The notes below the pieces were generated by a model. That model did not search any database and was not told the origin of the DNA. It saw only the letters and a program-made list of their open reading frames with translations. From the NCBI GenBank assembly GCA_029552245.1, contig JAKPDW010000025.1, positions 1 to 64,000 of the forward strand: a stretch of DNA of 64,000 nucleotides, written 5' to 3'. This DNA is from Deltaproteobacteria bacterium. Lineage in GTDB: Bacteria; Desulfobacterota; Desulfomonilia; UBA1062. Below are positions 1 to 64,000 of the stretch, piece by piece. The stretch's first letter is position 1; each line of letters starts with the position of its first letter. A program made the position numbers and the translations under genes.

Positions 1-160
1 CGTCGCCTCAAGATCCATGGAAAAATACCTCACAATAAGACGAAAAACCCTCTCGGAAATGTGCGAACGATGACAGTACCTGTTAACCTTGTCCATAAGC
101 CAACTTATAGCACTTTTCACGTGCCAAAGTTGTCATGAACCATAAATAAAATACCCGATA

Positions 161-718
161 TTACTTTCTCATCTTAATCAATCTTGCAGGAACACCAGCT
201 ACCACAGCCCATTCAGGAACGTCTTTAGTAACAACTGATCCTGCGCCGATGACAGCATGGTTCCCAATTTTCAATCCGGGCATTATTATGACCCGCTGAC
301 CAATCCAGACATCATCACCAATTACCACAGGACGTAGTTCTGAACCTCCTTGCTGGTTCATGGGTACATCGAGTCTATCAAACCTATGAGAAACGGACCA
401 TATGATGACTTCCGGTCCCATGATCACATCTTTGCCGATCACGGTGTATGCACCAACATATGCTCTTTCTCCAATCTGCGAGTTATCACCTATCCTGATG
501 CCTGTACCCTTCCCGAAATTTGCATACTGTTTTATGATTATAATATGGCCGCATGACTCAAAAATATGCCTGACAAGCATTCTCCTTATGCAATAACCTA
601 CCTTATAGCCAGGAAATGGCCGTGTAGGGAAACGTTTTGCTATGAGGTAATATATTATTAATGAGAAATATCTAAGAAAAGTTCTCACTCTTAGCTGCTC
701 CAGCCAGATTCGATGCAT
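161..718 (-). CDS. hexapeptide-repeat acyltransferase (CatB/WcaF type)
   Basis: Predicted cytoplasmic O-acetyltransferase that moves an acetyl group from acetyl-CoA to a sugar, as in polysaccharide or O-antigen decoration. The C-terminal half is a left-handed beta-helix built from hexapeptide repeats, with the family-typical block GDDVWIG followed by [12 protein letters not shown] and ending [10 protein letters not shown] start it at ATG 718 (MHRIWLEQ), giving 185 residues; the GTG at 736 lies in the end of a neighbouring IS relic and would add only IS-derived codons. No clear ribosome site is visible, and the insertion-sequence end sits only about 17 bases upstream, so the native promoter may be lost. 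Context with a flippase and a PEP-CTERM-like protein suggests exopolysaccharide work. The acceptor sugar cannot be read from the sequence. Confidence 0.85.
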
Positions 719-734
719 ATCTACTCCCCTCCCC

Positions 735-1480
735 ACGTGTAACAGGTGAGCGGCTGTAGAGTGTGTAGATCTGGTGTGAAAAAGGTACTCAGGGATAACG
801 AGTTGTCATCGAACTGAAAATATTTTCCTTGAAGGAGTCCATGCTTGTGCATCTCCACAGAAGGAGATGGATGATGAACTCCGATCGTATCATGTTTTCT
901 TCCTGCCGATGGGCTTGGGGCCGGTTCACGATTGCCGCAAGTACGTAAACCGCTACAAAGGCAGCGACAAGATCAAGAGCTTCTCCAAGAGCTTCTCCAG
1001 CTGGGATCCGTTCCTCTGCAGGGCCTTTGCGCTGCCGACGTACCGGGAAAGCTCGAGAGACATCGAGGCATGCCTCACAGCGTCTCAGGCCAAGCTGTAT
1101 CACCTGGGCATCCGTGGCAGGGCTCACGGAACACCCTAGCCAATGCCAACCAGGTATGGGTCTGGCAGATCTATTTAGACGTCGCCCACTTCTTGATTGC
1201 CAAGGCAAGAAAGCTCTACGCCGGCGTATCCTTCAGCATGGAACCGGATCAGCGGGTGTGCGAACTGGACGCCACGATCATCGATCCCTGTCTCTCGCTC
1301 TTTCCCGGGGATCAATTCAGGAAGGACAAGGGTGCGATCAAGCTCCATACTCTTCTCGAGCAGAGATGGAGGATACCCACAGTAGCGATTGTCACCCGCG
1401 GTACAGTACATGAGGTGAACATCCTCGGCCAACCCATGAGAGAGGCAGGGGCCCCTATATCTCGGGAAAGGGGGTCATGA
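735..1480 (+). pseudogene. IS4-family transposase relic, left copy
   Basis: Broken DDE transposase. One frame (to about 1139) reads an IS4-type N-terminal domain with TYRESSRDIEACL and AKLYHLGIRG; a frameshift near 1128 moves the reading into another frame with NTLANAN, ELDATIIDPCLSLFP and KLHTLLEQR, which is the first DDE block of this family. The rest of the catalytic domain and the C-terminus are missing after about 1480. A tandem 12-base duplication (agcttctccaag twice near 980-1000) also marks decay. The outer end at 735-758 (acgtgtaacaggtgagcggc) recurs inverted at 7583-7606, so this is one of two inverted copies of the same element. Confidence 0.8.
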
Positions 1481-1585
1481 GCGCTAGAATTTTTTGATTG
1501 TTCGCGCTTGCAGGTCCATAAGAACCAGTATACGTGACTGTTCCGGTAACCATACCTTTGTCGTCAACACCGCTTCATCGTTTTC

Positions 1586-2797
1586 TCAGTATAAGGATCC
1601 TGTTTCCCCTCCGTTAGGGTCATAATATGTTCCTCTCAAAGTACCGCCGATGATCTCAAAGACAAAATCTCGTCCGCGTGAATCAGTGCCTTGGTAACTG
1701 TTTCCAACCCGAGTGCCCGATATAGTATAAGTATCACTTCCTCCTTCGTGAGTATATTTAACTCTATAAAAATACCCCGCAAAGGTCGTGTCGGTTTGCG
1801 TGAATGTCATAGTGTAGATGCCATAATCACCGTCAGTTTCTTCCCACGATCCCGAATAAGTATATTCATATTGATCATGTTGCTTGTAATAGACTTCATT
1901 GAATGTGTACCAGCTACCACCTTCATGACTGCAAAAGATGCCAGATGCCTCAATGTGAAGCTCTGTTAAATTATCCTCAAGCCATCCGGTACCTGTGACG
2001 CTCCAGTTTGCACAATCAGGGTCCCCCGGGTCAGGATTGGATGCAGTATAGGTCCAAAGTCCACCTGATACTGTACCTGTTAAAACACTACCACCCGGTG
2101 GGAAGACACCAACTAACTGGTTACCGTTAATCGTTATAATCAGAGGGTTTGTTTCTGAAACACCTTCTCCTGTGGACCATGTTCCGACAAAATCATACAT
2201 GGTCGCAGTGGTGTCGTCGTTTTCATTTTCTCCAAGAGTATCCTTGAGATGGTTTTGAGCTTCCAGAGGTGAAACTAATGTGTGTCCAATTGATGTGAAT
2301 AAGCCTTGAACGGCTTCACTATTCACGAAAGCGCTCGTACTTTGATGAAAATCAATAGCAATCCCCTCCATGGCAGTTCTAACCGCATCGGTAATAACAA
2401 TACCATTATAAGGATTGCTGTCGTTATCAAGCGACTGCAAGAGAATGCAAATGTTCGTGACTGTTGGGTCCGCTGCGCCAATCGCTCCCGGCACCAAGTC
2501 AATAGGAGTCATGAACGATTTTGCCGTAACAGCCTGCCCTAAAACAACCCCTCCAATTTTGAATGTGATCGTCTCTCCTTCATAATATTTGAAATGACCA
2601 TTTGAATCAGTCAGGCCAGAGATTGAATTTGTTTGATACATTAATCCCACTACAGGGCTATCCACAAAGGTGCCTTCCTTGTAGGTAGTACCTTCGGCGC
2701 TCCCATTTCCCCCACCATTATCACAGTTGCCAAGAAGCAAAAAGACGGCGAGAACTGATACGGTCCATGTGATCCTAACTAATAGTATCTTTTTCAT
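1586..2797 (-). CDS. putative outer-surface lipoprotein
   Basis: Unassigned secreted protein of 403 residues. The start at ATG 2797 is chosen because GGGAG lies just upstream and a signal peptide MKKILLVRITW follows; a start at 2836 would bury the signal. The signal ends LLLGNC, a lipobox-like site with an unusual Asn before the Cys. The N-terminal third has the pattern FVDSPVVG then GLTDSNGHFKY and GETITFKIGGVVLG, seen in many uncharacterised proteobacterial lipoproteins with a small beta-sandwich repeat. The remainder is rich in Gly, Thr, Ser and Tyr with repeated short beta-strand patterns such as GTWSTGEG and YSGSWEETDG. It lies between the two IS4 relics in AT-rich DNA, so it was probably acquired with them. 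Function unknown. Confidence 0.75.
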   Translation of the reverse strand: MKKILLVRITWTVSVLAVFLLLGNCDNGGGNGSAEGTTYKEGTFVDSPVVGLMYQTNSISGLTDSNGHFKYYEGETITFKIGGVVLGQAVTAKSFMTPIDLVPGAIGAADPTVTNICILLQSLDNDSNPYNGIVITDAVRTAMEGIAIDFHQSTSAFVNSEAVQGLFTSIGHTLVSPLEAQNHLKDTLGENENDDTTATMYDFVGTWSTGEGVSETNPLIITINGNQLVGVFPPGGSVLTGTVSGGLWTYTASNPDPGDPDCANWSVTGTGWLEDNLTELHIEASGIFCSHEGGSWYTFNEVYYKQHDQYEYTYSGSWEETDGDYGIYTMTFTQTDTTFAGYFYRVKYTHEGGSDTYTISGTRVGNSYQGTDSRGRDFVFEIIGGTLRGTYYDPNGGETGSLY

Positions 2798-2984
2798 GAG
2801 TCTCTCTCCCTTCTGGTTCTTATCTGAACCCCACATCTTTTGATTTTCCTAACAAATGACCACCCCGCGCTCATGTAATAGGGTATATTATTCATGAGAT
2901 AGCATCAGCACCTTGCGCCTAAGCAAATTAGTGATGAATGTTCAAAGGATATGAGATGCAGAGCTGGATTTCAGATAGGATAGC

Positions 2985-3200
2985 CTACAATGGACCGGTT
3001 ACGAATCCCCTGATGGACTTGAACAGCTCCACATCCCTGCCCCTGAGCTCGCCCTTGGTGCATCGGAGCTCAGCTTCCAACGTGATCTCATCGCTGCAGG
3101 CGAGAAGATTCATGATGAGATTCCTTCCCGTAACTCCGAACAGGCCAGATGCCAACTGTGAGAGAGTTTCCCGGTATATGTCTCTGTCCCTGTTGGTTTA
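2985..3200 (-). other. degenerate open frame in the 2798-3438 interval
   Basis: The interval between the lipoprotein and PEP-CTERM-like genes has no intact gene. One minus-strand frame stays open for about 70 codons, ending at the TAG at 2985-2987, and reads protein-like sequence (RDIYRETLSQLASGLFG, then LRCTKGELRGRDVELF). It has no credible start or ribosome site; the first ATG is internal (MNLLAC). I read it as the tail of a decayed gene that I cannot name. Confidence 0.3.
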
Positions 3201-3320
3201 TCGCACATAACCATAGTGGGGCGCCTCATGAGCCCTCTATCACCCTATTTTCAATTTTCGTTGTGCACACGTGTGGGCATGAAGGTTGGTCCGTGTTTCC
3301 GGAACAACTTCTAGAACGGT

Positions 3321-3389
3321 GCGGCGGATGAAGCGACGTTATGGATGGCATTAAGCTCTGGTGTTTTTAAGGTCGGCTTCATCCGCCGC
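3321..3389. repeat. 14-bp inverted repeat
   Basis: Perfect arms GCGGCGGATGAAGC at 3321-3334 and its complement at 3376-3389, separated by 41 bases. It lies about 50 bases downstream of the PEP-CTERM-like gene stop. It could be a long-loop hairpin or a relic of a mobile element. A shorter hairpin, CCCCATT/AATGGGG at 3426-3448, straddles that gene's stop. Confidence 0.5.
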
Positions 3390-3438
3390 CCAAAGGGAAG
3401 CAAAATTCCCCATCATGACACCGAACCCCATTGTACTA

Positions 3439-4086
3439 TCAAATGGGGCTCACGAACCTTCTCCTTATGCCAAAGATACCGAGAAGGCCAGATCCGAGGA
3501 GGAGGAACCCTGCGGGAATGGGAACTATCGTCAACTCGGCATAAGTGATGTCACCCCATGAGGAAAAATCAACCTTGCTGCCCCCTGTCATGGTGGCATT
3601 TGCACGATAGGACATGGTGTAACCAGGATATTCATTTATTACACCCTGACCTACGTAAGTGATGTTCGTTGACCCTATATACATATTGAGATTGTGATAT
3701 GGGGTGTAGTACCAGGCTCGGTACGAAAGGGTTTCCGCCGCGGTCGATGTAAAGGCATCTCCAAACAGATCAATCTCCCAATCCCTGGAGGTCAGGACGA
3801 CAACGTCACAGTAGTAATATGAGCCGAAAGGCTGAAAACCAGAGAAAGAGACGCCTTCTATGCGGTACCCGTCAGCAGACCACTGGCCGCCAGAACTTGT
3901 TGCTGTCCCATGGCTTCCCAGAAAATAGGGGAAATCTCCGGCATATGTCTCCAGCCAGGTGCCCAGTTCTATACGGTCTTCGCCTGAATTTGAATACCAT
4001 GTCCCGTTGTGCAGAGATGCTTGAGCACTCGATGCACATACACACACGGCAATCAGTGCAAAGACCATGCTTTTTATATTTCTCAT
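3439..4086 (-). CDS. PEP-CTERM-like sorted surface protein
   Basis: Secreted protein of 215 residues with an N-terminal signal peptide (MRNIKSMVFALIAV ending SSAQA) and a C-terminal sorting module: VPIPAG, then a hydrophobic helix LLLGSGLLGIFG, then a basic RRR tail. This is the VPxPA variant of the PEP-CTERM tripartite signal, recognised by exosortase in exopolysaccharide-producing Gram-negative bacteria. The start at 4086 is chosen over an upstream ATG at 4113 because a strong AGGAGGG lies 8 bases before it. The middle is Tyr/Ser/Gly-rich with no domain I recognise. No exosortase is in the window. The company of a flippase and an acyltransferase fits the known link of this sorting system with surface polysaccharide. 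Confidence 0.8.
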   Translation of the reverse strand: MRNIKSMVFALIAVCVCASSAQASLHNGTWYSNSGEDRIELGTWLETYAGDFPYFLGSHGTATSSGGQWSADGYRIEGVSFSGFQPFGSYYYCDVVVLTSRDWEIDLFGDAFTSTAAETLSYRAWYYTPYHNLNMYIGSTNITYVGQGVINEYPGYTMSYRANATMTGGSKVDFSSWGDITYAELTIVPIPAGFLLLGSGLLGIFGIRRRFVSPI

Positions 4087-4458
4087 ACTGACTACCCTCC
4101 TTTTCTTTTTCATATGCTCATCCTCATGACAACGTAACGCGTACTGACTCAGAGCGGGGCTACGGATAAAACAGTACAGTCCATATGATCAGCATGGCGC
4201 AATGGCAAAAGGTAAACAAGGGGTATCTCCTTGAAAGGTAAGCCTCGCAGAATAGAGTGGAGCCACTTGTAAAACGTTTTGGCCGGTGATGGGGTGCAAG
4301 AATGATCCAATTGTGAGACTCATTGACGATCATGGGGCCTCTTCCTTGTGGGTTGGATTGAGTTCATCACAAAGTTTGCAGCTAGTTAGCGGCAGGGATA
4401 TCCCTTGCCGGCCTATTGTGCACTCCGAAAGCAACCGGGTTTGGTGTGCTTTCAATCA
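4087..4458. other. intergenic, no gene seen
   Basis: No supported gene. It holds the upstream region of the PEP-CTERM-like gene and a near-palindrome around GGGATATCCC near 4396. I see no clear promoter or RNA gene. Confidence 0.4.
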
Positions 4459-4891
4459 TCAACAGAGGAGAACGAACAGATGATTTGCCGTGATGACGAT
4501 GAGGCCGAACATCGGATGAGCCGTAACCCTGGTTGCACCCCGGACATGGACATGACCCCCTCCATGATTGACCTTCAACTATGCGATCACCCACTCTGCC
4601 GATCTCCCTTGGTCGAACCTGGCCTTCTTCGCCGTGTGAAGAGGGATCTTCTCCCCGCGCCTCGGGTTCGGGTCGATGACCGGCACATGAGAGAGCTTCA
4701 CGCTGGACCCCCTGATCTGCGAAGCATCATAGGCCTCATTCATACGAACGTGCAGGCTTGCCACCCCGCTCAAAGGTCATCCGAGAGAAAGCGGCATCGC
4801 AGTCTGGGGATCATGCAGTGATGTAAAATCGGCATGGTAAACTTGGCCAGAAATCGTCATCAGGAACGAGGCCACGCTCTTTCATTTTCAT
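4459..4891 (-). pseudogene. DDE transposase relic (second IS family)
   Basis: Remains of a second transposase, unrelated to the IS4 copies. Three pieces read in order on the minus strand: an N-terminus from ATG 4891 (MKMKERGLVPDDDFW), a middle piece (NEAYDASQIR, then HVPVIDPNPRRGEK) at about 4773-4579, and, after a frameshift, a C-terminus (GGHVHVRGATRV, then FGLIVITANHLF) ending at TGA 4459. This order and the NPRRGEK and GLIVITAN blocks match DDE transposases of the IS5/IS1182-like group. Most of the catalytic core between the first two pieces is deleted. The same N-terminus recurs at 11854-11907. Confidence 0.75.
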
Positions 4892-4972
4892 GGGGAAGTG
4901 TATTCAAGGGGTAAGTCTGAGATGAGGGGCTTGGGCTGGCTTTCTGCTCTTGATAAAATTGGCTCGAAACGG

Positions 4973-6379
4973 CTAAGAATTGTTCTCACTCTTACCTGCT
5001 CCGGCTAGATACAATACATAACCTATAAAAATGACTATCTGAGATATGATGGTGCCAAATGCTGCACCATAGACACCATGATTGCTAATCAGCGGATAGG
5101 CTAAAATGGCCATAAAGAAAAGGGATGCACTCTTTGCAAAAAAACCCACATTAGGTTTCTTTCTTGCGTAGAGCACTATCTGGAGAAGCCGGTTGAAGTA
5201 GCTGAAGATGTAGTATACGCAACAGATGACAAGGAGAACCCCATAGCCTGCATAATTCTGTTTATAGACGAGGACCAGGATCTCCTCCGAGAAGATCATA
5301 GTAATTGAATAAAATCCTAGAATTGGCACTGCCGAGAGAATGCCCGCCTTTATCATCAGATTCGACAGGGCAGTGCTTCCTCCGTCCGCATACTTCTTCG
5401 AGGCCACAGGCGTAACGATGTTCGTCAGGCTCAGGATGAGAATATTCGTTGCATTCAGGATATTCTGTGATGCGCCTAGTGCAGCCGTCTCCCTGGCTCC
5501 GATAATGAAAGCTGTAAGATAAATATAACCTTGTACGGATAGAACATATGGCAACATCTCGGCCATGACCCATCTACCGAAACGCCAGCTCTCGGTGATA
5601 TCCAGCCAGAGGCCTTCTCGGCGAAGCCTAATTGTCATATGCGATCTGTTGTATACCAGCAGTGCCCCGACGAGAGAGCCGAAACCTATGATGAACAGGC
5701 TCGAGACAGTGTCCAGTATGCCCATGAAATAGAGGGAAAAAAGCCCCCCGAGACGGATTGTGCTGGCGACAAGGTCAGTGAAAAGGGTGTCTTTGAGATT
5801 GAGGTTGATAATGAGCAGTCTTCTGAAGAACTCCTGTCCAAGAAGAGACAGGCAGGAGAAGGTGGCTGCCGCGATGAGTGAAAAATGGGAGGAAACGGTA
5901 AAGGATGCTGGCGATACACCATACACCATCATGCCAGCGGTTATGATGACGATGCAGATCCCGATGCACAGAAACACTTGGGCAAGGAGCATCGATCCCC
6001 AGTATGATGTATTCTCTTTTCTTTGTATCCCGATGACAGACATGGGTGTGCAGATAAGGGCATTCTGAATGGCCAGCGCGATCATAATGGTGGTCCAGAC
6101 AATGACGAACAGGCCATATTCTTCCGGTGCTGCAAAACGCCCCAGCAGCACGCAGGTGATGAAATTGCCCACAGAGACGACCGCTTGGTCGACGACACCC
6201 ACATACCCCTTCCTTGCCATATCTCCAGAAAGCAAGGAATATCCTTTTGAGATGATCGGCCTGTGCATTATCGGGAGGTCGGCATTCCGATCGAATGAGA
6301 ACCATTTGGTCAAACTCGGGTACACTTTATTCGTTGCAGAGTATGGAGTTTTATAAAACCTATCCAAAAGATATCGCAA
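4973..6379 (-). CDS. Wzx-like polysaccharide flippase (MOP superfamily)
   Basis: Integral inner-membrane protein predicted to flip undecaprenyl-linked oligosaccharide repeat units across the membrane. About 12 hydrophobic segments run through the whole length, with the family-typical start of the first helix VVDQAVVSVGNFITCVLLGRF followed by a second helix after EEYGLF. The full frame gives 468 residues from a TTG at 6379 with no clear ribosome site; an ATG at 6220 just before the first helix (GGAG 2 bases upstream) is the other candidate and gives about 415 residues, closer to typical length. Together with the acyltransferase and PEP-CTERM-like protein it suggests a partial capsule or exopolysaccharide locus. 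The substrate is unknown. Confidence 0.85.
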   Translation of the reverse strand: MRYLLDRFYKTPYSATNKVYPSLTKWFSFDRNADLPIMHRPIISKGYSLLSGDMARKGYVGVVDQAVVSVGNFITCVLLGRFAAPEEYGLFVIVWTTIMIALAIQNALICTPMSVIGIQRKENTSYWGSMLLAQVFLCIGICIVIITAGMMVYGVSPASFTVSSHFSLIAAATFSCLSLLGQEFFRRLLIINLNLKDTLFTDLVASTIRLGGLFSLYFMGILDTVSSLFIIGFGSLVGALLVYNRSHMTIRLRREGLWLDITESWRFGRWVMAEMLPYVLSVQGYIYLTAFIIGARETAALGASQNILNATNILILSLTNIVTPVASKKYADGGSTALSNLMIKAGILSAVPILGFYSITMIFSEEILVLVYKQNYAGYGVLLVICCVYYIFSYFNRLLQIVLYARKKPNVGFFAKSASLFFMAILAYPLISNHGVYGAAFGTIISQIVIFIGYVLYLAGAGKSENNS

Positions 6380-6991
6380 CTAAACTAGATCATGGAAATA
6401 TTTTCCTGGCTCCGCCCTCCCGGGTGCAAACACCTTCTGACTCGGGCTCGCCTATTGTTTGCAGGGACAGATCAGCAAACGAAGAATCAGTCCCCGGATT
6501 CATCACGTAATTTCATGATCAGCATGAAAGAATGGGTATAAAAAAGTAACACAATGAAGAGTTTCTCCTAACATATTTCCTTGTATTCCATAATATAGTA
6601 TCTGCCTCGCCAATGCGGGCGTTGTTTTTGTTATGCGGTTATTCTACAGATGTTCTCAAGATATGGTGGGGCTGATGGTGATAAAGATGAATGGAAATCT
6701 TTGAGGGGCTGTTTCTTCGAAGTGTTTCCTTAATTATAAATGCTAAATGCCAATGCAAAAACAATTTCAATTTTTATCACGTCACAGCTAACATGAATTA
6801 GTCCATAATGTGCCTCCTTCAAAAGAATAAACCGTAGAAATTTTACCATACAATATGTCAACTCAAAAAGTCAACCCCTTTTTGAAGAGTGTCAAGACTC
6901 GTTAGAAATGTCCCCTTGTTTTAAACTCGTTAAAATCACTCCTGTCTCAATGTTGGTAGAATAAAGACAACTGGTTGCCGCGCATGAATAT
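6380..6991. other. AT-rich intergenic stretch, no gene seen
   Basis: No open frame of note. The DNA is strongly AT-rich with runs such as tgtcaactcaaaaagtcaac near 6857, which resemble degraded IS termini, but I cannot assign a family. It separates the flippase gene from the right IS4 relic. Confidence 0.4.
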
Positions 6992-7606
6992 TCAAACCGA
7001 GCTGTTTGATGCGTGAGTGTTTTTAGAATGGGCATCTTCTCGAACGAGAGGATACTGAGAAATTATAGAATTGTGTTGAGGCCGCTGTCGATTTTCAGGG
7101 GATTTTTTCGCGATCGCCACGAGGATAATCACCGAGATGACTGTCCAGATCTGTGTCTCTATCACGGTATCGGTTGTACCAGTGATCGCCTCGATACGTA
7201 AATGTTGCTTGATCCATTTGAATTGAAGCAGAGTCTGATCATCCACCGGCAGAGATATGGCTTGGTCTGTGCCGCTCTCAGGCATTCAGGGATGTCTCTC
7301 GAGCTTTCCCGGCATATCGGCTGGGCAAAGGTCATGCAGAACAACGGGTTCCAACTGGAGACGCTCTTGATCTTATTGTTGTCTTTGCAGCGGTTTGCGC
7401 ACTTGCTACAATCGAGAACCGGCCCCAAGCTCATCGGCAGGAAGAAAACATGATACGATCGGAGTTCATCATCCATCTCCCTCTGTGGAGATGCACAAGC
7501 ATGGCCTCCTTCAAGGAAAGTATTTTCAGATCGATGACAACTCGTTATCCTGAGTACCTTCTTCACACCTGATCTACACACTGTACAGCCGCTCACCTGT
7601 TACACG
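6992..7606 (-). pseudogene. IS4-family transposase relic, right copy
   Basis: Inverted partner of the relic at 735-1480. From about 7480 it reads the same N-terminus with substitutions (FLPMSLGPV, then CRESSRDIPECL), and then jumps directly, with a frame change near 7240, to the transposase C-terminus (FKWIKQHLRIEAITGTTD, then IQIWT-like EIQIWTVIS) ending at 6992. The whole central DDE region is deleted. The outer end at 7583-7606 is the inverted complement of 735-758. The two relics have kept different parts: the left has the start of the DDE domain, the right the C-terminus. Confidence 0.8.
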
Positions 7607-7636
7607 TTGGGACAGGAGTGAGTAAAAGGAGACATT

Positions 7637-7768
7637 ATGAGAGAGCTGTCACTGTCAGACCTCGAAAATCATCACCACACATTGGTGAAGAAGTGGATAG
7701 AGGATAAAAGTTATATAGAAATAAGGTATCAAGCGGTGAGAAGCTGGATCAGTTCTCACGGCAATTGA
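7637..7768 (+). CDS. small orphan ORF, 43 residues
   Basis: A short frame with a good ribosome site, AAAGGAG 6 bases before ATG 7637, encoding MRELSLSDLENHHHTLVKKW then IEIRYQAVRSWISSHGN. It begins 31 bases outside the right IS4 terminus. The Trp-rich, charged sequence resembles the start of a helix-turn-helix protein, but I cannot name a family. It may be a truncated N-terminus left by the insertion rather than a complete gene; the following 270 bases to the tRNA are AT-rich and contain no continuation in another frame that I could follow. Confidence 0.35.
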   Translation: MRELSLSDLENHHHTLVKKWIEDKSYIEIRYQAVRSWISSHGN

Positions 7769-8042
7769 TCAAAGACGACCAGAGAATGAAAATAAGAGAA
7801 GTGCATCATCTAAATAGCCAGTGAAATTTGATATTGCAATAATTCTGATAGGTTTAGGGCAGAATGGCAAGATATGAAACGCATAACACAATCATGAAAA
7901 ATATATTGTAAATGATGCTGGCCAGATAATGCAGCTGTCTTGATGAGGCATACGGAGTACAACCAATGAAATACCTGTCCGATATATTGGTAGACACAAG
8001 CTTTCTATCCAAGAAGAATGAGAAAGAATATCTTTATATCAG

Positions 8043-8115
8043 TGCCCCCGGCAAGGATCGAACTTGCGACACCGGGATTAGGAATCCCGTGCTCTATCCT
8101 CTGAGCTACGGGGGC
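8043..8115 (-). tRNA. tRNA-Arg (anticodon CCT)
   Basis: A 73-base cloverleaf on the minus strand. The acceptor stem pairs GCCCCCG with CGGGGGC; the D arm holds AGCTCAGAGGATAGAGC; the anticodon stem CGGGA/TCCCG closes the loop TTCCTAA, giving anticodon CCT for AGG codons; the T arm holds GTTCGATCC. The CCA end is not encoded. It sits exactly where the AT-rich block (1-8042) gives way to GC-rich backbone, with its 3' end facing the AT-rich side. Confidence 0.95.
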
Positions 8116-9082
8116 ATGCGGTGTTCTTAATAGCAGGGTCGGCTCCAGTCAAGGGGAAAATCCCGGGGCATACCGGGGATGTCCCTGTGGCACCGAGCGG
8201 TTGGTTCTTGAGGGGAGACGGTGGCTGCGCTATAGGATGGAAGGCGGTGGTACAGGGATGCAGTGTCTCGGGACCAGGGCGGGGCGTTTTACGATGTGGA
8301 CTCCTTCGCCCAGGGACGATGAGGACAACGAGAGGCGTTGAGGGGTTCCGGCCGGCGTCTCTCGGGATTGCCTGCAGGCTTTCCATGAGGGGTTCTTTCG
8401 TCAATAAAGGGGAAGGGTGGCTCCCGGTGAGGAGCCCAGTGGGCGCGAGTCGTAAGGCTTCAGGAACAAGCACGCTACCGGAGCAGGATCCCTCGATGCG
8501 CCTGAAAGGGCGCCTGCCCGAGCACGGCGCGTGATACAGCCGACACAATACCACGATGCCAGGGAAGGGCGATCCGGATAGGGTTTGCAAGAAGACGGGG
8601 AAACCGCGGACAGCGGCCCTCGCAAGCCGGGGCCGGCGCCTGAGGACCGAGCCGGGATGCGTGAGGTTCCACGGCTTAAGGCTCGTACTTCTCGTGGACA
8701 GGACGGTGACGGTCTTCGCATGAAGGGCTTGGGTCGGCATTGCGCCGAGGCCTGGTGATCTCGTCGAATGCCCCGGGGTTCCCGGCCATCCTCAACCCGG
8801 CACCCGCATCTGTACTGCAGCACTGTGTGGTCTCATCGAGGGCCCGGTGGGATCCTCTTGCGGTGGTGTCGCGGGGCCGCTATGCTCCCGGTATGGGGAA
8901 GGATGGTGTTCCTGAGCCCCACACCCTGATCTGAGGCGCTCAGGGCTCGCGAAGACGCAACCATGCGGTGAGCGAGGCGAAAGGGGGCCGCGGTGCGCAT
9001 GGACACGGGACAAGACGGCCATGCACGGAAATCCCCGGTGTGTGACGGCCGGGGGCGAAGGGAGAAACAGGGAGAATCTTCG
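8116..9082. other. GC-rich intergenic stretch, no gene supported
   Basis: Nearly 1 kb between the tRNA and the helicase gene. Long frames exist on both strands but have Arg/Pro-rich shadow composition and no family motif or convincing ribosome site. It must contain the helicase promoter and may contain eroded coding sequence. Confidence 0.4.
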
Positions 9083-10966
9083 GTGAACCATGGGAAGAGG
9101 ACATCGCGGTTGCTTGACGGCCTGAACGAGGAACAGGCAAGGGCGGTTCTGCACACCGAGGGGCCCCTGCTTGTCTTTGCCGGAGCGGGCTCGGGGAAGA
9201 CCAGGGTCATTGTCCACAGGGTCGCCTACCTGGTGGAATGCGGGGCAGAGCCCTCGGGGATCCTCTGCCTCACCTTCACGAACAAGGCGGCCCAGGAATT
9301 GAAGGAGCGCATCAGACAGCTGCTGGGGGCCGAATCGATCCCGGTATGGGCAGGGACCTTCCATGCTTTCGGCGCTTGGATGCTCAGGCGCGAGGCGCAC
9401 CGCATCGGTTTTCCGCCGTCTTTCGCCATCTATGACGAGGCGGACCAGAGATCGCTTCTTTCCAGGTGTCTCAAGGAGATCGGCGTGGAGAAGACTCGCG
9501 GCCTTGTTGGAAGGCTGGCATGGCTGGTGAACATGAGCAAGGACACGATGCGGCCAGTACACTCCTTTCCGTTCGAGTACACGATAGACCCGCAGACCGT
9601 ATTGAGCCTGTACGAAGAGAAGAAGAAGGCCTCTTCCGCCTTCGACTTCGCCGACCTCATCAGTGTGCCGGTGGGCATGCTCGCGACGGACGACATGCTC
9701 AGGAACAAGTACAGGGCGAGGTTCTCCCACATCCTCGTGGACGAGTACCAGGACACGAACACCGCCCAGTACAGGCTCCTCATGGAGCTCGTGGGGCCTT
9801 CGAGGAACATCTGCGTGGTGGGCGACGACGACCAGTCCATCTACGGGTGGCGTGGCGCCGACGTAGGGAACATCCTCCGTTTCCGGGACGATTTCCCTGA
9901 TGCCGAGGTCGTGGTGCTGGAGAGGAACTACCGCTCCTCGGAGGAGATCCTGAAGGCGGCCTCGACCCTGATCGCCAACAACACGGTGCGCGCCCCCAAG
10001 ACCCTCAGGGCCGCCAGAGGCGCGGGCAGCGAGGTGGTGGTCGTTGAGGCGCAAGACGACTCCGAGGAGGCGGATCTCATAGCCTACCAGGTCATGCTGT
10101 TGTTGGACGGCGGGGCAAGCCCTACGGACATCGCCGTTTTCTACAGGGTGAACGCGCTGTCCCGGACGCTGGAGGAGGCGTTCGTGAGGCGCTCGATACC
10201 CTATGCGGTCTATGGCGGCATCAGGTTCTATGAGCGGAGGGAGGTCAAGGACCTGCTTTCTTTCCTCAGGGTCGCTGCGAACCCTGGGGACGAAGAGGCC
10301 CTCCTGAGGATCGTCAATGTCCCGCCCAGGGGCATAGGAGACAGGGCGTTGCACGTGATCCGCGAGATCGCTGGGTCGGAAGGCCTGAGCCTCATGGAGG
10401 CCATGCAAGCGGCCCGGGCAAGGAAGACGCTCAAGGGAGCCGCCAGAAAAGGGCTGGAGGCCTTCTGCTCCCTGATGGAGGACCTTCAGCGGAACATCCA
10501 CGGCATGGACATAGCCGGCATGCTGTTGTACCTGATAGACAAGACAGGGTACCGGGATTACCTCCTCCAGGAAACTGACGGAGTGGACCGGGTGCTCAAC
10601 GTCCAGGAGCTCGTCTCGAGCGCGCAGGGGCAGAACGACCTCGTCTCATACCTCCAGGAAAAGGCCCTCCTCACGACTGCTGACGCGGCCCAGGGTACGA
10701 AGGCCGTGAGCCTCATGACGCTTCACATGTCGAAGGGGCTCGAGTTCGACCACGTCTTCATCGCGGGTTGCGAGGAGGGGCTCCTGCCCCACGCGCTGTC
10801 ATGCGAGGACTCCTCCCAGGTAGAGGAGGAACGACGCCTCCTGTATGTGGGCATGACCCGGGCCCGCAGGCGCCTGGTGCTCTCTTGGGCCCGCGTCCGT
10901 GGGATCTACGGGAGGCAGACCTACCAGGTGCCCTCGGGGTTCCTGCAGGAGATCGAGGCAGGTTAG
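9083..10966 (+). CDS. uvrD: UvrD/PcrA-type superfamily 1 DNA helicase
   Basis: ATP-dependent 3'-5' DNA helicase for excision and mismatch repair or for clearing stalled forks. Motifs in order: Q motif (LNEEQARAV, about 14-22), Walker A AGAGSGKT (33-40), motif II DEYQDTN (about 220), motif III QSIYGWRGAD (about 250), motif VI YVGMTRARR (about 580). The start is GTG 9083, with GGGAG 9 bases upstream and 14 residues before the Q motif. At 627 residues it is shorter than usual UvrD/PcrA (about 720-750) and stops right after motif VI (PSGFLQEI), so the C-terminal tail that binds RNA polymerase or UvrB is absent. Its TAG overlaps the convergent lemA stop by four bases. Confidence 0.93.
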   Translation: MNHGKRTSRLLDGLNEEQARAVLHTEGPLLVFAGAGSGKTRVIVHRVAYLVECGAEPSGILCLTFTNKAAQELKERIRQLLGAESIPVWAGTFHAFGAWMLRREAHRIGFPPSFAIYDEADQRSLLSRCLKEIGVEKTRGLVGRLAWLVNMSKDTMRPVHSFPFEYTIDPQTVLSLYEEKKKASSAFDFADLISVPVGMLATDDMLRNKYRARFSHILVDEYQDTNTAQYRLLMELVGPSRNICVVGDDDQSIYGWRGADVGNILRFRDDFPDAEVVVLERNYRSSEEILKAASTLIANNTVRAPKTLRAARGAGSEVVVVEAQDDSEEADLIAYQVMLLLDGGASPTDIAVFYRVNALSRTLEEAFVRRSIPYAVYGGIRFYERREVKDLLSFLRVAANPGDEEALLRIVNVPPRGIGDRALHVIREIAGSEGLSLMEAMQAARARKTLKGAARKGLEAFCSLMEDLQRNIHGMDIAGMLLYLIDKTGYRDYLLQETDGVDRVLNVQELVSSAQGQNDLVSYLQEKALLTTADAAQGTKAVSLMTLHMSKGLEFDHVFIAGCEEGLLPHALSCEDSSQVEEERRLLYVGMTRARRRLVLSWARVRGIYGRQTYQVPSGFLQEIEAG

Positions 10967-11526
10967 AACCTGACCTTGGGCGTCTCCTTCTCCGCCTCCG
11001 GTATATCGAAGTATTGGGCCTCGCTTACCCCGGCCCACCTTGCGAAGACCATGCCCGGGAAGGTCTTGACGTAGGAGTTGAGGTCCCGCACGAGGTCGTT
11101 GTACCTCTTGCGTTCAACCGAGATGCGGTTCTCGGTGCCCTCCAGAGAGTCCTGGAGTTTCAGGAAGTTCTCGTTCGACTTGAGCTCGGGGTATCTTTCC
11201 TGCAGCAGGAGGAGCCTCGAGAGGGCGGTTTCGAGCACGCCGGCGGCCCTTGCCCTCCCGGCCACGTCTTGTGCCTGGAAGTAGGCCTTCCTGGCCTCCG
11301 CTATGCCCAGAAAAACGCTCTTTTCCTGGGCCGCGTATCCCTTGACCGTCTCCACGAGGTTGGGGATGAGGTCGTAGCGCCTCTTGAGCTGGTTTTCAAC
11401 CTGGGCCCACTGGGCGTTCACCGCCTCGTTCATGCGCCGCGCCTTGTTGAATCCCGATACGGCGAACACCACTGCGAGGATGACGACGAACGCCACGCCC
11501 ACGATCACCCGCGCCGTTTTCCCCAT
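10963..11526 (-). CDS. lemA: LemA family membrane protein
   Basis: Small inner-membrane protein of 187 residues: one N-terminal helix (ARVIVGVAFVVILAVVF, about 4-26) followed by a four-helix soluble domain. Family marks are AQVENQLKRRYDLIPNLVE and TVKGYAAQEK. Exact function is unknown; in many bacteria lemA is beside a TPM-domain gene and is linked to envelope homeostasis. The start is ATG 11526 (MGKTARV) after a G-rich site rather than the upstream 11559. Here the TPM gene lies upstream on the same strand but about 470 bases away, with a transposase relic between them. Confidence 0.93.
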   Translation of the reverse strand: MGKTARVIVGVAFVVILAVVFAVSGFNKARRMNEAVNAQWAQVENQLKRRYDLIPNLVETVKGYAAQEKSVFLGIAEARKAYFQAQDVAGRARAAGVLETALSRLLLLQERYPELKSNENFLKLQDSLEGTENRISVERKRYNDLVRDLNSYVKTFPGMVFARWAGVSEAQYFDIPEAEKETPKVRF

Positions 11527-11853
11527 GGTACCCCCCCGTGCTTGTGAGATGGGTTGCAACCGGTTCTATACCCGATGCCGAGGCTCACGCACAAGCATCA
11601 AGAGGCATCGCGGCTCTTCGATCAGGCCGTACGACAGATGGCGGTGATTGGCAGAAAAGCGGCAATCGGCAGTAACGCTTGACACCAAGCCGAACGACAC
11701 ATGGACAAGGTGAAGAGGGGAGGCCGAAAAGCGGCAAGCCCCCTGGGCGGCGACAGTCTCGCCCTGGGTGCCAGACGGTGGGCTTGGGCTGTCGTCGTTC
11801 CTCTTGCCCTGCCCGGCGTATGAGCAATCCCGGACGCTGGAGATCGTCATCGT

Positions 11854-11907
11854 CAACGAGGCCGGAAATCGTCATCAGGAAGGAGGTCACGCTCATTCGT
11901 TTTCATG
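11854..11907 (-). pseudogene. transposase N-terminal relic between TPM gene and lemA
   Basis: From ATG 11907 the minus strand reads MKTNERDLLPDDDF and stops after 17 codons. Both the coding part and some 30 bases upstream are close to the N-terminal piece of the transposase relic at 4891 (MKMKERGLVPDDDF). Nothing of the rest of that transposase is recognisable. The remaining 11527-11995 interval has no other gene that I can support. Confidence 0.6.
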
Positions 11908-11995
11908 GGGGAGGGTATTCGAGGGAGAAGTATGAGAAGAGAGGCCCGGGCCCGGGGGGCAGCCCCACAACAACGGCCGCCCTCGAAGGCGGCTC

Positions 11996-12751
11996 TCACC
12001 AGCCTCCAGACGCCCCGCCGCCCCCGAACGAACCCCCGCCCCCGAACGACCCGAAGCCCCCGCCGCCGAAGGAACCGAACCCGCCGCCTGTGCCCCTGTG
12101 GCCTGCGCCTCTGAGGATGGACCCGATGACGAGCGCGTCGGCGATGCCCCCCCTGCGGTGCGGTCCCGACAGGGCGGCGAGGATGACGGCGATGGCGAAG
12201 AAGGTGAGCAGGGGGGCGACGGGGAAGCCCGCTCGTTTCTTTGCCTGCGTGGGCTCTTCCATGCCGGTGATCTTCACCCCCCGGGATCGGGCGATCGTGG
12301 CGGAGATGACCCTTGCTGCATCCAGGATGCCTTGCGAATAGTCCCCCCTCTTGAACGAGGGGACCAGGTATCTCCTGCCGACGCTTCCGAGAAGGCTGTC
12401 AGGAAGGACCTGTTCCAGCCCGTAGCCGGTCTCGAAACGGTATTTCCGGTCCTCGACCGCTATGAGCAGGAGAAGGCCGTCGTCCACGTCCTTGCGGCCA
12501 AGGCGCATGGACTGTGCCTTCTCGAGCGAAAACTGCTCGATGGGCACGCCCCCCGTGGTCTTCACCGTGAGGACCACGAACTGGGCCCCGGTCTTTTGCT
12601 CGAGCTCCGAGAGAAGGGCCGTCACCGCTGTGCGGGTAGGGGCGTTTATCACGCCCGCCGTGTCCTGCACGTAGAAGTTCTCTTGAGAACGTGCGCTCGA
12701 GGTCCAGAGCGTACACGCCAGGATCAGGCAGAGAGCAGCAGGGACTCGCAT
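11996..12751 (-). CDS. TPM-domain (YgcG-like) secreted protein
   Basis: Exported protein of 251 residues: signal peptide (MRVPAALCLILACTLWT, ending ARSQ), TPM domain at about 25-155 (FYVQDTAGVIN, then LLLLIAVEDRKYRFETGYGLE and LPDSLLGSVGR), one membrane helix near 180-200, and a Gly/Phe/Ser-rich tail with repeated GGGFGSFGG. TPM domains form a Rossmann-like fold; some members hydrolyse phosphoesters, but most roles are unproven. ATG 12751 is chosen because it opens the signal peptide; longer frames add Arg-rich sequence. It follows the nucleotidyltransferase-like gene by 61 bases and probably shares its transcript. Confidence 0.88.
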   Translation of the reverse strand: MRVPAALCLILACTLWTSSARSQENFYVQDTAGVINAPTRTAVTALLSELEQKTGAQFVVLTVKTTGGVPIEQFSLEKAQSMRLGRKDVDDGLLLLIAVEDRKYRFETGYGLEQVLPDSLLGSVGRRYLVPSFKRGDYSQGILDAARVISATIARSRGVKITGMEEPTQAKKRAGFPVAPLLTFFAIAVILAALSGPHRRGGIADALVIGSILRGAGHRGTGGGFGSFGGGGFGSFGGGGSFGGGGASGGW

Positions 12752-12812
12752 GCGGGGGATCGAGCGCCTTTGACGGGTGAGATCGAGAGGGCGGGCGCTC
12801 ATGCGGCCACGT

Positions 12813-13574
12813 TCACTCCCGGGTGCACATGCGATCGATCGTGGTCGACAGGTCATGGGTGATACCGTGGAGTTCCTGGAACAACGTCTTCAGCCTCGAC
12901 CAGTCGCGCAGGCGAAAGCCGGCGACCCTGATCTCCATGAGCTCCCGCAACGTGTCGAGAGAGAGGCCGAACGCCTCCTCGACCGCACGTAGCACCTCTT
13001 TTTTGGGCCCCGGGATCCCCTCCTCGGCTCTGACGAGGAAGAGCATGGCCCTGAGCAGGGGGAAGTACCCGGGCAAGGCCTCCTGGAGGAGGGCCGAGAG
13101 ATCCCTGGTTGATCCCGCGCACGAGAGATATCCCCTCGAGAGGTTCACGAGCTTGGCCTTGAGGTCGCGCTCGCATTGGAGCCTCAAGGCGCCTCTGTCG
13201 ACGGCGAGCCCTGAGAAAGGGTCGGTGCCCGCGATGGTCGCGTGGAAGAGCTTCATGTCGAGGAATTCCACAGGAAACGCATCCAGCGACCTCTCGATGT
13301 ACTCGACGGTCATCACGAGAGGCGGGCTGATCCTCTTCTTTGCGTGCGCGGCGCGTATCCCGGCCAAGACGTCGAGGTCATCGACATCCGTCGATGCCAT
13401 GACGAAAACCGAGTTGATGTCCGAGACAGAGCTGACGAAATCGCCCGTCAGACAGCTGCCGATCACGCAGAGGGCGTGGATCCTGTCCGGGAATCTCCGG
13501 AGCGCCTCCTCGGCGAAAGGCCTGAAGACAGACCCTGCATCGGCCGGCAACCTACTCAGGTCGAGCGTTCCCAT
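12813..13574 (-). CDS. nucleotidyltransferase-fold protein with altered active site
   Basis: Protein of 253 residues with a Pol-beta-type nucleotidyltransferase start: GS at 39-40 in VIGSCLTGDF, followed after the usual spacing by SDIN (52-54). In active members this position is DxD or DxE; here the second acid is Asn, so catalysis is doubtful. The rest is alpha-helical, with ALLQEALPGYFPLLRAMLFL and a C-terminal helix bundle like the substrate-binding domain of related proteins. Start at ATG 13574 (MGTLDLS); a start at 13712 is possible but adds unrelated basic sequence. It heads a likely operon with the TPM-domain gene. Partner and substrate unknown. Confidence 0.7.
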   Translation of the reverse strand: MGTLDLSRLPADAGSVFRPFAEEALRRFPDRIHALCVIGSCLTGDFVSSVSDINSVFVMASTDVDDLDVLAGIRAAHAKKRISPPLVMTVEYIERSLDAFPVEFLDMKLFHATIAGTDPFSGLAVDRGALRLQCERDLKAKLVNLSRGYLSCAGSTRDLSALLQEALPGYFPLLRAMLFLVRAEEGIPGPKKEVLRAVEEAFGLSLDTLRELMEIRVAGFRLRDWSRLKTLFQELHGITHDLSTTIDRMCTRE

Positions 13575-13774
13575 CGATCGAACCCCCAGGCCATGCATGG
13601 TACCATGTGGGCGTTTTCTGTCCAAGGGTTTTCGCGTGGATGCGTACAGGCACACTGTAGGACACGAAACGCGGGCAAAAAAAAGAGCCAGAAGAAGTTT
13701 GGGTAAGGACAAAGCACGAGAGGATTTGTCCCCTCTTCTGGCGTAAAGGAGGTCAGAACAACACTTGTTGTGAT

Positions 13775-13797
13775 TGTCATAATGACATACTTGTCAA
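13775..13797 (-). promoter_or_regulatory. -35-like box and palindromic operator candidate
   Basis: A perfect palindrome TGTCAT-A-ATGACA at 13775-13787 lies beside TTGACA read on the minus strand at 13797-13792, with another half site TGTCA there. It is about 200 bases upstream of the nucleotidyltransferase-like gene. I do not see a good -10 at the standard spacing, so the promoter part is weak; the palindrome itself is clear. Confidence 0.4.
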
Positions 13798-13851
13798 GCG
13801 CCGTGAAGGGTAAAAGTGCTGAATGTTGAATGAGAAAATTTCCGGCATGCA

Positions 13852-13869
13852 TGTAGGAATTGTCCTACA
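13852..13869. promoter_or_regulatory. 18-bp interrupted palindrome
   Basis: TGTAGGA-ATTG-TCCTACA, seven-base perfect arms with a four-base spacer, 56 bases downstream of the NarL-type regulator stop. It could be an operator for the minus-strand nucleotidyltransferase operon or a short hairpin; it lacks a T run, so a terminator is unlikely. No gene was found in 13575-13924. Confidence 0.4.
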
Positions 13870-13924
13870 GCTTGCCGGCGGAAGGCGCTCTTTTCCCGGC
13901 CATGCCCTCTGCCGTGGGTCGCGA

Positions 13925-14593
13925 TCACCTGTCCACGGTATCGGCAGGGGGGATCTGTCCCTCGTCAATGAGGCCGTTCTTCAGGGCATAGAGGACGAGA
14001 GCCGCATTGGTGGAGACACCCAGCTTCTCGAAGACCCTGCCCCGGTAGGTGCTCACGGTCTTTATGGACAGGCACAGTTCTGCCGCTATCTCCTTGATGG
14101 ACTTGCCTGAAGCCATCAAGCGCATGACCTGGTGCTCGCGGTCCGAGAGCTGTTCGTGCAGCGGCTTCGAGAAGTCCCTGTCGAGTTCGTAGGTGAGGCG
14201 TTCCGCCGCCTTGGGGCTCAGGTACCTGCCGCCGGATGCCACCTTCCTGATCGCCGCGATGAGCTCGTCGGGTGCGCTCGCCTTGGCGACGTACCCGGCC
14301 GCCCCTGCCCTCAGGACCCGCACAGCGTAGTGTTCTTCCGGGTAAATGCTCAGGATGAGCACCGGTGTTTTCGGCCTTGCGGATTTCAGCTCCTTCAGCG
14401 TCTCGAGACCGTCGCGCCCGGGCATGGAGATGTCCAGGATCACGACGTCGTAAGCGTTCTTGAGCACGAGATCGAGCGCTTCCTTGCCCGTCGATGCCTC
14501 GTCCGAGACAATGATGTCCTCGGTCTCGGAAAGGATCTGCTTGACCCCCTCGCGCACGATGGGGTGATCATCCGCCACCAACACCCGTATCAT
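13925..14593 (-). CDS. NarL/FixJ-family response regulator
   Basis: Two-domain transcription regulator of 222 residues. The receiver domain carries D8/D9 and the phospho-acceptor D54 in VVILDISMPGRDG, with K near 103 (AKASAPDE). A LuxR-type helix-turn-helix follows at about 150-205 (LSDREHQVMRLMASGKSIKEIA then LSIKTVSTYRGRVFEKL). Its ATG lies inside the 3' end of the histidine kinase gene with 26 bases of overlap, so the two are translationally coupled and form one two-component system. Target genes are not visible. Confidence 0.93.
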   Translation of the reverse strand: MIRVLVADDHPIVREGVKQILSETEDIIVSDEASTGKEALDLVLKNAYDVVILDISMPGRDGLETLKELKSARPKTPVLILSIYPEEHYAVRVLRAGAAGYVAKASAPDELIAAIRKVASGGRYLSPKAAERLTYELDRDFSKPLHEQLSDREHQVMRLMASGKSIKEIAAELCLSIKTVSTYRGRVFEKLGVSTNAALVLYALKNGLIDEGQIPPADTVDR

Positions 14594-16700
14594 GATCCTT
14601 GCCTGTCTTTGAGAGAGGAACCCTGAGCGTCACCCGGGTGCCTTTCCCGTGACGCCCGGCCGATATCTCGAACGCACCGCTGCAGAACAGTGCGCGTTCC
14701 TTCATCCCCATTAGACCAAAGGAGGTGGGATCTTCAATCTCGTTTTGCGTTATCCCCCTGCCGTTGTCGTTTATGGTGAGTATGAGGGTGTTCTGGTCAA
14801 TGCTCATGGAGACGCTCACCTCGGTCGCTTCCGCGTGTCGGGCGACATTGGTGAGCGCCTCCTGGAGGATGCGGAACACGGTGGTGGCCACCTCCCTGTC
14901 AATGTCTATGTCCGTGTGCGATACGCTCAGGGTGCACGCGATCCCGGTCCTCCTCTCGAACTCGCCTATCTGCCACTCGATCGCCGGGACCAACCCGAGG
15001 TGGTCGAGAAGGCCGGGCCTGAGCTCCATGATGATCCTCCTCACCGAGTCGATGCTCGCGTCAATGGATCTGCTCATGGAGGAGATTTTCGCGTGGAGGT
15101 GCTCCAGGTCCGGATGCAGGCGCCTGGCGAGGTAGGACAGGTCCATCTTCAGCGCAGTGAGCACCTGGCCAAGCTCGTCGTGGATTTCCCTGGCCACGTT
15201 CGCGCGTTCGCGCTCCCTGAGCTCCTGCGTGTGTATGTGGAGTTTCCGGAGCTGTTCCCGTGAGGCCTTGAGCCTCTCCTGCGCCTCGATCATGTCGGTG
15301 ATGTCCAGGAGCGAGACGACCCTCATGGAGGTACCGGGTATGAGCGTCGAACTGGCGGTCACCATGTGCGTCCGACCCCAGCGGTCGACGAAGCGGAAGT
15401 CGTAGTTGCACCTGGTGCTCGCCTGGTCGTTTGCGCCCGACGGGGTGCTCTTCGCCACCCGGTCCCTGTCCTGGACGTCTATGAAGTCCGTCCACGACAT
15501 CTTTCCCTCGATATCGTGCCTGAAGTAACCGGAAAGCCTCTCGAACTCGCCGTTCGCGAGGGAAATGACATCGTCATGACGCACGATGGCCATGGCGTTG
15601 CCTGTGGTCTCGAAGATGGTCCTGTAGCGTTCCTCGCTGAGTCGCAGGGACTCCTGGGCGAGTTTCCTCTCCGTGATATCCCTGGTGATGCCCAGGAACC
15701 CCACGTGGTTGCCCTCGTCGTCGAGGAGGATGTTCGCAATGACCTCGGTCCATTTCGTACTGCCGTCCTTGCAGAATTGCTCGAGCTCCATCTTGAGGGT
15801 GTTCTGAGGGTCGATCCTCTCGCCCTTGGCGAGCAGAGACTTCACTGAGCTCGTCAGCTTGATGATCTTCCTGCGCGAATCCTTCGTGAAGACCTGGTCT
15901 ATGGGCATCCGCATGGCCTCTTCCGGCGTGTAGCCCCTGAGCAGGTACACGGAAGGGCTGATGTACACGTAGTTCAGGTCCCTGTCCAGGACCCACAGGA
16001 CGTCACGAACGTTTTCCGCGTACAGCCTGTAGCGACGCTCGCTCGAGGCCAGCTCCTCCTGTGTCTTCTTGTGGCCGGTAATGTCTATCCCGGCCAGGAC
16101 GTACATGCAGCCAGGCTGGGGACCGTCGTGCAGCCTTCGGGCATGCCAGGTCACGTGATATGCCTGCCCGCGGGCGTTGACGACGCCGCATTCGAACGAA
16201 ACCGTCTCGTCCGTGCGCGCGGCCTCGCGCAGGTTTTCCATGAAACGGTCGCGATGGCACTCGGGGATGAAGGCGGGCAGCAGAACACGTGGAAGGGAGG
16301 GTGTCGCTCCCATGGTTTCGCTCATGTTCAGGATGCCGCGCATGGCCTGGTTCATTGCCACCACGTATCCATCGCCGTCCAGGACGACGAAGAGGTCAGG
16401 GGAGACGCCCATGAACGCCTCCGCATAGGCGGTCTCGCGGTCAGCCTCGCGCCTCGACGCCCCCCGCATGCCGATCGCCAGGTACAGGGCCGCGGATCCC
16501 GCCGCCAGGGCGAGGGATAGGATCGACGCCGATGCAAGGAGGGCCGTCCGGCCGTGAGAAGCCGTGTTCACAATCCACGTAATCAGGAATGCGCACAGGA
16601 GGGTCGATGCCCACACCGAGGCGAACACGAACCCTGCCGTTGGGAGTCCGTGCCGGAAGGTGGAGCGTCTCTTCCCTTGAAAACACAGCCTGTCGCCCAT
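14568..16700 (-). CDS. multi-PAS membrane histidine kinase (HisKA_3)
   Basis: Sensor kinase of 710 residues that pairs with the overlapping NarL-type regulator. Two N-terminal membrane helices (FVFASVWASTLLCAFLITWI and a second after TALLASAS) are followed by three PAS domains, each ending with a PAC block (AGIDITGHKK, GITRDITERK, SLLDITDMIE). The dimerisation/phospho-acceptor helix holds REIHDELGQVLTALK with the His near residue 507; the ATPase domain shows EALTNVARHAEA, NDNGRGI and GLMGMKERA. Start at ATG 16700 with GGGGAG close upstream; a start at 16754 adds 18 residues. The absence of a periplasmic loop suggests that the PAS domains sense redox or a small ligand in the cytoplasm. Confidence 0.92.
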   Translation of the reverse strand: MGDRLCFQGKRRSTFRHGLPTAGFVFASVWASTLLCAFLITWIVNTASHGRTALLASASILSLALAAGSAALYLAIGMRGASRREADRETAYAEAFMGVSPDLFVVLDGDGYVVAMNQAMRGILNMSETMGATPSLPRVLLPAFIPECHRDRFMENLREAARTDETVSFECGVVNARGQAYHVTWHARRLHDGPQPGCMYVLAGIDITGHKKTQEELASSERRYRLYAENVRDVLWVLDRDLNYVYISPSVYLLRGYTPEEAMRMPIDQVFTKDSRRKIIKLTSSVKSLLAKGERIDPQNTLKMELEQFCKDGSTKWTEVIANILLDDEGNHVGFLGITRDITERKLAQESLRLSEERYRTIFETTGNAMAIVRHDDVISLANGEFERLSGYFRHDIEGKMSWTDFIDVQDRDRVAKSTPSGANDQASTRCNYDFRFVDRWGRTHMVTASSTLIPGTSMRVVSLLDITDMIEAQERLKASREQLRKLHIHTQELRERERANVAREIHDELGQVLTALKMDLSYLARRLHPDLEHLHAKISSMSRSIDASIDSVRRIIMELRPGLLDHLGLVPAIEWQIGEFERRTGIACTLSVSHTDIDIDREVATTVFRILQEALTNVARHAEATEVSVSMSIDQNTLILTINDNGRGITQNEIEDPTSFGLMGMKERALFCSGAFEISAGRHGKGTRVTLRVPLSKTGKDHDTGVGGG

Positions 16701-16813
16701 GGTCTCCCCAGGGGCCCCTCGCTCTGCTCGGGGCGTCGTGGTCTCACGGCCCATGCAGGGCGCCCTGCACCGCTTCCGTGCATCGAGACGCGTTGAACCG
16801 GTAGCCGGCAGGG

Positions 16814-16842
16814 ATTATATGTCCATGGTTCGTGATGTACAA
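16814..16842 (-). promoter_or_regulatory. sigma-70-like promoter for the kinase-regulator pair
   Basis: On the minus strand TTGTAC (16842-16837) is followed after 17 bases by a perfect TATAAT (16819-16814). Transcription would start near 16807, about 107 bases before the kinase ATG at 16700. A 40-codon frame in this leader (16744-16866) lacks a good ribosome site and is not called. No other gene is visible in 16701-17257. Confidence 0.55.
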
Positions 16843-17257
16843 GCCGGTTTCCCGTGCCTTTCTCATGACGTCACCCAGAGAATCCGAGACCGGGCGGCTC
16901 ACGTTTCGGCAGAGAGGCATGCATCCGAAAGGTGATGAGACACGGGGGCCGCCTGTCTGGACACCCACCCGGCAGGGGTCTCGTTTCTGAGATGGAGAGT
17001 GGATCCTTGCCCTTGCGCAGCGATGCAGGCTCAATGACGGGCACAAGAGGCACGAAAGGCCAAGGGGCCCCTGGTCGCCCCCGGTTGCGCTCGGCAATGG
17101 CGGGCGGCCTCTCTCCATGGAGACAACGCTGGGCACGCAAGGAGACGTTCCGCAGGGTGGAAGGAGCCGAACAGGGCGGTTTCGACGGGTTCCCGGATTC
17201 CAGGATTCCCCGTGTCGCTCCAGGTGACGGCAGTCTCCCGTGCGAGCGGTTGGGCCT

Positions 17258-19669
17258 TCACGAGATGCGGGCCCTGTTCAGCCTGAGCGCGTTGCCGATG
17301 ACCGAGACGGAGCTGAAGCTCATTGCCGCCGCTGCGACTGCGGGAGACATGACGATACCCAGGAGGGGGTAGAGGACCCCGGCTGCCACGGGGATGCACA
17401 GCGCGTTGTAGACAAAGGCCAGGAACAGGTTTTGAGCGATGTTTCGCATGGTGAGCCGGCTCAGGCGCACGGCCTTGACGAGGTATCTCAGGTCCGGCCG
17501 CACGAGCGCCACCTGGGCGCTCTCGATCGCTATGTCCGTGCCGTTGCCCATGGCGATGCCCACGTCGGCGGCAGCCAGTGCCGGTGCGTCGTTGATCCCG
17601 TCACCGACCATGGCGACCACCCTGCCTTGGGCCTTCAACCCGGCGATCACCGTCGCCTTGTCCGCCGGCAGGACGCCGGCCCTCACATCCTGGATGCCCA
17701 GTTCCCCGGCGATTCGCTCGGCCGTCTCCCTCCTGTCCCCCGTGAGCATCACCACGGCAAACCCCTCTTCTGAGAGGGCCCGTATCGCATCGAGGGAGGT
17801 GCCGCTTATGGGGTCTTTGAACCTGAACAGCCCCGTGAGCTTTTTGTCGAGGGCCGTAAACAGGGTCGATTCGCCCCGGGAGGCGGCATCGAGGGCCTCC
17901 TGCGCGAAGGCCCCGGCATCGATGTTCAGCCTTGCCAGCAGGGCCTCGTTGCCCATGGCCACCTCGTGCCCACCGACTTTGGCCGTCACGCCCATGCCGG
18001 GGATCGTCACGATCGACGAAGGAGGCTCGGGCGTGATACCCCTGGCGGTCGCCTCCTCGAGCACGGCCTTGCTCAGGGGGTGATCGCTCGCGAGGGCAAG
18101 GCTCGATGCATACCTCAAGATCGTCTCCTCGTCCGTGTCGTCGGAGGCGGCGATGCCCGAGACACGCGGCCTGCCCTCGGTCAGGGTGCCGGTCTTGTCC
18201 ATGACGAAGGTGTCCACCTTTCTCAGGGTCTCGACCCCCGATGCGTCCTTGAACAGGATCCCCATTCTCGCGGCCTTTCCTGAGGCCACCATGATGGACA
18301 TGGGGGTCGCGAGCCCGAGGGCACAGGGGCACGCGATGACGAGAACCGACACGGCCGAGACGACGGCGTTTGCCAGCCTCGGTTCGGGCCCGTAGAACAC
18401 CCACGCAAGGAAGGTCAGCGCTGCGGTCGCCACGACCGCAGGGACGAAGATCCCCGACACCGAGTCCGCAAGCCTCTGTACAGGGGCCTTGCTCCTGGCC
18501 GCTTCCATCGTAACCCGCACGATGGATGAGAGGAGCGTGTCCGCCCCGACCCGTCGTGCCTCCATGGTGAAGGATCCGTGAGTGTTCAGAGTCCCGCCGG
18601 TCACCCAGTCGCCCGGGCCCTTGTCGCTGGGGAGAGGTTCCCCGGTGATCATCGATTCGTCGACGACCCCCCTTCCCTCGATGATGGTGCCGTCCGCGGG
18701 GATCTTTTCCCCGTGCCTCACGCGCAGGCGGTCGCCCGGGACGATGGCGTCGAGCGGCACGTCGATCTCCATGCCGCCTTCCTCGATCCTGCGCGCGGTC
18801 TTCGGGGCGAGCGACACGAGGGAGCGTATCGCGTCCTGGGTGCGGGATCTCGCCTTGAGTTCCAGCACCTGTCCGAGAAGGACGAGGGTCACGATCATCG
18901 CGGACGACTCGAAGTACAGGCCCACTCCCCCGCCCCCCGGTCTGGCCGACTCGGGGAAGAGCCAGGGCGCTACGACTGCCGTAGCGCTGTACCCGTACGA
19001 CACGAGCACGCCTCCGCCTATGAGCGTGAACATGTTGAGGTTGAGGGTCTTCAGGGAAAGCCATGCCCTCGCGAGGAAGGGCCACCCGGCCCACACCACC
19101 ACCGGCGTCGCGATCGCGAACTCTACCCACCCCCTGAGCCCCGAACTCAAGGCCTGTATTTCCCTCACCCCGGGGATCATGTGCCCCATGGCCACGGCCA
19201 TGAGGACAACGCTGAGAGCGAGGCTCACCTTGAAGCGGCCGAGCATGTCCTCGTATTCGGGGTCAGGGCCCTCGTCGAGCGAAGGGGCGACCGGCTCGAG
19301 GGCCATCCCGCACTTCGGGCAGACGCCCGGGTGATCGAGGACCACCTCCGGGTGCATGGGACACGTGTATGTCCCGTGTCCCGCGGGCGTCCCCTGGACG
19401 GGCCGCGCATCCCGAGCGTTTCGCTTCTCCGTGTAGGCTCTAGGATCTTTCTGGAACTTCTCCAGGCAGGCCCTGCAACAGAAGTGGTACGTCACGCCGG
19501 CGTGTTCGTAGGGGATGAACGCCTCGCCGTCTTGGGTGCTCATACCGCACACCGGGTCGGTATACGGGCCGGAAGGCTGACCTCCCCCGCGCGCGCAGCA
19601 CGGGCTCGACCCGTGAGCTTCCTTCGCCGTCTTCTCTTGGATCTGCAAGAATTTCTTTTTCTCTTCCAC
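17258..19669 (-). CDS. copA: copper-exporting P1B-type ATPase
   Basis: Membrane pump of 803 residues that uses ATP to expel Cu(I). Domains in order: a YHS metal-binding domain (about 35-80, [11 protein letters not shown] ... [10 protein letters not shown]), a heavy-metal-binding motif (YTCPMHPEV ... CPKCGM, about 100-125), eight membrane segments, the CPC ion site ([11 protein letters not shown], near 448), DKTGT phosphorylation site (near 490), DHPLSKAV, and [12 protein letters not shown]. The last helices carry YN and MSFSSVSV, which mark the Cu(I)/Ag(I) subgroup. The usual N-terminal HMA domain is replaced by YHS plus the His/Met/Cys motif. The first codon is GTG with only a weak ribosome site. 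It is monocistronic here. Confidence 0.94.
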
Positions 19670-20067
19670 AAGGCCGCCTTTTCGATCTGGGGTATGTGGT
19701 TTAGTAGGTCACGCGAGGGATGAAGGCAAGGGCCTCACGCAGGTTCTCGTCTCCAGCCGGCGTCACGGTTCGTGCAGGGCTCGTGGAGGAAAGAGGGGAA
19801 CGGGGCGGGAGAGGCCCGTGCTTTCTTCCCGAATGCATGGCCGTGGCCCAAGGCTCATCGGTTCACGGCTGCACGCGGGGCCTGGACAGCAGCCGTGTTT
19901 CGGTCATGGCGAACGCCTCCTCTTGCGCCCGGGGACCAGGGGCGCACAGTGAAAGACCCCGTCGTGCGCCTGCAGGCGCCTCTCGACCCCCTGACAGCTG
20001 CCCTGGCGAGCGTAAGGGTGTCGTATCGGCCCACGGTGTGCAGGCGTTGGAACCCCCTTGCCCGGTG
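19670..20067. other. intergenic, no gene seen
   Basis: About 400 GC-rich bases between the copper ATPase and the radical SAM gene, both on the minus strand. Frames here look like shadows. It should hold the ATPase promoter, but I see no clear boxes or a CueR-type palindrome. Confidence 0.4.
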
Positions 20068-22404
20068 TCAGCCGGCGGGATCGCCCCTGAAGTGCGTCTC
20101 GGTCTTGACGATCTCGTGGGGCGCTATGGAGTCGGGGGAAAAGGCGTCAAGGACGGCGAGGGGGGAGATGGTCCTGCCCTCGATGAAGGCTATACGGAGG
20201 GTGTCCTGTCCGACATGCTCCAGGAAATCCCACACCTTGAGCTCTGTGCCCGCCTTGGTGATCGTTGCGCCCGGTCCCGCCTCCAGGGTGAAGGGCCTGG
20301 CTGTCCGGTAGGTGCAGGCGACAACCCGCTCCAGGCGGCCCTGCCTGGCGGAAAAGACCCTTGCTCCTTCGGGCAGCTGGTCATTGATGCGCTCCGTGAT
20401 GGACGCCGGGTCCTCCCGTTCTTTCAGGTGCACCTGGAAGTACTCGCTCAGCGACGAGACGGCGTACGGCGGTGGAGGGGTCATGCTGAGCTTCATGACC
20501 GGGCTGAACCCGCTGGTGTATTCCGCCTGGATGCCCGCCCTCCTTATGGCCCTGCGGATCGTCTCCTGGAATTCCCTGGGCGAGAGGAACCGCATCCCCG
20601 CCTCCTTCGTGATGCCGAACACGTACGTGAGAGAAGGCTCGGGTTTCGACGGCTCGAAGAGCAGGAAGGCGGGCTCGGCAGGCCTCACGGTGTTCTTTGC
20701 GCCGTCCCTGCATGAGCCGCACGCCGGGCATGCCCCATCCCTGCAGTCCGGGGTGTGCAAGCCCTGCCTGGCCAGAGCACGCTCCCTCAGGAGGAAGTCC
20801 CTCGTGATCCCCATGTCGATGAAATCCCAGGCCAAATCGGCATCCAGCGATCTGCCTGCAAGGTACTCTCCGGGGTCGATCCCACGGGACGCAAAGGCGT
20901 CCTGCCACGCCCCTTCCTTGAGAGTGTCACCCCAGCCGTCGAGGTAGGCCCCCCTGGCCCTCGCCTCGAGGAGGACCTCGAAGAGGCTGGCGTCGCCCCG
21001 GGAGAAGACGCCTTCCAGGAAAGACAGGCGCGGGTCGTGCCACTTGAGCGTGATGTTCCTGCCCCTGAGCCTGGACTGCAGGTGGGATATCACGGCGTTA
21101 TATCTCTGTTGCGATGCCTGCGGTTCCCACTGGAAAGGGGTGAAGGCCTTGGGAACGAAACAGGACACGCTGACCGTGACGTTTCCCCTGAACTCCCTTC
21201 CCACGTCGCGCGCGAGCCTGCATATCGCCTCGATGTCCTCGTCCTCCTCCGTCGGGAGACCCACCATGAAGTAGAGCTTGAGAGACCTCCACCCGAGCGC
21301 CTTGATGATCCTGATGCTCCTGAAGAGGTCCTCCTCGGTGTTCCCCTTGTTTATCACCGAGCGCAGCCTCTGGGTGGCAGCCTCGGGCGCCATGGTGAAT
21401 CCCGGTTTTCTGACGGATGCGAGTATGCGGGCCACCTCGTCGGTGATGCCCTCCACCCTGAGCGAAGGGATGCTCACCGAGACTTCCCTGGAGGGGCAGT
21501 GCATGGCGTTCATGAGCTCGTTCAGGTAACTGAGGTCAGTCGTGGACAGGGCCATCATCGCGATGTTGTCGTAGCCCGTCCGCGAGAGTCCCTCCCTGAA
21601 CGAGGCGAGCACGGTGTCTAAGGACCGCTCTCTGTAGGGCCTGTAGATCATGCCGGCCTGGCAGAACCTGCACCCCCTGGTGCACCCCCTGGCCACCTCG
21701 ACCCCTATGCGGTCGTGCACGATCGTGATGTGTGGGACGACCGTCGCTCCCGGGAAGGGGAAACGGTCGAGGTCTTCGAGAACCCTTCTTTTCGGCCTCG
21801 CTCCTGACCCACAGCGGTACACGCCGGGTATGGACGAAAACGCCTCGAGGCGTTCTGAGCGGTCTCTCGTTTCCAGGCAGATCTTCGCCATTTCCTGGAC
21901 GATTTCTTCCCCGTCCCCTATGACGACGAGGTCGAGGGCTTCCAAGACAGGGCACGGGTTGGCCGCGAAGGTGCCGCCTGCCACGATCAAGGGGTGATCG
22001 GGCCCCCTCTCCGACGCCCTCAGGGGGATGCCCGCGAGCTCGAGCATGCCCAGCATGGTCGTGTACGAGAGCTCGTACAACAGGGAAAAGCCCACGACAT
22101 CGAAGGCGCCCAGGGGCAGACCCTCTTCCAGGCTCGTCAGGGGGACGCCGCGCCTGCGGAGCTCCTCGGCCATGTCGTGCCAAGGGGCGAAGACCCGCTG
22201 GGCCCACACCCCTTCCATCGAGTTGAGAACGTGGTAGAGGATCTTGATGCCGGCGTGGGACATGCCGATTTCGTAGACATCGGGGAAGGCCAGCGCGAAG
22301 CGGACCTTCACCTCGTGTCGGGGCTTGACGATCTCGTTGACCTCTCCCCCGATGTAGCGTCCGGGCCTGGTCACACGGTCGAGGATGTCGGCGGCCTTCT
22401 TCAT
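20068..22404 (-). CDS. radical SAM protein fused to DUF2344 (TIGR03960/TIGR03936 type)
   Basis: Cytoplasmic iron-sulfur enzyme of 778 residues with unknown substrate. An N-terminal B12-binding-like Rossmann region (DVYEIGMSHAGIKILYHVLN) precedes the radical SAM barrel with GCTRGCRFCQAG near 240 (CX3CX2C). The C-terminal 210 residues are a DUF2344 domain (GMRFLSPREFQE, then YTSGFSPVMKLSM), which in other genomes is a separate or fused partner and is often next to ribonuclease G and ribosomal protein L21/L27 genes. Those neighbours are not here. Between the parts is a Cys cluster (CRDGACPACGSC) that could bind another cluster or zinc. The purine-rich AAGGAG upstream is about 20 bases away, so initiation is unclear. 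Confidence 0.9.
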   Translation of the reverse strand: MKKAADILDRVTRPGRYIGGEVNEIVKPRHEVKVRFALAFPDVYEIGMSHAGIKILYHVLNSMEGVWAQRVFAPWHDMAEELRRRGVPLTSLEEGLPLGAFDVVGFSLLYELSYTTMLGMLELAGIPLRASERGPDHPLIVAGGTFAANPCPVLEALDLVVIGDGEEIVQEMAKICLETRDRSERLEAFSSIPGVYRCGSGARPKRRVLEDLDRFPFPGATVVPHITIVHDRIGVEVARGCTRGCRFCQAGMIYRPYRERSLDTVLASFREGLSRTGYDNIAMMALSTTDLSYLNELMNAMHCPSREVSVSIPSLRVEGITDEVARILASVRKPGFTMAPEAATQRLRSVINKGNTEEDLFRSIRIIKALGWRSLKLYFMVGLPTEEDEDIEAICRLARDVGREFRGNVTVSVSCFVPKAFTPFQWEPQASQQRYNAVISHLQSRLRGRNITLKWHDPRLSFLEGVFSRGDASLFEVLLEARARGAYLDGWGDTLKEGAWQDAFASRGIDPGEYLAGRSLDADLAWDFIDMGITRDFLLRERALARQGLHTPDCRDGACPACGSCRDGAKNTVRPAEPAFLLFEPSKPEPSLTYVFGITKEAGMRFLSPREFQETIRRAIRRAGIQAEYTSGFSPVMKLSMTPPPPYAVSSLSEYFQVHLKEREDPASITERINDQLPEGARVFSARQGRLERVVACTYRTARPFTLEAGPGATITKAGTELKVWDFLEHVGQDTLRIAFIEGRTISPLAVLDAFSPDSIAPHEIVKTETHFRGDPAG

Positions 22405-22642
22405 GGCTTAAGGATCGCTCGGTCTCCTTCCTTCAAACGCAAGAAAGAAGCATTGGCACAGACAACCCGTGGAGTCAACCGTCACGGCGAGGGGAAAGAC
22501 CCCGGCGTCCGCGGCATCGTGGTCCTGTCCCCCGAGGCCGCCCCCCTTGCCCCGGCCGGTCACACGATCCGTTTCGTCTCCCGCAAACGGTCTTCCTTGC
22601 CTCGAGTCAAGCGGCATGATATTGATCACGTCAGGAGGATGC

Positions 22643-23098
22643 ATGCCCCAGGAAGGACAGACCCTCGGGGAATATTTCAGGAGCGAGAGAGAGAAGAGGG
22701 GGCTCGATCTCAAGGAGATCGAAGAGAGGACGAAGATCTCGGCCCAGACGCTCATCTTCCTCGAGGAAGACAGGTTGGACATGCTGCCGCCCAGGACCTT
22801 TCTCAGAGGGTTCCTCCGGGTCATCAGCAAGGAGTTCCAGTTCGACGAGGAGGAACTCCTCGCCAAACTGGAGGATACGCTTGCCCAGTACGATCACCAG
22901 GCGAAGAAGGCGGCTGTCCCCGGCAGGCTCGATCACCGGAAGTCGGCGGTGATCGGCGCCCTCATCGCGGCCCTCGTTGTGCTGGTCCTCCTGGTGGCCT
23001 CCCTCAGGTATTGCACGCGGCATGAGGGTCGAGGGCCTGCCGACGGCCCCGCCGGGGGCGTGTCTTCTCTTGTCGAGAGCGGCACGGCCCCGTCCTGA
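22643..23098 (+). CDS. RodZ-like HTH membrane protein, short form
   Basis: Protein of 151 residues. An Xre/RodZ-type helix-turn-helix (about 5-70: LGEYFRSEREKRGLDLKEIEE, then RTFLRGFLRVIS) is followed by a linker and one membrane helix (102-121). The long periplasmic DUF4115 domain of true RodZ is missing; only about 30 residues follow the helix. It may be a truncated RodZ or a membrane-anchored regulator. The start is ATG 22643 with AGGAGG 5 bases before. It leads the recO-glyQ-glyS-HD hydrolase operon and is divergent from the large radical SAM gene, with 238 bases between them to hold both promoters. Confidence 0.82.
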   Translation: MPQEGQTLGEYFRSEREKRGLDLKEIEERTKISAQTLIFLEEDRLDMLPPRTFLRGFLRVISKEFQFDEEELLAKLEDTLAQYDHQAKKAAVPGRLDHRKSAVIGALIAALVVLVLLVASLRYCTRHEGRGPADGPAGGVSSLVESGTAPS

Positions 23099-23141
23099 CA
23101 GAAAATCCCTGGAAGGCCCGGATCCCCGGGCAGAGCCTGGC

Positions 23142-23846
23142 ATGCCCCACTACACGAGCGAGGCTATCATCTTAAGCGCTTCTGATTTCATGGAGTCGGA
23201 CAGGATCGTGCACGCCCTGACCCGGGAGCAGGGCCTCGTGTGCGCCATAGCGAAGGGCGCCCACAAGAGCCGGAGACGCTTCCCGGGGGCGCTGGAACCC
23301 TTCAGCGAGGTGCTGATGCACGTGCACCGGGGAAGGGGTTCCGGCCTCCAGCGCATCGAGCAGGCCCGGCTTTTGAACGCCCACATGCCCTTGAGGCAGG
23401 ATATCCACCTCATGGGGTATGCTTGCGTGCTCCTCGAGATCGCGAAGGAGAACCTCGGCCAGCAGGACCCGGCGCCCGAGGTCTACGCGTGCCTCAAGAA
23501 TGCGCTCGACGGGCTTTCGGGCTCGACCAGGTGGTTCAACCTCTGGTGTACCTCCCTGATGGACATGCTCAGGCACATAGGGTACGGGCTGAGGCCCGAT
23601 TCCTTCGCGCCGGCAGGAATGCAGGAGGGCCTCGCCTCTTCGCTCTCGGTCGGCCCCGAGGCCAGGTCGTTTATGGAGCGGGCGCCCGGCCTCACCGGGG
23701 AGGTGCTTTCGAGGATCAGCCTGAGCGCCCGGGCGAAGACCGAGATCACGCTGTTCCTTCTGGACGTGTGCTCGAGGGTGACGCCGAGGCCGCTCTCCAC
23801 AGCCGTTTTCCTGGCGAAGCTGCTTGACCTCGATATGAAGCAATGA
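23142..23846 (+). CDS. recO: DNA repair protein RecO
   Basis: Recombination mediator of 234 residues that helps RecR load RecA on SSB-coated DNA. The N-terminal OB fold ([25 protein letters not shown]) and the helical C-terminal domain ([15 protein letters not shown]-like pattern) are present. The CX2C...CX2C zinc site found in many RecO proteins is absent. The start is ATG 23142, the first in-frame Met before the TSEAIIL strand; the ribosome site is weak. It is 43 bases after the RodZ-like gene and 13 before glyQ. Confidence 0.85.
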
Positions 23847-23859
23847 TACAGGAAAGGCC

Positions 23860-24719
<860 letters not shown>

Positions 24720-24720
<1 letters not shown>

Positions 24721-26789
24721 TGACCGAGACCCTGCTCTTCGAGATCGGGACGGAAGAGATCCCGAGCGCCTTCATCGACCCGGCGGTGGAGTTCATGAGG
24801 GCGTACCTGGCCAAGGCCCTCGACGGCCTGAGGCTCTCCCACGGCGAGATGAAGGCGTTCTCCACCCCGAGGAGGCTCGCCATCCTGGTGAGGGACGTGC
24901 CGGACACCATGCCGGACACCGTGGAGACGAAGATGGGTCCGCCCAAGGCGGTGGCCTTCGACAAGGACGGGAAGCCCACGAAGGCCGGCCTGGGATTCGC
25001 CGCAAACTGCGGGGTGGACATCGGCGATGTCACCGTGACCACGACCCCCAAGGGGGAATACCTCTGCGTCACGAAGACGACCCCTGGGCGGCCCGCCCGC
25101 GAGGTGCTGCCCGGCATCCTCGAGGACATGATCCAGAAGATCCCCTTCCCGAAGACCATGCGGTGGTCGAACCCGGGCGTGCGCTTCGCCAGGCCCGTTC
25201 ACTGGATCCTCGCGATCTTCGGGGCGGAGGTCCTGCCCGTCTCCTTCGGATCGGTCTCGTCGGGACGCTTCACCTACGGGAACCGCTTCATGGCGAACGT
25301 TCCCATCGCCGTCGACCACCCAGACGCTTACGAGGAGACCCTCGAGAAGGCCTACGTGATAGCCGATCCCGCAAGGCGCAAGAGGATCGTCTGGGAGTCC
25401 CTCGAGCGGAGCGCCGCCGCCGTCGGGGCCGTCGTGAAGGACGAAGATCTCGTGGAAGAGGTCGCAAACCTCCTCGAATACCCGCACCCCATCGTGGGGA
25501 CCTTCGACGAGGGGTACCTCGAGCTCCCGAAAGAGGTGCTCGTCACGGTCATGAAGCACCACCAGCGCTACTTCCCCATGTACGACGCGAACGACGGCTC
25601 GAGGATCAAGAATGCGTTCGGGACCTTCAGCAACATCGTCCCCAAGAGCGACGATGTGGTCCGCTCGGGCAACGAGCGTGTTCTCAAGGCCCGCCTGGAC
25701 GACGGAAAGTACTTCTTCTCCGAGGACCTCAAGGTCCCCTTGAGCGTATATGCCGACCGTCTCAGGGAGGTGATCTTCCACAAGGACCTCGGCACCTCGT
25801 GGGAAAAGGTGGAGCGGTTCACGAGGGTCGCCCTGGCCTTGGCCGAAAGACTGGCTCCCGAGAAGAAGGAGCAGGTGAGAGAGGCTGCGTACCTGTGCAA
25901 GGCCGACCTCAACAGCCTCATGGTGGGCGAGCTGCCCGAGCTCCAGGGGATCATGGGGCGGGAGTACGCCGTCCGCCAGGGGATCGACCCTGAGGTGGCC
26001 GCAGCGATCAGGGAACACTACCTTCCCGCATCCGCGGACGACGTCCTGCCCTCGGGCATCCTCGGGGACATCGTGGGCATGGCGGACCGGATCGACACCA
26101 TATGCGGCTGTTTCGGCGTCGGCATGGTCCCCACCGGGACGTCTGACCCCTATGCCTTGCGCAGGCAGACCATAGCCATCGAAAACGTGCTGTTGGGCAA
26201 GGGGTACCGGGTGTCCGTCGGGTGGCTGGTGGATGTCGCCCTGGAGCAGCTGGCCGGCAAGCTCAAGAGGGACGTGTCGGAAGTCAAGGCCGAGGTCGTC
26301 GCCTTCTTCGCCAACAGGTTCGCTTCGATCCTCCAGTCTCGGGGGATCGAGGGAGACGTCATAGAATCAGTCCTCACCACGTTCGACGACCCCGTGGACA
26401 CCTTCATGAGGGCGCAGGCGCTCTCCGAGGTGCTCGGCGAGCCCTGGTTCGTCTCTATATGTGCAGCGAGCAAGCGGGTGGAGAACATCCTCAAGAAGGT
26501 GGAGGCGTGCCGCGACGTGGATCCTTCCCTGTTCGCACAGGAGGAGGAACGCTCTCTCCACCGTGCATACGAGTCCGTGCGCGGGGCGTTCCTCGCAAAA
26601 ACCCGGGACGGGGCGTATGCAGACGCACTGAAGATGTTGGCGGGCCTCAAGGAGCCGATAGACACCTTCTTCGACAAGGTGCTCGTGATGAGCGAGGACG
26701 AGAAGGTGCGCAACAACCGTATCGCCCTGCTCGCGAACCTCCTCGACCTCTTCGGTGCCATGGCCTCGTTCTCGAAGATATCGACCTGA
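24720..26789 (+). CDS. glyS: glycyl-tRNA synthetase beta subunit
   Basis: The tRNA-binding and assembly subunit, 689 residues. It opens with LLFEIGTEEIPSAFI, the family signature, has an HD-like helical domain (KHHQRYFPMYD) in the middle and a C-terminal anticodon-binding domain (SICAASKRVENIL ... EKVRNNRIALL). It starts on the A of the glyQ stop, and the HD hydrolase gene begins one base after its own stop. Confidence 0.97.
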
Positions 26790-26790
26790 G

Positions 26791-27870
26791 ATGGGACGAT
26801 CCCTTCCCGCCCAAGGCGTCAGGCGGAGGCACGAGGAGGCCGTGAAGGCCGACATGAGGGACGCGTTCTCCATCGACGTGGACAGGATCCTGCACTCCCA
26901 GGCCTACACCTCCTACATCGACAAGACCCAGGTCTTCTATCTCGTCGGGCACCAGGGCATCTCCCACAGGGTCATCCACGTGCAGCTCCTTTCGCGGATA
27001 GCGCGAACCATCGGCAGGAAGCTCGGGCTCAACGACGACCTCATCGAGGCCATCGCCATCGGTCACGACATAGGCCACCCCCCGTTCGGCCACGACGGCG
27101 AGACCTATCTCAGCGAGCTCTGCACGAAGGCGAACATCGGGCCGTTCAGGCACAACGTTCAGGCCATCCAGGCCCTCGAACGCATAGAAAAGGCCGGCCG
27201 GGGCCTCAACCTGACCCTCCAGGTCCTCGACGGCATCCTCTGCCACAACGGCGAGGTCACCGAGCAGAGGCTCTCGCCCGACGGGGGCGTGACGTTCAGG
27301 GACTTCGACGCGAAGATGAGGGCTGCCCTCGCAGGGGCCAGCCCACTGCCCATGACCATGGAGGGGTGCCTGGTCCGCATGGCGGATACCGTCAGCTACA
27401 TTGGGAGGGACATCGAGGACGCCATCGCCATCGGCATCATACGACGCACGGATCTCCCGAGAGAGGTGGTAAAGACCCTCGGCGACACGAACGGCAAGAT
27501 CGTCTACAGGCTTGTCGAGGATCTGATCGGGCACTCGGACGGGACATCCATCGGCTACTCGGACGAGGTGTTCGGCGCCCTGTGCCGGCTCAAGGAGTTC
27601 AACTACGAGAGGATATACACGAACAAGGCGGTAAAGCGTGAGTCGGACAAGATCAGGAACATGTACGGCCTCGTGTTCGCGCGCCTCGTGCAGGACATCG
27701 AGGAGCGGGAGAGGTCCTCGCCCGTGTACACCGCCTTTCTCGACCGCCTCCATGAAAGGTACCTCAACACCCACAATCCGTTCGAGATGGCCAGGGATTA
27801 TGTGGCGGGACTCACGGACTCCGCCTTCCTGAGGTTGTTCCACGACCTGTTCGTGCCGAGGATAGCCTAG
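26791..27870 (+). CDS. HD-domain hydrolase, dGTPase-like
   Basis: Metal-dependent phosphohydrolase of 359 residues. Conserved HD residues appear as SHRVIHVQLLSRIARTIG (His with Arg) and AIGHDIGHPPFGHDGE (91-104), the pattern of deoxyguanosinetriphosphate triphosphohydrolase-like proteins that strip triphosphate from dNTPs. It is shorter than E. coli Dgt and probably belongs to the type-2 or unassigned group, so the substrate could be another nucleotide. ATG 26791 lies one base after glyS, inside a compact operon, so its expression is tied to translation genes. Confidence 0.85.
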   Translation: MGRSLPAQGVRRRHEEAVKADMRDAFSIDVDRILHSQAYTSYIDKTQVFYLVGHQGISHRVIHVQLLSRIARTIGRKLGLNDDLIEAIAIGHDIGHPPFGHDGETYLSELCTKANIGPFRHNVQAIQALERIEKAGRGLNLTLQVLDGILCHNGEVTEQRLSPDGGVTFRDFDAKMRAALAGASPLPMTMEGCLVRMADTVSYIGRDIEDAIAIGIIRRTDLPREVVKTLGDTNGKIVYRLVEDLIGHSDGTSIGYSDEVFGALCRLKEFNYERIYTNKAVKRESDKIRNMYGLVFARLVQDIEERERSSPVYTAFLDRLHERYLNTHNPFEMARDYVAGLTDSAFLRLFHDLFVPRIA

Positions 27871-28182
27871 CGGGCTCGGCTCCGGCGCCGGTCGAGGGAC
27901 GCCGCTCGCGGCCCATGTGGGCGGATCCCCAGGGCCTGACGGCAACCGGCCAACGTCCCCATGATGCCCGTTTTCAACAGATGAGGAAGCGCCCGGTGTC
28001 GTCCTGGGTGTGAGCGATGCGGGGAGACGTGGGAGGGTGTGCCACACCCCCCGGACATACCGTTCGTCCGACCCGTCCGGGGCTCATGCCCCTCGTGGGG
28101 GCGGACATGGTGTGCACGCCTCGGGGGAAACCCCTTCCGCGCCTTGTTGTGCGCCCATCGCCTGTGGGCGGGCCTACACCCC
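27871..28182. other. intergenic between convergent genes
   Basis: No gene seen. It separates the end of the recO-gly operon from the convergent selenoprotein gene. Inverted GC-rich stretches (for example CCCGTCCGGGGCTCATGCCCC near 28075) could form hairpins, but none has a T tract. Confidence 0.4.
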
Positions 28183-28392
28183 TCAGGTCCCCCCGTAGCC
28201 GACCTTTACGTGGCCGCCCTCGACGATGACGGGCACCACGCGCCTTCCGCCCGAGAGCTTGAGCATTTCCTCGAGCCTGCCAGGGTCCTGCTTCACGTCG
28301 TAGTAGACCGCCTTGTCCTTGTAGGCCGACCTGGCCTGGGATGTGTACGGTCAGCCGGCCTTGCCGTAGATGATGACAGGGTTGTCCGCCAT
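28183..28392 (-). CDS. glutaredoxin-like selenoprotein (Uxx-star type)
   Basis: A 69-residue thioredoxin-fold mini-protein whose 14th codon is an in-frame UGA (28353-28351), read here as selenocysteine. It reads MADNPVIIYGKAG-U-PYTSQ, then KDKAVYYDVKQD and RRVVPVIVEGG, ending VGYGGT. The beta-strand VIIYGKAG followed by a CPYT-like motif with Sec in place of Cys, and VVPVIVEGG (cis-Pro), fit a glutaredoxin fold. AGGAGG lies 6 bases before ATG 28392. Protein-like sequence continues without a break on both sides of the UGA, and a SECIS-like hairpin follows it. Likely a redox enzyme for thiols or peroxides; the partner is unknown. It stands alone between two intergenic regions. Standard gene callers would miss it. 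Confidence 0.85.
28323..28353 (-). promoter_or_regulatory. bacterial SECIS element after the UGA codon
   Basis: Starting at the UGA (28353), 18 bases later comes a loop AGGUC (28332-28328) closed by AGGCC/GGCCU (28337-28333 with 28327-28323). The fdhF SECIS of E. coli has an AGGUCU loop at nearly the same distance from its UGA. A lower stem could form between GACC next to the UGA and GGUC, which would compete with the apical loop, so only the upper hairpin is claimed. Confidence 0.75.
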
Positions 28393-28802
28393 GGGAGGCC
28401 TCCTGGACCTGTGTCTCTCCGCGTTCGGCTCTAGTCTATCAGAATGAAACGCCATGTTCATGCAGAAAATGCATGGATGTGCCGGCGCCGCGGGTGCATG
28501 GAGGGCCCAGGCCCGCCCCTGGGGATGCGCTCATGCGTTGCATGGTCTTCCTGTTCCCGCTCGCCGTGTCCTCTTGGGCGGGAATGCGTGCGTGGGCGGC
28601 CCTTTCGGGATCGGGATACCTCACGGCTGACGGGGGGTGCCACAGGGGCGTCTTCACGAGCGCCGGTCGTTGGCAAGGGGTTTGATCCTGCTGTACGTCT
28701 GCACGGAGGACGTGCACGCGAAAGCACACAGTGAGATCAGCAGGACCGGCCCTCGGCCGCGTTGTCCTTGTGCGCCCCGACAGGAGAGAGGGTCGTGCAA
28801 GG

Positions 28803-28945
28803 GCGTTTTCGGGGGCTCACGGCCCGGCCACGGCCCCCTCCAGGGCAAGGTCGGCGCGTTTTCGATGCTCATGGGGGCTCACGGGTTCAGGTCCGCCGGG
28901 TGTGTGGTCCTGCGCGCGTCTTCGATCCGCATGGGGGCTCACGGG
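28803..28945. repeat. three imperfect direct repeats around GGGGGCTCACGG
   Basis: Units at 28803-28822, 28856-28885 and 28916-28945 share GCGTTTTCG ... GGGGGCTCACGG; the last two are 60 bases apart and match over about 30 bases with four differences, and the first lacks 10 internal bases. They lie in the 602-base interval 28393-28994, which has no supported gene. Meaning unknown. Confidence 0.5.
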
Positions 28946-28994
28946 TGCGTCGGGGGCTTTGCCATGCCTCAACGGATGCACAACCCCGGGCGTC

Positions 28995-30251
28995 TCACTC
29001 CCAGGTGCGTTCGTCCAGAAGCGGCTTCGCGTCGGCCGCCAGGGTCCCCGGCTCGACGAGTTCCAGCCTGTCGAGCCGCACCGTGCAGACCTCCTGGAAG
29101 GCCTTTTCGAAGCGCTCGGCCAGCCCGGTTGATGCCGGGCCCGCTCCCGACGCGTCGATCCTCGCCGTGAGGACGTCCCTCGTGCCCGACCTGCTCACGA
29201 CGAGTTGGACCACGATCCCGGGAAACATGTCCGTAAGGCGCTTGACCTGGCTCGGCGCCACGAACATGCCCCTGACCTTGACGGCCTCTCCGACCCGCCC
29301 GGCGATACCTTCGAGCCTCAAGGACGTCCTGCCGCACGGGCACGGCGCATCCGTCAGCCTCGAGAGGTCTCCGGTGCCGAAGCGGAACAGGAAGAAGATG
29401 GGGTTGAGCCTGGTGACCACGACCTCGCCGAGCTCGCCCGGGCCCAGGGGCTTGCCGGTCTCGGGGTCCACGATCTCCACGATGACCTCCTCGCAGAGGT
29501 GCCAGCCGTTCTTCTCCCGGCACTCGTACGCCACGTCGCCCACCTCCGTGGCGCCGTACATCTGGTAGGTGTCTATGCCGAAGTCGCGCTCGAATCTCCC
29601 GCGGAGCGAGGGCTGCAGGGGCTCGGCCGCAAAGGCCGCCCTCCTCAGGGAGAAGTCGCGGGCGAAGTCGTACCCCATCTCGTTCGCCTTGTCGATGATG
29701 GCCATGAGGAAGCTCGGGGTGCCCGTGTAACCCGTCACCTTGAGGTCCTTGATGAGCTGGACCTGCTGGTGGGCGGGCGAAGTGCCGGACGGCACCACGG
29801 TTGCGCCCACGCGGACCAGGCCGCCGTGGAACGTGAGGCCGGCGGCCACCATGTGGTACGAGAAGGCGTTCAGCACGATGTCTCCGGGCCCGAACCCCGC
29901 CGCCTTGTACGCACGAGCCCACAGGGGGTCGTCGGAGTTCAGGTGGGGCTCGTAGACCGGTCCCGGCGAGGTGAAGATGCGCTCGATGCGCGCCGATACG
30001 TCCGCGAGCCCGCCGTACGGGGGTTCTTCCTCCTCCATCCGGACGATCCGTTCGCGGTTGATCACGGGGAGCCTTTCCAGGTCGGAGACGGAACGAATAT
30101 CGGCAGGCGAAAGACCCGACTCGTCGAAGATCGCCCTCACCCTGTGTGACCGCTCGTAGCCGCGACGGACCATGTCGGCCAAGAGGCGTGACTGCCTCTC
30201 CGCCCGCATCTGCATCGACTGCGTTTCGAGATCGTCGAGATACCTTCCCAT
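28995..30251 (-). CDS. PaaK-like phenylacetate-CoA ligase family protein
   Basis: Adenylate-forming enzyme of 418 residues that joins an aryl or other carboxylic acid to CoA. Marks include the acceptor loop region DDPLWARAYKAAG, the adenylation motif YQMYGATEVGDVAYEC, and RFGTGDLSRL followed by CPCGRTSLRLEGIAGRVGE, as in PaaK. The canonical P-loop SSGTTG is replaced by TSPGPVYEP, so phosphate handling may differ from true PaaK or the protein may act on an acyl-adenylate from elsewhere. ATG 30251 has AAAGGAG 7 bases before it. It is the last gene of the Liv-type transporter operon, which suggests that it acts on the imported substrate. Confidence 0.82.
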   Translation of the reverse strand: MGRYLDDLETQSMQMRAERQSRLLADMVRRGYERSHRVRAIFDESGLSPADIRSVSDLERLPVINRERIVRMEEEEPPYGGLADVSARIERIFTSPGPVYEPHLNSDDPLWARAYKAAGFGPGDIVLNAFSYHMVAAGLTFHGGLVRVGATVVPSGTSPAHQQVQLIKDLKVTGYTGTPSFLMAIIDKANEMGYDFARDFSLRRAAFAAEPLQPSLRGRFERDFGIDTYQMYGATEVGDVAYECREKNGWHLCEEVIVEIVDPETGKPLGPGELGEVVVTRLNPIFFLFRFGTGDLSRLTDAPCPCGRTSLRLEGIAGRVGEAVKVRGMFVAPSQVKRLTDMFPGIVVQLVVSRSGTRDVLTARIDASGAGPASTGLAERFEKAFQEVCTVRLDRLELVEPGTLAADAKPLLDERTWE

Positions 30252-30318
30252 GCACAGCTCCTTTCCCCAGTGGTCCAGGCATGTCGTGCATGCAGCGCCC
30301 CTGGGCTTTCACGAAGGG

Positions 30319-31128
30319 TTACAACCAGCGCTTTCTCCTCTTGTACGACTTCACCTCGCGATACGAGCGGGAGGCGCCCCCTGCGCTCACGCCCAGGTAG
30401 AACTCCTTCACGTCGGGATTCCCCCTCAGGTAGCCGGAATCCCCCTCCATGACCACCCGGCCGTTTTCCATGACGTACCCGTAGTGGGCTATCCTCAGGG
30501 CCATGTTCGCGTTCTGTTCGACGAGCACGATGGTCGTCTTCTGTTCCTCGTTGATTCGCTTGATGATCCGGAATATCTCCCGCACCACCAGGGGGGCGAG
30601 CCCCAGGGAGGGCTCGTCCAGGAGGAGGAGCCTCGGGTGGGCCATGAGCGCGCGGCCCATGACCAGCATCTGGGTCTCCCCGCCGCTCAGGTACCCGGCG
30701 AGCGTCTTTCTCCTCTGAACGAGGGAGGGGAAGTAGTGGTAGACGAGATCGAGGTCTTGCCGGTAGGGCTTCATCCACCTGGTTGCGGTCCCGACCCTCA
30801 GGTTCTCTTCCACGGTCAGGTACTTGAAGGGCTGCCTGCCTTCCAGGACCTGGATGATGCCGAGACGGGTGATCTCCTCTGGCGAGAGGTTGTGGATCTT
30901 CTCGCCGTCGAAGACGATCTCCCCGTCGGTGACCCGGCCGTTTTCCGGCTTCAGCAGCCCGGAGACGGCCTTCAGCGTGGTAGTCTTTCCCGCGCCGTTG
31001 CTCCCCAGCAGGGACACGATCCTGCCCCGTGGCACCTTCAGGGACACCCCCTTGATCACCTGGATCACGTCCGAGTACACGACCGATATGTTGTTGATCA
31101 CGAGGAGGCTCTCGTTGCTCGCACCCAT
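30319..31128 (-). CDS. livF: ABC transporter ATP-binding protein LivF
   Basis: Cytoplasmic ATPase of 269 residues for a branched-chain-amino-acid-type importer. Walker A GSNGAGKT (42-49), signature YLSGGETQM, Walker B LLLLDEPSLGL, and the LivF tail (VLVEQNANMALRIAHYGYVMENG) are present. It starts 9 bases after livM with GAGGTG as ribosome site. Confidence 0.93.
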   Translation of the reverse strand: MGASNESLLVINNISVVYSDVIQVIKGVSLKVPRGRIVSLLGSNGAGKTTTLKAVSGLLKPENGRVTDGEIVFDGEKIHNLSPEEITRLGIIQVLEGRQPFKYLTVEENLRVGTATRWMKPYRQDLDLVYHYFPSLVQRRKTLAGYLSGGETQMLVMGRALMAHPRLLLLDEPSLGLAPLVVREIFRIIKRINEEQKTTIVLVEQNANMALRIAHYGYVMENGRVVMEGDSGYLRGNPDVKEFYLGVSAGGASRSYREVKSYKRRKRWL

Positions 31129-31137
31129 GGTCGCACC

Positions 31138-32208
31138 TCAATAGGAAAAAGGCCACAGCCTGAAGGACGAGCGGACGATCCTCCAGATCTCGGCGAGCCC
31201 CTTGGGCTCGAACAGGATGAAGACGACGATGGCCAGGCCGAACGCGAACTCCCGGAGGCTGGCGAGGTTGAGCCCGAATCCGCTCGATATCCCCATGTTC
31301 ATCATGGCGTCGGTCAGGTACCTGAGGATCTCGTTGAGACCAGTTATGAACACGGCGCCGAACAGGGAACCGGGTATGCTGCCGAGCCCGCCTATGATCA
31401 CCATGGCGAGGTATTCGACGGAGAGGCCCAGCGTGAAGGGCTCAGTGGAGATGCTCCTCATGTAGTACGCCCAGAGGCCGCCTGCCACCCCCGCGTAGAA
31501 CGAGCTCATGGCGAACGACAACAGCTTGTAGCCGAAGACGGGGATGCCCATGCCCTCGGCTGCCCGGTCGTTGTCCCTGATGGCCACGAAGGCCCTTCCG
31601 TAGCTCGTGCGCATGACGTTCGACGCCATGAGCGTCATGGCCACGAGGACCCCGAAGATCAGGAGGAAGAAGGCCCTGTCCGAGGAGACCGGGAGGCCGA
31701 AGAGATGCGCCTGCGGGAGCACGATGCCCATGCTCCCCTGGGTCAGGGATTCCCAGTGCACCAGCACGTACTCGATGATGAACTGGCCTGCGAGGGTGGC
31801 GATCGTCAGGTAGAGCCCCTTGAGCCTGCCCGAGGGGATGCCGAACACCAAGCCCACGAGCGCCGTGACGATACCCGCTGCGGGTACACAAACCCAGAAG
31901 GGCATCTGCAAACGGGTGGCGAGGACGGCGGCCGAGTACGCGCCCACGCCGAAGAAAGCGCCGTGGCCGAGGGATATCTGCCCGGTGAACCCGACGAGGA
32001 TGTTCAGTCCCAGCGCTGCTATGGCCGCTATGCCGGTGATGTTGAGCACGTAGATGAGGTATGGCGGGCTTGCGAGGGGCAGGACGACGAAGAGCAGGAA
32101 GAGGCCCGCGAGGGTGCAGGCCCTCCCGAAGTCCGTCTCGAACAGAAAGAGCTGTTCCAGCCGGTCTTCCTTGTAATTTCCGCACGGGTGAAAGCGCAGC
32201 CTTCGCAT
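31138..32208 (-). CDS. livM: ABC transporter permease LivM
   Basis: Inner-membrane permease of 356 residues with about ten hydrophobic helices. The family block GLNILVGFTGQISLGHGAFFG is clear, followed by LKGLYLTIATLAGQF and IIGGLGSIPGSLFGA. ATG 32208 follows AGGAGAC and begins eight bases after the livH stop. The N-terminal 30 residues (RRLRFHPCGNYKED) are a soluble extension before the first helix. Confidence 0.93.
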   Translation of the reverse strand: MRRLRFHPCGNYKEDRLEQLFLFETDFGRACTLAGLFLLFVVLPLASPPYLIYVLNITGIAAIAALGLNILVGFTGQISLGHGAFFGVGAYSAAVLATRLQMPFWVCVPAAGIVTALVGLVFGIPSGRLKGLYLTIATLAGQFIIEYVLVHWESLTQGSMGIVLPQAHLFGLPVSSDRAFFLLIFGVLVAMTLMASNVMRTSYGRAFVAIRDNDRAAEGMGIPVFGYKLLSFAMSSFYAGVAGGLWAYYMRSISTEPFTLGLSVEYLAMVIIGGLGSIPGSLFGAVFITGLNEILRYLTDAMMNMGISSGFGLNLASLREFAFGLAIVVFILFEPKGLAEIWRIVRSSFRLWPFSY

Positions 32209-32216
32209 CTTGTCTC

Positions 32217-33095
32217 CTAGACCCGTTCTATCTCCACCAGGCCGAAGAGGCCGTAGGGTTTGACGAGGAGGATCGCGACCAGCACGATGTACGGGATCAC
32301 GTCCCTCAGGGATGGGGAGATGTAGCCGCTCGTGAAGGTTTCCAAGAGCCCGATGATCATGCCGCCGATGATGGCGCCCCCGATGCTGTCGAGGCCGCCC
32401 AGGATCACGACGGGGAAGACCTTGAGCCCGATGGAGGATATCTCGTGCACGTTGATGCCGTTGATGATGCCGAGCATGACCCCGCTCATGGAAGCGACCA
32501 TCGCTGCGATCGCCCACGAGAGGGCGAACACCTTCTTCACGTGGACACCGAGGGACAGGGCCGCCGTCTGGTTGTCGGCGACCGACCTCATGAAGATGCC
32601 CTGGGGCGAGTACTTGAAAAAGAGCCCGAAGAGCACGAGGAACACGATCCCCAGCAGGGAGGACGCCACGTACACGGGGGGGATGTACACGCTGCCCGCC
32701 TGCACGGCGAGCCACCCGGGCAGGAAGTCCGGGTAGGTCTGGAGGTTGCCCCCGAAGAAGAGGAGCAGGATCCCCTTGAGCATGGAGGCGAGACCCACGG
32801 TCAGCATGATGACGAAGATGAGGGACTCGCCTATGAGCGGCCTCAAGAAGACGCGCTCCACGGCGAAGCCGAGGGCGAAACTCCCGCACAGCGTGACGAG
32901 GAAGGCGAGGGCCACGGGGAGCTTCAACCACGACACGAGGACGAGGAAGGCGAAGGCGCCGATCGCGAGCAGCTGCCCGTGGGCGAAGTTGAGCACCGAG
33001 GATGACTTGAAGATCATGACGAACCCGAGGGCCGAGACCCCGTAGAGCAATCCCACGCTGAGACCGTTGATGAACAGATGAATGAAGAAGTCCAT
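32217..33095 (-). CDS. livH: ABC transporter permease LivH
   Basis: Inner-membrane permease of 292 residues with about eight helices. Family marks are NGLSVGLLYGVSALGFVMIF, SVLNFAHGQLLAIGAF and VILGGLDSIGGAIIGG. It partners LivM to form the channel. AAGGAAC lies before ATG 33095, 25 bases after the acyl-CoA synthetase gene stop. Confidence 0.93.
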   Translation of the reverse strand: MDFFIHLFINGLSVGLLYGVSALGFVMIFKSSSVLNFAHGQLLAIGAFAFLVLVSWLKLPVALAFLVTLCGSFALGFAVERVFLRPLIGESLIFVIMLTVGLASMLKGILLLFFGGNLQTYPDFLPGWLAVQAGSVYIPPVYVASSLLGIVFLVLFGLFFKYSPQGIFMRSVADNQTAALSLGVHVKKVFALSWAIAAMVASMSGVMLGIINGINVHEISSIGLKVFPVVILGGLDSIGGAIIGGMIIGLLETFTSGYISPSLRDVIPYIVLVAILLVKPYGLFGLVEIERV

Positions 33096-33120
33096 GTTCC
33101 TTGTCCCCGCCTTTCAAGCC

Positions 33121-35073
33121 TCAGAAGACCGTAATGACCCGGGAAGTCGTCTCGATCATGCCCACGGTGCCGTCCCGGTAGCGGATCTTCCCCTTCACCG
33201 CCACCTCCGCGAGCCCCTGGTACATGGCCTCTATGAGGTTCAGGTACAAACCGTAGACGAATCTCCTCCTCACCTTCCCCGTCCTGGTAAGCTCCTCGTC
33301 GTCGGCGTCGAGCAGCTTGTACAGCAGGATGAACCGCTTCACCTGCATGGGCGGCGGCAACTGGGCGTTCACCTTCCTCACCTCGTCGAGGATGAGGTGC
33401 TCCACCTCCGGGCGCTGCGAAAGGTCCGTGTAGGTGGTGTAGGGGATCATCCGCTCCTCGGCCCAGTTGCCCGTGTTTCCCTGGTCGACGTTGATGAGGG
33501 CGGTGATGAAAGGCCTGCCCTCCCCGAAGACCACCGCCTCCTTGATGTAGAGCGAGAACTTGAGGCGGGTCTCGATGAAGTCCGGGGAAAAGGCGTTCCC
33601 GTGCTTGTCCCTGATGATATCCTGCTTGCGGCCGATGATCACGAGGTGACCGTCGTCGTCGAGGTACCCCGCGTCCCCGGTCTTGAACCAGCCGTTCTCG
33701 AAGGCCTCGTCGGTCGCCTCGAAGTCGTTGTAGTAACCGGTGAAGACAGATTCCCCGAGGACCATGACCTCCTGGTCCGGGGAGATCTTCACGGAGGTCT
33801 TCGGCAGGGTCTTTCCCACGGTCTCGGGCTTCACCTCGTCGTCCGGCTGCACCTGGAAGATGCCGCAGGTCTCGGTCATGCCGTAGCACTGCTTGAGGTT
33901 GAGCCCGCAGGCCCTGAAGAAGCGTATCACGTCGGGGCTTATGGGGTGGCCTCCGGTGTAGGCGGCAAGGAGCCTCGAGCACCCCACCCTGTCGAGCAGG
34001 GGGTTGAAGACGAGCGTCCTCGCGATGCGGTGGAGAACCCTGAGGCCGGCCGGGGGCCCGCCCTGACGGGAGTCCCGCTCGACGCACGCCCTTCCTATGC
34101 GTTCGGCGACCGTGAACGCCGCCTTGTTGATGGCGGACGAGTCGTCTATCTTCACCCGGATCCTGCTGGCGAGGTCCTCCCAGAACCTCGACGAGGTGAT
34201 GAGGAGCTCCGGGCCGATCTCCCGGAAGTCCTCGGTCACGGTCTCGGGGGTCTCCGGGAAGTTCATGGTCATGCCGCCCATGAGCGCCACGCCGAAGGCC
34301 CACATCTGGTCGACGATCCAGGCGGGCGGGGTCATGGAGAGCCAGTTGCCGCCCCTGGTTACAGGCGCGGTCTCGATCCATTGCCTGGCCATGGCGGTGT
34401 AGTTGCGGTGCGACAACATGGCGAGCTTCGAGACCCCGGTGGTGCCCGAGGTGAGGATCATGTGCGCCGTCTCGCTCGGCTTTCCCTTGGAGACCTCCTC
34501 GACGAAGAGCCCGGGATGCCTGAGTTCGTGTTTCTTCCCGAGCTCGAGGAGGTCTTTGTAGCTGACGAGGAGCCTGTTTCCCGCGTACCCGCGCATACCC
34601 GTGGGGTCCACGTAGACGAGCGCCTCGAGGTGAGGCAGGTTCGACGACTGTTCGAGGATCTTGTCGGTCTGCTCCTGGTCTTGCACGATCACTATCCTGG
34701 CGTTGACCCGCTTCAGCGTGGAGGCGATCTCGCTCGCCACGGCCGACGTGAAGAGGTTGAGCGTGACGGCGCCCATGGCCTGGGACCCGAGCTGGCAGAA
34801 CAGCCACTCGGGGTGGTTGTTCACGACCATGGCCACATTGTCGTGACGCTTGAGGCCCAACGCCTTGAGGCCGTACGCGGTGAGCCTCACGTAGTCGAGG
34901 TAGTCCTGCCAGGTGTATGTCTGCCAGATCCCGTAGGCCTTTTCCCTGATCGCCGGCGGATCGCTCCCGAAGGCCTGCGCCTGGTGGATGAGCACCTGCG
35001 GCAGGGTCATGGTCTCGAGCCTGTCGAGAACATCCGCGTGCATCTTGATGCCGCTCGCTTTCACCCGGGACAT
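33121..35073 (-). CDS. long-chain acyl-CoA synthetase-type AMP-dependent ligase
   Basis: Membrane-associated or cytoplasmic ligase of 650 residues (COG1022-like) that activates a carboxylic acid to its CoA thioester with ATP. It has the P-loop LTSGTTGVSKLAM, the GYxxTE-like motif CYGMTETCG, and GWFKTGDAGYLDDDGHL with IIGRKQDIIRDKHG near the C-terminus. It lies inside the transporter operon between livG and livH, so it may activate the substrate on entry (vectorial acylation) and trap it in the cell. A GGGAGG site precedes ATG 35073. Chain length or aromatic preference cannot be told. Confidence 0.92.
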   Translation of the reverse strand: MSRVKASGIKMHADVLDRLETMTLPQVLIHQAQAFGSDPPAIREKAYGIWQTYTWQDYLDYVRLTAYGLKALGLKRHDNVAMVVNNHPEWLFCQLGSQAMGAVTLNLFTSAVASEIASTLKRVNARIVIVQDQEQTDKILEQSSNLPHLEALVYVDPTGMRGYAGNRLLVSYKDLLELGKKHELRHPGLFVEEVSKGKPSETAHMILTSGTTGVSKLAMLSHRNYTAMARQWIETAPVTRGGNWLSMTPPAWIVDQMWAFGVALMGGMTMNFPETPETVTEDFREIGPELLITSSRFWEDLASRIRVKIDDSSAINKAAFTVAERIGRACVERDSRQGGPPAGLRVLHRIARTLVFNPLLDRVGCSRLLAAYTGGHPISPDVIRFFRACGLNLKQCYGMTETCGIFQVQPDDEVKPETVGKTLPKTSVKISPDQEVMVLGESVFTGYYNDFEATDEAFENGWFKTGDAGYLDDDGHLVIIGRKQDIIRDKHGNAFSPDFIETRLKFSLYIKEAVVFGEGRPFITALINVDQGNTGNWAEERMIPYTTYTDLSQRPEVEHLILDEVRKVNAQLPPPMQVKRFILLYKLLDADDEELTRTGKVRRRFVYGLYLNLIEAMYQGLAEVAVKGKIRYRDGTVGMIETTSRVITVF

Positions 35074-35083
35074 CGCCTCCCCC

Positions 35084-35935
35084 CTACTCCCCCGAGGGGA
35101 GATCGTGTTCCAGGTCAGAGGTCTCCCCGAGGTATGCTCGGATGACGTCCGGGTGGTCCTGGATCTCGTCCGGTCGACCCTCGGCGAGCTTCTCGCCGAA
35201 GTTGAGCACGAAGACGCGCTCGGAAATGCTCATGACGATGGACATGTCGTGTTCCACGAGGATCATGGTCTGGCCCCAGCCGTCGTGAAGCTCCAGGAGG
35301 AAGCGGACCATGTCTTCCTTTTCCTCGAGGGTCATCCCCGCGAAGGGTTCGTCGAGGACGAGCAGGCTGGGTTCCAGGGCGAGGGCCCTGCCGAGCTCCA
35401 CGCGCTTTCGGAGGCCGTAGGGAAGCGAGCCCACGAGCTCCTTCCTGATCGACTGGATCTCGAGGAAGTCGATGATCTCTTCCAGGATTTCCCGGTGCAT
35501 GACTTCCTCCCTCTTGACCGAGCGGAGGAACAGGCATGCGGAGGCGAAGGAGTACGTCGCCTTGGTGTGGCGGGCGAGGAGCAGGTTGTCGAGCACGGTC
35601 ATGCCGGGGAAGAGCTCGATGTTCTGGAACGTCCTGCCGATGCCGAGCGAGGTGAGCCTGTGCGACGGCAGGGACGTTATGACCCTGCCGTTGAACAGGA
35701 TGCTGCCTGATGAGGGTTTGTAGAAGCCGGTGATGCAGTTCATGAGGCTCGTCTTCCCGGCGCCGTTCGGGCCTATCACGGCCACGAGTTCCCCGGTGCG
35801 CACGGAGAGGGATACCTCCCTGAGGGCCTGGATGCCGCCGAATGACAGCGAGAGGTCTCGTATGTCGAGATCCGCCCTCTTGGCGGACATCTTCTCGTGG
35901 GTGAAGATTCGTGGTTGCCCTCGGTATGCCCTCAC
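35084..35935 (-). CDS. livG: ABC transporter ATP-binding protein LivG
   Basis: ATPase of 283 residues, partner of LivF. Walker A GPNGAGKT (55-62), a modified signature LPYGLRKRVE typical of LivG, Walker B LLVLDEPFAGM, and the TMILVEHDMSIVM switch His are all there. The GTG at 35935 is used because GGGAG lies 6 bases upstream; the ATG at 35890 is the alternative and would drop 15 residues. It is 24 bases after livK. Confidence 0.92.
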   Translation of the reverse strand: MRAYRGQPRIFTHEKMSAKRADLDIRDLSLSFGGIQALREVSLSVRTGELVAVIGPNGAGKTSLMNCITGFYKPSSGSILFNGRVITSLPSHRLTSLGIGRTFQNIELFPGMTVLDNLLLARHTKATYSFASACLFLRSVKREEVMHREILEEIIDFLEIQSIRKELVGSLPYGLRKRVELGRALALEPSLLVLDEPFAGMTLEEKEDMVRFLLELHDGWGQTMILVEHDMSIVMSISERVFVLNFGEKLAEGRPDEIQDHPDVIRAYLGETSDLEHDLPSGE

Positions 35936-35959
35936 AATGCTCTCCCGCGCGTTCCCTCG

Positions 35960-37177
35960 CTATTTCGTCTTGGTGCCTACGAGCTTGATCTTTCCCTTGC
36001 CCGGGGTGAAGAACTCCGTGAGCGGGGTGAACGTGCCGTTCTCGTGGATCTGGACGATCCTCCCGGTGAACGACGCCTCGTGGTCGGTGCCGGAATAGGT
36101 GACGGCGGGCACGAGGCCGCCGAAATCCTCGTTCTTGAACGATTCGAGGGCCTTGTTCACGTTTATGGGGTTGACCTCGCCGAACTTCTCCTTCGCCCAA
36201 AGGAAGGCGCGTTCCATGATCATGCCGACCACGATCCCCTCCCAGTATGCGGTGTCAAAGGAGTCGACGGTCTTGTACCGCTTCCAGATGGTTTCCATGA
36301 GCTTCACGCCGGGCGTCCTGTCCGAGGGAAGCCCGCCGCAGAAGTGCATTTTCACCCGGTTTCTGATGAGGCCCTGGCCGTTCTTGAAGAAATCGGGATC
36401 GGTGGACGTCCAGGTCCCGATGAACACGGGGTTGTAGCCGATCCGGTCTGCGGCCTTGAGCGTGCTGATGATGGCCGCCGGCAACATCTGCATGAAGACG
36501 TACTCCGCGCCGCTCTGCTTGAGGCGGAGAAGCTCGGTGGTGAGATCGACGGTCTGCGGGGGGAACTCCTCGATGGAGACGATCTCGATGTTTTTCCCCT
36601 TTGCGAACTCCTTGCTCGGCTCGTGGATGGACCTGCCGTAGGCATTGTTGTAGGTGAGGAGCCCCACCTTGGCCGGGGACTTGCCCTTGTGCACGGCGGA
36701 GATGTACTCCATGACCGCGGCGCAGTCGAGCCTGTAGCTGCCGAACGGCAGGTACATGAAGTCAACGGGCGGCTGGAGGATCTCCCACGCCGTCGAATAG
36801 TTGATCGCAGGGATCTTGTATTCCTGGAGGAGCGGCTTTGCCTGCAGCCCCTCGCCTGCGCTCCAGGTGGCGATCATGTCGACCTTCTCCTGCATGGCGA
36901 ACTTCCTCACCGCGGCGACCGCCTCTGCGGGTTTGTATGCCGTGTCGACGGTGATCAGGGAGATCTTGTCCCCCTTCACGCCGCCCTTGACCTCGTTCAC
37001 GTAGCGGAAGTAGTCCTGGGTGCCCTTGGCATGGTACTGTCCCCAGGTGGAAGCGGGACCCGTGAGGTTGATCGCCGCCCCGACCTTGATGTCCTTGGCA
37101 TGAAGCGCCGAGGAGATCGTCAAGCAGACGAACAGGGCGATACCTCCCACCATCAAAGCACGTCTCACGTTCACCAT
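35960..37177 (-). CDS. livK: periplasmic substrate-binding protein LivK type
   Basis: Exported type I periplasmic binding protein of 405 residues that delivers ligand to the Liv permease. A signal peptide (RRALMVGGIALFVCLTISS) ends at LHA before KDIKVGAAINLTGPAS, the usual first strand. GLLTYNNAYGRSIHE and FIGTWTSTDPDFF are typical of the second lobe. AAGGAGG lies 7 bases before ATG 37177. It is the first structural gene after the phenylalanine-type attenuator. Members of this family bind branched-chain or aromatic amino acids, amides, or aryl acids; the CoA ligases in the operon favour a carboxylic acid. Confidence 0.92.
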   Translation of the reverse strand: MVNVRRALMVGGIALFVCLTISSALHAKDIKVGAAINLTGPASTWGQYHAKGTQDYFRYVNEVKGGVKGDKISLITVDTAYKPAEAVAAVRKFAMQEKVDMIATWSAGEGLQAKPLLQEYKIPAINYSTAWEILQPPVDFMYLPFGSYRLDCAAVMEYISAVHKGKSPAKVGLLTYNNAYGRSIHEPSKEFAKGKNIEIVSIEEFPPQTVDLTTELLRLKQSGAEYVFMQMLPAAIISTLKAADRIGYNPVFIGTWTSTDPDFFKNGQGLIRNRVKMHFCGGLPSDRTPGVKLMETIWKRYKTVDSFDTAYWEGIVVGMIMERAFLWAKEKFGEVNPINVNKALESFKNEDFGGLVPAVTYSGTDHEASFTGRIVQIHENGTFTPLTEFFTPGKGKIKLVGTKTK

Positions 37178-37258
37178 TGCATGTCCTCCTTGTCTTTTGC
37201 GTTAACTTCCTCGGCACGACGTACCTGCTCGTGGTGCCGCCGGGATCTCTGTGCATAC

Positions 37259-37304
37259 AAAAAAGCCGCAGGTCGACGTACAAGGTCCACCTGCGGCTTT
37301 TTTT
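37259..37304 (-). terminator. intrinsic terminator of the attenuator
   Basis: On the minus strand the RNA reads GCCGCAGGU, a 15-base loop, ACCUGCGGC and then UUUUUU; the A run before the stem extends the pairing. It lies about 80 bases before the livK start and after a Phe-rich leader peptide, so it is placed to stop transcription of the operon unless an alternative fold wins. Because it is symmetrical it would also work on the plus strand. Confidence 0.85.
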
Positions 37305-37349
37305 GACTAGGTCTCGGAGCTACAAGCGCAGGCAGACCTAATCAAAAAA
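37283..37349 (-). promoter_or_regulatory. alternative helices of the attenuator
   Basis: Two folds compete with the terminator logic. Helix 1:2 pairs 37349-37334 with 37314-37299 (about 16 pairs, one G-U), including the last Phe codons and the stop. The antiterminator pairs 37339-37327 (AGGUCUGCCUGCG) with 37295-37283 (CGCAGGUGGACCU), 13 pairs with two G-U and no gap, and uses the 5' arm of the terminator. A ribosome finishing the peptide would cover 37339-37327 and let the terminator fold; one stalled at an early Phe codon would leave it free. Confidence 0.7.
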
Positions 37350-37364
37350 GAAGAACCCGAACAT
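37338..37364 (-). CDS. Phe-rich leader peptide, 8 residues
   Basis: ATG 37364 opens the frame MFGFFFFD, then TAG. Five of eight codons are Phe (UUC, UUC, UUC, UUU, UUU). This is the design of leader peptides in pheA, pheST and similar attenuators, where translation speed reports charged tRNA-Phe. The ribosome site is weak (CCAGG 5 bases upstream). It overlaps helix 1 of the attenuator and sits about 185 bases before livK. Confidence 0.75.
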   Translation of the reverse strand: MFGFFFFD

Positions 37365-37397
37365 GGTGCCTGGTCTCGCAATTGCCATAGGATAGAG

Positions 37398-37426
37398 GCA
37401 TTAAGGAAATATCGGGGAGAAGTCAA
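37398..37426 (-). promoter_or_regulatory. candidate promoter of the Liv operon
   Basis: TTGACT (37426-37421) is followed after 17 bases by TAATGC (37403-37398) on the minus strand, a good -35 and a poor -10. It lies between the upstream radical SAM stop (37440) and the leader peptide ATG (37364), which is where a promoter for an attenuated transcript must be. Confidence 0.4.
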
Positions 37427-37439
37427 GGAAAAAGTCGCC

Positions 37440-38342
37440 TCAGATGACCGAGGGGACCGAACGGTAGTGCCTGATCCTCTGTTCTTCGGGAAGGGAGAGG
37501 AACGAATCGATGACCTCGAGCATCCCGTCCTTGTGGAGGTCGATGCGCCCTTCCACCTGGATATAGTTGTTCGCGTGGTCGCAGGTGAGCACCATGGGCG
37601 AGGGCTCGAGCTCCGCGAGGATGCTCCTGAGCTCGAGCACCGTTCCCTCGGGGGTCTGTTCGGTGAATCGCCCCGACCGGATCTCTTCCCCGAGCCTTGA
37701 CATGGGGTGGATCCAGAGCCTCCTGATGCGGGCGAAGTGGGGCTTGACTTCGTTGAGCACGCGGGCCGACTCCTTGGCGTGCTCCTCCCAGAGCTCGACG
37801 CCCCCGAGCCCGAGGAGGACGTAGTAGCTCAATTCCATCCCCGAGGACATGGCCTTGTGCCCGGCGTCGATGAGTTGTGCCTGCGTCGTCCCCTTCATGT
37901 GGAACCTCAAGACCTTGTCGGAGCCGCTCTCCATCCCCACGTGGACCCTGTCGAGCCCCGCCTTGCGTATCGAGACGAGTTCCTCCCGGGTCTTCTTCGC
38001 CAGAGATGACGCCCGGGCGTACGAGGTGACCCGTTCGAGCCGTGGGAAGGTCTTGCGCAGGTGCTCGAGCACCTGAACGAGGAAGTCCGTCTTGAGGTGC
38101 AGGGGGTTTGCGTCGCCCAAGAACGCGGTCTTGAAGATGTCGCCGTAGATGGCGCGCAGGGCGTCGATGTCCTCGATGACCTCCTCCAGGGAGCGCTCGG
38201 AAAAGGGCGTGTCGAAGAAGTCGTAGATCCCGCAGAAGGCGCACCTGTTCCAGTTGCACCCTCTCACGAGGCGGACGAGCAGGCTTCTGGCCTCGCTCGG
38301 TGGTCTGATCACCAGATGTTCCGGGGGTCTCATGATCTCCAT
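37440..38342 (-). CDS. radical SAM protein, RPPSEA family (first paralogue)
   Basis: Iron-sulfur enzyme of 300 residues, function unknown. After VIRPPSEARSLLVRL comes GCNWNRCAFCGIY with Cys at 29, 34 and 37, a CX4CX2C spacing rather than the common CX3CX2C. The barrel continues with FLGDANPLHL, HVGMESGSDKVL and LLGLGGVELW. A second copy lies at 46159 with the same layout. Start at ATG 38342 or 38333; GGAG lies just before the second and AGGAG farther before the first. It reads away from the glycosyltransferase cluster and is separated from livK by the attenuator. Confidence 0.85.
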   Translation of the reverse strand: MEIMRPPEHLVIRPPSEARSLLVRLVRGCNWNRCAFCGIYDFFDTPFSERSLEEVIEDIDALRAIYGDIFKTAFLGDANPLHLKTDFLVQVLEHLRKTFPRLERVTSYARASSLAKKTREELVSIRKAGLDRVHVGMESGSDKVLRFHMKGTTQAQLIDAGHKAMSSGMELSYYVLLGLGGVELWEEHAKESARVLNEVKPHFARIRRLWIHPMSRLGEEIRSGRFTEQTPEGTVLELRSILAELEPSPMVLTCDHANNYIQVEGRIDLHKDGMLEVIDSFLSLPEEQRIRHYRSVPSVI

Positions 38343-38806
38343 ATAAGCACTCGCTCTCCTCTGGTCAAGGAATCGCAAGGGTGCTCGCAAAGCCGCCCCC
38401 CTTGTCTCCGTGCGGTTCATGCCCTATGAGAAGAGGAGGCGAGGAACAGCCGCCATCGACAGATCCTCGCGCAGTACGAGGAGGCGCGGCAAGACACCCG
38501 GCACAACGAGCGTTCTGGGAGATTTCGGTCAATGGGACGGAATGTTCTGGGATCGAGTCGTGTGGGCGTTAGAAGTACGTCGTTCGAGCCTGAGGCACGT
38601 GGAACCTTTTCATCCCTCGGCCTCCCTGCGGCCTTCGCGGGAGAGGCCAAGGCCCGCCTGTCGCCCGCCCGGGGCGCGACACACACAGACGCATCCTCGG
38701 TTCTTGATGGTCGTGGATCGCCTCGGTCAGGCAAGGGGAATCCATGCCCCCCGACCGTGCTGGATGGCGAGCCGGGGCCTTTCGAGGGATCGGACAGGAG
38801 GAGAGC
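38343..38806. other. divergent intergenic region
   Basis: About 460 bases between the radical SAM gene (minus) and the glycosyltransferase operon (plus). No gene is supported. It should hold promoters for both directions; none is clear by eye. Confidence 0.4.
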
Positions 38807-41116
38807 ATGACGCAGATGATATCGCCGCAGCGCCCGATGAAGATAGCGTTGATAGGGAACTTCCAGCCGCGACAGTGCGGCATCGCCACCTTCACCACGG
38901 ACCTCCACACGGCCCTCGAGCAGGAAAACCGGGGAGGCCAGTGCCTGGCCGTCGTCATGAACGATGTCCCGGAGGGGTATCCCTACCCGCCCCAGGTAAG
39001 GTTCGAGATCAACCAGCGGGTGCTCAGGGATTATCTCATGGCTGCGGAGTTCTTGAACATCAGCGGCGTGGATGTGGCCTGCCTCCAGCACGAGTACGGG
39101 ATCTTCGGTGGTGATTACGGCGTGTATATCCTCGACCTCTTGGAGAATCTCCGCATGCCCGTCGTGAGCACGCTCCACACGGTGCTCAAGGAGCCGAACC
39201 CCTGGCAGCTCGCCGTGGTCAAGCGTTTGGCCCAGCTCTCGGACCGCCTGGTGGTCATGAGCAACAAGGCCCGCCAGATCCTGAGAGAAGTCTACGCGGT
39301 GCCAGAGCACAAGACGGTCATGATCCACCACGGTATCCCGGACGTCCCGTTCGTGGACCCGAACTATTACAAGGACCAGTACGGCGTCGAGGGCCGCAAG
39401 GTGATCCTCACCTTCGGCCTCCTCTCCCCGGGAAAGGGGATAGAGACCATGATCGAGGCCCTTCCGCTCGTGGTGAAGAACCATCCCGACGCCGTGTACA
39501 TCGTGCTGGGAGCGACCCACCCCCACGTGCGCAGGGATCAGGGGGAATCCTACAGGCTGTCGCTGCAGCGACTGGCGAGGGGGCTCGGGGTGGGCGATCA
39601 CGTGATCTTCCACAACCGTTTCGTGGACCTGCAGGAACTGTGCGAGTTCCTGGGTGCGGCGGATGTGTACGTGACCCCGTACCTCCAGAAGGAGCAGATC
39701 ACCTCCGGTACGCTTGCCTACGCGCTCGGGAGCGGGAAGGCGACGGTGTCGACCCCTTACTGGTATGCCGAAGAGATGCTGGCCGACGGCAGGGGCAGGT
39801 TGGTGCCGTTTAAGGACCCGGCTGCGCTCGCGGAGAGGGTGAACGACCTGTTGTCGAACGAGGTGGAGAGGCACGCGATGCGCAAGCGCGCGTACACCTT
39901 CTGCCGCGAGATGGTCTGGAAAGAGGTGGCGCGGAGGTATCTCGAGGTCTTCGCGGAGGTGAAACAGGAGCGGGAACGATCGCCGAAACCCGTGTACTAT
40001 GCCAAGACGGTGGGGGCCTCGCCCAGCGAGATACCGCAGCCGAAGCTCGACCACATCGTTCGCCTCACCGACGATGTCGGTATCCTCCAGCACGCGAAAT
40101 ACATCGTCCCGGACCGGTTCCACGGGTACTGCACCGACGACAACGCCCGGGCGCTCATCGCGGTGCTCATGGCAAGGGAGATGATACCAGAGGACGAACA
40201 GGCGTCCCTCATGGTCCCCACCTATCTCGCCTTCCTCTTTCATGCCTTCAACGAGGAAAACTCGCGGTTCAGAAACTTCATGGGGTACGATCGGAGGTGG
40301 CTCGAAGACAAAGGTTCCGAGGACAGCCATGCCAGGGCCCTGTGGGCGCTCGGCGAGGCGGTGGCTCTCGCGTGGACCGACGACATCCGCGCCGTGGCCA
40401 AGCACCTGTTCGAGAAGGCCCTGCCGGTGGTGACGGACTTTTCCTCGCCCAGGGCATGGGCCTTCGCGCTCATCGGCATCGCCTCCTACCTGCGTATGTT
40501 CGCGGGCGACAGCGAGGTGCGACGCGTGCGGGAGCGCCTCGCGGAGATGCTGCTCGGGCTCTACAGGCAAACGGCCTGCGACGACTGGCCCTGGATAGAG
40601 GACAGGCTCGCCTACGCCAACGGCAAGATCCCCCAGGCGCTCATCCTGACCGGGCGCTCGCTCGAAAACGACGAGATGCTCCAGGCGGGGATCGAGAGCC
40701 TCGACTGGCTCTACAGGGAACAGACGGACCCCAAAGGCCATTTCGTGCCCGTCGGGAACAACGGTTGGTACGAGAAGGGAGGGGTCAAGGCCAGGTTCGA
40801 CCAGCAACCCGTCGAGGTGTATCACATGATCGAGGCCTGCAGGGAGGCGTACTCGGCCACCGGTGACGAGATCTGGGTCACCAGGGCCCAGTGCTGTCTC
40901 GAGTGGTTCCTCGGCCGCAACGACCTGAACGTGCCCCTGTACGACCACAAGACCGGGGGATGCTGTGACGGGCTGCAGGCGGGAGGGCCGAACCGCAACC
41001 AGGGGGCCGAGTCGACCCTCGCATGCTTCCTGTCCCTCCTGAGCATCAACCGCTTCGGCAGCCTCGGCCTCGAGCTCGCCCGGAACGGATCACGCGAAGA
41101 AAGACCGACGGAGTGA
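38807..41116 (+). CDS. GT4 glycosyltransferase fused to a helical six-hairpin-like domain
   Basis: Two-part cytoplasmic protein of 769 residues. The N-terminal 390 residues are a GT-B fold, GT4 type: CGIATFTTDLHTAL, LQHEYGIFGGDYG, LTFGLLSPGKGIETMIEAL and GSGKATVSTPYWYAEE (nucleotide-sugar site). The remaining 370 residues are alpha-helical with YCTDDNARALI, WPWIEDRLAYANGKIPQALI and GWYEKGGVKARFDQQPVE, resembling an (alpha/alpha)6 barrel of glycosidase or epimerase type. AGGAGGAG lies before ATG 38807. It begins an operon with two more GT4 and two GH130 genes, which suggests a mannose-based glycan. Donor and acceptor are not proven. Confidence 0.85.
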   Translation: MTQMISPQRPMKIALIGNFQPRQCGIATFTTDLHTALEQENRGGQCLAVVMNDVPEGYPYPPQVRFEINQRVLRDYLMAAEFLNISGVDVACLQHEYGIFGGDYGVYILDLLENLRMPVVSTLHTVLKEPNPWQLAVVKRLAQLSDRLVVMSNKARQILREVYAVPEHKTVMIHHGIPDVPFVDPNYYKDQYGVEGRKVILTFGLLSPGKGIETMIEALPLVVKNHPDAVYIVLGATHPHVRRDQGESYRLSLQRLARGLGVGDHVIFHNRFVDLQELCEFLGAADVYVTPYLQKEQITSGTLAYALGSGKATVSTPYWYAEEMLADGRGRLVPFKDPAALAERVNDLLSNEVERHAMRKRAYTFCREMVWKEVARRYLEVFAEVKQERERSPKPVYYAKTVGASPSEIPQPKLDHIVRLTDDVGILQHAKYIVPDRFHGYCTDDNARALIAVLMAREMIPEDEQASLMVPTYLAFLFHAFNEENSRFRNFMGYDRRWLEDKGSEDSHARALWALGEAVALAWTDDIRAVAKHLFEKALPVVTDFSSPRAWAFALIGIASYLRMFAGDSEVRRVRERLAEMLLGLYRQTACDDWPWIEDRLAYANGKIPQALILTGRSLENDEMLQAGIESLDWLYREQTDPKGHFVPVGNNGWYEKGGVKARFDQQPVEVYHMIEACREAYSATGDEIWVTRAQCCLEWFLGRNDLNVPLYDHKTGGCCDGLQAGGPNRNQGAESTLACFLSLLSINRFGSLGLELARNGSREERPTE

Positions 41117-41123
41117 GACCCCC

Positions 41124-42350
41124 ATGGCGAGAAAACCAATCGTAATGGTGAGCTCCTACCCCCCGCGACTCTGCGGCATCGCCACCTTCTGCGAGGAGGC
41201 GCGGGAGTTCATCCAAAAGGCGAACCCTGACAGGGACGTGCTCGTGATCAGCCACCACGACGGTTCCGGCGATGGGGTGTTCCCGGTCATCGACACGAGC
41301 AGGCCCGACTGGTGGAGGACGGTGGCGAAGACGATCGAGAGGCTCGACCCCTACGTGGTCCACATCGAACACGAGTACGGTCTCTACGAGTACCGGGACG
41401 AGCGTGGAATGGGCGACGGGAACGACGGGTTTCTCGACCTGCTCGAGGCCATTGCGCCGTACCCCGTCGTCGTGGAACCGCACACCGTCCACGGCAGGCT
41501 CAGCGACTTCGAGGCGGACTTCATCTTCAGGCTCTGCCAGAGGGCGCACGTGGTCCTGTTCAAGTGCCACTACCAGAAGTGGAGGCTGGACTGGACCTTC
41601 CACACGAGGGGCTGGGCCACGCCGAGGAACATCATGGTGGTCCCCCACGGCGCGAGACCCGACAAGAGGTGGGGCGTCCACGAGATCCCGGAATTGAGGA
41701 AGGAGTTCGGCTTGGACGACATGGGGCTTGCCGGGCACCTCGTCGGGATGGTCGGCTGGATACAGTCCAACAAGCGGTGGGACATCCTCCTCTCCATGTG
41801 GGAGGACATCCACCACGAGATCCTCAGGCGCACGGGCCAGGAGTGGGACCTCCTGGCCGCCGGCACCATGAGGGACGCGCATCACAGGAAGGACTACGAG
41901 GAGTGGAAGAGCGATCTCGTGGCGCTCAAGGCAAAGGGCATCGCGCACTACCACGAGTTCGTCCCCCGCGGGGACGATTACTACAAGATCATGGCCCTGT
42001 GCGATTTCATCGTCCTTCCGTCGACGGACGAGACGCAGTCGGGGACGCTGGCAAGGATCATCGCCCTGAACAAGCCCTACATCACAACGGCCCCCATGGA
42101 AGGGCTGACCGCGCAGACGCTCGAGAGCGAGGGCGGCCTGCTCTTCACGACGAAGGAAATGCTCCGCCAAAAGGTGATCAAGCTCGCATGCGACGAGAAC
42201 CTGAGGCTGGAGCTCGGGCAGAACCTGAAGAGATACCTGGACGAGGTGGTGAGTTGGGAGGTCGTCGCGGCCCAGTACAACGAGGCATACAGGCTCGCCA
42301 GATGGTCGTCGAGAACGGGCAGGCCGGTGGTCATGGAACTCGAATTCTGA
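41124..42350 (+). CDS. GT4-type glycosyltransferase
   Basis: Glycosyltransferase of 408 residues with a GT-B fold. The N-terminus repeats the pattern of its upstream neighbour (RLCGIATFCEEAREF, then HIEHEYGLYEY), so the two are probably paralogues. The C-terminal domain has GMVGWIQSNKRWDILL, FIVLPSTDETQSGTLARI and NKPYITTAPMEGL in place of the usual EPFGL motif, so donor binding may differ from classical GT4 enzymes. It starts 7 bases after the fused glycosyltransferase gene and is followed after about 170 bases by the first GH130 gene. No signal peptide or membrane helix. Confidence 0.85.
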   Translation: MARKPIVMVSSYPPRLCGIATFCEEAREFIQKANPDRDVLVISHHDGSGDGVFPVIDTSRPDWWRTVAKTIERLDPYVVHIEHEYGLYEYRDERGMGDGNDGFLDLLEAIAPYPVVVEPHTVHGRLSDFEADFIFRLCQRAHVVLFKCHYQKWRLDWTFHTRGWATPRNIMVVPHGARPDKRWGVHEIPELRKEFGLDDMGLAGHLVGMVGWIQSNKRWDILLSMWEDIHHEILRRTGQEWDLLAAGTMRDAHHRKDYEEWKSDLVALKAKGIAHYHEFVPRGDDYYKIMALCDFIVLPSTDETQSGTLARIIALNKPYITTAPMEGLTAQTLESEGGLLFTTKEMLRQKVIKLACDENLRLELGQNLKRYLDEVVSWEVVAAQYNEAYRLARWSSRTGRPVVMELEF

Positions 42351-42523
42351 CCTCGGCAAGGGGCCGGCCCCGGCGGCCCATGGCTTCGCCCTTGCCCGTT
42401 GTCCGTGCGGCGCCGGTCAGGGCGCTTCTTCAGCGGGGGAAGAGGGCGGTCCGTGTGATCCCTGGGGCGGCTTGACGTCCGCCACGCTCGTCCGGCCGGC
42501 AACAGGACACAGGAGGAGACGGC

Positions 42524-43474
42524 ATGGAAGTCTTTACGAGGTATGAGGGGAACCCGATCCTGACGGTGAAGGACATCCCGTACCCTGCCAACTCGGTCTT
42601 CAACGCGGCAGCCTGCGTCTTTGGCTCACAGACGCTCCTGCTCATGCGCGTGGAGGACAAGAGGGGCATCTCCCACCTCACGGTGGCCACAAGCGACGAC
42701 GGCGTCACGGGTTGGCGGGTGGAGCCGGGCCCGGCCCTCGAGCCGGACCCCGTGAAGCACCCCGAGGAGATCTGGGGTATCGAGGACCCCAGAATCACGC
42801 GCATCGATGATCTCGATCTCTGGGCCGTACTGTTCACGGCCTACTCCAGGGGCGGCCCCCTCGTCTCGCTTGCGACCACGAGGGACTTCAGGGTGTTCGA
42901 GCGCAAGGGGGTGGTCATGCCCCCGGAGGACAAGGACGCGGCGCTCTTTCCCGTGCGTTTCGGCGGACGCTGGGCCATGGTGCACAGGCCCGCGTCCTCG
43001 GTCGAGCACACCGGCGCACACATCTGGATCTCGTTCAGTCCCGACATGAAGCACTGGGGCGACCACCAGGTCCTCCTGCCCGCACGGAAGGGGGCGTGGT
43101 GGGACGCGAACAAGATCGGCCTCAGCCCCCCTCCCATGGAGACGGACAAGGGGTGGCTCGTGCTCTACCACGGGGTGCGCGCCACGGCCAGCGGGTGCAT
43201 CTACCGGCTGGGGCTCGCGCTGCTCGACCGGCAGGATCCGACCAGGGTGCTCATGAGGTCCGACGAGTGGGTGTTCGGGCCTCAGGAGGATTACGAGGTG
43301 GTCGGCGACGTGGACAAGGTGGTTTTCCCCTGCGGGTGGGTGAGGCACGGCGACGAGGTGAGGCTCTACTACGGGGCGGCGGATCGATGCATCGGTCTCG
43401 CCTTCACGACGGTGGGCAAGCTGCTTTCGTGGCTCGAGGAGCACCACGACCGCGACAGGAGGGCCTGGCCGTGA
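42524..43474 (+). CDS. GH130 family mannosyl phosphorylase-like enzyme (first)
   Basis: Five-bladed beta-propeller enzyme of 316 residues. GH130 members mostly phosphorolyse beta-mannosides, releasing mannose 1-phosphate. Family signs: RYEGNPILT at the start, WGIEDPRITRI with the catalytic Asp, FTAYSRGGP, LFPVRFGGRWAMVHRP, HIWISFSPDMKHWG and LVLYHGVRA. Basic residues that bind phosphate in phosphorylase members (Arg of HRP, His of YHG) appear to be kept, so phosphorolysis is more likely than hydrolysis. AGGAGG lies before ATG 42524. No signal peptide, so it works in the cytoplasm. Its stop shares a base with the next glycosyltransferase start. Confidence 0.88.
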   Translation: MEVFTRYEGNPILTVKDIPYPANSVFNAAACVFGSQTLLLMRVEDKRGISHLTVATSDDGVTGWRVEPGPALEPDPVKHPEEIWGIEDPRITRIDDLDLWAVLFTAYSRGGPLVSLATTRDFRVFERKGVVMPPEDKDAALFPVRFGGRWAMVHRPASSVEHTGAHIWISFSPDMKHWGDHQVLLPARKGAWWDANKIGLSPPPMETDKGWLVLYHGVRATASGCIYRLGLALLDRQDPTRVLMRSDEWVFGPQEDYEVVGDVDKVVFPCGWVRHGDEVRLYYGAADRCIGLAFTTVGKLLSWLEEHHDRDRRAWP

Positions 43475-44490
43475 TGAGGGTGGCCGTGCTCTCGCCCATA
43501 GCGTGGCGGACGCCCCCCAGGCATTACGGTCCCTGGGAGCAGGTGGCGTCGCTCCTTGCCGAGGGGCTCGTCAGGCGAGGCTTCGACGTGACCCTCTTCG
43601 CCACAGGCGATTCCGTTACGAGCGCGAGGCTCGTGTCCGTGTGTCCCCGCGGCTACGAGGAGGACAAGACGCTCATCCCCAAGGTCTGGGAGGCCCTTCA
43701 CATAGCGGCCCTCTTCGAGCGCGCACATGAGTTCGACCTGATACACAACCACTTCGACTTCCTCCCCCTGACGTACCTGTGCGCCACGAAGACCCCGGTG
43801 CTCACCACCATACACGGGTTCTCCTCGGAAGGGATTCTTCCGGTCTACCGGGCGTACAACGGAAGGGCTCACTACGTGTCCATCAGCAATGCCGACCGCA
43901 GGGAGGGGCTCGATTACCTCGCGACCGTCTATCACGGTATCGATCTCGGCCAGTTCACCTTCAGGCAGGCTCACGGCGGGTACCTCCTCTTCTTCGGCAG
44001 GATCCACCACGACAAGGGCGCGCGGGAATGCATCGAAGCGGCCTCGAGGGCGGGCATGAAGCTCGTGATGGCCGGCATCGTCCAGGACCGGGAATACTTC
44101 GAGAGGCACGTCAAGCCGCACGTCGACGGAAGGAGGGTCGTGTTCGTGGGGAGCGCGGACCCGCGCACGCGCGACGAGCTCCTGGGAAAGGCCTACGCCC
44201 TCCTCCATCCCATCAACTTCGACGAACCCTTCGGCCTCTCCGTGGTGGAGGCCATGGCGTGCGGGACGCCGGTCATAGCGTTCAACCGTGGAAGCATGCC
44301 GGAGATTGTGCGGCACGGCGTGACAGGCTTCTTGGTGAGGGACGTCGATGCCATGGTGGACGCGGTCCCGCGGGTGCGCGACCTCGACAGGGCCCAGGCG
44401 CGGCGTTGGGTCGAGGAACGTTTCAGCGCCGAGCGCATGGTGGACGACTATGCCAGGCTGTACGAGCTCATCGTGAGCCGAGGGAGGTGA
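43474..44490 (+). CDS. GT4 family glycosyltransferase
   Basis: Cytoplasmic glycosyltransferase of 338 residues. It has RVAVLSPIAWRTPPRHYGPWE and FDVTLFATGDS at the start, LIHNHFDFLPL, FGRIHHDKGARECIEAA, and the classical donor-site motif FDEPFGLSVVEAMACGTPVIAF. The ATG overlaps the stop of the first GH130 gene (TGATG), and the second GH130 gene starts three bases after its own stop, so synthesis of all three is coupled. A role in making the same glycan that the phosphorylases cleave is the simplest reading. Confidence 0.9.
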   Translation: MRVAVLSPIAWRTPPRHYGPWEQVASLLAEGLVRRGFDVTLFATGDSVTSARLVSVCPRGYEEDKTLIPKVWEALHIAALFERAHEFDLIHNHFDFLPLTYLCATKTPVLTTIHGFSSEGILPVYRAYNGRAHYVSISNADRREGLDYLATVYHGIDLGQFTFRQAHGGYLLFFGRIHHDKGARECIEAASRAGMKLVMAGIVQDREYFERHVKPHVDGRRVVFVGSADPRTRDELLGKAYALLHPINFDEPFGLSVVEAMACGTPVIAFNRGSMPEIVRHGVTGFLVRDVDAMVDAVPRVRDLDRAQARRWVEERFSAERMVDDYARLYELIVSRGR

Positions 44491-44493
44491 GCC

Positions 44494-45438
44494 GTGGGGA
44501 AGGAGAGGAGGTCCATCGTCGAGCGGTATCCCGGCAACCCGATCTTGACCAAGGACGATGTCCCGTACCCGGTCGAGACCGTGCACAACGCGGCCGTGGT
44601 GAAGCATGCGGGCGGGTACACGATGCTGTTCAGGTCCCACCTCAAAAACGGCCGCTCGGTGATAGGCATCGCGGACAGCCGCGACGGGTACGCGTTCACC
44701 GTCAGGGACAGGCCGTTTGTCACCCCGGCGACCGAGGGGCCTTTCGCGCAGGTCGAGGAGTTCGGCGTGGAGGACCCCAGGATCACCTTGGTCGAGGGCG
44801 AGTACCTTGTCACCTACAGCGCGTACTCGCGCTTCGGCGTGAGGGTGGTCCTCGCGAGGACCGCCGACTTCGAGGCGGTCGAGCGCATCGCCGTGATCAC
44901 GCAGGCGGACTGCCGCAACGTGGTTCTTTTCCCCGAAAGGATCGGGGGGAGGTACGTGAGGCTCGACCGGCCGCACTCGGAGATCATGCCGTGGTCCATC
45001 TGGATGTCCTCTTCCCCGGATCTCGTGCACTGGGGGGAGTCGAAACCGTTGATCTCGCCCATGACCTACCACTGGGACGAGATGAAGGTCGGGCCCGGGT
45101 CTCCCCCTGTCAAGACCGAGCGGGGCTGGCTCCATGTCTTCCACGGCGTGTTCAAGACCATGGACGGCGCCGTATACCGGCTGGGGACGGCCCTGCACGA
45201 CCTCGCCGATCCCTCGCGCGTCATAGGCGTCGCCGACGAATGGATCCTGCAGCCCGAAGACCCGTGGGAGGTGACGGGGTACGTACACAACGTGGTCTTC
45301 TGCTGCGCCATGGTCCCCGAAGACGACCGGACCGCGAAGATCTACTGGGGGGGCGCCGATACGGTGGTGTGCGCGGGTACGGTCGACATGGAGGAGTTGG
45401 TGAGACTGTGCATCGACAGGCCGAGGCCGCCCCTGTGA
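44494..45438 (+). CDS. GH130 family mannosyl phosphorylase-like enzyme (second)
   Basis: Second beta-propeller GH130 protein, 314 residues, only distantly similar to the first. RYPGNPILTKDDVPYP, FGVEDPRITLVEGEY, YSAYSRFGV, LFPERIGGRYVRLDRPH, WMSSSPDLVHWGES and HVFHGVFKT mark the family, including the catalytic Asp and the basic residues. Start is GTG 44494 with GGGAGG 7 bases before it. Two divergent GH130 copies in one operon often split the work between oligosaccharide and disaccharide substrates; which one does what is unknown. Confidence 0.88.
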   Translation: MGKERRSIVERYPGNPILTKDDVPYPVETVHNAAVVKHAGGYTMLFRSHLKNGRSVIGIADSRDGYAFTVRDRPFVTPATEGPFAQVEEFGVEDPRITLVEGEYLVTYSAYSRFGVRVVLARTADFEAVERIAVITQADCRNVVLFPERIGGRYVRLDRPHSEIMPWSIWMSSSPDLVHWGESKPLISPMTYHWDEMKVGPGSPPVKTERGWLHVFHGVFKTMDGAVYRLGTALHDLADPSRVIGVADEWILQPEDPWEVTGYVHNVVFCCAMVPEDDRTAKIYWGGADTVVCAGTVDMEELVRLCIDRPRPPL

Positions 45439-45500
45439 AGGACCGCCTTTGCACGACGACGGGGGTTCCCAAGGCGCACCCGTTGGGGTAGAAGAGCCCC

Positions 45501-45908
45501 ATGGAGATCTCGTTCAAGCCCATAGGGGTGATGCACTCCCCCCTGAAGGACGCCGAGACCGCCCCCAGGTTCTACACGGAGTCGGACGTCAAGGGGGTCA
45601 TAGAGGTCTATCCCGAGTACGAGGCGGGGCTCTCCAACCTCTCGGACTACACGCACATCGTCGTGGTGTTCTATTTCCACAAGTCGAGGGGGTACGAGCT
45701 GTTGCAGAGGCGAAGGGGGGTGGGCGAGCTGCGCGGGGTGTTCAGCCTGTGCTCCCCCAACCGGCCCAACCCCATCGGGATCTCCGTGCTGAGGCTCCTC
45801 CTTGTCGAGGGGAACATGCTCCACGTGGACAACGTCGACATCCTGGACGACACCCCCATCCTCGACATCAAGCCCTACAAGCCCTTCGACTACCCCCAAG
45901 GCGGCTGA
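45501..45908 (+). CDS. trmO: tRNA (Thr-ANN) m6t6A37 methyltransferase TrmO/TsaA
   Basis: Small beta-barrel SAM-dependent methyltransferase of 135 residues that methylates t6A at position 37 of threonine tRNA. FKPIGVMHSPLKD, DYTHIVVVFYFHKS, SLCSPNRPNPIGIS and VDILDDTPILDIKPY are the family blocks in the usual order. It starts 62 bases after the second GH130 gene. It lacks the C-terminal extension of E. coli TrmO and is of the short archaeal/clostridial type. Its place next to the glycan operon is probably accidental. Confidence 0.9.
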   Translation: MEISFKPIGVMHSPLKDAETAPRFYTESDVKGVIEVYPEYEAGLSNLSDYTHIVVVFYFHKSRGYELLQRRRGVGELRGVFSLCSPNRPNPIGISVLRLLLVEGNMLHVDNVDILDDTPILDIKPYKPFDYPQGG

Positions 45909-46158
45909 GGCCGGTTCTCCCCGGTGCCGGATCAACAGGCGGCGTGATTGCCTTGGAGGGTCGGCCGGGAGGAAAAGTGCATTGAATTTTTCCCTCTGAT
46001 ATGGTTGGTTGTGCACTGGCAAGGAGAGGGGTCGAGGTGCGCGCACACGAGCCGGAGGTGTCCTCGAGACCATCTCGGGAGGCCCCCGGCGCGCTCTCGA
46101 GGCCCCTCGAGGCCTGGATACAGGCTGCAAGCGAGGTGTGCCGGGAGGACAAACAACC

Positions 46159-47037
46159 ATGGAATACGACATGCCGCTGTTCAGGCCGCCGTCCGAGGCG
46201 CGCTCCCTCATCTTCCAGGTGACGCTCGGCTGTTCCTGGAACAGGTGCGTGTTCTGCGCGATGTACAAGACGAAGAAGTTCAGGGTGAGACCTTTCGAAG
46301 AGGTTGAGAAGGACGTCATCGAGATGTCGTGGCTCTACCCGGGGACGGAGAAGATCTTCCTGGCCGACGGAGACCCCCTGGCCGCGCCGACCGGGTACCT
46401 GATCGACGTCCTCGACCTCATGAACCAGAGGTTCCCCAACCTGAAAAGGATAAGCGCGTACGCCGGTCCCACGAACCTCCTCGAGAAGTCCGTCGACGAG
46501 CTCAGGGAACTGAGGAAGAGAAAGCTCGACGTGCTGTACCTGGGCATCGAGACCGGCAACGACGCACTCCTGAAGCGGATCAGGAAGGGGGCGACCGCCG
46601 CCGGGATCATCCAGGGGTGCCGGAAGGCCGTGGAGGCCGGGCTTCGCATGTCGACCTTCATCATCCTCGGTCTCGGAGGCGTGGACGGGAGCTACGTCCA
46701 TGCCAAGGACTCGGCGAGGGTGGCCAACGCCATCGACCCGCACTTCCTCGCCACGCTCACGCTCATGCTCGGGCCGTATGAGCGCGTCTACGAGGAAAAG
46801 ATCATGGGAGGCGGCTTCAAGCTCATCGACAAGCGCCAGTCGCTCCAGGAGCTCAGGTGGTTCGTGGAGGACCTGGAGGTCTCCGACTGCAAGTTCGGGT
46901 CGGAACACGCGTCGAACTACCTTCCCATAAGCGGGTACCTGCCCCGCGACAAGGAAGAGATCCTGCGGCTCATCGACACCGCCCTGTCGGATGCGTCCTC
47001 GGGGCTTCTCAGGCCGGAGTGGGCTCGGGGGCTCTGA
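46159..47037 (+). CDS. radical SAM protein, RPPSEA family (second paralogue)
   Basis: Iron-sulfur enzyme of 292 residues, paralogue of the one at 37440-38342. FRPPSEARSLIFQVTLGC is followed by SWNRCVFCAMYKTKKFR; the cluster Cys are 25, 30 and 33 (CX4CX2C). The barrel has FLADGDPLAAPTGYL, YLGIETGNDALL and IILGLGGVDGSY. The C-terminal CKFGSEHASNYLPI-like block is shared by both copies. Start at ATG 46159 with GGGAGG 10 bases before. Its stop overlaps the hisS start by one base, so it is cotranslated with aminoacyl-tRNA synthetases. Substrate unknown. Confidence 0.87.
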   Translation: MEYDMPLFRPPSEARSLIFQVTLGCSWNRCVFCAMYKTKKFRVRPFEEVEKDVIEMSWLYPGTEKIFLADGDPLAAPTGYLIDVLDLMNQRFPNLKRISAYAGPTNLLEKSVDELRELRKRKLDVLYLGIETGNDALLKRIRKGATAAGIIQGCRKAVEAGLRMSTFIILGLGGVDGSYVHAKDSARVANAIDPHFLATLTLMLGPYERVYEEKIMGGGFKLIDKRQSLQELRWFVEDLEVSDCKFGSEHASNYLPISGYLPRDKEEILRLIDTALSDASSGLLRPEWARGL

Positions 47038-48311
47038 TGGACATCCGGGCTGTACGGGGCATGAACGACATCCTCCCCGAGGAGGCCGTCCTGTGGAGGT
47101 TCGTCGAGGAAGAGGCCAGGAGGATCTTCGCGCTCTACGGGTTCGAGGAGCTCAGGCCGCCCCTCTTGGAGCGCACGGAACTCTTCTTGAGGGGCATCGG
47201 CGACGAGACCGACGTGGTGGAGAAGCAGATGTACACCTTCACGGACAAGGGCGGCGATTCGGTCACGCTCAGGCCCGAGGCCACCGCGTGCGTGCTCAGG
47301 GCGGTGATCGAGCACGGCATCCTGAACAAGGACCCCGTCGCCAAGCTCTACACCATAGGCCCCATGTTCCGCTACGAGAGACCACAGAAAGGCCGCTTCC
47401 GGCAATTCCACCAGATAAACGCGGAGCGGCTCGGCGAGGACGGTCCCCTGGCCGACGCCGAGACGCTGGCCATGGCCTACGATATCGTGAGGAGCGTACT
47501 GGGGGGCGAGGGGCTGGTCATGGAGGTGAACTCCCTGGGATGCAAGCAGTGCAGGCCGGCGTTCACGGAGGCGCTCAAGGCCTTTCTCGCGGCCAGGGAG
47601 GACCTCTTGTGCTCGGACTGCAGGCGCAGGATGGTATCGAACCCGCTACGGGTGCTGGACTGCAAGGTCCCGACCTGCAAAGAAGCCGTGATGGATGCGC
47701 CCACCTTGGATGCGACGCTGTGCGGCGGATGCAGGGAGCACCACGAGTGCGTCAAGGAGGGGCTCGATGCGCTCGGCGTGCGTTACGAGCAGAACGTGCA
47801 CCTGGTTCGTGGGCTCGATTACTACACACGGACGACATTCGAGATCGTCTCGGCGTCCCTGGGGTCGAACAGCGCAGTGGCGGGAGGCGGGAGGTACGAC
47901 GACCTGTTGGGCCTGCTGGGGGGGCCGCCTGTGGGAGGGATCGGCTTCGCGATAGGGATGGAGCGGCTCGTCATGCTCGCGCCCGAAGGGCTCGCGAAGA
48001 AGGGGGAAGGGTGCTTCGTGGCCGCCCAGAACACGCACGAGGCACGGCTTGAGGCGCTCAGGCTGATGATGGAATTGCGCGGGAACGGGATCCCGGCCGA
48101 CTCCGCCCTCGGCAGGAGCTTCAAGGCGCAGATGCGAAGGGCCGACAAGGGCGGACACCCCGTGTGCGTCATCGTGGGCGAAGAGGAACTGAGGACCGGG
48201 ACCGTGAGCCTCAGGGACATGCGGACGGGTTCCCAGGAGACGGTCCCGAGGGCGGACCTCGTCTCGAGGATCCTCTCCGTTCTGGACAAGGGAAAAGGAG
48301 AAAAGGCGTGA
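47037..48311 (+). CDS. hisS: histidyl-tRNA synthetase
   Basis: Class II synthetase of 424 residues. It opens with AVRGMNDILPEEA, has motif 2 FRYERPQKGRFRQFHQIN, the histidine-binding loops VRGLDYYTRTTFEI and motif 3 GGGRYDDLLGLLGG with GFAIGMERL, and a C-terminal anticodon domain. It carries a Cys-rich insert (CSDCRRRM ... CGGCREHHEC) that could bind zinc, present in many HisRS of this group. The start overlaps the upstream radical SAM stop and the aspS GTG overlaps its own stop by four bases. Confidence 0.97.
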   Translation: MDIRAVRGMNDILPEEAVLWRFVEEEARRIFALYGFEELRPPLLERTELFLRGIGDETDVVEKQMYTFTDKGGDSVTLRPEATACVLRAVIEHGILNKDPVAKLYTIGPMFRYERPQKGRFRQFHQINAERLGEDGPLADAETLAMAYDIVRSVLGGEGLVMEVNSLGCKQCRPAFTEALKAFLAAREDLLCSDCRRRMVSNPLRVLDCKVPTCKEAVMDAPTLDATLCGGCREHHECVKEGLDALGVRYEQNVHLVRGLDYYTRTTFEIVSASLGSNSAVAGGGRYDDLLGLLGGPPVGGIGFAIGMERLVMLAPEGLAKKGEGCFVAAQNTHEARLEALRLMMELRGNGIPADSALGRSFKAQMRRADKGGHPVCVIVGEEELRTGTVSLRDMRTGSQETVPRADLVSRILSVLDKGKGEKA

Positions 48312-50092
48312 AGACTGTTTCGGCAGGCATGGCAAGGACCCACTACTGCGGCGAGATCGGGGACGCGCCGGAGGGGAGCCGGGTGACGCTGTACGGGTGG
48401 GTGCAGCGGAGAAGGGACTTGGGCGGCCTCATTTTCATAGACCTCAGGGACCGCACCGGCATAGCCCAGGTGGTCTGCAACCCGCAGGACGAGCCCAAGG
48501 CGCACGCGGTGGCGAGGACCCTCAAGCAGGAGTACTGCATCTCGGTGACGGGCACGCTGTCGAGGAGGCCCGAGGAGATGCGCAACCCCGCCATGGCGAC
48601 CGGCGAGGTAGAGGTGCTGGCGAGCGGGATAGAGGTCTTCAACGAGGCGGAGACGCCGCCGTTCGTCATCGACGACTCCGCCGAGGTGACGGACACGCTC
48701 AGGCTGCGGTACCGCTACCTGGACCTCAGGAGGCCGTCGCTCCAGCGCAACCTGTTCCTCAGGCACCAGGCGGCGTCCTCCACGAGACGCTTCCTCGACG
48801 AGCACGGTTTCGTGGAGGTGGAGACCCCTGTCCTCACCAAGAGCACGCCCGAAGGGGCGCGGGACTACCTCGTGCCGAGCAGGATCTTCCCGGGAAAGGT
48901 CTTCGCCCTCCCGCAGTCGCCCCAGTTGTTCAAGCAGCTCCTCATGGTGAGCGGTTTCGACAGGTACTACCAGATCGTGAGGTGCTTCCGCGACGAGGAT
49001 CTCCGGGCGGACAGGCAGCCCGAGTTCACCCAGATAGACATCGAGATGTCTTTCGTGGCCATGGAGGATGTCCTTTCGCTCACCGAGGAGATGATCGCCG
49101 TCATGTTCCGGGATACCATCGGCGTGGAGCTCGCCAGGCCCTTCCCCAGGCTCACGTACGACCAGGCCATGGAGACGTACGGCACAGACAGGCCGGACAT
49201 GCGTTTCGGGATGAGGCTCGTCGACGTGACGGACATCGCCGCCACATCCGAGTTCAGGGTGTTCAGGCAGACCGCGGAGAACGGGGGCGTGGTGAAGGCC
49301 ATCGCCGTCAAGGCCCCCCACGACTTGAGCAGGAAGGACCTCGATTCGCTGCACCAGGCCGTGGCGGAGCACGGGGCGAAGGGTGTTCTCTGGGCCCGCC
49401 TCGAAGAGGACGGGTGGAAGTCAACGCTGGCCAAGTTCTTCAGCGACGCACAGTGGGCCGGTATCATGATGAGGCTCGAGATGGCGCCCGGCGACGTGGC
49501 GCTCTTCGTCGCGGACAGGAGGGAGGTGGTCGACGCGAGCCTCTCGGCGCTCAGGCTCCACCTCGCCCAGAGGCTCGGGCTGGTGCAGAAGGAGGCGTAC
49601 GCGCCGCTGTGGGTCACCGGCTTCCCCCTCTTCGAGTACAGCGAGGAGGAACAGAGGCTCGTGTCGGTCCACCACCCGTTCACGGCGCCGCTGCCCGAGG
49701 ACGAGGCGTTGCTCGGTGCCGAACCCGAAAGGGTCAGGGCACAGGCGTACGACATGGTCATCAACGGTTACGAGGTCGGCGGCGGGAGCATAAGGATTCA
49801 CAAGAGGGACATCCAGCAGAAGGTGTTCGGGGTGCTCGGGCTGAGCGATGAGCAGGCAAAGACCAAGTTCGGGTTTCTCCTGGAGGCGCTCGGCTACGGC
49901 GCGCCTCCCCACGGCGGCATAGCCTTCGGGTTCGACAGGCTCGTGATGCTGCTCTCCGGGGCATCGAGCATAAGGGACGTGATAGCCTTCCCCAAGACCC
50001 AGAAGGCGGCCTGCCTCATGACGGAAGCCCCTTCGGACGCCGACCCCGCCCAGCTCGCCCAGCTGGGGCTGAAACTCGCCGAGGAGGCGTGA
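48308..50092 (+). CDS. aspS: aspartyl-tRNA synthetase
   Basis: Bacterial-type AspRS of 594 residues. The N-terminal OB fold (VTLYGWVQRRRDLGGLIFIDL) binds the anticodon; class II motif 1, motif 2 (YYQIVRCFRDEDLRADRQPEFTQ read in parts) and motif 3 (GIAFGFDRLVMLL) follow, with the bacterial GAD insertion in the middle. GTG 48308 is chosen for its AAAGGAG site and its four-base overlap with hisS; an internal ATG at 48329 is the alternative. Whether it also makes Asp-tRNA-Asn cannot be told without knowing if asnS exists. Confidence 0.97.
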   Translation: MKTVSAGMARTHYCGEIGDAPEGSRVTLYGWVQRRRDLGGLIFIDLRDRTGIAQVVCNPQDEPKAHAVARTLKQEYCISVTGTLSRRPEEMRNPAMATGEVEVLASGIEVFNEAETPPFVIDDSAEVTDTLRLRYRYLDLRRPSLQRNLFLRHQAASSTRRFLDEHGFVEVETPVLTKSTPEGARDYLVPSRIFPGKVFALPQSPQLFKQLLMVSGFDRYYQIVRCFRDEDLRADRQPEFTQIDIEMSFVAMEDVLSLTEEMIAVMFRDTIGVELARPFPRLTYDQAMETYGTDRPDMRFGMRLVDVTDIAATSEFRVFRQTAENGGVVKAIAVKAPHDLSRKDLDSLHQAVAEHGAKGVLWARLEEDGWKSTLAKFFSDAQWAGIMMRLEMAPGDVALFVADRREVVDASLSALRLHLAQRLGLVQKEAYAPLWVTGFPLFEYSEEEQRLVSVHHPFTAPLPEDEALLGAEPERVRAQAYDMVINGYEVGGGSIRIHKRDIQQKVFGVLGLSDEQAKTKFGFLLEALGYGAPPHGGIAFGFDRLVMLLSGASSIRDVIAFPKTQKAACLMTEAPSDADPAQLAQLGLKLAEEA

Positions 50093-50883
50093 TGAGAAAG
50101 TTCGTGGTCTGCTGCATCGTGGCGATGATGCTCGCGGGCTGTGCGGGACGCCTTCCCGTGAAGGAGGAGGCCGACCCGGGCAGGCAGGCGATGAGACAGG
50201 CCGTCTCCGATCTGAGGGCCGGCCTCGAGGCCCTGGAGGACGAAGACGACGACGCGGCGTGGGCTGCGTTCGCCAGGGCCTTCAGGGCGTTCGACGAGGC
50301 GTCGAGACCCTCGGACGAGCCCCTGAAGGACGCCTCCGTCAAGCTCGTCAAGGTGGTGGAGACGGGCGGGTTCGAGTATGCAAGGCGTCAAGCCCTTTCC
50401 CTCCTCCTGCTGTACATCGACATGCAGAAGGCCTATGCCGACAGGGACGGCCGGTCCGCAGACGAGCTTCTGCAGAGGTTCGACTCCGTCTACCGCGAGA
50501 CCGTGCAGGTCACCCTCCAGGAGAAGCAGCGCCGCATGGAGGAACTGAACGCCGAGATAGCCTCGCGCAAGGAGGAACTGTTGAAGACCTCAGAACCCTC
50601 GCTGCTCGAGACCTTCCCTTCCTCCTACACGGTGCGCAAGGGTGACACGCTGCCGGGGATCGCCTCCAGGCGGGAGATCTACAACGACTCCTTCATGTGG
50701 CCGCTCATCTACAAGGCGAACAGGGACCAGATCAAGGACCCGAAGGTGCTCTACGAAGGGCAGGATCTCAAGATCCCGAGGGAGATGGCGGTCGAGGAGA
50801 TCGTCGAGGCCAGGAGGGAGGCCGGTGCGCCCGAGCCCGAGAAGATCCCCAAGGACGCGTACACGCCGAGGAGGAAGAAATAG
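50092..50883 (+). CDS. LysM-domain lipoprotein
   Basis: Exported lipoprotein of 263 residues. The signal ends in LAGC (lipobox) after MRKFVVCCIVAMM. A helical region follows, with QEKQRRMEELNAEIASRKEEL likely coiled coil, then a LysM peptidoglycan-binding domain near the C-terminus (YTVRKGDTLPGIASRREIYND ... LYEGQDLKIP). It probably tethers the outer membrane to the cell wall. Its ATG shares the last base of the aspS stop, and the next gene begins one base after its own stop, so it is embedded in the operon. Confidence 0.88.
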   Translation: MRKFVVCCIVAMMLAGCAGRLPVKEEADPGRQAMRQAVSDLRAGLEALEDEDDDAAWAAFARAFRAFDEASRPSDEPLKDASVKLVKVVETGGFEYARRQALSLLLLYIDMQKAYADRDGRSADELLQRFDSVYRETVQVTLQEKQRRMEELNAEIASRKEELLKTSEPSLLETFPSSYTVRKGDTLPGIASRREIYNDSFMWPLIYKANRDQIKDPKVLYEGQDLKIPREMAVEEIVEARREAGAPEPEKIPKDAYTPRRKK

Positions 50884-50884
50884 C

Positions 50885-52804
50885 ATGGCAAGGTGGGATC
50901 CGCACAAGAGGGTGTTCTACTACACGCCGGGAAGGAACTACCCTGAGGGGGTGGACGAAAAGCCCTCGGGGAACTATTTCAAGGCGCTCTTTCCCTACGA
51001 CGAGGTGCCCCTGATAGATTTCGACATGCGCTACGTGCCCATAGATCCTGCAGAGGACATCTTCATCACCGACACCACCTTCAGGGACGGCCAGCAGTCC
51101 ATGGCCCCCTTCACCGTGGAGCAGATAGAGCGCATCTACAAGTACCTCCACAGAATCGGCGGGTCGAACGGCCTCATACGGGCCAGCGAGTTCTTCATCT
51201 ACACGAAGAAGGACAGGGCGGCCCTCGAGGCCTGCCTTGCCCTGGGGTACAACTTCCCCCGGGTGACTTCTTGGATCCGCGCCCACAAGGAGGACCTCGC
51301 GCTGGTCAAGTCAATGGGCATCGACGAGACGGGCATCCTCACCTCTGTCTCCGATTACCACATATTCCTCAAGCTCGGGACCACCAGGCGCAAGGCGATG
51401 AACGATTACCTGGCCATCGTGAGCGAGGCTCTCGCCATGGGGATCACGCCGAGGTGCCACTTCGAGGACGTGACCAGGGCGGACATCTACGGGTTCTGCA
51501 TCCCGTTCGCCCGAGAGCTCATGAGACTCTCCGAAGAGGCGGGGATGGACGTGAAGATTCGGCTCTGTGACACGCTGGGGTTCGGTGTCACCTTCCCCGG
51601 GGCGGCCCTGCCCAGGTCCGTCGACAAGCTCGTGCGGGCCTTCATAGACGACGCAGGGGTGCCCCCGCGCCTCCTCGAGTGGCACGGCCACAACGACTTC
51701 CACAAGGTCGTGGTGAACGCCACCCACGCCTGGCTGTACGGGTGCGGGGGGGTGAACGCGGCGATCTTCGGGTTCGGGGAAAGGACCGGGAACACCCCCC
51801 TCGAGGCCATGGTCTTCGAGTACCTCTCGCTGCGGGGCCCGGACGACTCGATCGACACCAGGGCCATCACGGAGCTTGCCGAGTACGTCAGGAACGAGAT
51901 GGGCTACCACATCCCCCACAACTTCCCGTTCGTGGGGAAGAACTTCAACGTCACCAGGGCGGGCATCCATGCCGACGGGCTGGTGAAGAACGAGGAGATC
52001 TACAACATCTTCGACACCGAGAAGATCCTCGGCCGTCCCATCGAGATCGCTATCACGGACAAGTCGGGCAAGGCCGGCCTGGTGCACTGGATAAACTCCC
52101 GGTTCGGGCTCGAGGGACAGCGGGCCATAGACAAGAAGCACCCCGGCGTCACCCGGATGTACAGGCACATCGTGAAGGAATACGAGGAGGGCAGAAACAC
52201 CTCCATGTCGGTCGAGGAGCTCGAGAAGCTCGCCACCCGGTACGTGCCGCACCTCTTCCTGTCAGGGTTCGACCTCATCAAGCACGAGGCGCAGGAGTAC
52301 GCCGCGCAGCTCATCGAGCGGCTCCTGGAGAACGAGGCCATGAAGTCCATGGACCCCAGGAAGCAGGAGGAGGTGATGGCCGAGTTCATGAAGGAGTTCC
52401 CGTTCGTCCAGTTCGCATACGTCACGGACATGAGGGGCGTAAAGATCACCAAGAACATCACCCAGCCGGAGTTCAGGGGCCAGTTCCTCCACAAGATGAG
52501 GCAGGACGAGGACTGCTCGGACCGCGACTGGTTCACCAAGGCCGTCCAGACGGGCGACATCTACGTGAGCGGGGTCACCACCTCGCGCATCACCGGCGCC
52601 CTCATCATCACCGTGAGCTCGCCGATCGTTGGGGAGAACGAGGAGATGGTGGGGGTGTTGGGGCTCGACATCCGGTTCGAGGACGTGATCAAGGCGATCC
52701 AGAGCATGTACGAGTCCTGGGGGATCGGCATGAGCCCGAAAGACCTCCAGCTCTACCAGAGGCTCCTCTGGGAGGAGCTCCACAGGGAACACGGCACCAC
52801 GTGA
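50885..52804 (+). CDS. Re-citrate synthase-like HMGL-family enzyme with C-terminal Cache-like domain
   Basis: Protein of 639 residues. The N-terminal TIM barrel is of the homocitrate/isopropylmalate synthase group: [11 protein letters not shown] (about 63-73), [12 protein letters not shown], and the metal-binding WHGHND (about 266-271), then [14 protein letters not shown]. These enzymes condense acetyl-CoA with a 2-oxo acid; with icd next door, oxaloacetate and Re-type citrate synthesis are the best guess, as in Clostridium kluyveri and syntrophic deltaproteobacteria. After a helical stretch, residues 505-610 look like a Cache/PDC sensor ([48 protein letters not shown]). LeuA's leucine-binding domain is absent, so Cache may act as the allosteric module. 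No signal peptide. Confidence 0.8.
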
Positions 52805-52823
52805 GCGAGGGAAGGATCAGGAC

Positions 52824-54038
<1,215 letters not shown>

Positions 54039-54076
54039 CGGTACGGGCCTTGGGCGTTTCCTGAGCGCGCCGTCTC

Positions 54077-54289
54077 TCAGGCCTTCTTCTTGCCGAGGAG
54101 GTAACCGAAGGCGAGGCCGATCGCGAAGGTGGATCCGACCACGATCCACTTGGGCGCGGAGAGCAGGGTCCAGAACAGGAACTGGAACGAGGTCTGCTCG
54201 AAGTTCTGGAGGATGAAGATGAAGCCGAGCGCGCAGGCCACGGCAATGCCGATGAGCTTGGAGTTCGCCTTGAACCCTTCGGTATCCAT
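54077..54289 (-). CDS. LapA/DUF1049-type small membrane protein
   Basis: Inner-membrane protein of 70 residues with two helices: LIGIAVACALGFIFILQN and IVVGSTFAIGLAFGYLLG, ending in KKKA. The layout and the QNFEQTSFQFLFWTL linker match the LapA_dom family, linked elsewhere to lipopolysaccharide assembly. Start at ATG 54289 with AGAGGGG upstream; a longer frame to 54349 adds a non-hydrophobic leader without a ribosome site. It is convergent with icd, 38 bases apart. Confidence 0.8.
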   Translation of the reverse strand: MDTEGFKANSKLIGIAVACALGFIFILQNFEQTSFQFLFWTLLSAPKWIVVGSTFAIGLAFGYLLGKKKA

Positions 54290-54532
54290 GCCCAGCCCCT
54301 CTTGGCGATGATCCTGAACTATGGCATGCGCCCGGGTGCGTGTCAACATGCATTCGCCCCGCTCAAGGGCCGCTGGCCCGTCTTGTGGAAGAACACCCCG
54401 TGCGGGGTCTCAACAAGACAGGGTCCCTGCCCGAGGAGACGCATGCCGGCAGGGGGTGCCCGGAGACCGTGAGGTGTATGCCCGCGGCCGGCCCTTTTGC
54501 CAGGCCCACGGTGCGTGTGGTATCATGGAACG

Positions 54533-56242
54533 ATGATCAACGAGGTGATCGTCGTATCGAGGGACTTGAAAGTGGTGGCGGCCTCCGACGGCGCTGCGTC
54601 CATACTCGGCACGGCGAAGGTGTCCGAGGGCGAGAGGATCGACGCTCGTCACCCCCTCCTCGCACCCCTCTTCGAAGGCAGGCATGAGGTCGTTCTCGAC
54701 GGCGCAAAGGCGAGGCTTGCCGGTACGGGGGAGACGTACGTGATCGTGCTTTCGGCCCCTCCCGGGGTTGCAAGGGGGAACTCGACGGCTTCGCTGGACG
54801 CCGGGCTTCTCGAGAAGATCGTCGAGGATGCGCCCATAGGCATCATCATCGCGGACGAAAGCGGCAGGATCGAGTACCTGAACAGGAAACAGGAACAGAA
54901 CAGCCGGAGGAGGCGCGAGGACCTCTACCACCGGGACCTCAGGGACGTCTACCGCAGGTCATACGAACACCCGGAGGTCGTGAGGATGTACGAGAACCTC
55001 AGGTCCGGGGCCGAGGAGGACCAGAAGGCGATCATCGATCACTACAACCCCCAGTTCTACAAGCGGGACATGACCATCAAGTTCCTCGGCAAGAGGCTCA
55101 AGGATTACGGCAAGGTGGCGATCTTCGTCGAGATAGAGGAGGAACTCTACAGGCAGAAGCGCAAGGCTGAGAAGGCCGGCGAGGAACTGAGGCTTTCGAG
55201 GACGTACCTGACGAGACTCTTGGACGCCTCCCCGAACATGGTCGTCTCCATCGACAAGAACAGGACCATCCTCAGCTTCAACAAGACGGCGGAACGACTT
55301 CTGGGCTGTATGGCTGAGGAGGTGTACGGCACGAAGGTGGACCGGTTCTTTCCCAAAGAAGAACTGCCGAAGCTGTTCCTCGCCGTGGATGCGCGCATTC
55401 CCTGGTTCGGGACCACGCACCTCATTCACGCGGACGGAACCGGGTTCCCTGTCGAGCTCTCCTCCACCAAGATCGTCGACGAGATCACGGGCAAGGAGAT
55501 AGCGACGCTGCTCATCGCGGTGGACATCAGGGAGCGAAACAGGCTCAGGAAGAACCTCATCCAGTCGCAGAAGATGACCTTCATAGGCGAGCTCGTCAGC
55601 GGGCTCGCGCACCAGCTCAACAACCCCCTCGTGGGCGTGGTGAACATCGCCGAGGTGCTCATGCACGCCATGGAACGGGGAGACCCGCGGGCCGAGTATG
55701 TGCGCATGATCAAGGACGCGGGCGAGCATTGCAGGGAGGTGATCGCCCGGCTCCTGAGGTTCTCGCGCAGGCACGACACCACCACCCACGTCGACGTCGA
55801 CGTGGTCGCCGTGATGGGCGCGAGCATAGAGCTCCTCTCGAGACACCCGCGTTTCGGCAAGATCAAGGTGGAACGAGACCTCGGCGTGGTCCCCTGTGTC
55901 AGGGGGGACCCGGTCCTCCTCCAGCAGGCCTTCATGAACATCCTCATGAACAGCGCCGAGGCGGTGGGCGACGACGGGGTCATCCGGGTGGGGTGCTCCC
56001 TGCAGAACGGCACCGTGCCTCAGGTGGAGGTGACCATAGCGGACAACGGCAGGGGGATCCCCGAGGAACACATCCCGAGGATCTTCGAGCCGTTCTACAG
56101 CACCAAGGCGGACGACGAGGGAACGGGCATAGGGCTGAGCCTCGCGTACTGGATCGTGCAGGACCACGGCGGGAGGATAGACGTGGAGAGCACCCCCGGG
56201 AAAGGCACCTGCTTCGTCGTGATGCTGCCGGCAAAGGAGTGA
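54533..56242 (+). CDS. PAS-containing NtrB-type histidine kinase
   Basis: Soluble sensor kinase of 569 residues with no membrane helix. Two PAS domains (about 95-160: EDAPIGIIIADESGRIEYLN; about 225-330: LLDASPNMVVSIDKNRTILSFN) precede the phospho-acceptor helix GLAHQLNNPLVGVVNIAEVL and the ATPase domain (NILMNSAEAV, ADNGRGIPEEHIPRIFEPFYSTK, GTGIGLSLAYWIV). The residue after the phosphorylated His is Gln rather than the usual Glu, a position that acts in phosphotransfer. Start at ATG 54533, placed only by frame and position since the ribosome site is poor. It is eight bases before the NtrC-type gene, its obvious partner. Confidence 0.9.
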   Translation: MINEVIVVSRDLKVVAASDGAASILGTAKVSEGERIDARHPLLAPLFEGRHEVVLDGAKARLAGTGETYVIVLSAPPGVARGNSTASLDAGLLEKIVEDAPIGIIIADESGRIEYLNRKQEQNSRRRREDLYHRDLRDVYRRSYEHPEVVRMYENLRSGAEEDQKAIIDHYNPQFYKRDMTIKFLGKRLKDYGKVAIFVEIEEELYRQKRKAEKAGEELRLSRTYLTRLLDASPNMVVSIDKNRTILSFNKTAERLLGCMAEEVYGTKVDRFFPKEELPKLFLAVDARIPWFGTTHLIHADGTGFPVELSSTKIVDEITGKEIATLLIAVDIRERNRLRKNLIQSQKMTFIGELVSGLAHQLNNPLVGVVNIAEVLMHAMERGDPRAEYVRMIKDAGEHCREVIARLLRFSRRHDTTTHVDVDVVAVMGASIELLSRHPRFGKIKVERDLGVVPCVRGDPVLLQQAFMNILMNSAEAVGDDGVIRVGCSLQNGTVPQVEVTIADNGRGIPEEHIPRIFEPFYSTKADDEGTGIGLSLAYWIVQDHGGRIDVESTPGKGTCFVVMLPAKE

Positions 56243-56249
56243 ACGGGGC

Positions 56250-57656
56250 GTGGAAGGGAACAAGCCCGGCATACTCGTCGTCGACGACGAGGAATACACG
56301 AGGGCCTTCTTCAAGGGCATCCTGCCGCCTGACAGATACCGCCTGGCGCTCGCGAAAGACGGGGCGGAAGCCCTGCGACTGTGGTCGGAGGGAGGGGTCG
56401 ACCTCGTCATCATGGACATCCGCATGCCCGTCCTGGACGGGATGGAGGCGCTGCGCAGGATAAGGGCCACCGATCAGGACACCATGGTCATCATGATCTC
56501 CGCCTACGGCGACATGGACTCGGTCATCGAGGCCATGCGGCTGGGCGCGAACGATTTCTTCACCAAGCCGTTCGCGAGCATCGACAAGATCCTCCTCGAT
56601 ATCCGGAACTGCCTCGAGAGACGCTCGCTCATGAGGGAGAACGCCACGCTCAGGAGGCAGGTGGAGGCGGAGCTGACGAGGCACGACTTGGTGTTCGTCT
56701 CCAAGGCGATGGAGCGGATAGTGGCGATGGCGGCGAGGGCGGCCGAGCTCGACATGCCGGTGCTCCTGCTCGGGGAGTCCGGAACGGGCAAAGAGGTCCT
56801 GGCCCGCCTGATCCATGCCAGGAGCCCCAGGTCGAAGGCGCAGTTCTTCGCGGTGAACTGCGGGGCCCTCACGGATACCCTCTTGGAATCGACGCTCTTC
56901 GGGTACGAGAAGGGGGCGTTCACGGGCGCCGCCGCCACGACCCCGGGATACTTCGAGGCCGCCCGCGGAGGGACCATCTTTCTCGACGAGATAGGAGAGA
57001 CCCCTCCGGCGTTCCAGGTCAAGCTCCTGCGCGTCCTCCAGGAGGGCGAGATCATGCGCGTGGGCGGGACGAAGCCCATACGCGTGGACTTCCGCCTCGT
57101 GTCGGCCACCAACACCGACCTGGCCGATCTCGTGGCCAGGGGGGCCTTCCGCAGGGACCTCTACTACCGCATCAACGTGGTGAGGATCGAGATCCCGCCT
57201 TTGAGGGAAAGGCCCGAGGATGTCCCGGTTCTGCTCGAGCACTTCATGGAGCGGGTGTGCCGGCGCAACAACCTGAAGCCCAGGCGCTTTTCGAGGGAGG
57301 CGCTCGATGTGCTCGTGAGACAGGGGTGGGAGGGGAACGTGAGGGAGCTCGCGAACCTCGTGGAGCGCCTCATGGTGTCCACGGGCAGGGGTCCCGTCTC
57401 CGTCGAAGACCTGCCCCCGGAGTACCGGGAACCTTCCCCCTGCGCAAGCCGAAGCGGGCTCGAGCTCGACTACCAGAAGGCGCGTGACGCGTTCGAGCGC
57501 GCCTACTTCTCGCGGCTGGTCGAAGCGGCGGGGGGTGACCTCAGGAGGGCCTCCGAGCTCTCCGGGCTCGACCTCTCCACCCTCTACCGAAAGAAGAAGA
57601 GGGTCTCGCCCCTGGATATGCACGATCGCAAAGGCCGTTTGCACTCGCGCGAATAA
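56250..57656 (+). CDS. NtrC-family sigma-54-dependent response regulator
   Basis: Activator of 468 residues: receiver domain with DDEEYT and phospho-acceptor in VIMDIRMPVLDG, AAA+ domain (about 145-375) with Walker A GESGTGKE, the sigma-54 contact loop ExxGAFTGA as EKGAFTGA, Walker B GGTIFLDEIGE and arginine-finger region RRDLYYRIN, and a C-terminal Fis-type helix-turn-helix (RRASELSGLDLSTLYRKKK). GTG 56250 follows AAAGGAG at some distance. Directly downstream lies a near-consensus sigma-54 promoter, so this protein is the prime candidate to switch on the SCP2-acyl-CoA operon. Confidence 0.95.
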   Translation: MEGNKPGILVVDDEEYTRAFFKGILPPDRYRLALAKDGAEALRLWSEGGVDLVIMDIRMPVLDGMEALRRIRATDQDTMVIMISAYGDMDSVIEAMRLGANDFFTKPFASIDKILLDIRNCLERRSLMRENATLRRQVEAELTRHDLVFVSKAMERIVAMAARAAELDMPVLLLGESGTGKEVLARLIHARSPRSKAQFFAVNCGALTDTLLESTLFGYEKGAFTGAAATTPGYFEAARGGTIFLDEIGETPPAFQVKLLRVLQEGEIMRVGGTKPIRVDFRLVSATNTDLADLVARGAFRRDLYYRINVVRIEIPPLRERPEDVPVLLEHFMERVCRRNNLKPRRFSREALDVLVRQGWEGNVRELANLVERLMVSTGRGPVSVEDLPPEYREPSPCASRSGLELDYQKARDAFERAYFSRLVEAAGGDLRRASELSGLDLSTLYRKKKRVSPLDMHDRKGRLHSRE

Positions 57657-57706
57657 CCCATCTCCCTGGAATCTTTGGTCAAATAAGCCGGCGCCTGAAT
57701 CCTTTC

Positions 57707-57736
57707 TTGCGGTCCTGCAACGCGTGTACGTGCAAC
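57707..57736 (+). promoter_or_regulatory. candidate activator-binding region
   Basis: TTGC-N6-GCAA (57707-57720) partly overlaps a direct repeat TGCAAC at 57716-57721 and 57731-57736. It lies about 75-100 bases upstream of the sigma-54 promoter, the usual distance for enhancer sites of NtrC-type activators. The assignment rests on position and symmetry only. Confidence 0.35.
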
Positions 57737-57808
57737 TGCCTGTCCATGTGTGTGCGTGGAGTGAAATATCCTCAAGAATCATAATCTAGTATGCATGGGG
57801 ACGCGCGG

Positions 57809-57824
57809 TGGCACGGGTATTGCT
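57809..57824 (+). promoter_or_regulatory. sigma-54 (-24/-12) promoter
   Basis: TGGCACGGGTATTGCT matches the sigma-54 consensus TGGCAC-N5-TTGC(A/T): GG at 57810-57811 and GC at 57822-57823 with the required ten bases between. It lies about 85 bases upstream of the SCP2 gene and 150 after the NtrC-type gene. Transcription would begin near 57835. AT-rich TTATAAT motifs follow at once (57826, 57853) and may aid melting or form a second sigma-70 promoter. Confidence 0.85.
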
Positions 57825-57907
57825 GTTATAATGTGAGTCAATATTATAATCTAAGATCCGCGCCCGTCTCCCGTTGGGGCGGGCATCAACGCAAAAGGGA
57901 GGTTGAC

Positions 57908-58291
57908 ATGCCGGTCTTCAAGAACACGGAACACCTGTACGAGACGCTGGGGGGATTCTGGAAGGCCCTGTACGAAAGGCAGGATTTTTCGCAGGCCGTC
58001 AAGTCCGCGGGGATACAGATCAAGTTCGAGATCACGGATCCCCAGGCGGTCATCTGGGTCGGCCCGGACGGTGTGGAGTTCGGTGAGCAGAACCTCAAGC
58101 CCGACGTCACCATGCAGCTCGCGGGCGACACCTGCCATGCCTTCTGGAAGAAGGAGGTGAGCCTTCCGGTTGCCCTCGCAAAGAGACAGATAAAGTCCAA
58201 GGGAAACATAGCCAAGGTCATGAAGCTGCTGCCCTTGGTGAAGCCGGCCTACGATATGTACCCCGAGTACATGAAGAAGCACGGCCTCTAG
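57908..58291 (+). CDS. SCP2 sterol/lipid-transfer domain protein
   Basis: Small cytoplasmic protein of 127 residues with a single SCP2 fold that binds acyl chains or acyl-CoA: IQIKFEITDPQAVIWV, then LKPDVTMQLAGDTCHAFWKKEV and LPLVKPAYDMYPEYMKKHG. In operons of this kind it probably carries hydrophobic CoA esters between enzymes. GGGAGG lies before ATG 57908. It is the first gene after the sigma-54 promoter and is followed after 62 bases by the CoA ligase gene. Confidence 0.88.
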   Translation: MPVFKNTEHLYETLGGFWKALYERQDFSQAVKSAGIQIKFEITDPQAVIWVGPDGVEFGEQNLKPDVTMQLAGDTCHAFWKKEVSLPVALAKRQIKSKGNIAKVMKLLPLVKPAYDMYPEYMKKHGL

Positions 58292-58353
58292 GGGGAATCC
58301 GCCGCGCCCCCGCGAAGAGCGGGGCGAGCACATCACGAAGAGGGGGTCCAACC

Positions 58354-59952
58354 ATGTCCGAGCAATCCGTCGCTGGCCTGTTGTATGATGAACTGCTCCA
58401 GAAGGTGGAGAAGAAGCCCGACTTCCCCATCCTCACCTTCGAGAACGGCGAGGGTCTCGCCGACGAGGTCCTGACCTACGAGGACATCTACCGGGGGGCC
58501 TGCAAGGTGGCCTCTGCCCTCAGGAAGGCGGGCATCGGCAAGGGGGACAGGTTCAGCCTCGTCATGCGGAACCACCCCGAGTTCCTCTATGCGATGATAG
58601 CCGCCTCCATGACCGGAGCGGTCGTGGTGCCCATCGATCCCCGTTCGAAGGGGAGCAAGCTGAGCTACCAGATCAGGGATTCGTCCTCCAAGGGCGTGAT
58701 CTTTACGGCCGAGTTCGCCCCGGAGGTCCTCGCGAGCCTTTCCGAGCTCAAGGATGTCAAGGTCATCGGGGTGTGCTACAAGGAGGGCTTCGGCGAGGAG
58801 GTCGTCAAGGGCTACCCCTCGCTCAACGAGATCCTCGAGGGACCTGACGCATCCCTCCCGGACGACGCGAACAAGGATCTGAACATCCCGCTCGAGGTCA
58901 TCTACACGTCCGGCACCACCGGGGACCCCAAGGGCGTGGTCATCAAGGGAAACCGCCTCCCCATGTTCACCATGCTCGCGCAGTTCGTGTGGCAGTACAC
59001 CGAGCAGGACAAGCTGTACACGGGGCTTTCGCTGACCCACGGCAACGCCCAGGCCGTGACCCTAGTCCCTTCGCTCATGCTCTCGATCCCCGCGGTGATC
59101 AGCAGAAAGTTCACCAAGAGCAGGCTGTGGGACATCTGCAGGAAGCACGGATGCACCACGTTCTCGCTCCTGGGAGGAATGATGATGGGGCTCTACAGCG
59201 AGCCCAGGAGGCCGGACGACGCGGACAACCCCGTGAGGGTCGTTCTCAGCGCAGGGACCCCCAGGAGCATCTGGGAGGATTTCGAGAAGCGTTTCAACGT
59301 GAAGATCCACGAGTGGTACGGCGCGGTCGAGGGGGGATTCGCCCACAACCCGCCTGGTGTGGGGCCCATCGGGTCTTTCGGGAAGCCCATCGAGGGGATC
59401 ATGGAGATGAAGGTGGTCCGGGAGGACGACACCGAGTGTGCCCCCGGGGAGATCGGCGAGCTCATCGTCGTCCCCAAGCAGGGAAAAGCGGAGGTCGAGT
59501 ACCTGGGCAAGAAGAAGGCTTCGGAGGAAAAGACCAGGGGTGGGGTCTTGAGGACCGGGGACATGTGTCACAGGGACGAGAATGGCTGGTTCTACTTCGA
59601 CTTCCGCAAGGGAGGCGGTCTCAGGCGCCACGGCGATTTCATCCTGCCCGAGTACGTGGAGAAGGCGCTGGCCGAACTCCCCGAGGTGTCCGACGTGTGC
59701 GTTTACGGCATCCCCGCCGAGACGGGCGCGCCGGGCGAGAGCGACATCGTCGCGGCCGTCGTGCTCGTCCCCGGGGTGGCGCTCGACCTCGGCAAGGTAC
59801 GGTCGGCCCTCGAGAAGAGCCTGGAGAAGAACTCCATCCCCCAGTTCCTGCAGGTCGTGGAGGAGATCCCCAAGTCTGCCTCGGAGAAGAATCTCGACCG
59901 GCTTCTCAAGGAGGAGTTCCGAAAGGACGCACCGAACGTTTACAGGCTGTGA
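58354..59952 (+). CDS. AMP-dependent acyl-CoA ligase (class I)
   Basis: Adenylate-forming CoA ligase of 532 residues, similar in layout to crotonobetaine/carnitine- and medium-chain acyl-CoA ligases. YTSGTTGDPKGVV (near 183-195) is the P-loop, EWYGAVEGGFAHNPPG the adenine motif, and RTGDMCHRDENGWFYF with DFRKGGGLRRHGDFI the hinge region. The C-terminal catalytic Lys is in PKSASEKNLDRLL. It provides the CoA ester for the following dehydrogenase and thiolase. The natural acid cannot be named. Confidence 0.9.
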   Translation: MSEQSVAGLLYDELLQKVEKKPDFPILTFENGEGLADEVLTYEDIYRGACKVASALRKAGIGKGDRFSLVMRNHPEFLYAMIAASMTGAVVVPIDPRSKGSKLSYQIRDSSSKGVIFTAEFAPEVLASLSELKDVKVIGVCYKEGFGEEVVKGYPSLNEILEGPDASLPDDANKDLNIPLEVIYTSGTTGDPKGVVIKGNRLPMFTMLAQFVWQYTEQDKLYTGLSLTHGNAQAVTLVPSLMLSIPAVISRKFTKSRLWDICRKHGCTTFSLLGGMMMGLYSEPRRPDDADNPVRVVLSAGTPRSIWEDFEKRFNVKIHEWYGAVEGGFAHNPPGVGPIGSFGKPIEGIMEMKVVREDDTECAPGEIGELIVVPKQGKAEVEYLGKKKASEEKTRGGVLRTGDMCHRDENGWFYFDFRKGGGLRRHGDFILPEYVEKALAELPEVSDVCVYGIPAETGAPGESDIVAAVVLVPGVALDLGKVRSALEKSLEKNSIPQFLQVVEEIPKSASEKNLDRLLKEEFRKDAPNVYRL

Positions 59953-59992
59953 CAGGTTCGCAGTTTGACAATCGCTGAAGGAGGAGAAACAG

Positions 59993-61258
59993 ATGGCTTA
60001 CGATTACCTCGACCTGCAGTGCGCAGACCAGATCGTCCTGAACGACGATCACGAGGCCCTCAAGAAACAGGTGAGGAAGTTCGTCAACGAGGTGGTGAAA
60101 CCCGCATCCATCGAGCTCGACAAGATGAGCGCCCTCGACGTGATCAAGGAGGGGTCGCCCTACTGGACGGTCATGCGCAAGATGCACGAGCTGGGCTACC
60201 ACACCATCTTCATACCCGAGGAACTGGGAGGCATAGGGCTCGACCCGCTGGGGCTCCACATCTTCTTCGAGGAGATGGCGGCGGGCAGCATAGGGCTGGC
60301 GGTCGCCTGCGGCGTGGACGTGTTCCCCTCGTTCTTCACCTCGCTCATCCTGCCCGACTACCCGGAGCTCGAGGAGCTCATCATACAACCCTACGTGGCC
60401 GACAGGGACTGTTCCCTGCTGGGATGCTGGGCGATCACCGAGCCCGAGCACGGCTCCGACATCCTCACGCCCTACCAGGACCACTTCCATAACCCCAGGA
60501 TCACCCACCAGCTCGTGGGCAAGCCCGATGGCGACGACTGGATCCTGAACGGCCAGAAGGCCGCATGGGTCTCGAACGGGACCACGGCGACCATGGCCCT
60601 GTTGTTTTTCGGCACGGACCCGTCCAAGGGTCTTGCAGGCGGGGGGATAGCGATCGCCGACCTGACCGTCCCGGGCGTGTCCAGGGGCAAGGCGCTCGAG
60701 AAGATCGGCCAGAGAGATCTGCCGCAGGGGGAGATCTACTTCGACGACGTGAGGGTGCCGAAGGAACGCATCGTCTGCACCGCGGACGCCTACGAGCAGA
60801 TGACCGACCTCGTGCTGGGGGCGGCGAACGCCCACATGGCGGTCATGTGCCTGGGAGGAGCCAGGGCCGCGTTCGAGGAGACGCTCACCTACACGAGGGA
60901 ACGTGTCCAGGGCGGCAAGCCGCTGTGCGAGCACCAGGACATCCAGAGGCGCCTCGCGGAGATGTTCATCGAGATCGAGGCCGCCAGGCAACTCTCCAGG
61001 AACGTCCTGAACTACAACCTCTGGAGCTTCCCGCCGCACACCACGTACTCGATGGTGTCCAAGATCTTCTGCTCGCGCACAGCCTTCGACGTCGCCCAGA
61101 ACGCGCTGCAGATCTTCGGAGGGAACGGGCTCTCCAAGGAATACCACATCGAGAAGCTCTTCAGGGACATCACGTCCACGAGGATCGAGGACGGATCCAA
61201 CGAGACCCTGACGCTTGCCGTGGGGCACGAGATCCTCTTCGGCGAGCGGCCGTACTGA
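59993..61258 (+). CDS. acyl-CoA dehydrogenase
   Basis: FAD enzyme of 421 residues that introduces a double bond next to the CoA carbonyl. Helical N-terminal domain, flavin site CWAITEPEHGSD, and C-terminal DVAQNALQIFGGNGLSKEY are typical. At the place where many family members carry the catalytic Glu in a YEG(T/S) motif, this one has IEDGSNETL, with Asp before the Gly, so the base may be Asp or lie elsewhere. GGAGG lies before ATG 59993. It is 40 bases after the CoA ligase and 58 before the thiolase. Electron acceptor in the operon could be the ferredoxin-nitroreductase fusion or an ETF elsewhere. Confidence 0.92.
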   Translation: MAYDYLDLQCADQIVLNDDHEALKKQVRKFVNEVVKPASIELDKMSALDVIKEGSPYWTVMRKMHELGYHTIFIPEELGGIGLDPLGLHIFFEEMAAGSIGLAVACGVDVFPSFFTSLILPDYPELEELIIQPYVADRDCSLLGCWAITEPEHGSDILTPYQDHFHNPRITHQLVGKPDGDDWILNGQKAAWVSNGTTATMALLFFGTDPSKGLAGGGIAIADLTVPGVSRGKALEKIGQRDLPQGEIYFDDVRVPKERIVCTADAYEQMTDLVLGAANAHMAVMCLGGARAAFEETLTYTRERVQGGKPLCEHQDIQRRLAEMFIEIEAARQLSRNVLNYNLWSFPPHTTYSMVSKIFCSRTAFDVAQNALQIFGGNGLSKEYHIEKLFRDITSTRIEDGSNETLTLAVGHEILFGERPY

Positions 61259-61316
61259 GACACATGGGGAGCCGGGTTGCAGGCACAGGAGACACTTTCA
61301 TCGCCAGGAGGCATCC

Positions 61317-62555
61317 ATGAGTGACGTGTACATCATCGGCGTGGGCATGATCAGGTTCGGCAAGTACCTCGACGGATCCGTGAGGGGCATGGCGAAGGAG
61401 GCCTTCGACCTCGTCCTGAAGGACGCGGGGATACCCAAAGAGGCCATCGAGGCGGCCTACGTCTCGAACACGTTCTGGGGCATGTTTTCCAACCAGCATT
61501 CCATCAAGGGCGAGGTCATGCTCTGGGACATCGACATGAACGGCATCCCCATTGTCAACTGCGAGAACGCCTGCGCCGGGGCCTCCACCGCCGTGCACCT
61601 CGGCTACACCGCGATCAAGGCGGGGATGTACGACGTGGTGCTCGCGCTCGGCTCCGAGAAGATTACACACCAGAACAAGGCCCTCTCTCTCAGCGCCTAC
61701 GCGACGTGCATGGACGTCGAGAACCTCGAGAGTCACATCAACATGTTCATGGAGCTCACCAAGAAGCTCGATTTCCGGCTGCCGGACGGGGAGACGCCCC
61801 CCGGAGAGGGCAGGAGCATCTTCATGGATGCCTATGCGATGGGTGCACGGTGGCACATGAAGAAGTACGGATCCACGAAACGGCAGCTCGCGGTGATCTG
61901 CTCGAAGAACCACTTCCACGGATCGCTCAACCCCAAGGCCCAGTACCAGGAACCCATGACCGTGGACGAGGTCATGAACGCCAGGCCCGTCACCTACCCC
62001 TTGACGGTGCCGATGTGCGCCCCTGTGGGTGACGGTGCTGCGGCTGCGATCCTGTGCTCCGAGAGGTTCCTGAGAAAGCTCTCCGGCGCGCGCCCGGTGA
62101 GGATCAGGGCCTCGGTGCTCGGATCCGGGACGCACCGTGACCTCGACGGCGAGGACATAGGAGAAAGGCTCTCCAAGAAGGCCTACGAGATCGCCGGCGT
62201 CGGGCCGTCGGACATCGACGTGGCGGAGCTCCACGACGCCACGTCATACGGGGAGCTCCACCAGTACGAGGCCATGGGGTTCTGCAAGCCGGGCGAGGGC
62301 GGGATCCTCGCCGAGTCGGGTGCCACGACGCTCGGCGGAAGGATACCAGTGAACACGAGCGGCGGCCTCGAGTGCAGGGGACACCCCATCGGCGCCTCCG
62401 GCCTCGCGCAGATTCACGAGATCGTGGAGCAGCTCAGGGGAGAGGCCGGCAAGCGCCAGGTCGAAGGCGCACGCATCGGGCTCACCGAGAACGGCGGGGG
62501 AAACCTCGGCGTGGAAGAGGCCGCCATGTGCATCCATATTCTGGAGAAGGCCTGA
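61317..62555 (+). CDS. thiolase of the SCP-x/acetyl-CoA acetyltransferase type
   Basis: Protein of 412 residues with a thiolase fold. The nucleophilic Cys lies in NCENACAGAST (about 86-96), and GGLECRGHPIGASG carries the active-site His; VAELHDATSYGELHQYEAMG is typical of SCP-x/lipid-transfer thiolases, which cleave branched or bulky 3-oxoacyl-CoA. AGGAGG lies before ATG 61317. The operon has no hydratase or hydroxyacyl-CoA dehydrogenase, so the missing steps must be elsewhere or the thiolase serves another chemistry. Confidence 0.9.
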   Translation: MSDVYIIGVGMIRFGKYLDGSVRGMAKEAFDLVLKDAGIPKEAIEAAYVSNTFWGMFSNQHSIKGEVMLWDIDMNGIPIVNCENACAGASTAVHLGYTAIKAGMYDVVLALGSEKITHQNKALSLSAYATCMDVENLESHINMFMELTKKLDFRLPDGETPPGEGRSIFMDAYAMGARWHMKKYGSTKRQLAVICSKNHFHGSLNPKAQYQEPMTVDEVMNARPVTYPLTVPMCAPVGDGAAAAILCSERFLRKLSGARPVRIRASVLGSGTHRDLDGEDIGERLSKKAYEIAGVGPSDIDVAELHDATSYGELHQYEAMGFCKPGEGGILAESGATTLGGRIPVNTSGGLECRGHPIGASGLAQIHEIVEQLRGEAGKRQVEGARIGLTENGGGNLGVEEAAMCIHILEKA

Positions 62556-62570
62556 GACAAAGTGCATGGG

Positions 62571-62606
62571 GGGCCCGGAAGGCGCAAGATGCGCCTTTTC
62601 GGGCCC
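62571..62606 (+). other. strong hairpin between thiolase and ferredoxin-nitroreductase genes
   Basis: GGGCCCG, GAA, GGCGCA, AGA, TGCGCC, TTTT, CGGGCCC folds into two stacked stems with a small internal loop. It follows the thiolase stop by 15 bases and lacks a T run, so it may stabilise the upstream message or lower read-through into the last gene rather than end transcription. Confidence 0.6.
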
Positions 62607-62635
62607 GATGACACAGGAAAGGAAAGGGGACGCGT

Positions 62636-63682
62636 ATGGGAGGATCTTTCCAGCCGAAGAAGTTCAGGTACCTGAGCGATCCGCCGGTGGAAACGAGGCC
62701 GTTTTCCATCGAGGTCGACCAGGAGAAGTGCACGGGATGCGGCATGTGCGTGAGGCAGTGTCCGACGCAGTCCATCGAGCTCGTGGACAAGAAGCCCCGC
62801 TTTACGGGTCTCCCCTACTTCGGGAAGATCTGCATCGCCTGCCACAACTGCGAGGCGGTCTGCCCCACGGGGGCCCTCGTCTTCAACCACTTCTACCGGG
62901 TGGACAAGGGCAGGTGGGCCTATGACTTCGACTACCCGGAGGGCCACGGGGACGGCATGCCGAACCCGCTCATGACGGAGAGGCCAGCGGACTTCTCCGC
63001 TCTCGAGGACAAGCTCACCCCCGTGGAGAAGGTGATCTACACGAGGAGATCCGTCCGCGTGTACAAGGACAAGCCCGTCCCCAAGGAACTCATCCACCGG
63101 GTGCTTGAGGCCGGGAGGTTCGCGCCGTCGGCCGGCAACTGCCAGGGATGGAAGTTCACGGTGGTGACGAACAAGGAACTGTTGAACCAGATCAGCGCCT
63201 CCACGCTGAAGTTCCTGAACCTCTTCACGAAGCTCTACCAAGGCAAAGGCCCCGTGAGGACCTTCCTCAAGAAGACGCTCGCCATCGTGAAGCCCGAGGG
63301 GATAGACCAGAGGCCCATGGTGGCCATACAGGCCCTGCTCACGCCGAAGTTCAAGAAGCAGCCCCTGAGCGTGTTCTTCGACGCGCCGTGCGCCATCTTC
63401 CTCATTGCACACCACATGCACATCTCCGATGCCTCGCTGGACATCGGCATCTGTGCGCAGAACATGGTCCTGGCGGCGCACTCGCTCGGCCTCGGGACGT
63501 GTTACGTGGGGTTCGTCTCCACCGCCCTCAAGATGGACCCGGCGACGAAGAAGTTCTGGCCTGCGCTGGGAATCGGGTGGCCGTACGACAACCCCTGCAC
63601 CGTGTTGACGCTGGGCTACCCCGCGACCAGGGTGGACAAGGCCGTGGACAGGGAGAAGCCGAGGGTCATGTGGGTGGAGTGA
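62636..63682 (+). CDS. 2x[4Fe-4S] ferredoxin fused to nitroreductase
   Basis: Protein of 348 residues. Residues 25-80 hold two cluster motifs (KCTGCGMCVRQCP, CIACHNCEAVCP); from about 125 a flavin nitroreductase fold follows (YTRRSVRVYKDKPVPKELI, GRFAPSAGNCQGWKF, NMVLAAHSLGLGTCYVGF). Such fusions pass electrons between ferredoxin-type clusters and FMN, for example to reduce or oxidise a CoA-linked or unsaturated compound. It closes the SCP2 operon, so it may serve as redox partner of the acyl-CoA dehydrogenase. The ribosome site is AAAGGGGACG before ATG 62636. Confidence 0.9.
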   Translation: MGGSFQPKKFRYLSDPPVETRPFSIEVDQEKCTGCGMCVRQCPTQSIELVDKKPRFTGLPYFGKICIACHNCEAVCPTGALVFNHFYRVDKGRWAYDFDYPEGHGDGMPNPLMTERPADFSALEDKLTPVEKVIYTRRSVRVYKDKPVPKELIHRVLEAGRFAPSAGNCQGWKFTVVTNKELLNQISASTLKFLNLFTKLYQGKGPVRTFLKKTLAIVKPEGIDQRPMVAIQALLTPKFKKQPLSVFFDAPCAIFLIAHHMHISDASLDIGICAQNMVLAAHSLGLGTCYVGFVSTALKMDPATKKFWPALGIGWPYDNPCTVLTLGYPATRVDKAVDREKPRVMWVE

Positions 63683-63870
63683 GCCGCCCGGGGACCCGCA
63701 TGGGACAGGTCGGCCTTCGTCGACAAGGAGCGGGCGGGTTCAGGGTCATGGGCGGCTGCGACCCAGGCCCTGCGGGCGGCCGCTTCTCGATGGGCCCGTC
63801 GCCTCTCGGGCCCCATGGGGAAAGACACCGCCCCGTCCCCGTTCTCTCCGCGTTGCGTTAGGGGCCGTGC

Positions 63871-64000
63871 ATGAAGAATGTTCTCGTCACCGGCGTGTCG
63901 GGGTACTTCGGCAAAAAGCTCGTGGAACGCCTTGCTGCCGAGACCTGCGTCGAGAGCATCACCGGCGTCGACATCCGGCGGCCCGGGTTCTCTTCGCCCA
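63871..64000 (+). CDS. NAD-dependent epimerase/dehydratase, cut by window end
   Basis: The frame from ATG 63871 runs off the window and gives 43 residues: MKNVLVTGVSGYFGKKLVERL, then ITGVDIRRPGF. GxxGYxG after VLVTG is the Rossmann dinucleotide motif of extended short-chain dehydrogenases. The product class beyond that is open. The 188 bases before it contain a GGGCCCG...CGGGCCC inverted repeat near 63801-63822. Confidence 0.75.
   Translation, partial: MKNVLVTGVSGYFGKKLVERLAAETCVESITGVDIRRPGFSSP

Follow-up and report, generated by a model that had tools for sequence, protein, structure and literature searches.

A complete phenylalanine (Phe) attenuator is found on the minus strand, at 37388-37259, of the window, by which we mean the whole stretch of 64,000 nucleotides of a Deltaproteobacteria bacterium that was analysed. 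It lies between a radical-SAM gene ending at 37440 and a livK gene starting at 37177, and it is followed by an operon for a Liv-type importer with CoA ligases. As an RNA element it is close to certain on comparative grounds, and comparison likewise supports its conservation and the aromatic leaders on ior and DAHP synthase operons described below. As a full explanation we lean slightly towards a Phe attenuator coupled to the salvage of aryl acids to Phe, in which we infer the starvation response, the direction of the indolepyruvate oxidoreductase (IOR) and the substrate.

The leader, its promoter and the hairpins of the switch

Along the transcript the elements follow each other in the order TTGACT, CTTAAT, leader ORF, protector hairpin, antiterminator, terminator and U6 (Table 1). 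The true leader probably has 16 codons and begins at ATG 37388, because this is the only start candidate retained across the 15 aligned relatives, and TTGAC lies 37-39 nt upstream of it in 16 of 16 sequences (the window and these relatives). The earlier note had read the peptide as MFGFFFFD from ATG 37364, but that codon is an internal Met absent from the relatives, and the start at 37388 is preferred. The mRNA is probably nearly leaderless, since a start site at normal distance after TTGAC leaves few bases before the ATG. The automatic sigma-70 scan returned no promoter at the leader. A short leader ORF with a run of Phe codons, as expected of an amino acid attenuator, is present in the window as MAIARPGTMFGFFFFD, with its stop codon at 37340-37338. 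Leaders in the relatives include MASRLLTTTSFGFFFFD, MAIEYININSINFFFFD and MAHYVSLTTSSSFFFFFG, and their Phe runs differ by third-position C/T changes (TTC/TTT) that are all synonymous.

Three helices compete for the RNA behind this peptide. The protector, or 1:2 helix, has 16 pairs (37349-37334 with 37314-37299) and spans the last two Phe codons, the Asp codon and the stop. The antiterminator has 12 pairs, between GGTCTGCCTGCG (37338-37327) and CGCAGGTGGACC (37295-37284). The terminator pairs 37301-37285 with 37277-37261 and contains nine unbroken pairs (GCCGCAGGT/ACCTGCGGC), three further pairs past one mismatch, outer A-U pairs and U6; a simple terminator scan of the window does not have the hairpin at 37301-37261 among its entries. 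The first GGTCT serves both protector hairpin and antiterminator, and the terminator 5' arm likewise takes part in two helices, those of antiterminator and terminator. These overlaps are what a three-state switch requires. The architecture described in the earlier note is thereby largely borne out on the minus strand: the helix over the last leader codons and the 9-bp terminator stem with U6 are present, the latter with three more pairs than claimed, and all elements are ordered and overlap as needed. The antiterminator that it placed on the terminator 5' arm holds as a helix and in its overlap, with 12 pairs in place of the 13 given there.

We propose that the element is a classical ribosome-mediated transcription attenuator which would read charged tRNA-Phe. 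When Phe is plentiful, the ribosome would reach the leader stop and cover the antiterminator 5' strand, and the terminator would form. When Phe is short, it would stall on the Phe run and mask the protector 5' arm, which would free GGTCTGCCTGCG to pair with the terminator 5' arm and let transcription proceed into livK-livG-acs-livH-livM-livF-PaaK-like. Folding under alternative constraints, a check that the earlier note had proposed, gave different outcomes depending on the ribosome edge. The edges are standard footprints and were assumed as such, with 37341, 37338 and 37335 standing for stalls with Phe12, Phe13 and Phe14 in the A site, and 37326 for the stop codon. With no ribosome the protector hairpin belongs to the optimum. 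In RNA freed from 37341, 37338 or 37335 the antiterminator is the optimum (-24.4, -23.5 and -15.5 kcal/mol, respectively), and in RNA freed only from 37326 the antiterminator is lost and the terminator is unopposed.

The genes behind the terminator have the content given in the earlier note, as Pfam and NCBIfam matches confirm. The order livK-livG-acyl-CoA synthetase-livH-livM-livF is constant in every sufficiently long locus, and in the window the intergenic gaps are 9-67 bases. The last gene reaches 194.8 bits against PaaK (TIGR02155), where the cut-off is 646.3, and is PaaK-like rather than canonical PaaK; a PaaK-like gene is the last one in most loci, and in some attenuated operons no PaaK was detected downstream.

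Table 1. Positions of the attenuator elements and operon genes in the window, and of two related leaders on other contigs of the same genome (G000)
Feature	Position	Strand	Evidence
-35-like box TTGACT of leader promoter	37421..37426	-	sequence and alignment with 15 relatives
-10-like box CTTAAT (TTTAAA/TATAAA in relatives)	37400..37405	-	sequence and alignment
Leader peptide ORF MAIARPGTMFGFFFFD, with stop	37338..37388	-	alignment; relatives share the start codon and the Phe run
Protector hairpin 5' arm TTTTTTGATTAGGTCT (last Phe codons to past stop)	37334..37349	-	96% of cells paired in 16 sequences; no more than 64% in slid controls
Protector hairpin 3' arm AGACCTAGTCAAAAAA	37299..37314	-	folding and alignment
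Antiterminator 5' strand GGTCTGCCTGCG	37327..37338	-	folding and alignment
Antiterminator 3' strand CGCAGGTGGACC, within terminator 5' arm	37284..37295	-	96.8% of cells paired; no more than 43% in slid controls
Intrinsic terminator 5' arm	37285..37301	-	three compensatory pairs; 0/500 shuffles reach covariation score
Intrinsic terminator 3' arm and U6 (37264-37259)	37259..37277	-	sequence and covariation
livK-like periplasmic binding protein	35960..37177	-	Pfam Peripla_BP_6 2.5e-48; AlphaFold pLDDT 89.7; nearest PDB chain 3lkb, Z 45.8
livG-like ABC ATPase	35084..35935	-	ABC_tran and BCA_ABC_TP_C
AMP-dependent acyl-CoA synthetase	33121..35073	-	AMP-binding 1.2e-57
livH-like permease	32217..33095	-	BPD_transp_2
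livM-like permease	31138..32187	-	BPD_transp_2
livF-like ABC ATPase	30319..31128	-	ABC_tran; best NCBIfam match LivF, below cut-off
PaaK-like CoA ligase, divergent	28995..30251	-	195 bits against 646-bit PaaK cut-off
Tyr-rich leader attenuator GYGYYYSRLY 5' of iorA-iorB-PaaK-ACT	L154:8150-8330 (G000:C95)	+	
Mixed Tyr/Phe/Trp leader attenuator MFYGYYFWFTGVWPPVG before DAHP synthase	L278, G000:C53:137670-137805	-	weak model match

Conservation and covariation at livK

A strict caller, which requires a short ORF with 4 or more Phe among 9 residues and, behind it, a terminator and an antiterminator, picks out 58 of the 75 upstream regions of related livK genes. Controls gave 2 positives in 1875 dinucleotide shuffles of the livK upstreams and none at 759 other gene starts from the same loci, and with Phe swapped for 13 other residues the caller returned at most 6. 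Some uncalled regions still carry parts of the element: weaker leaders are visible by eye in L040, L049 and L098, the regions L051 and L054 are truncated by contig ends and retain the terminator, and in L053 the terminator is displaced. Thirteen livK upstreams are without an attenuator, namely L078, L103 and a further 11 whose livK is about 55-65% identical. The loci L078 and L103, titled Syntrophus aciditrophicus and with about 67% livK identity, retain the operon and have no recognisable Phe attenuator. By a covariance model of the livK leader, 18 family genomes have the element upstream of livK. The earlier note had pointed to relatives that keep the terminator and lose the Phe codons or the antiterminator pairing as the pattern that would speak against an attenuator; in the alignment of livK upstreams this pattern is not seen, and the three are retained jointly across many genera.

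The leaders come in two architectures, in which the terminator core and the antiterminator are recognisably alike. In type A, found in the window's own family, the Phe run closes the peptide, and GGTCTRCCTGC directly adjoins the stop codon. In type B, the form of Syntrophaceae and their relatives, Smithella among them, the Phe codons are set apart from each other (FFGFFSFFGEVCLLSS, FFYFFSFINLKVCLIKS) and the frame continues through GGTCTGCC; here segment 1 (GGCAG and similar) lies 5' of the Phe codons and pairs with segment 2 in 41 of 48 leaders. The type A terminator has 96.7% of cells paired and three pairs with two-sided changes (15 cells), a score reached by none of 500 shuffles, and the type A antiterminator contains one two-sided pair. 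Columns 66, 128 and 155 show a three-way covariation, changing from G-C-G to A-U-A in four sequences: column 128 goes from C to U together with G to A at 66 and 155, and therefore both the antiterminator and the terminator keep standard pairs. Three further sequences carry U at column 128 and form G-U pairs with one partner or with both. In the window the base shared by the two folds is 37293, which pairs with 37329 in the antiterminator and with 37269 in the terminator. The type B terminator has four two-sided pairs (30 cells; 0/500 shuffles). For the type A protector helix, 96% kept in 16 sequences, there are one-sided changes only and no compensatory pair, and the type B antiterminator, 94% kept, likewise shows one-sided changes only.

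A same-strand gene ends upstream of the hairpin, at 37440, and the hairpin could for that reason be taken as the terminator of the radical-SAM gene next to a T-rich ORF that arose by chance. This reading is largely refuted and we hold it to be highly improbable. It is opposed by the shuffle and gene-start controls, by the synonymous codon changes in the Phe run, by the alternative pairing that is retained with three-way covariation, by the conserved promoter between the radical-SAM gene and the leader, and by the occurrence of the same element where the radical-SAM gene does not adjoin.

Many type B attenuators have a further T-run hairpin (GGCCGTGG...CCACGGCC) directly 3' of them, forming a tandem terminator. 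Such loci upstream of livK include L034, L039-L048, L050, L052, L055, L058 and others.

Aromatic leaders on ior and DAHP synthase operons

Related leaders occur elsewhere in the window's genome and family. Contig C95 of this genome carries the leader MERETPRTCGYGYYYSRLYRCACP and the terminator GGGGCCATGGGCAGAAACCCATGGCCCTTTTT, followed by iorA-iorB-PaaK and a small ACT-like gene. The iorA product matches IOR_alpha at 743 bits (over the cut-off), IOR beta is matched as well, and PaaK scores 643 against 646.3 bits and is near-canonical; the IorAB and phenylacetate-CoA ligase that aryl-acid salvage calls for are present in the genome on this contig. In the family, Tyr/Phe leaders were called at 15 of 18 first iorA copies (0/720 shuffles). 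Second iorA copies have Trp leaders, ranging from WWWW to WW, in 9 of 10 cases when at least 2 Trp are asked for (1/400 shuffles). The Trp-rich leaders 5' of a second iorA lie in other genera of the family (L124, L129, L133, L126, L130-L132, L134, L123). On L124 there is a sub-threshold match to the Rfam family Phe_leader on the strand opposite its ior gene, which we take as chance. The second iorA of the window's own genome, on contig C49, has no aromatic leader upstream, and its IorAB is possibly a catabolic copy. This IorAB (G000:C49:91631-93514, L155) lies downstream of a same-strand ORF that looks TetR-like, as an impression from the sequence. As a general feature of the phylum, aromatic ior leaders are rejected: among 88 ior upstream regions in its other families there was one doubtful call.

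In most family genomes the livK-leader covariance model has a second, weak match, which corresponds to mixed Tyr/Phe/Trp leaders before DAHP synthase. All 16 such loci tested were called (0/320 shuffles). They had been chosen by model match and inspection, and the count therefore speaks for the reality of the leaders and not for their frequency.

Genes attenuated through a particular tRNA are marked as ones that relieve the corresponding shortage. In this Desulfobacterota-related family the leaders may belong to one regulon sensing tRNA charge, with a Phe leader on an aryl-acid importer and CoA ligases, Tyr/Phe and Trp leaders on two IORs and a mixed leader on DAHP synthase. Aromatic amino acids would be made both de novo and from salvaged aryl acids, and IOR would act anabolically, a picture that we judge to be evenly balanced between right and wrong. 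The suggestion in the earlier note that the importer responds to Phe shortage gains weight from the presence, within one family, of aromatic leaders on ior operons and on that of DAHP synthase.

What the operon may supply

Because Phe shortage would switch it on, the operon would serve Phe supply. On the reading that we prefer, an aryl acid, with phenylacetate as first choice, would be taken up and activated to its CoA thioester by the operon ligases; such uptake and activation are suggested because the Phe-only leader on the importer and ligases joins the Tyr/Phe and Trp leaders on IorAB. The aryl-CoA would then be converted to phenylpyruvate through reductive carboxylation by IorAB, and to Phe by transamination.

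The simplest logic is that Phe itself is imported when Phe is short. The same attenuator would then control a direct importer of Phe (or a broad one for hydrophobic and aromatic amino acids), with the CoA ligases serving another purpose. In E. coli, LivK carries the annotation of a leucine/phenylalanine binding protein and LivJ that of a branched-chain/phenylalanine one, and a Phe importer would be regulated identically; among solved structures the closest to LivK is 3lkb, a complex with valine. We nevertheless consider direct import rather unlikely. The acyl-CoA synthetase lies inside the operon in all sufficiently long relatives and the PaaK-like gene is there in most, with the short gaps noted above in the window, and the aromatic leaders on iorAB point to the synthesis of arylpyruvates. 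The residues that hold the amino group seem to be replaced too. In E. coli LivJ these are Tyr202 and Glu226, which we take to be the amino-group-binding residues, and they stand opposite the invariant Leu232 and, by extension, Trp256 of LivK in a part of the alignment that is weak. As evidence on the ligand, this pocket comparison counts as weak only, since the hhalign alignment stops short of Trp256 by one residue, and 3lkb, which binds valine, carries His at that position.

It is also conceivable that another carboxylate is imported, either a branched-chain or fatty acid or an aromatic one for catabolism, with an indirect link to Phe. The second structural neighbour of LivK, 4n03, is titled fatty acid binding protein, the PaaK-like enzyme is divergent, and those Liv transporters that have a CoA ligase embedded among their genes form a varied group. 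This we find distinctly unlikely, as a Phe-specific leader across many genera implies a product that relieves Phe shortage. The structure of LivK did not tell these ligands apart: binders of valine, fatty acids and aromatic acids all share the modelled fold. Among them are binding proteins of the Liv-type importers for aromatic acids in Rhodopseudomonas palustris (for example 4dqd with phenylpyruvate and 4f8j with p-coumarate; Z 36-38), which were solved with aromatic acids and are about 15% identical to LivK. We know of no Phe attenuator on these importers.

The leader peptide can be read directly for the purpose of an operon, a Phe attenuator marking one that relieves Phe shortage. In syntrophic bacteria this would give a function to a common Liv-type importer with CoA ligases whose annotation is poor. 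The direction of IOR in these organisms, breakdown of aromatic amino acids or their synthesis from salvaged aryl acids, becomes testable, and amino acids, besides energy, may be among the things that anaerobic communities gain from cross-feeding on aromatic acids. A comparable route is known from Methanococcus maripaludis, where IorAB makes aromatic amino acids from aryl acids (PMC4162585, PMC3462420); the present case would differ in concerning Desulfobacterota-related bacteria, in having a dedicated importer operon and in being deduced from aromatic leaders.

The RNA mechanism itself is classical, and the target and the regulon appear to be undescribed in the literature searched. That search, in which subscription journals are thinly covered, found no attenuators on ior, PaaK or Liv/CoA-ligase operons. 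The element resembles the enterobacterial Phe attenuators of pheL/pheM type (pheA, pheST; RF01859) in its Phe-rich leader, in its mutually exclusive antiterminator and terminator and, as would be expected here, in being on when tRNA-Phe is uncharged. Unlike these it controls a Liv-type importer with CoA ligases, and its leader mRNA seems nearly leaderless. The Rfam model RF01859 (Phe_leader) does not match the window element at the gathering score or at E up to 1, and no other Rfam family matches it. The livK RNA motif (RF01744), named after livK and listed only for Pseudomonadales (PMC2864571), has no match to the window sequence.

Another difference from the pheL/pheM systems is that pheA of the window's family is without such a leader, none being found in 17 loci. 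The window's genome also encodes a full pheA, and salvage would therefore not be essential. Loss of prephenate dehydratase was rejected as a sign of salvage: it is missing from 7 of 24 family genomes, and four of the seven are also without the adjoining aroA, so that assembly gaps account for at least those. In two genomes of the same class (G036, G024) an element similar to the mixed Tyr/Phe/Trp leader of DAHP synthase stands before an operon with a pheA-like gene, which in G024 comes after a DAHP synthase-like gene.
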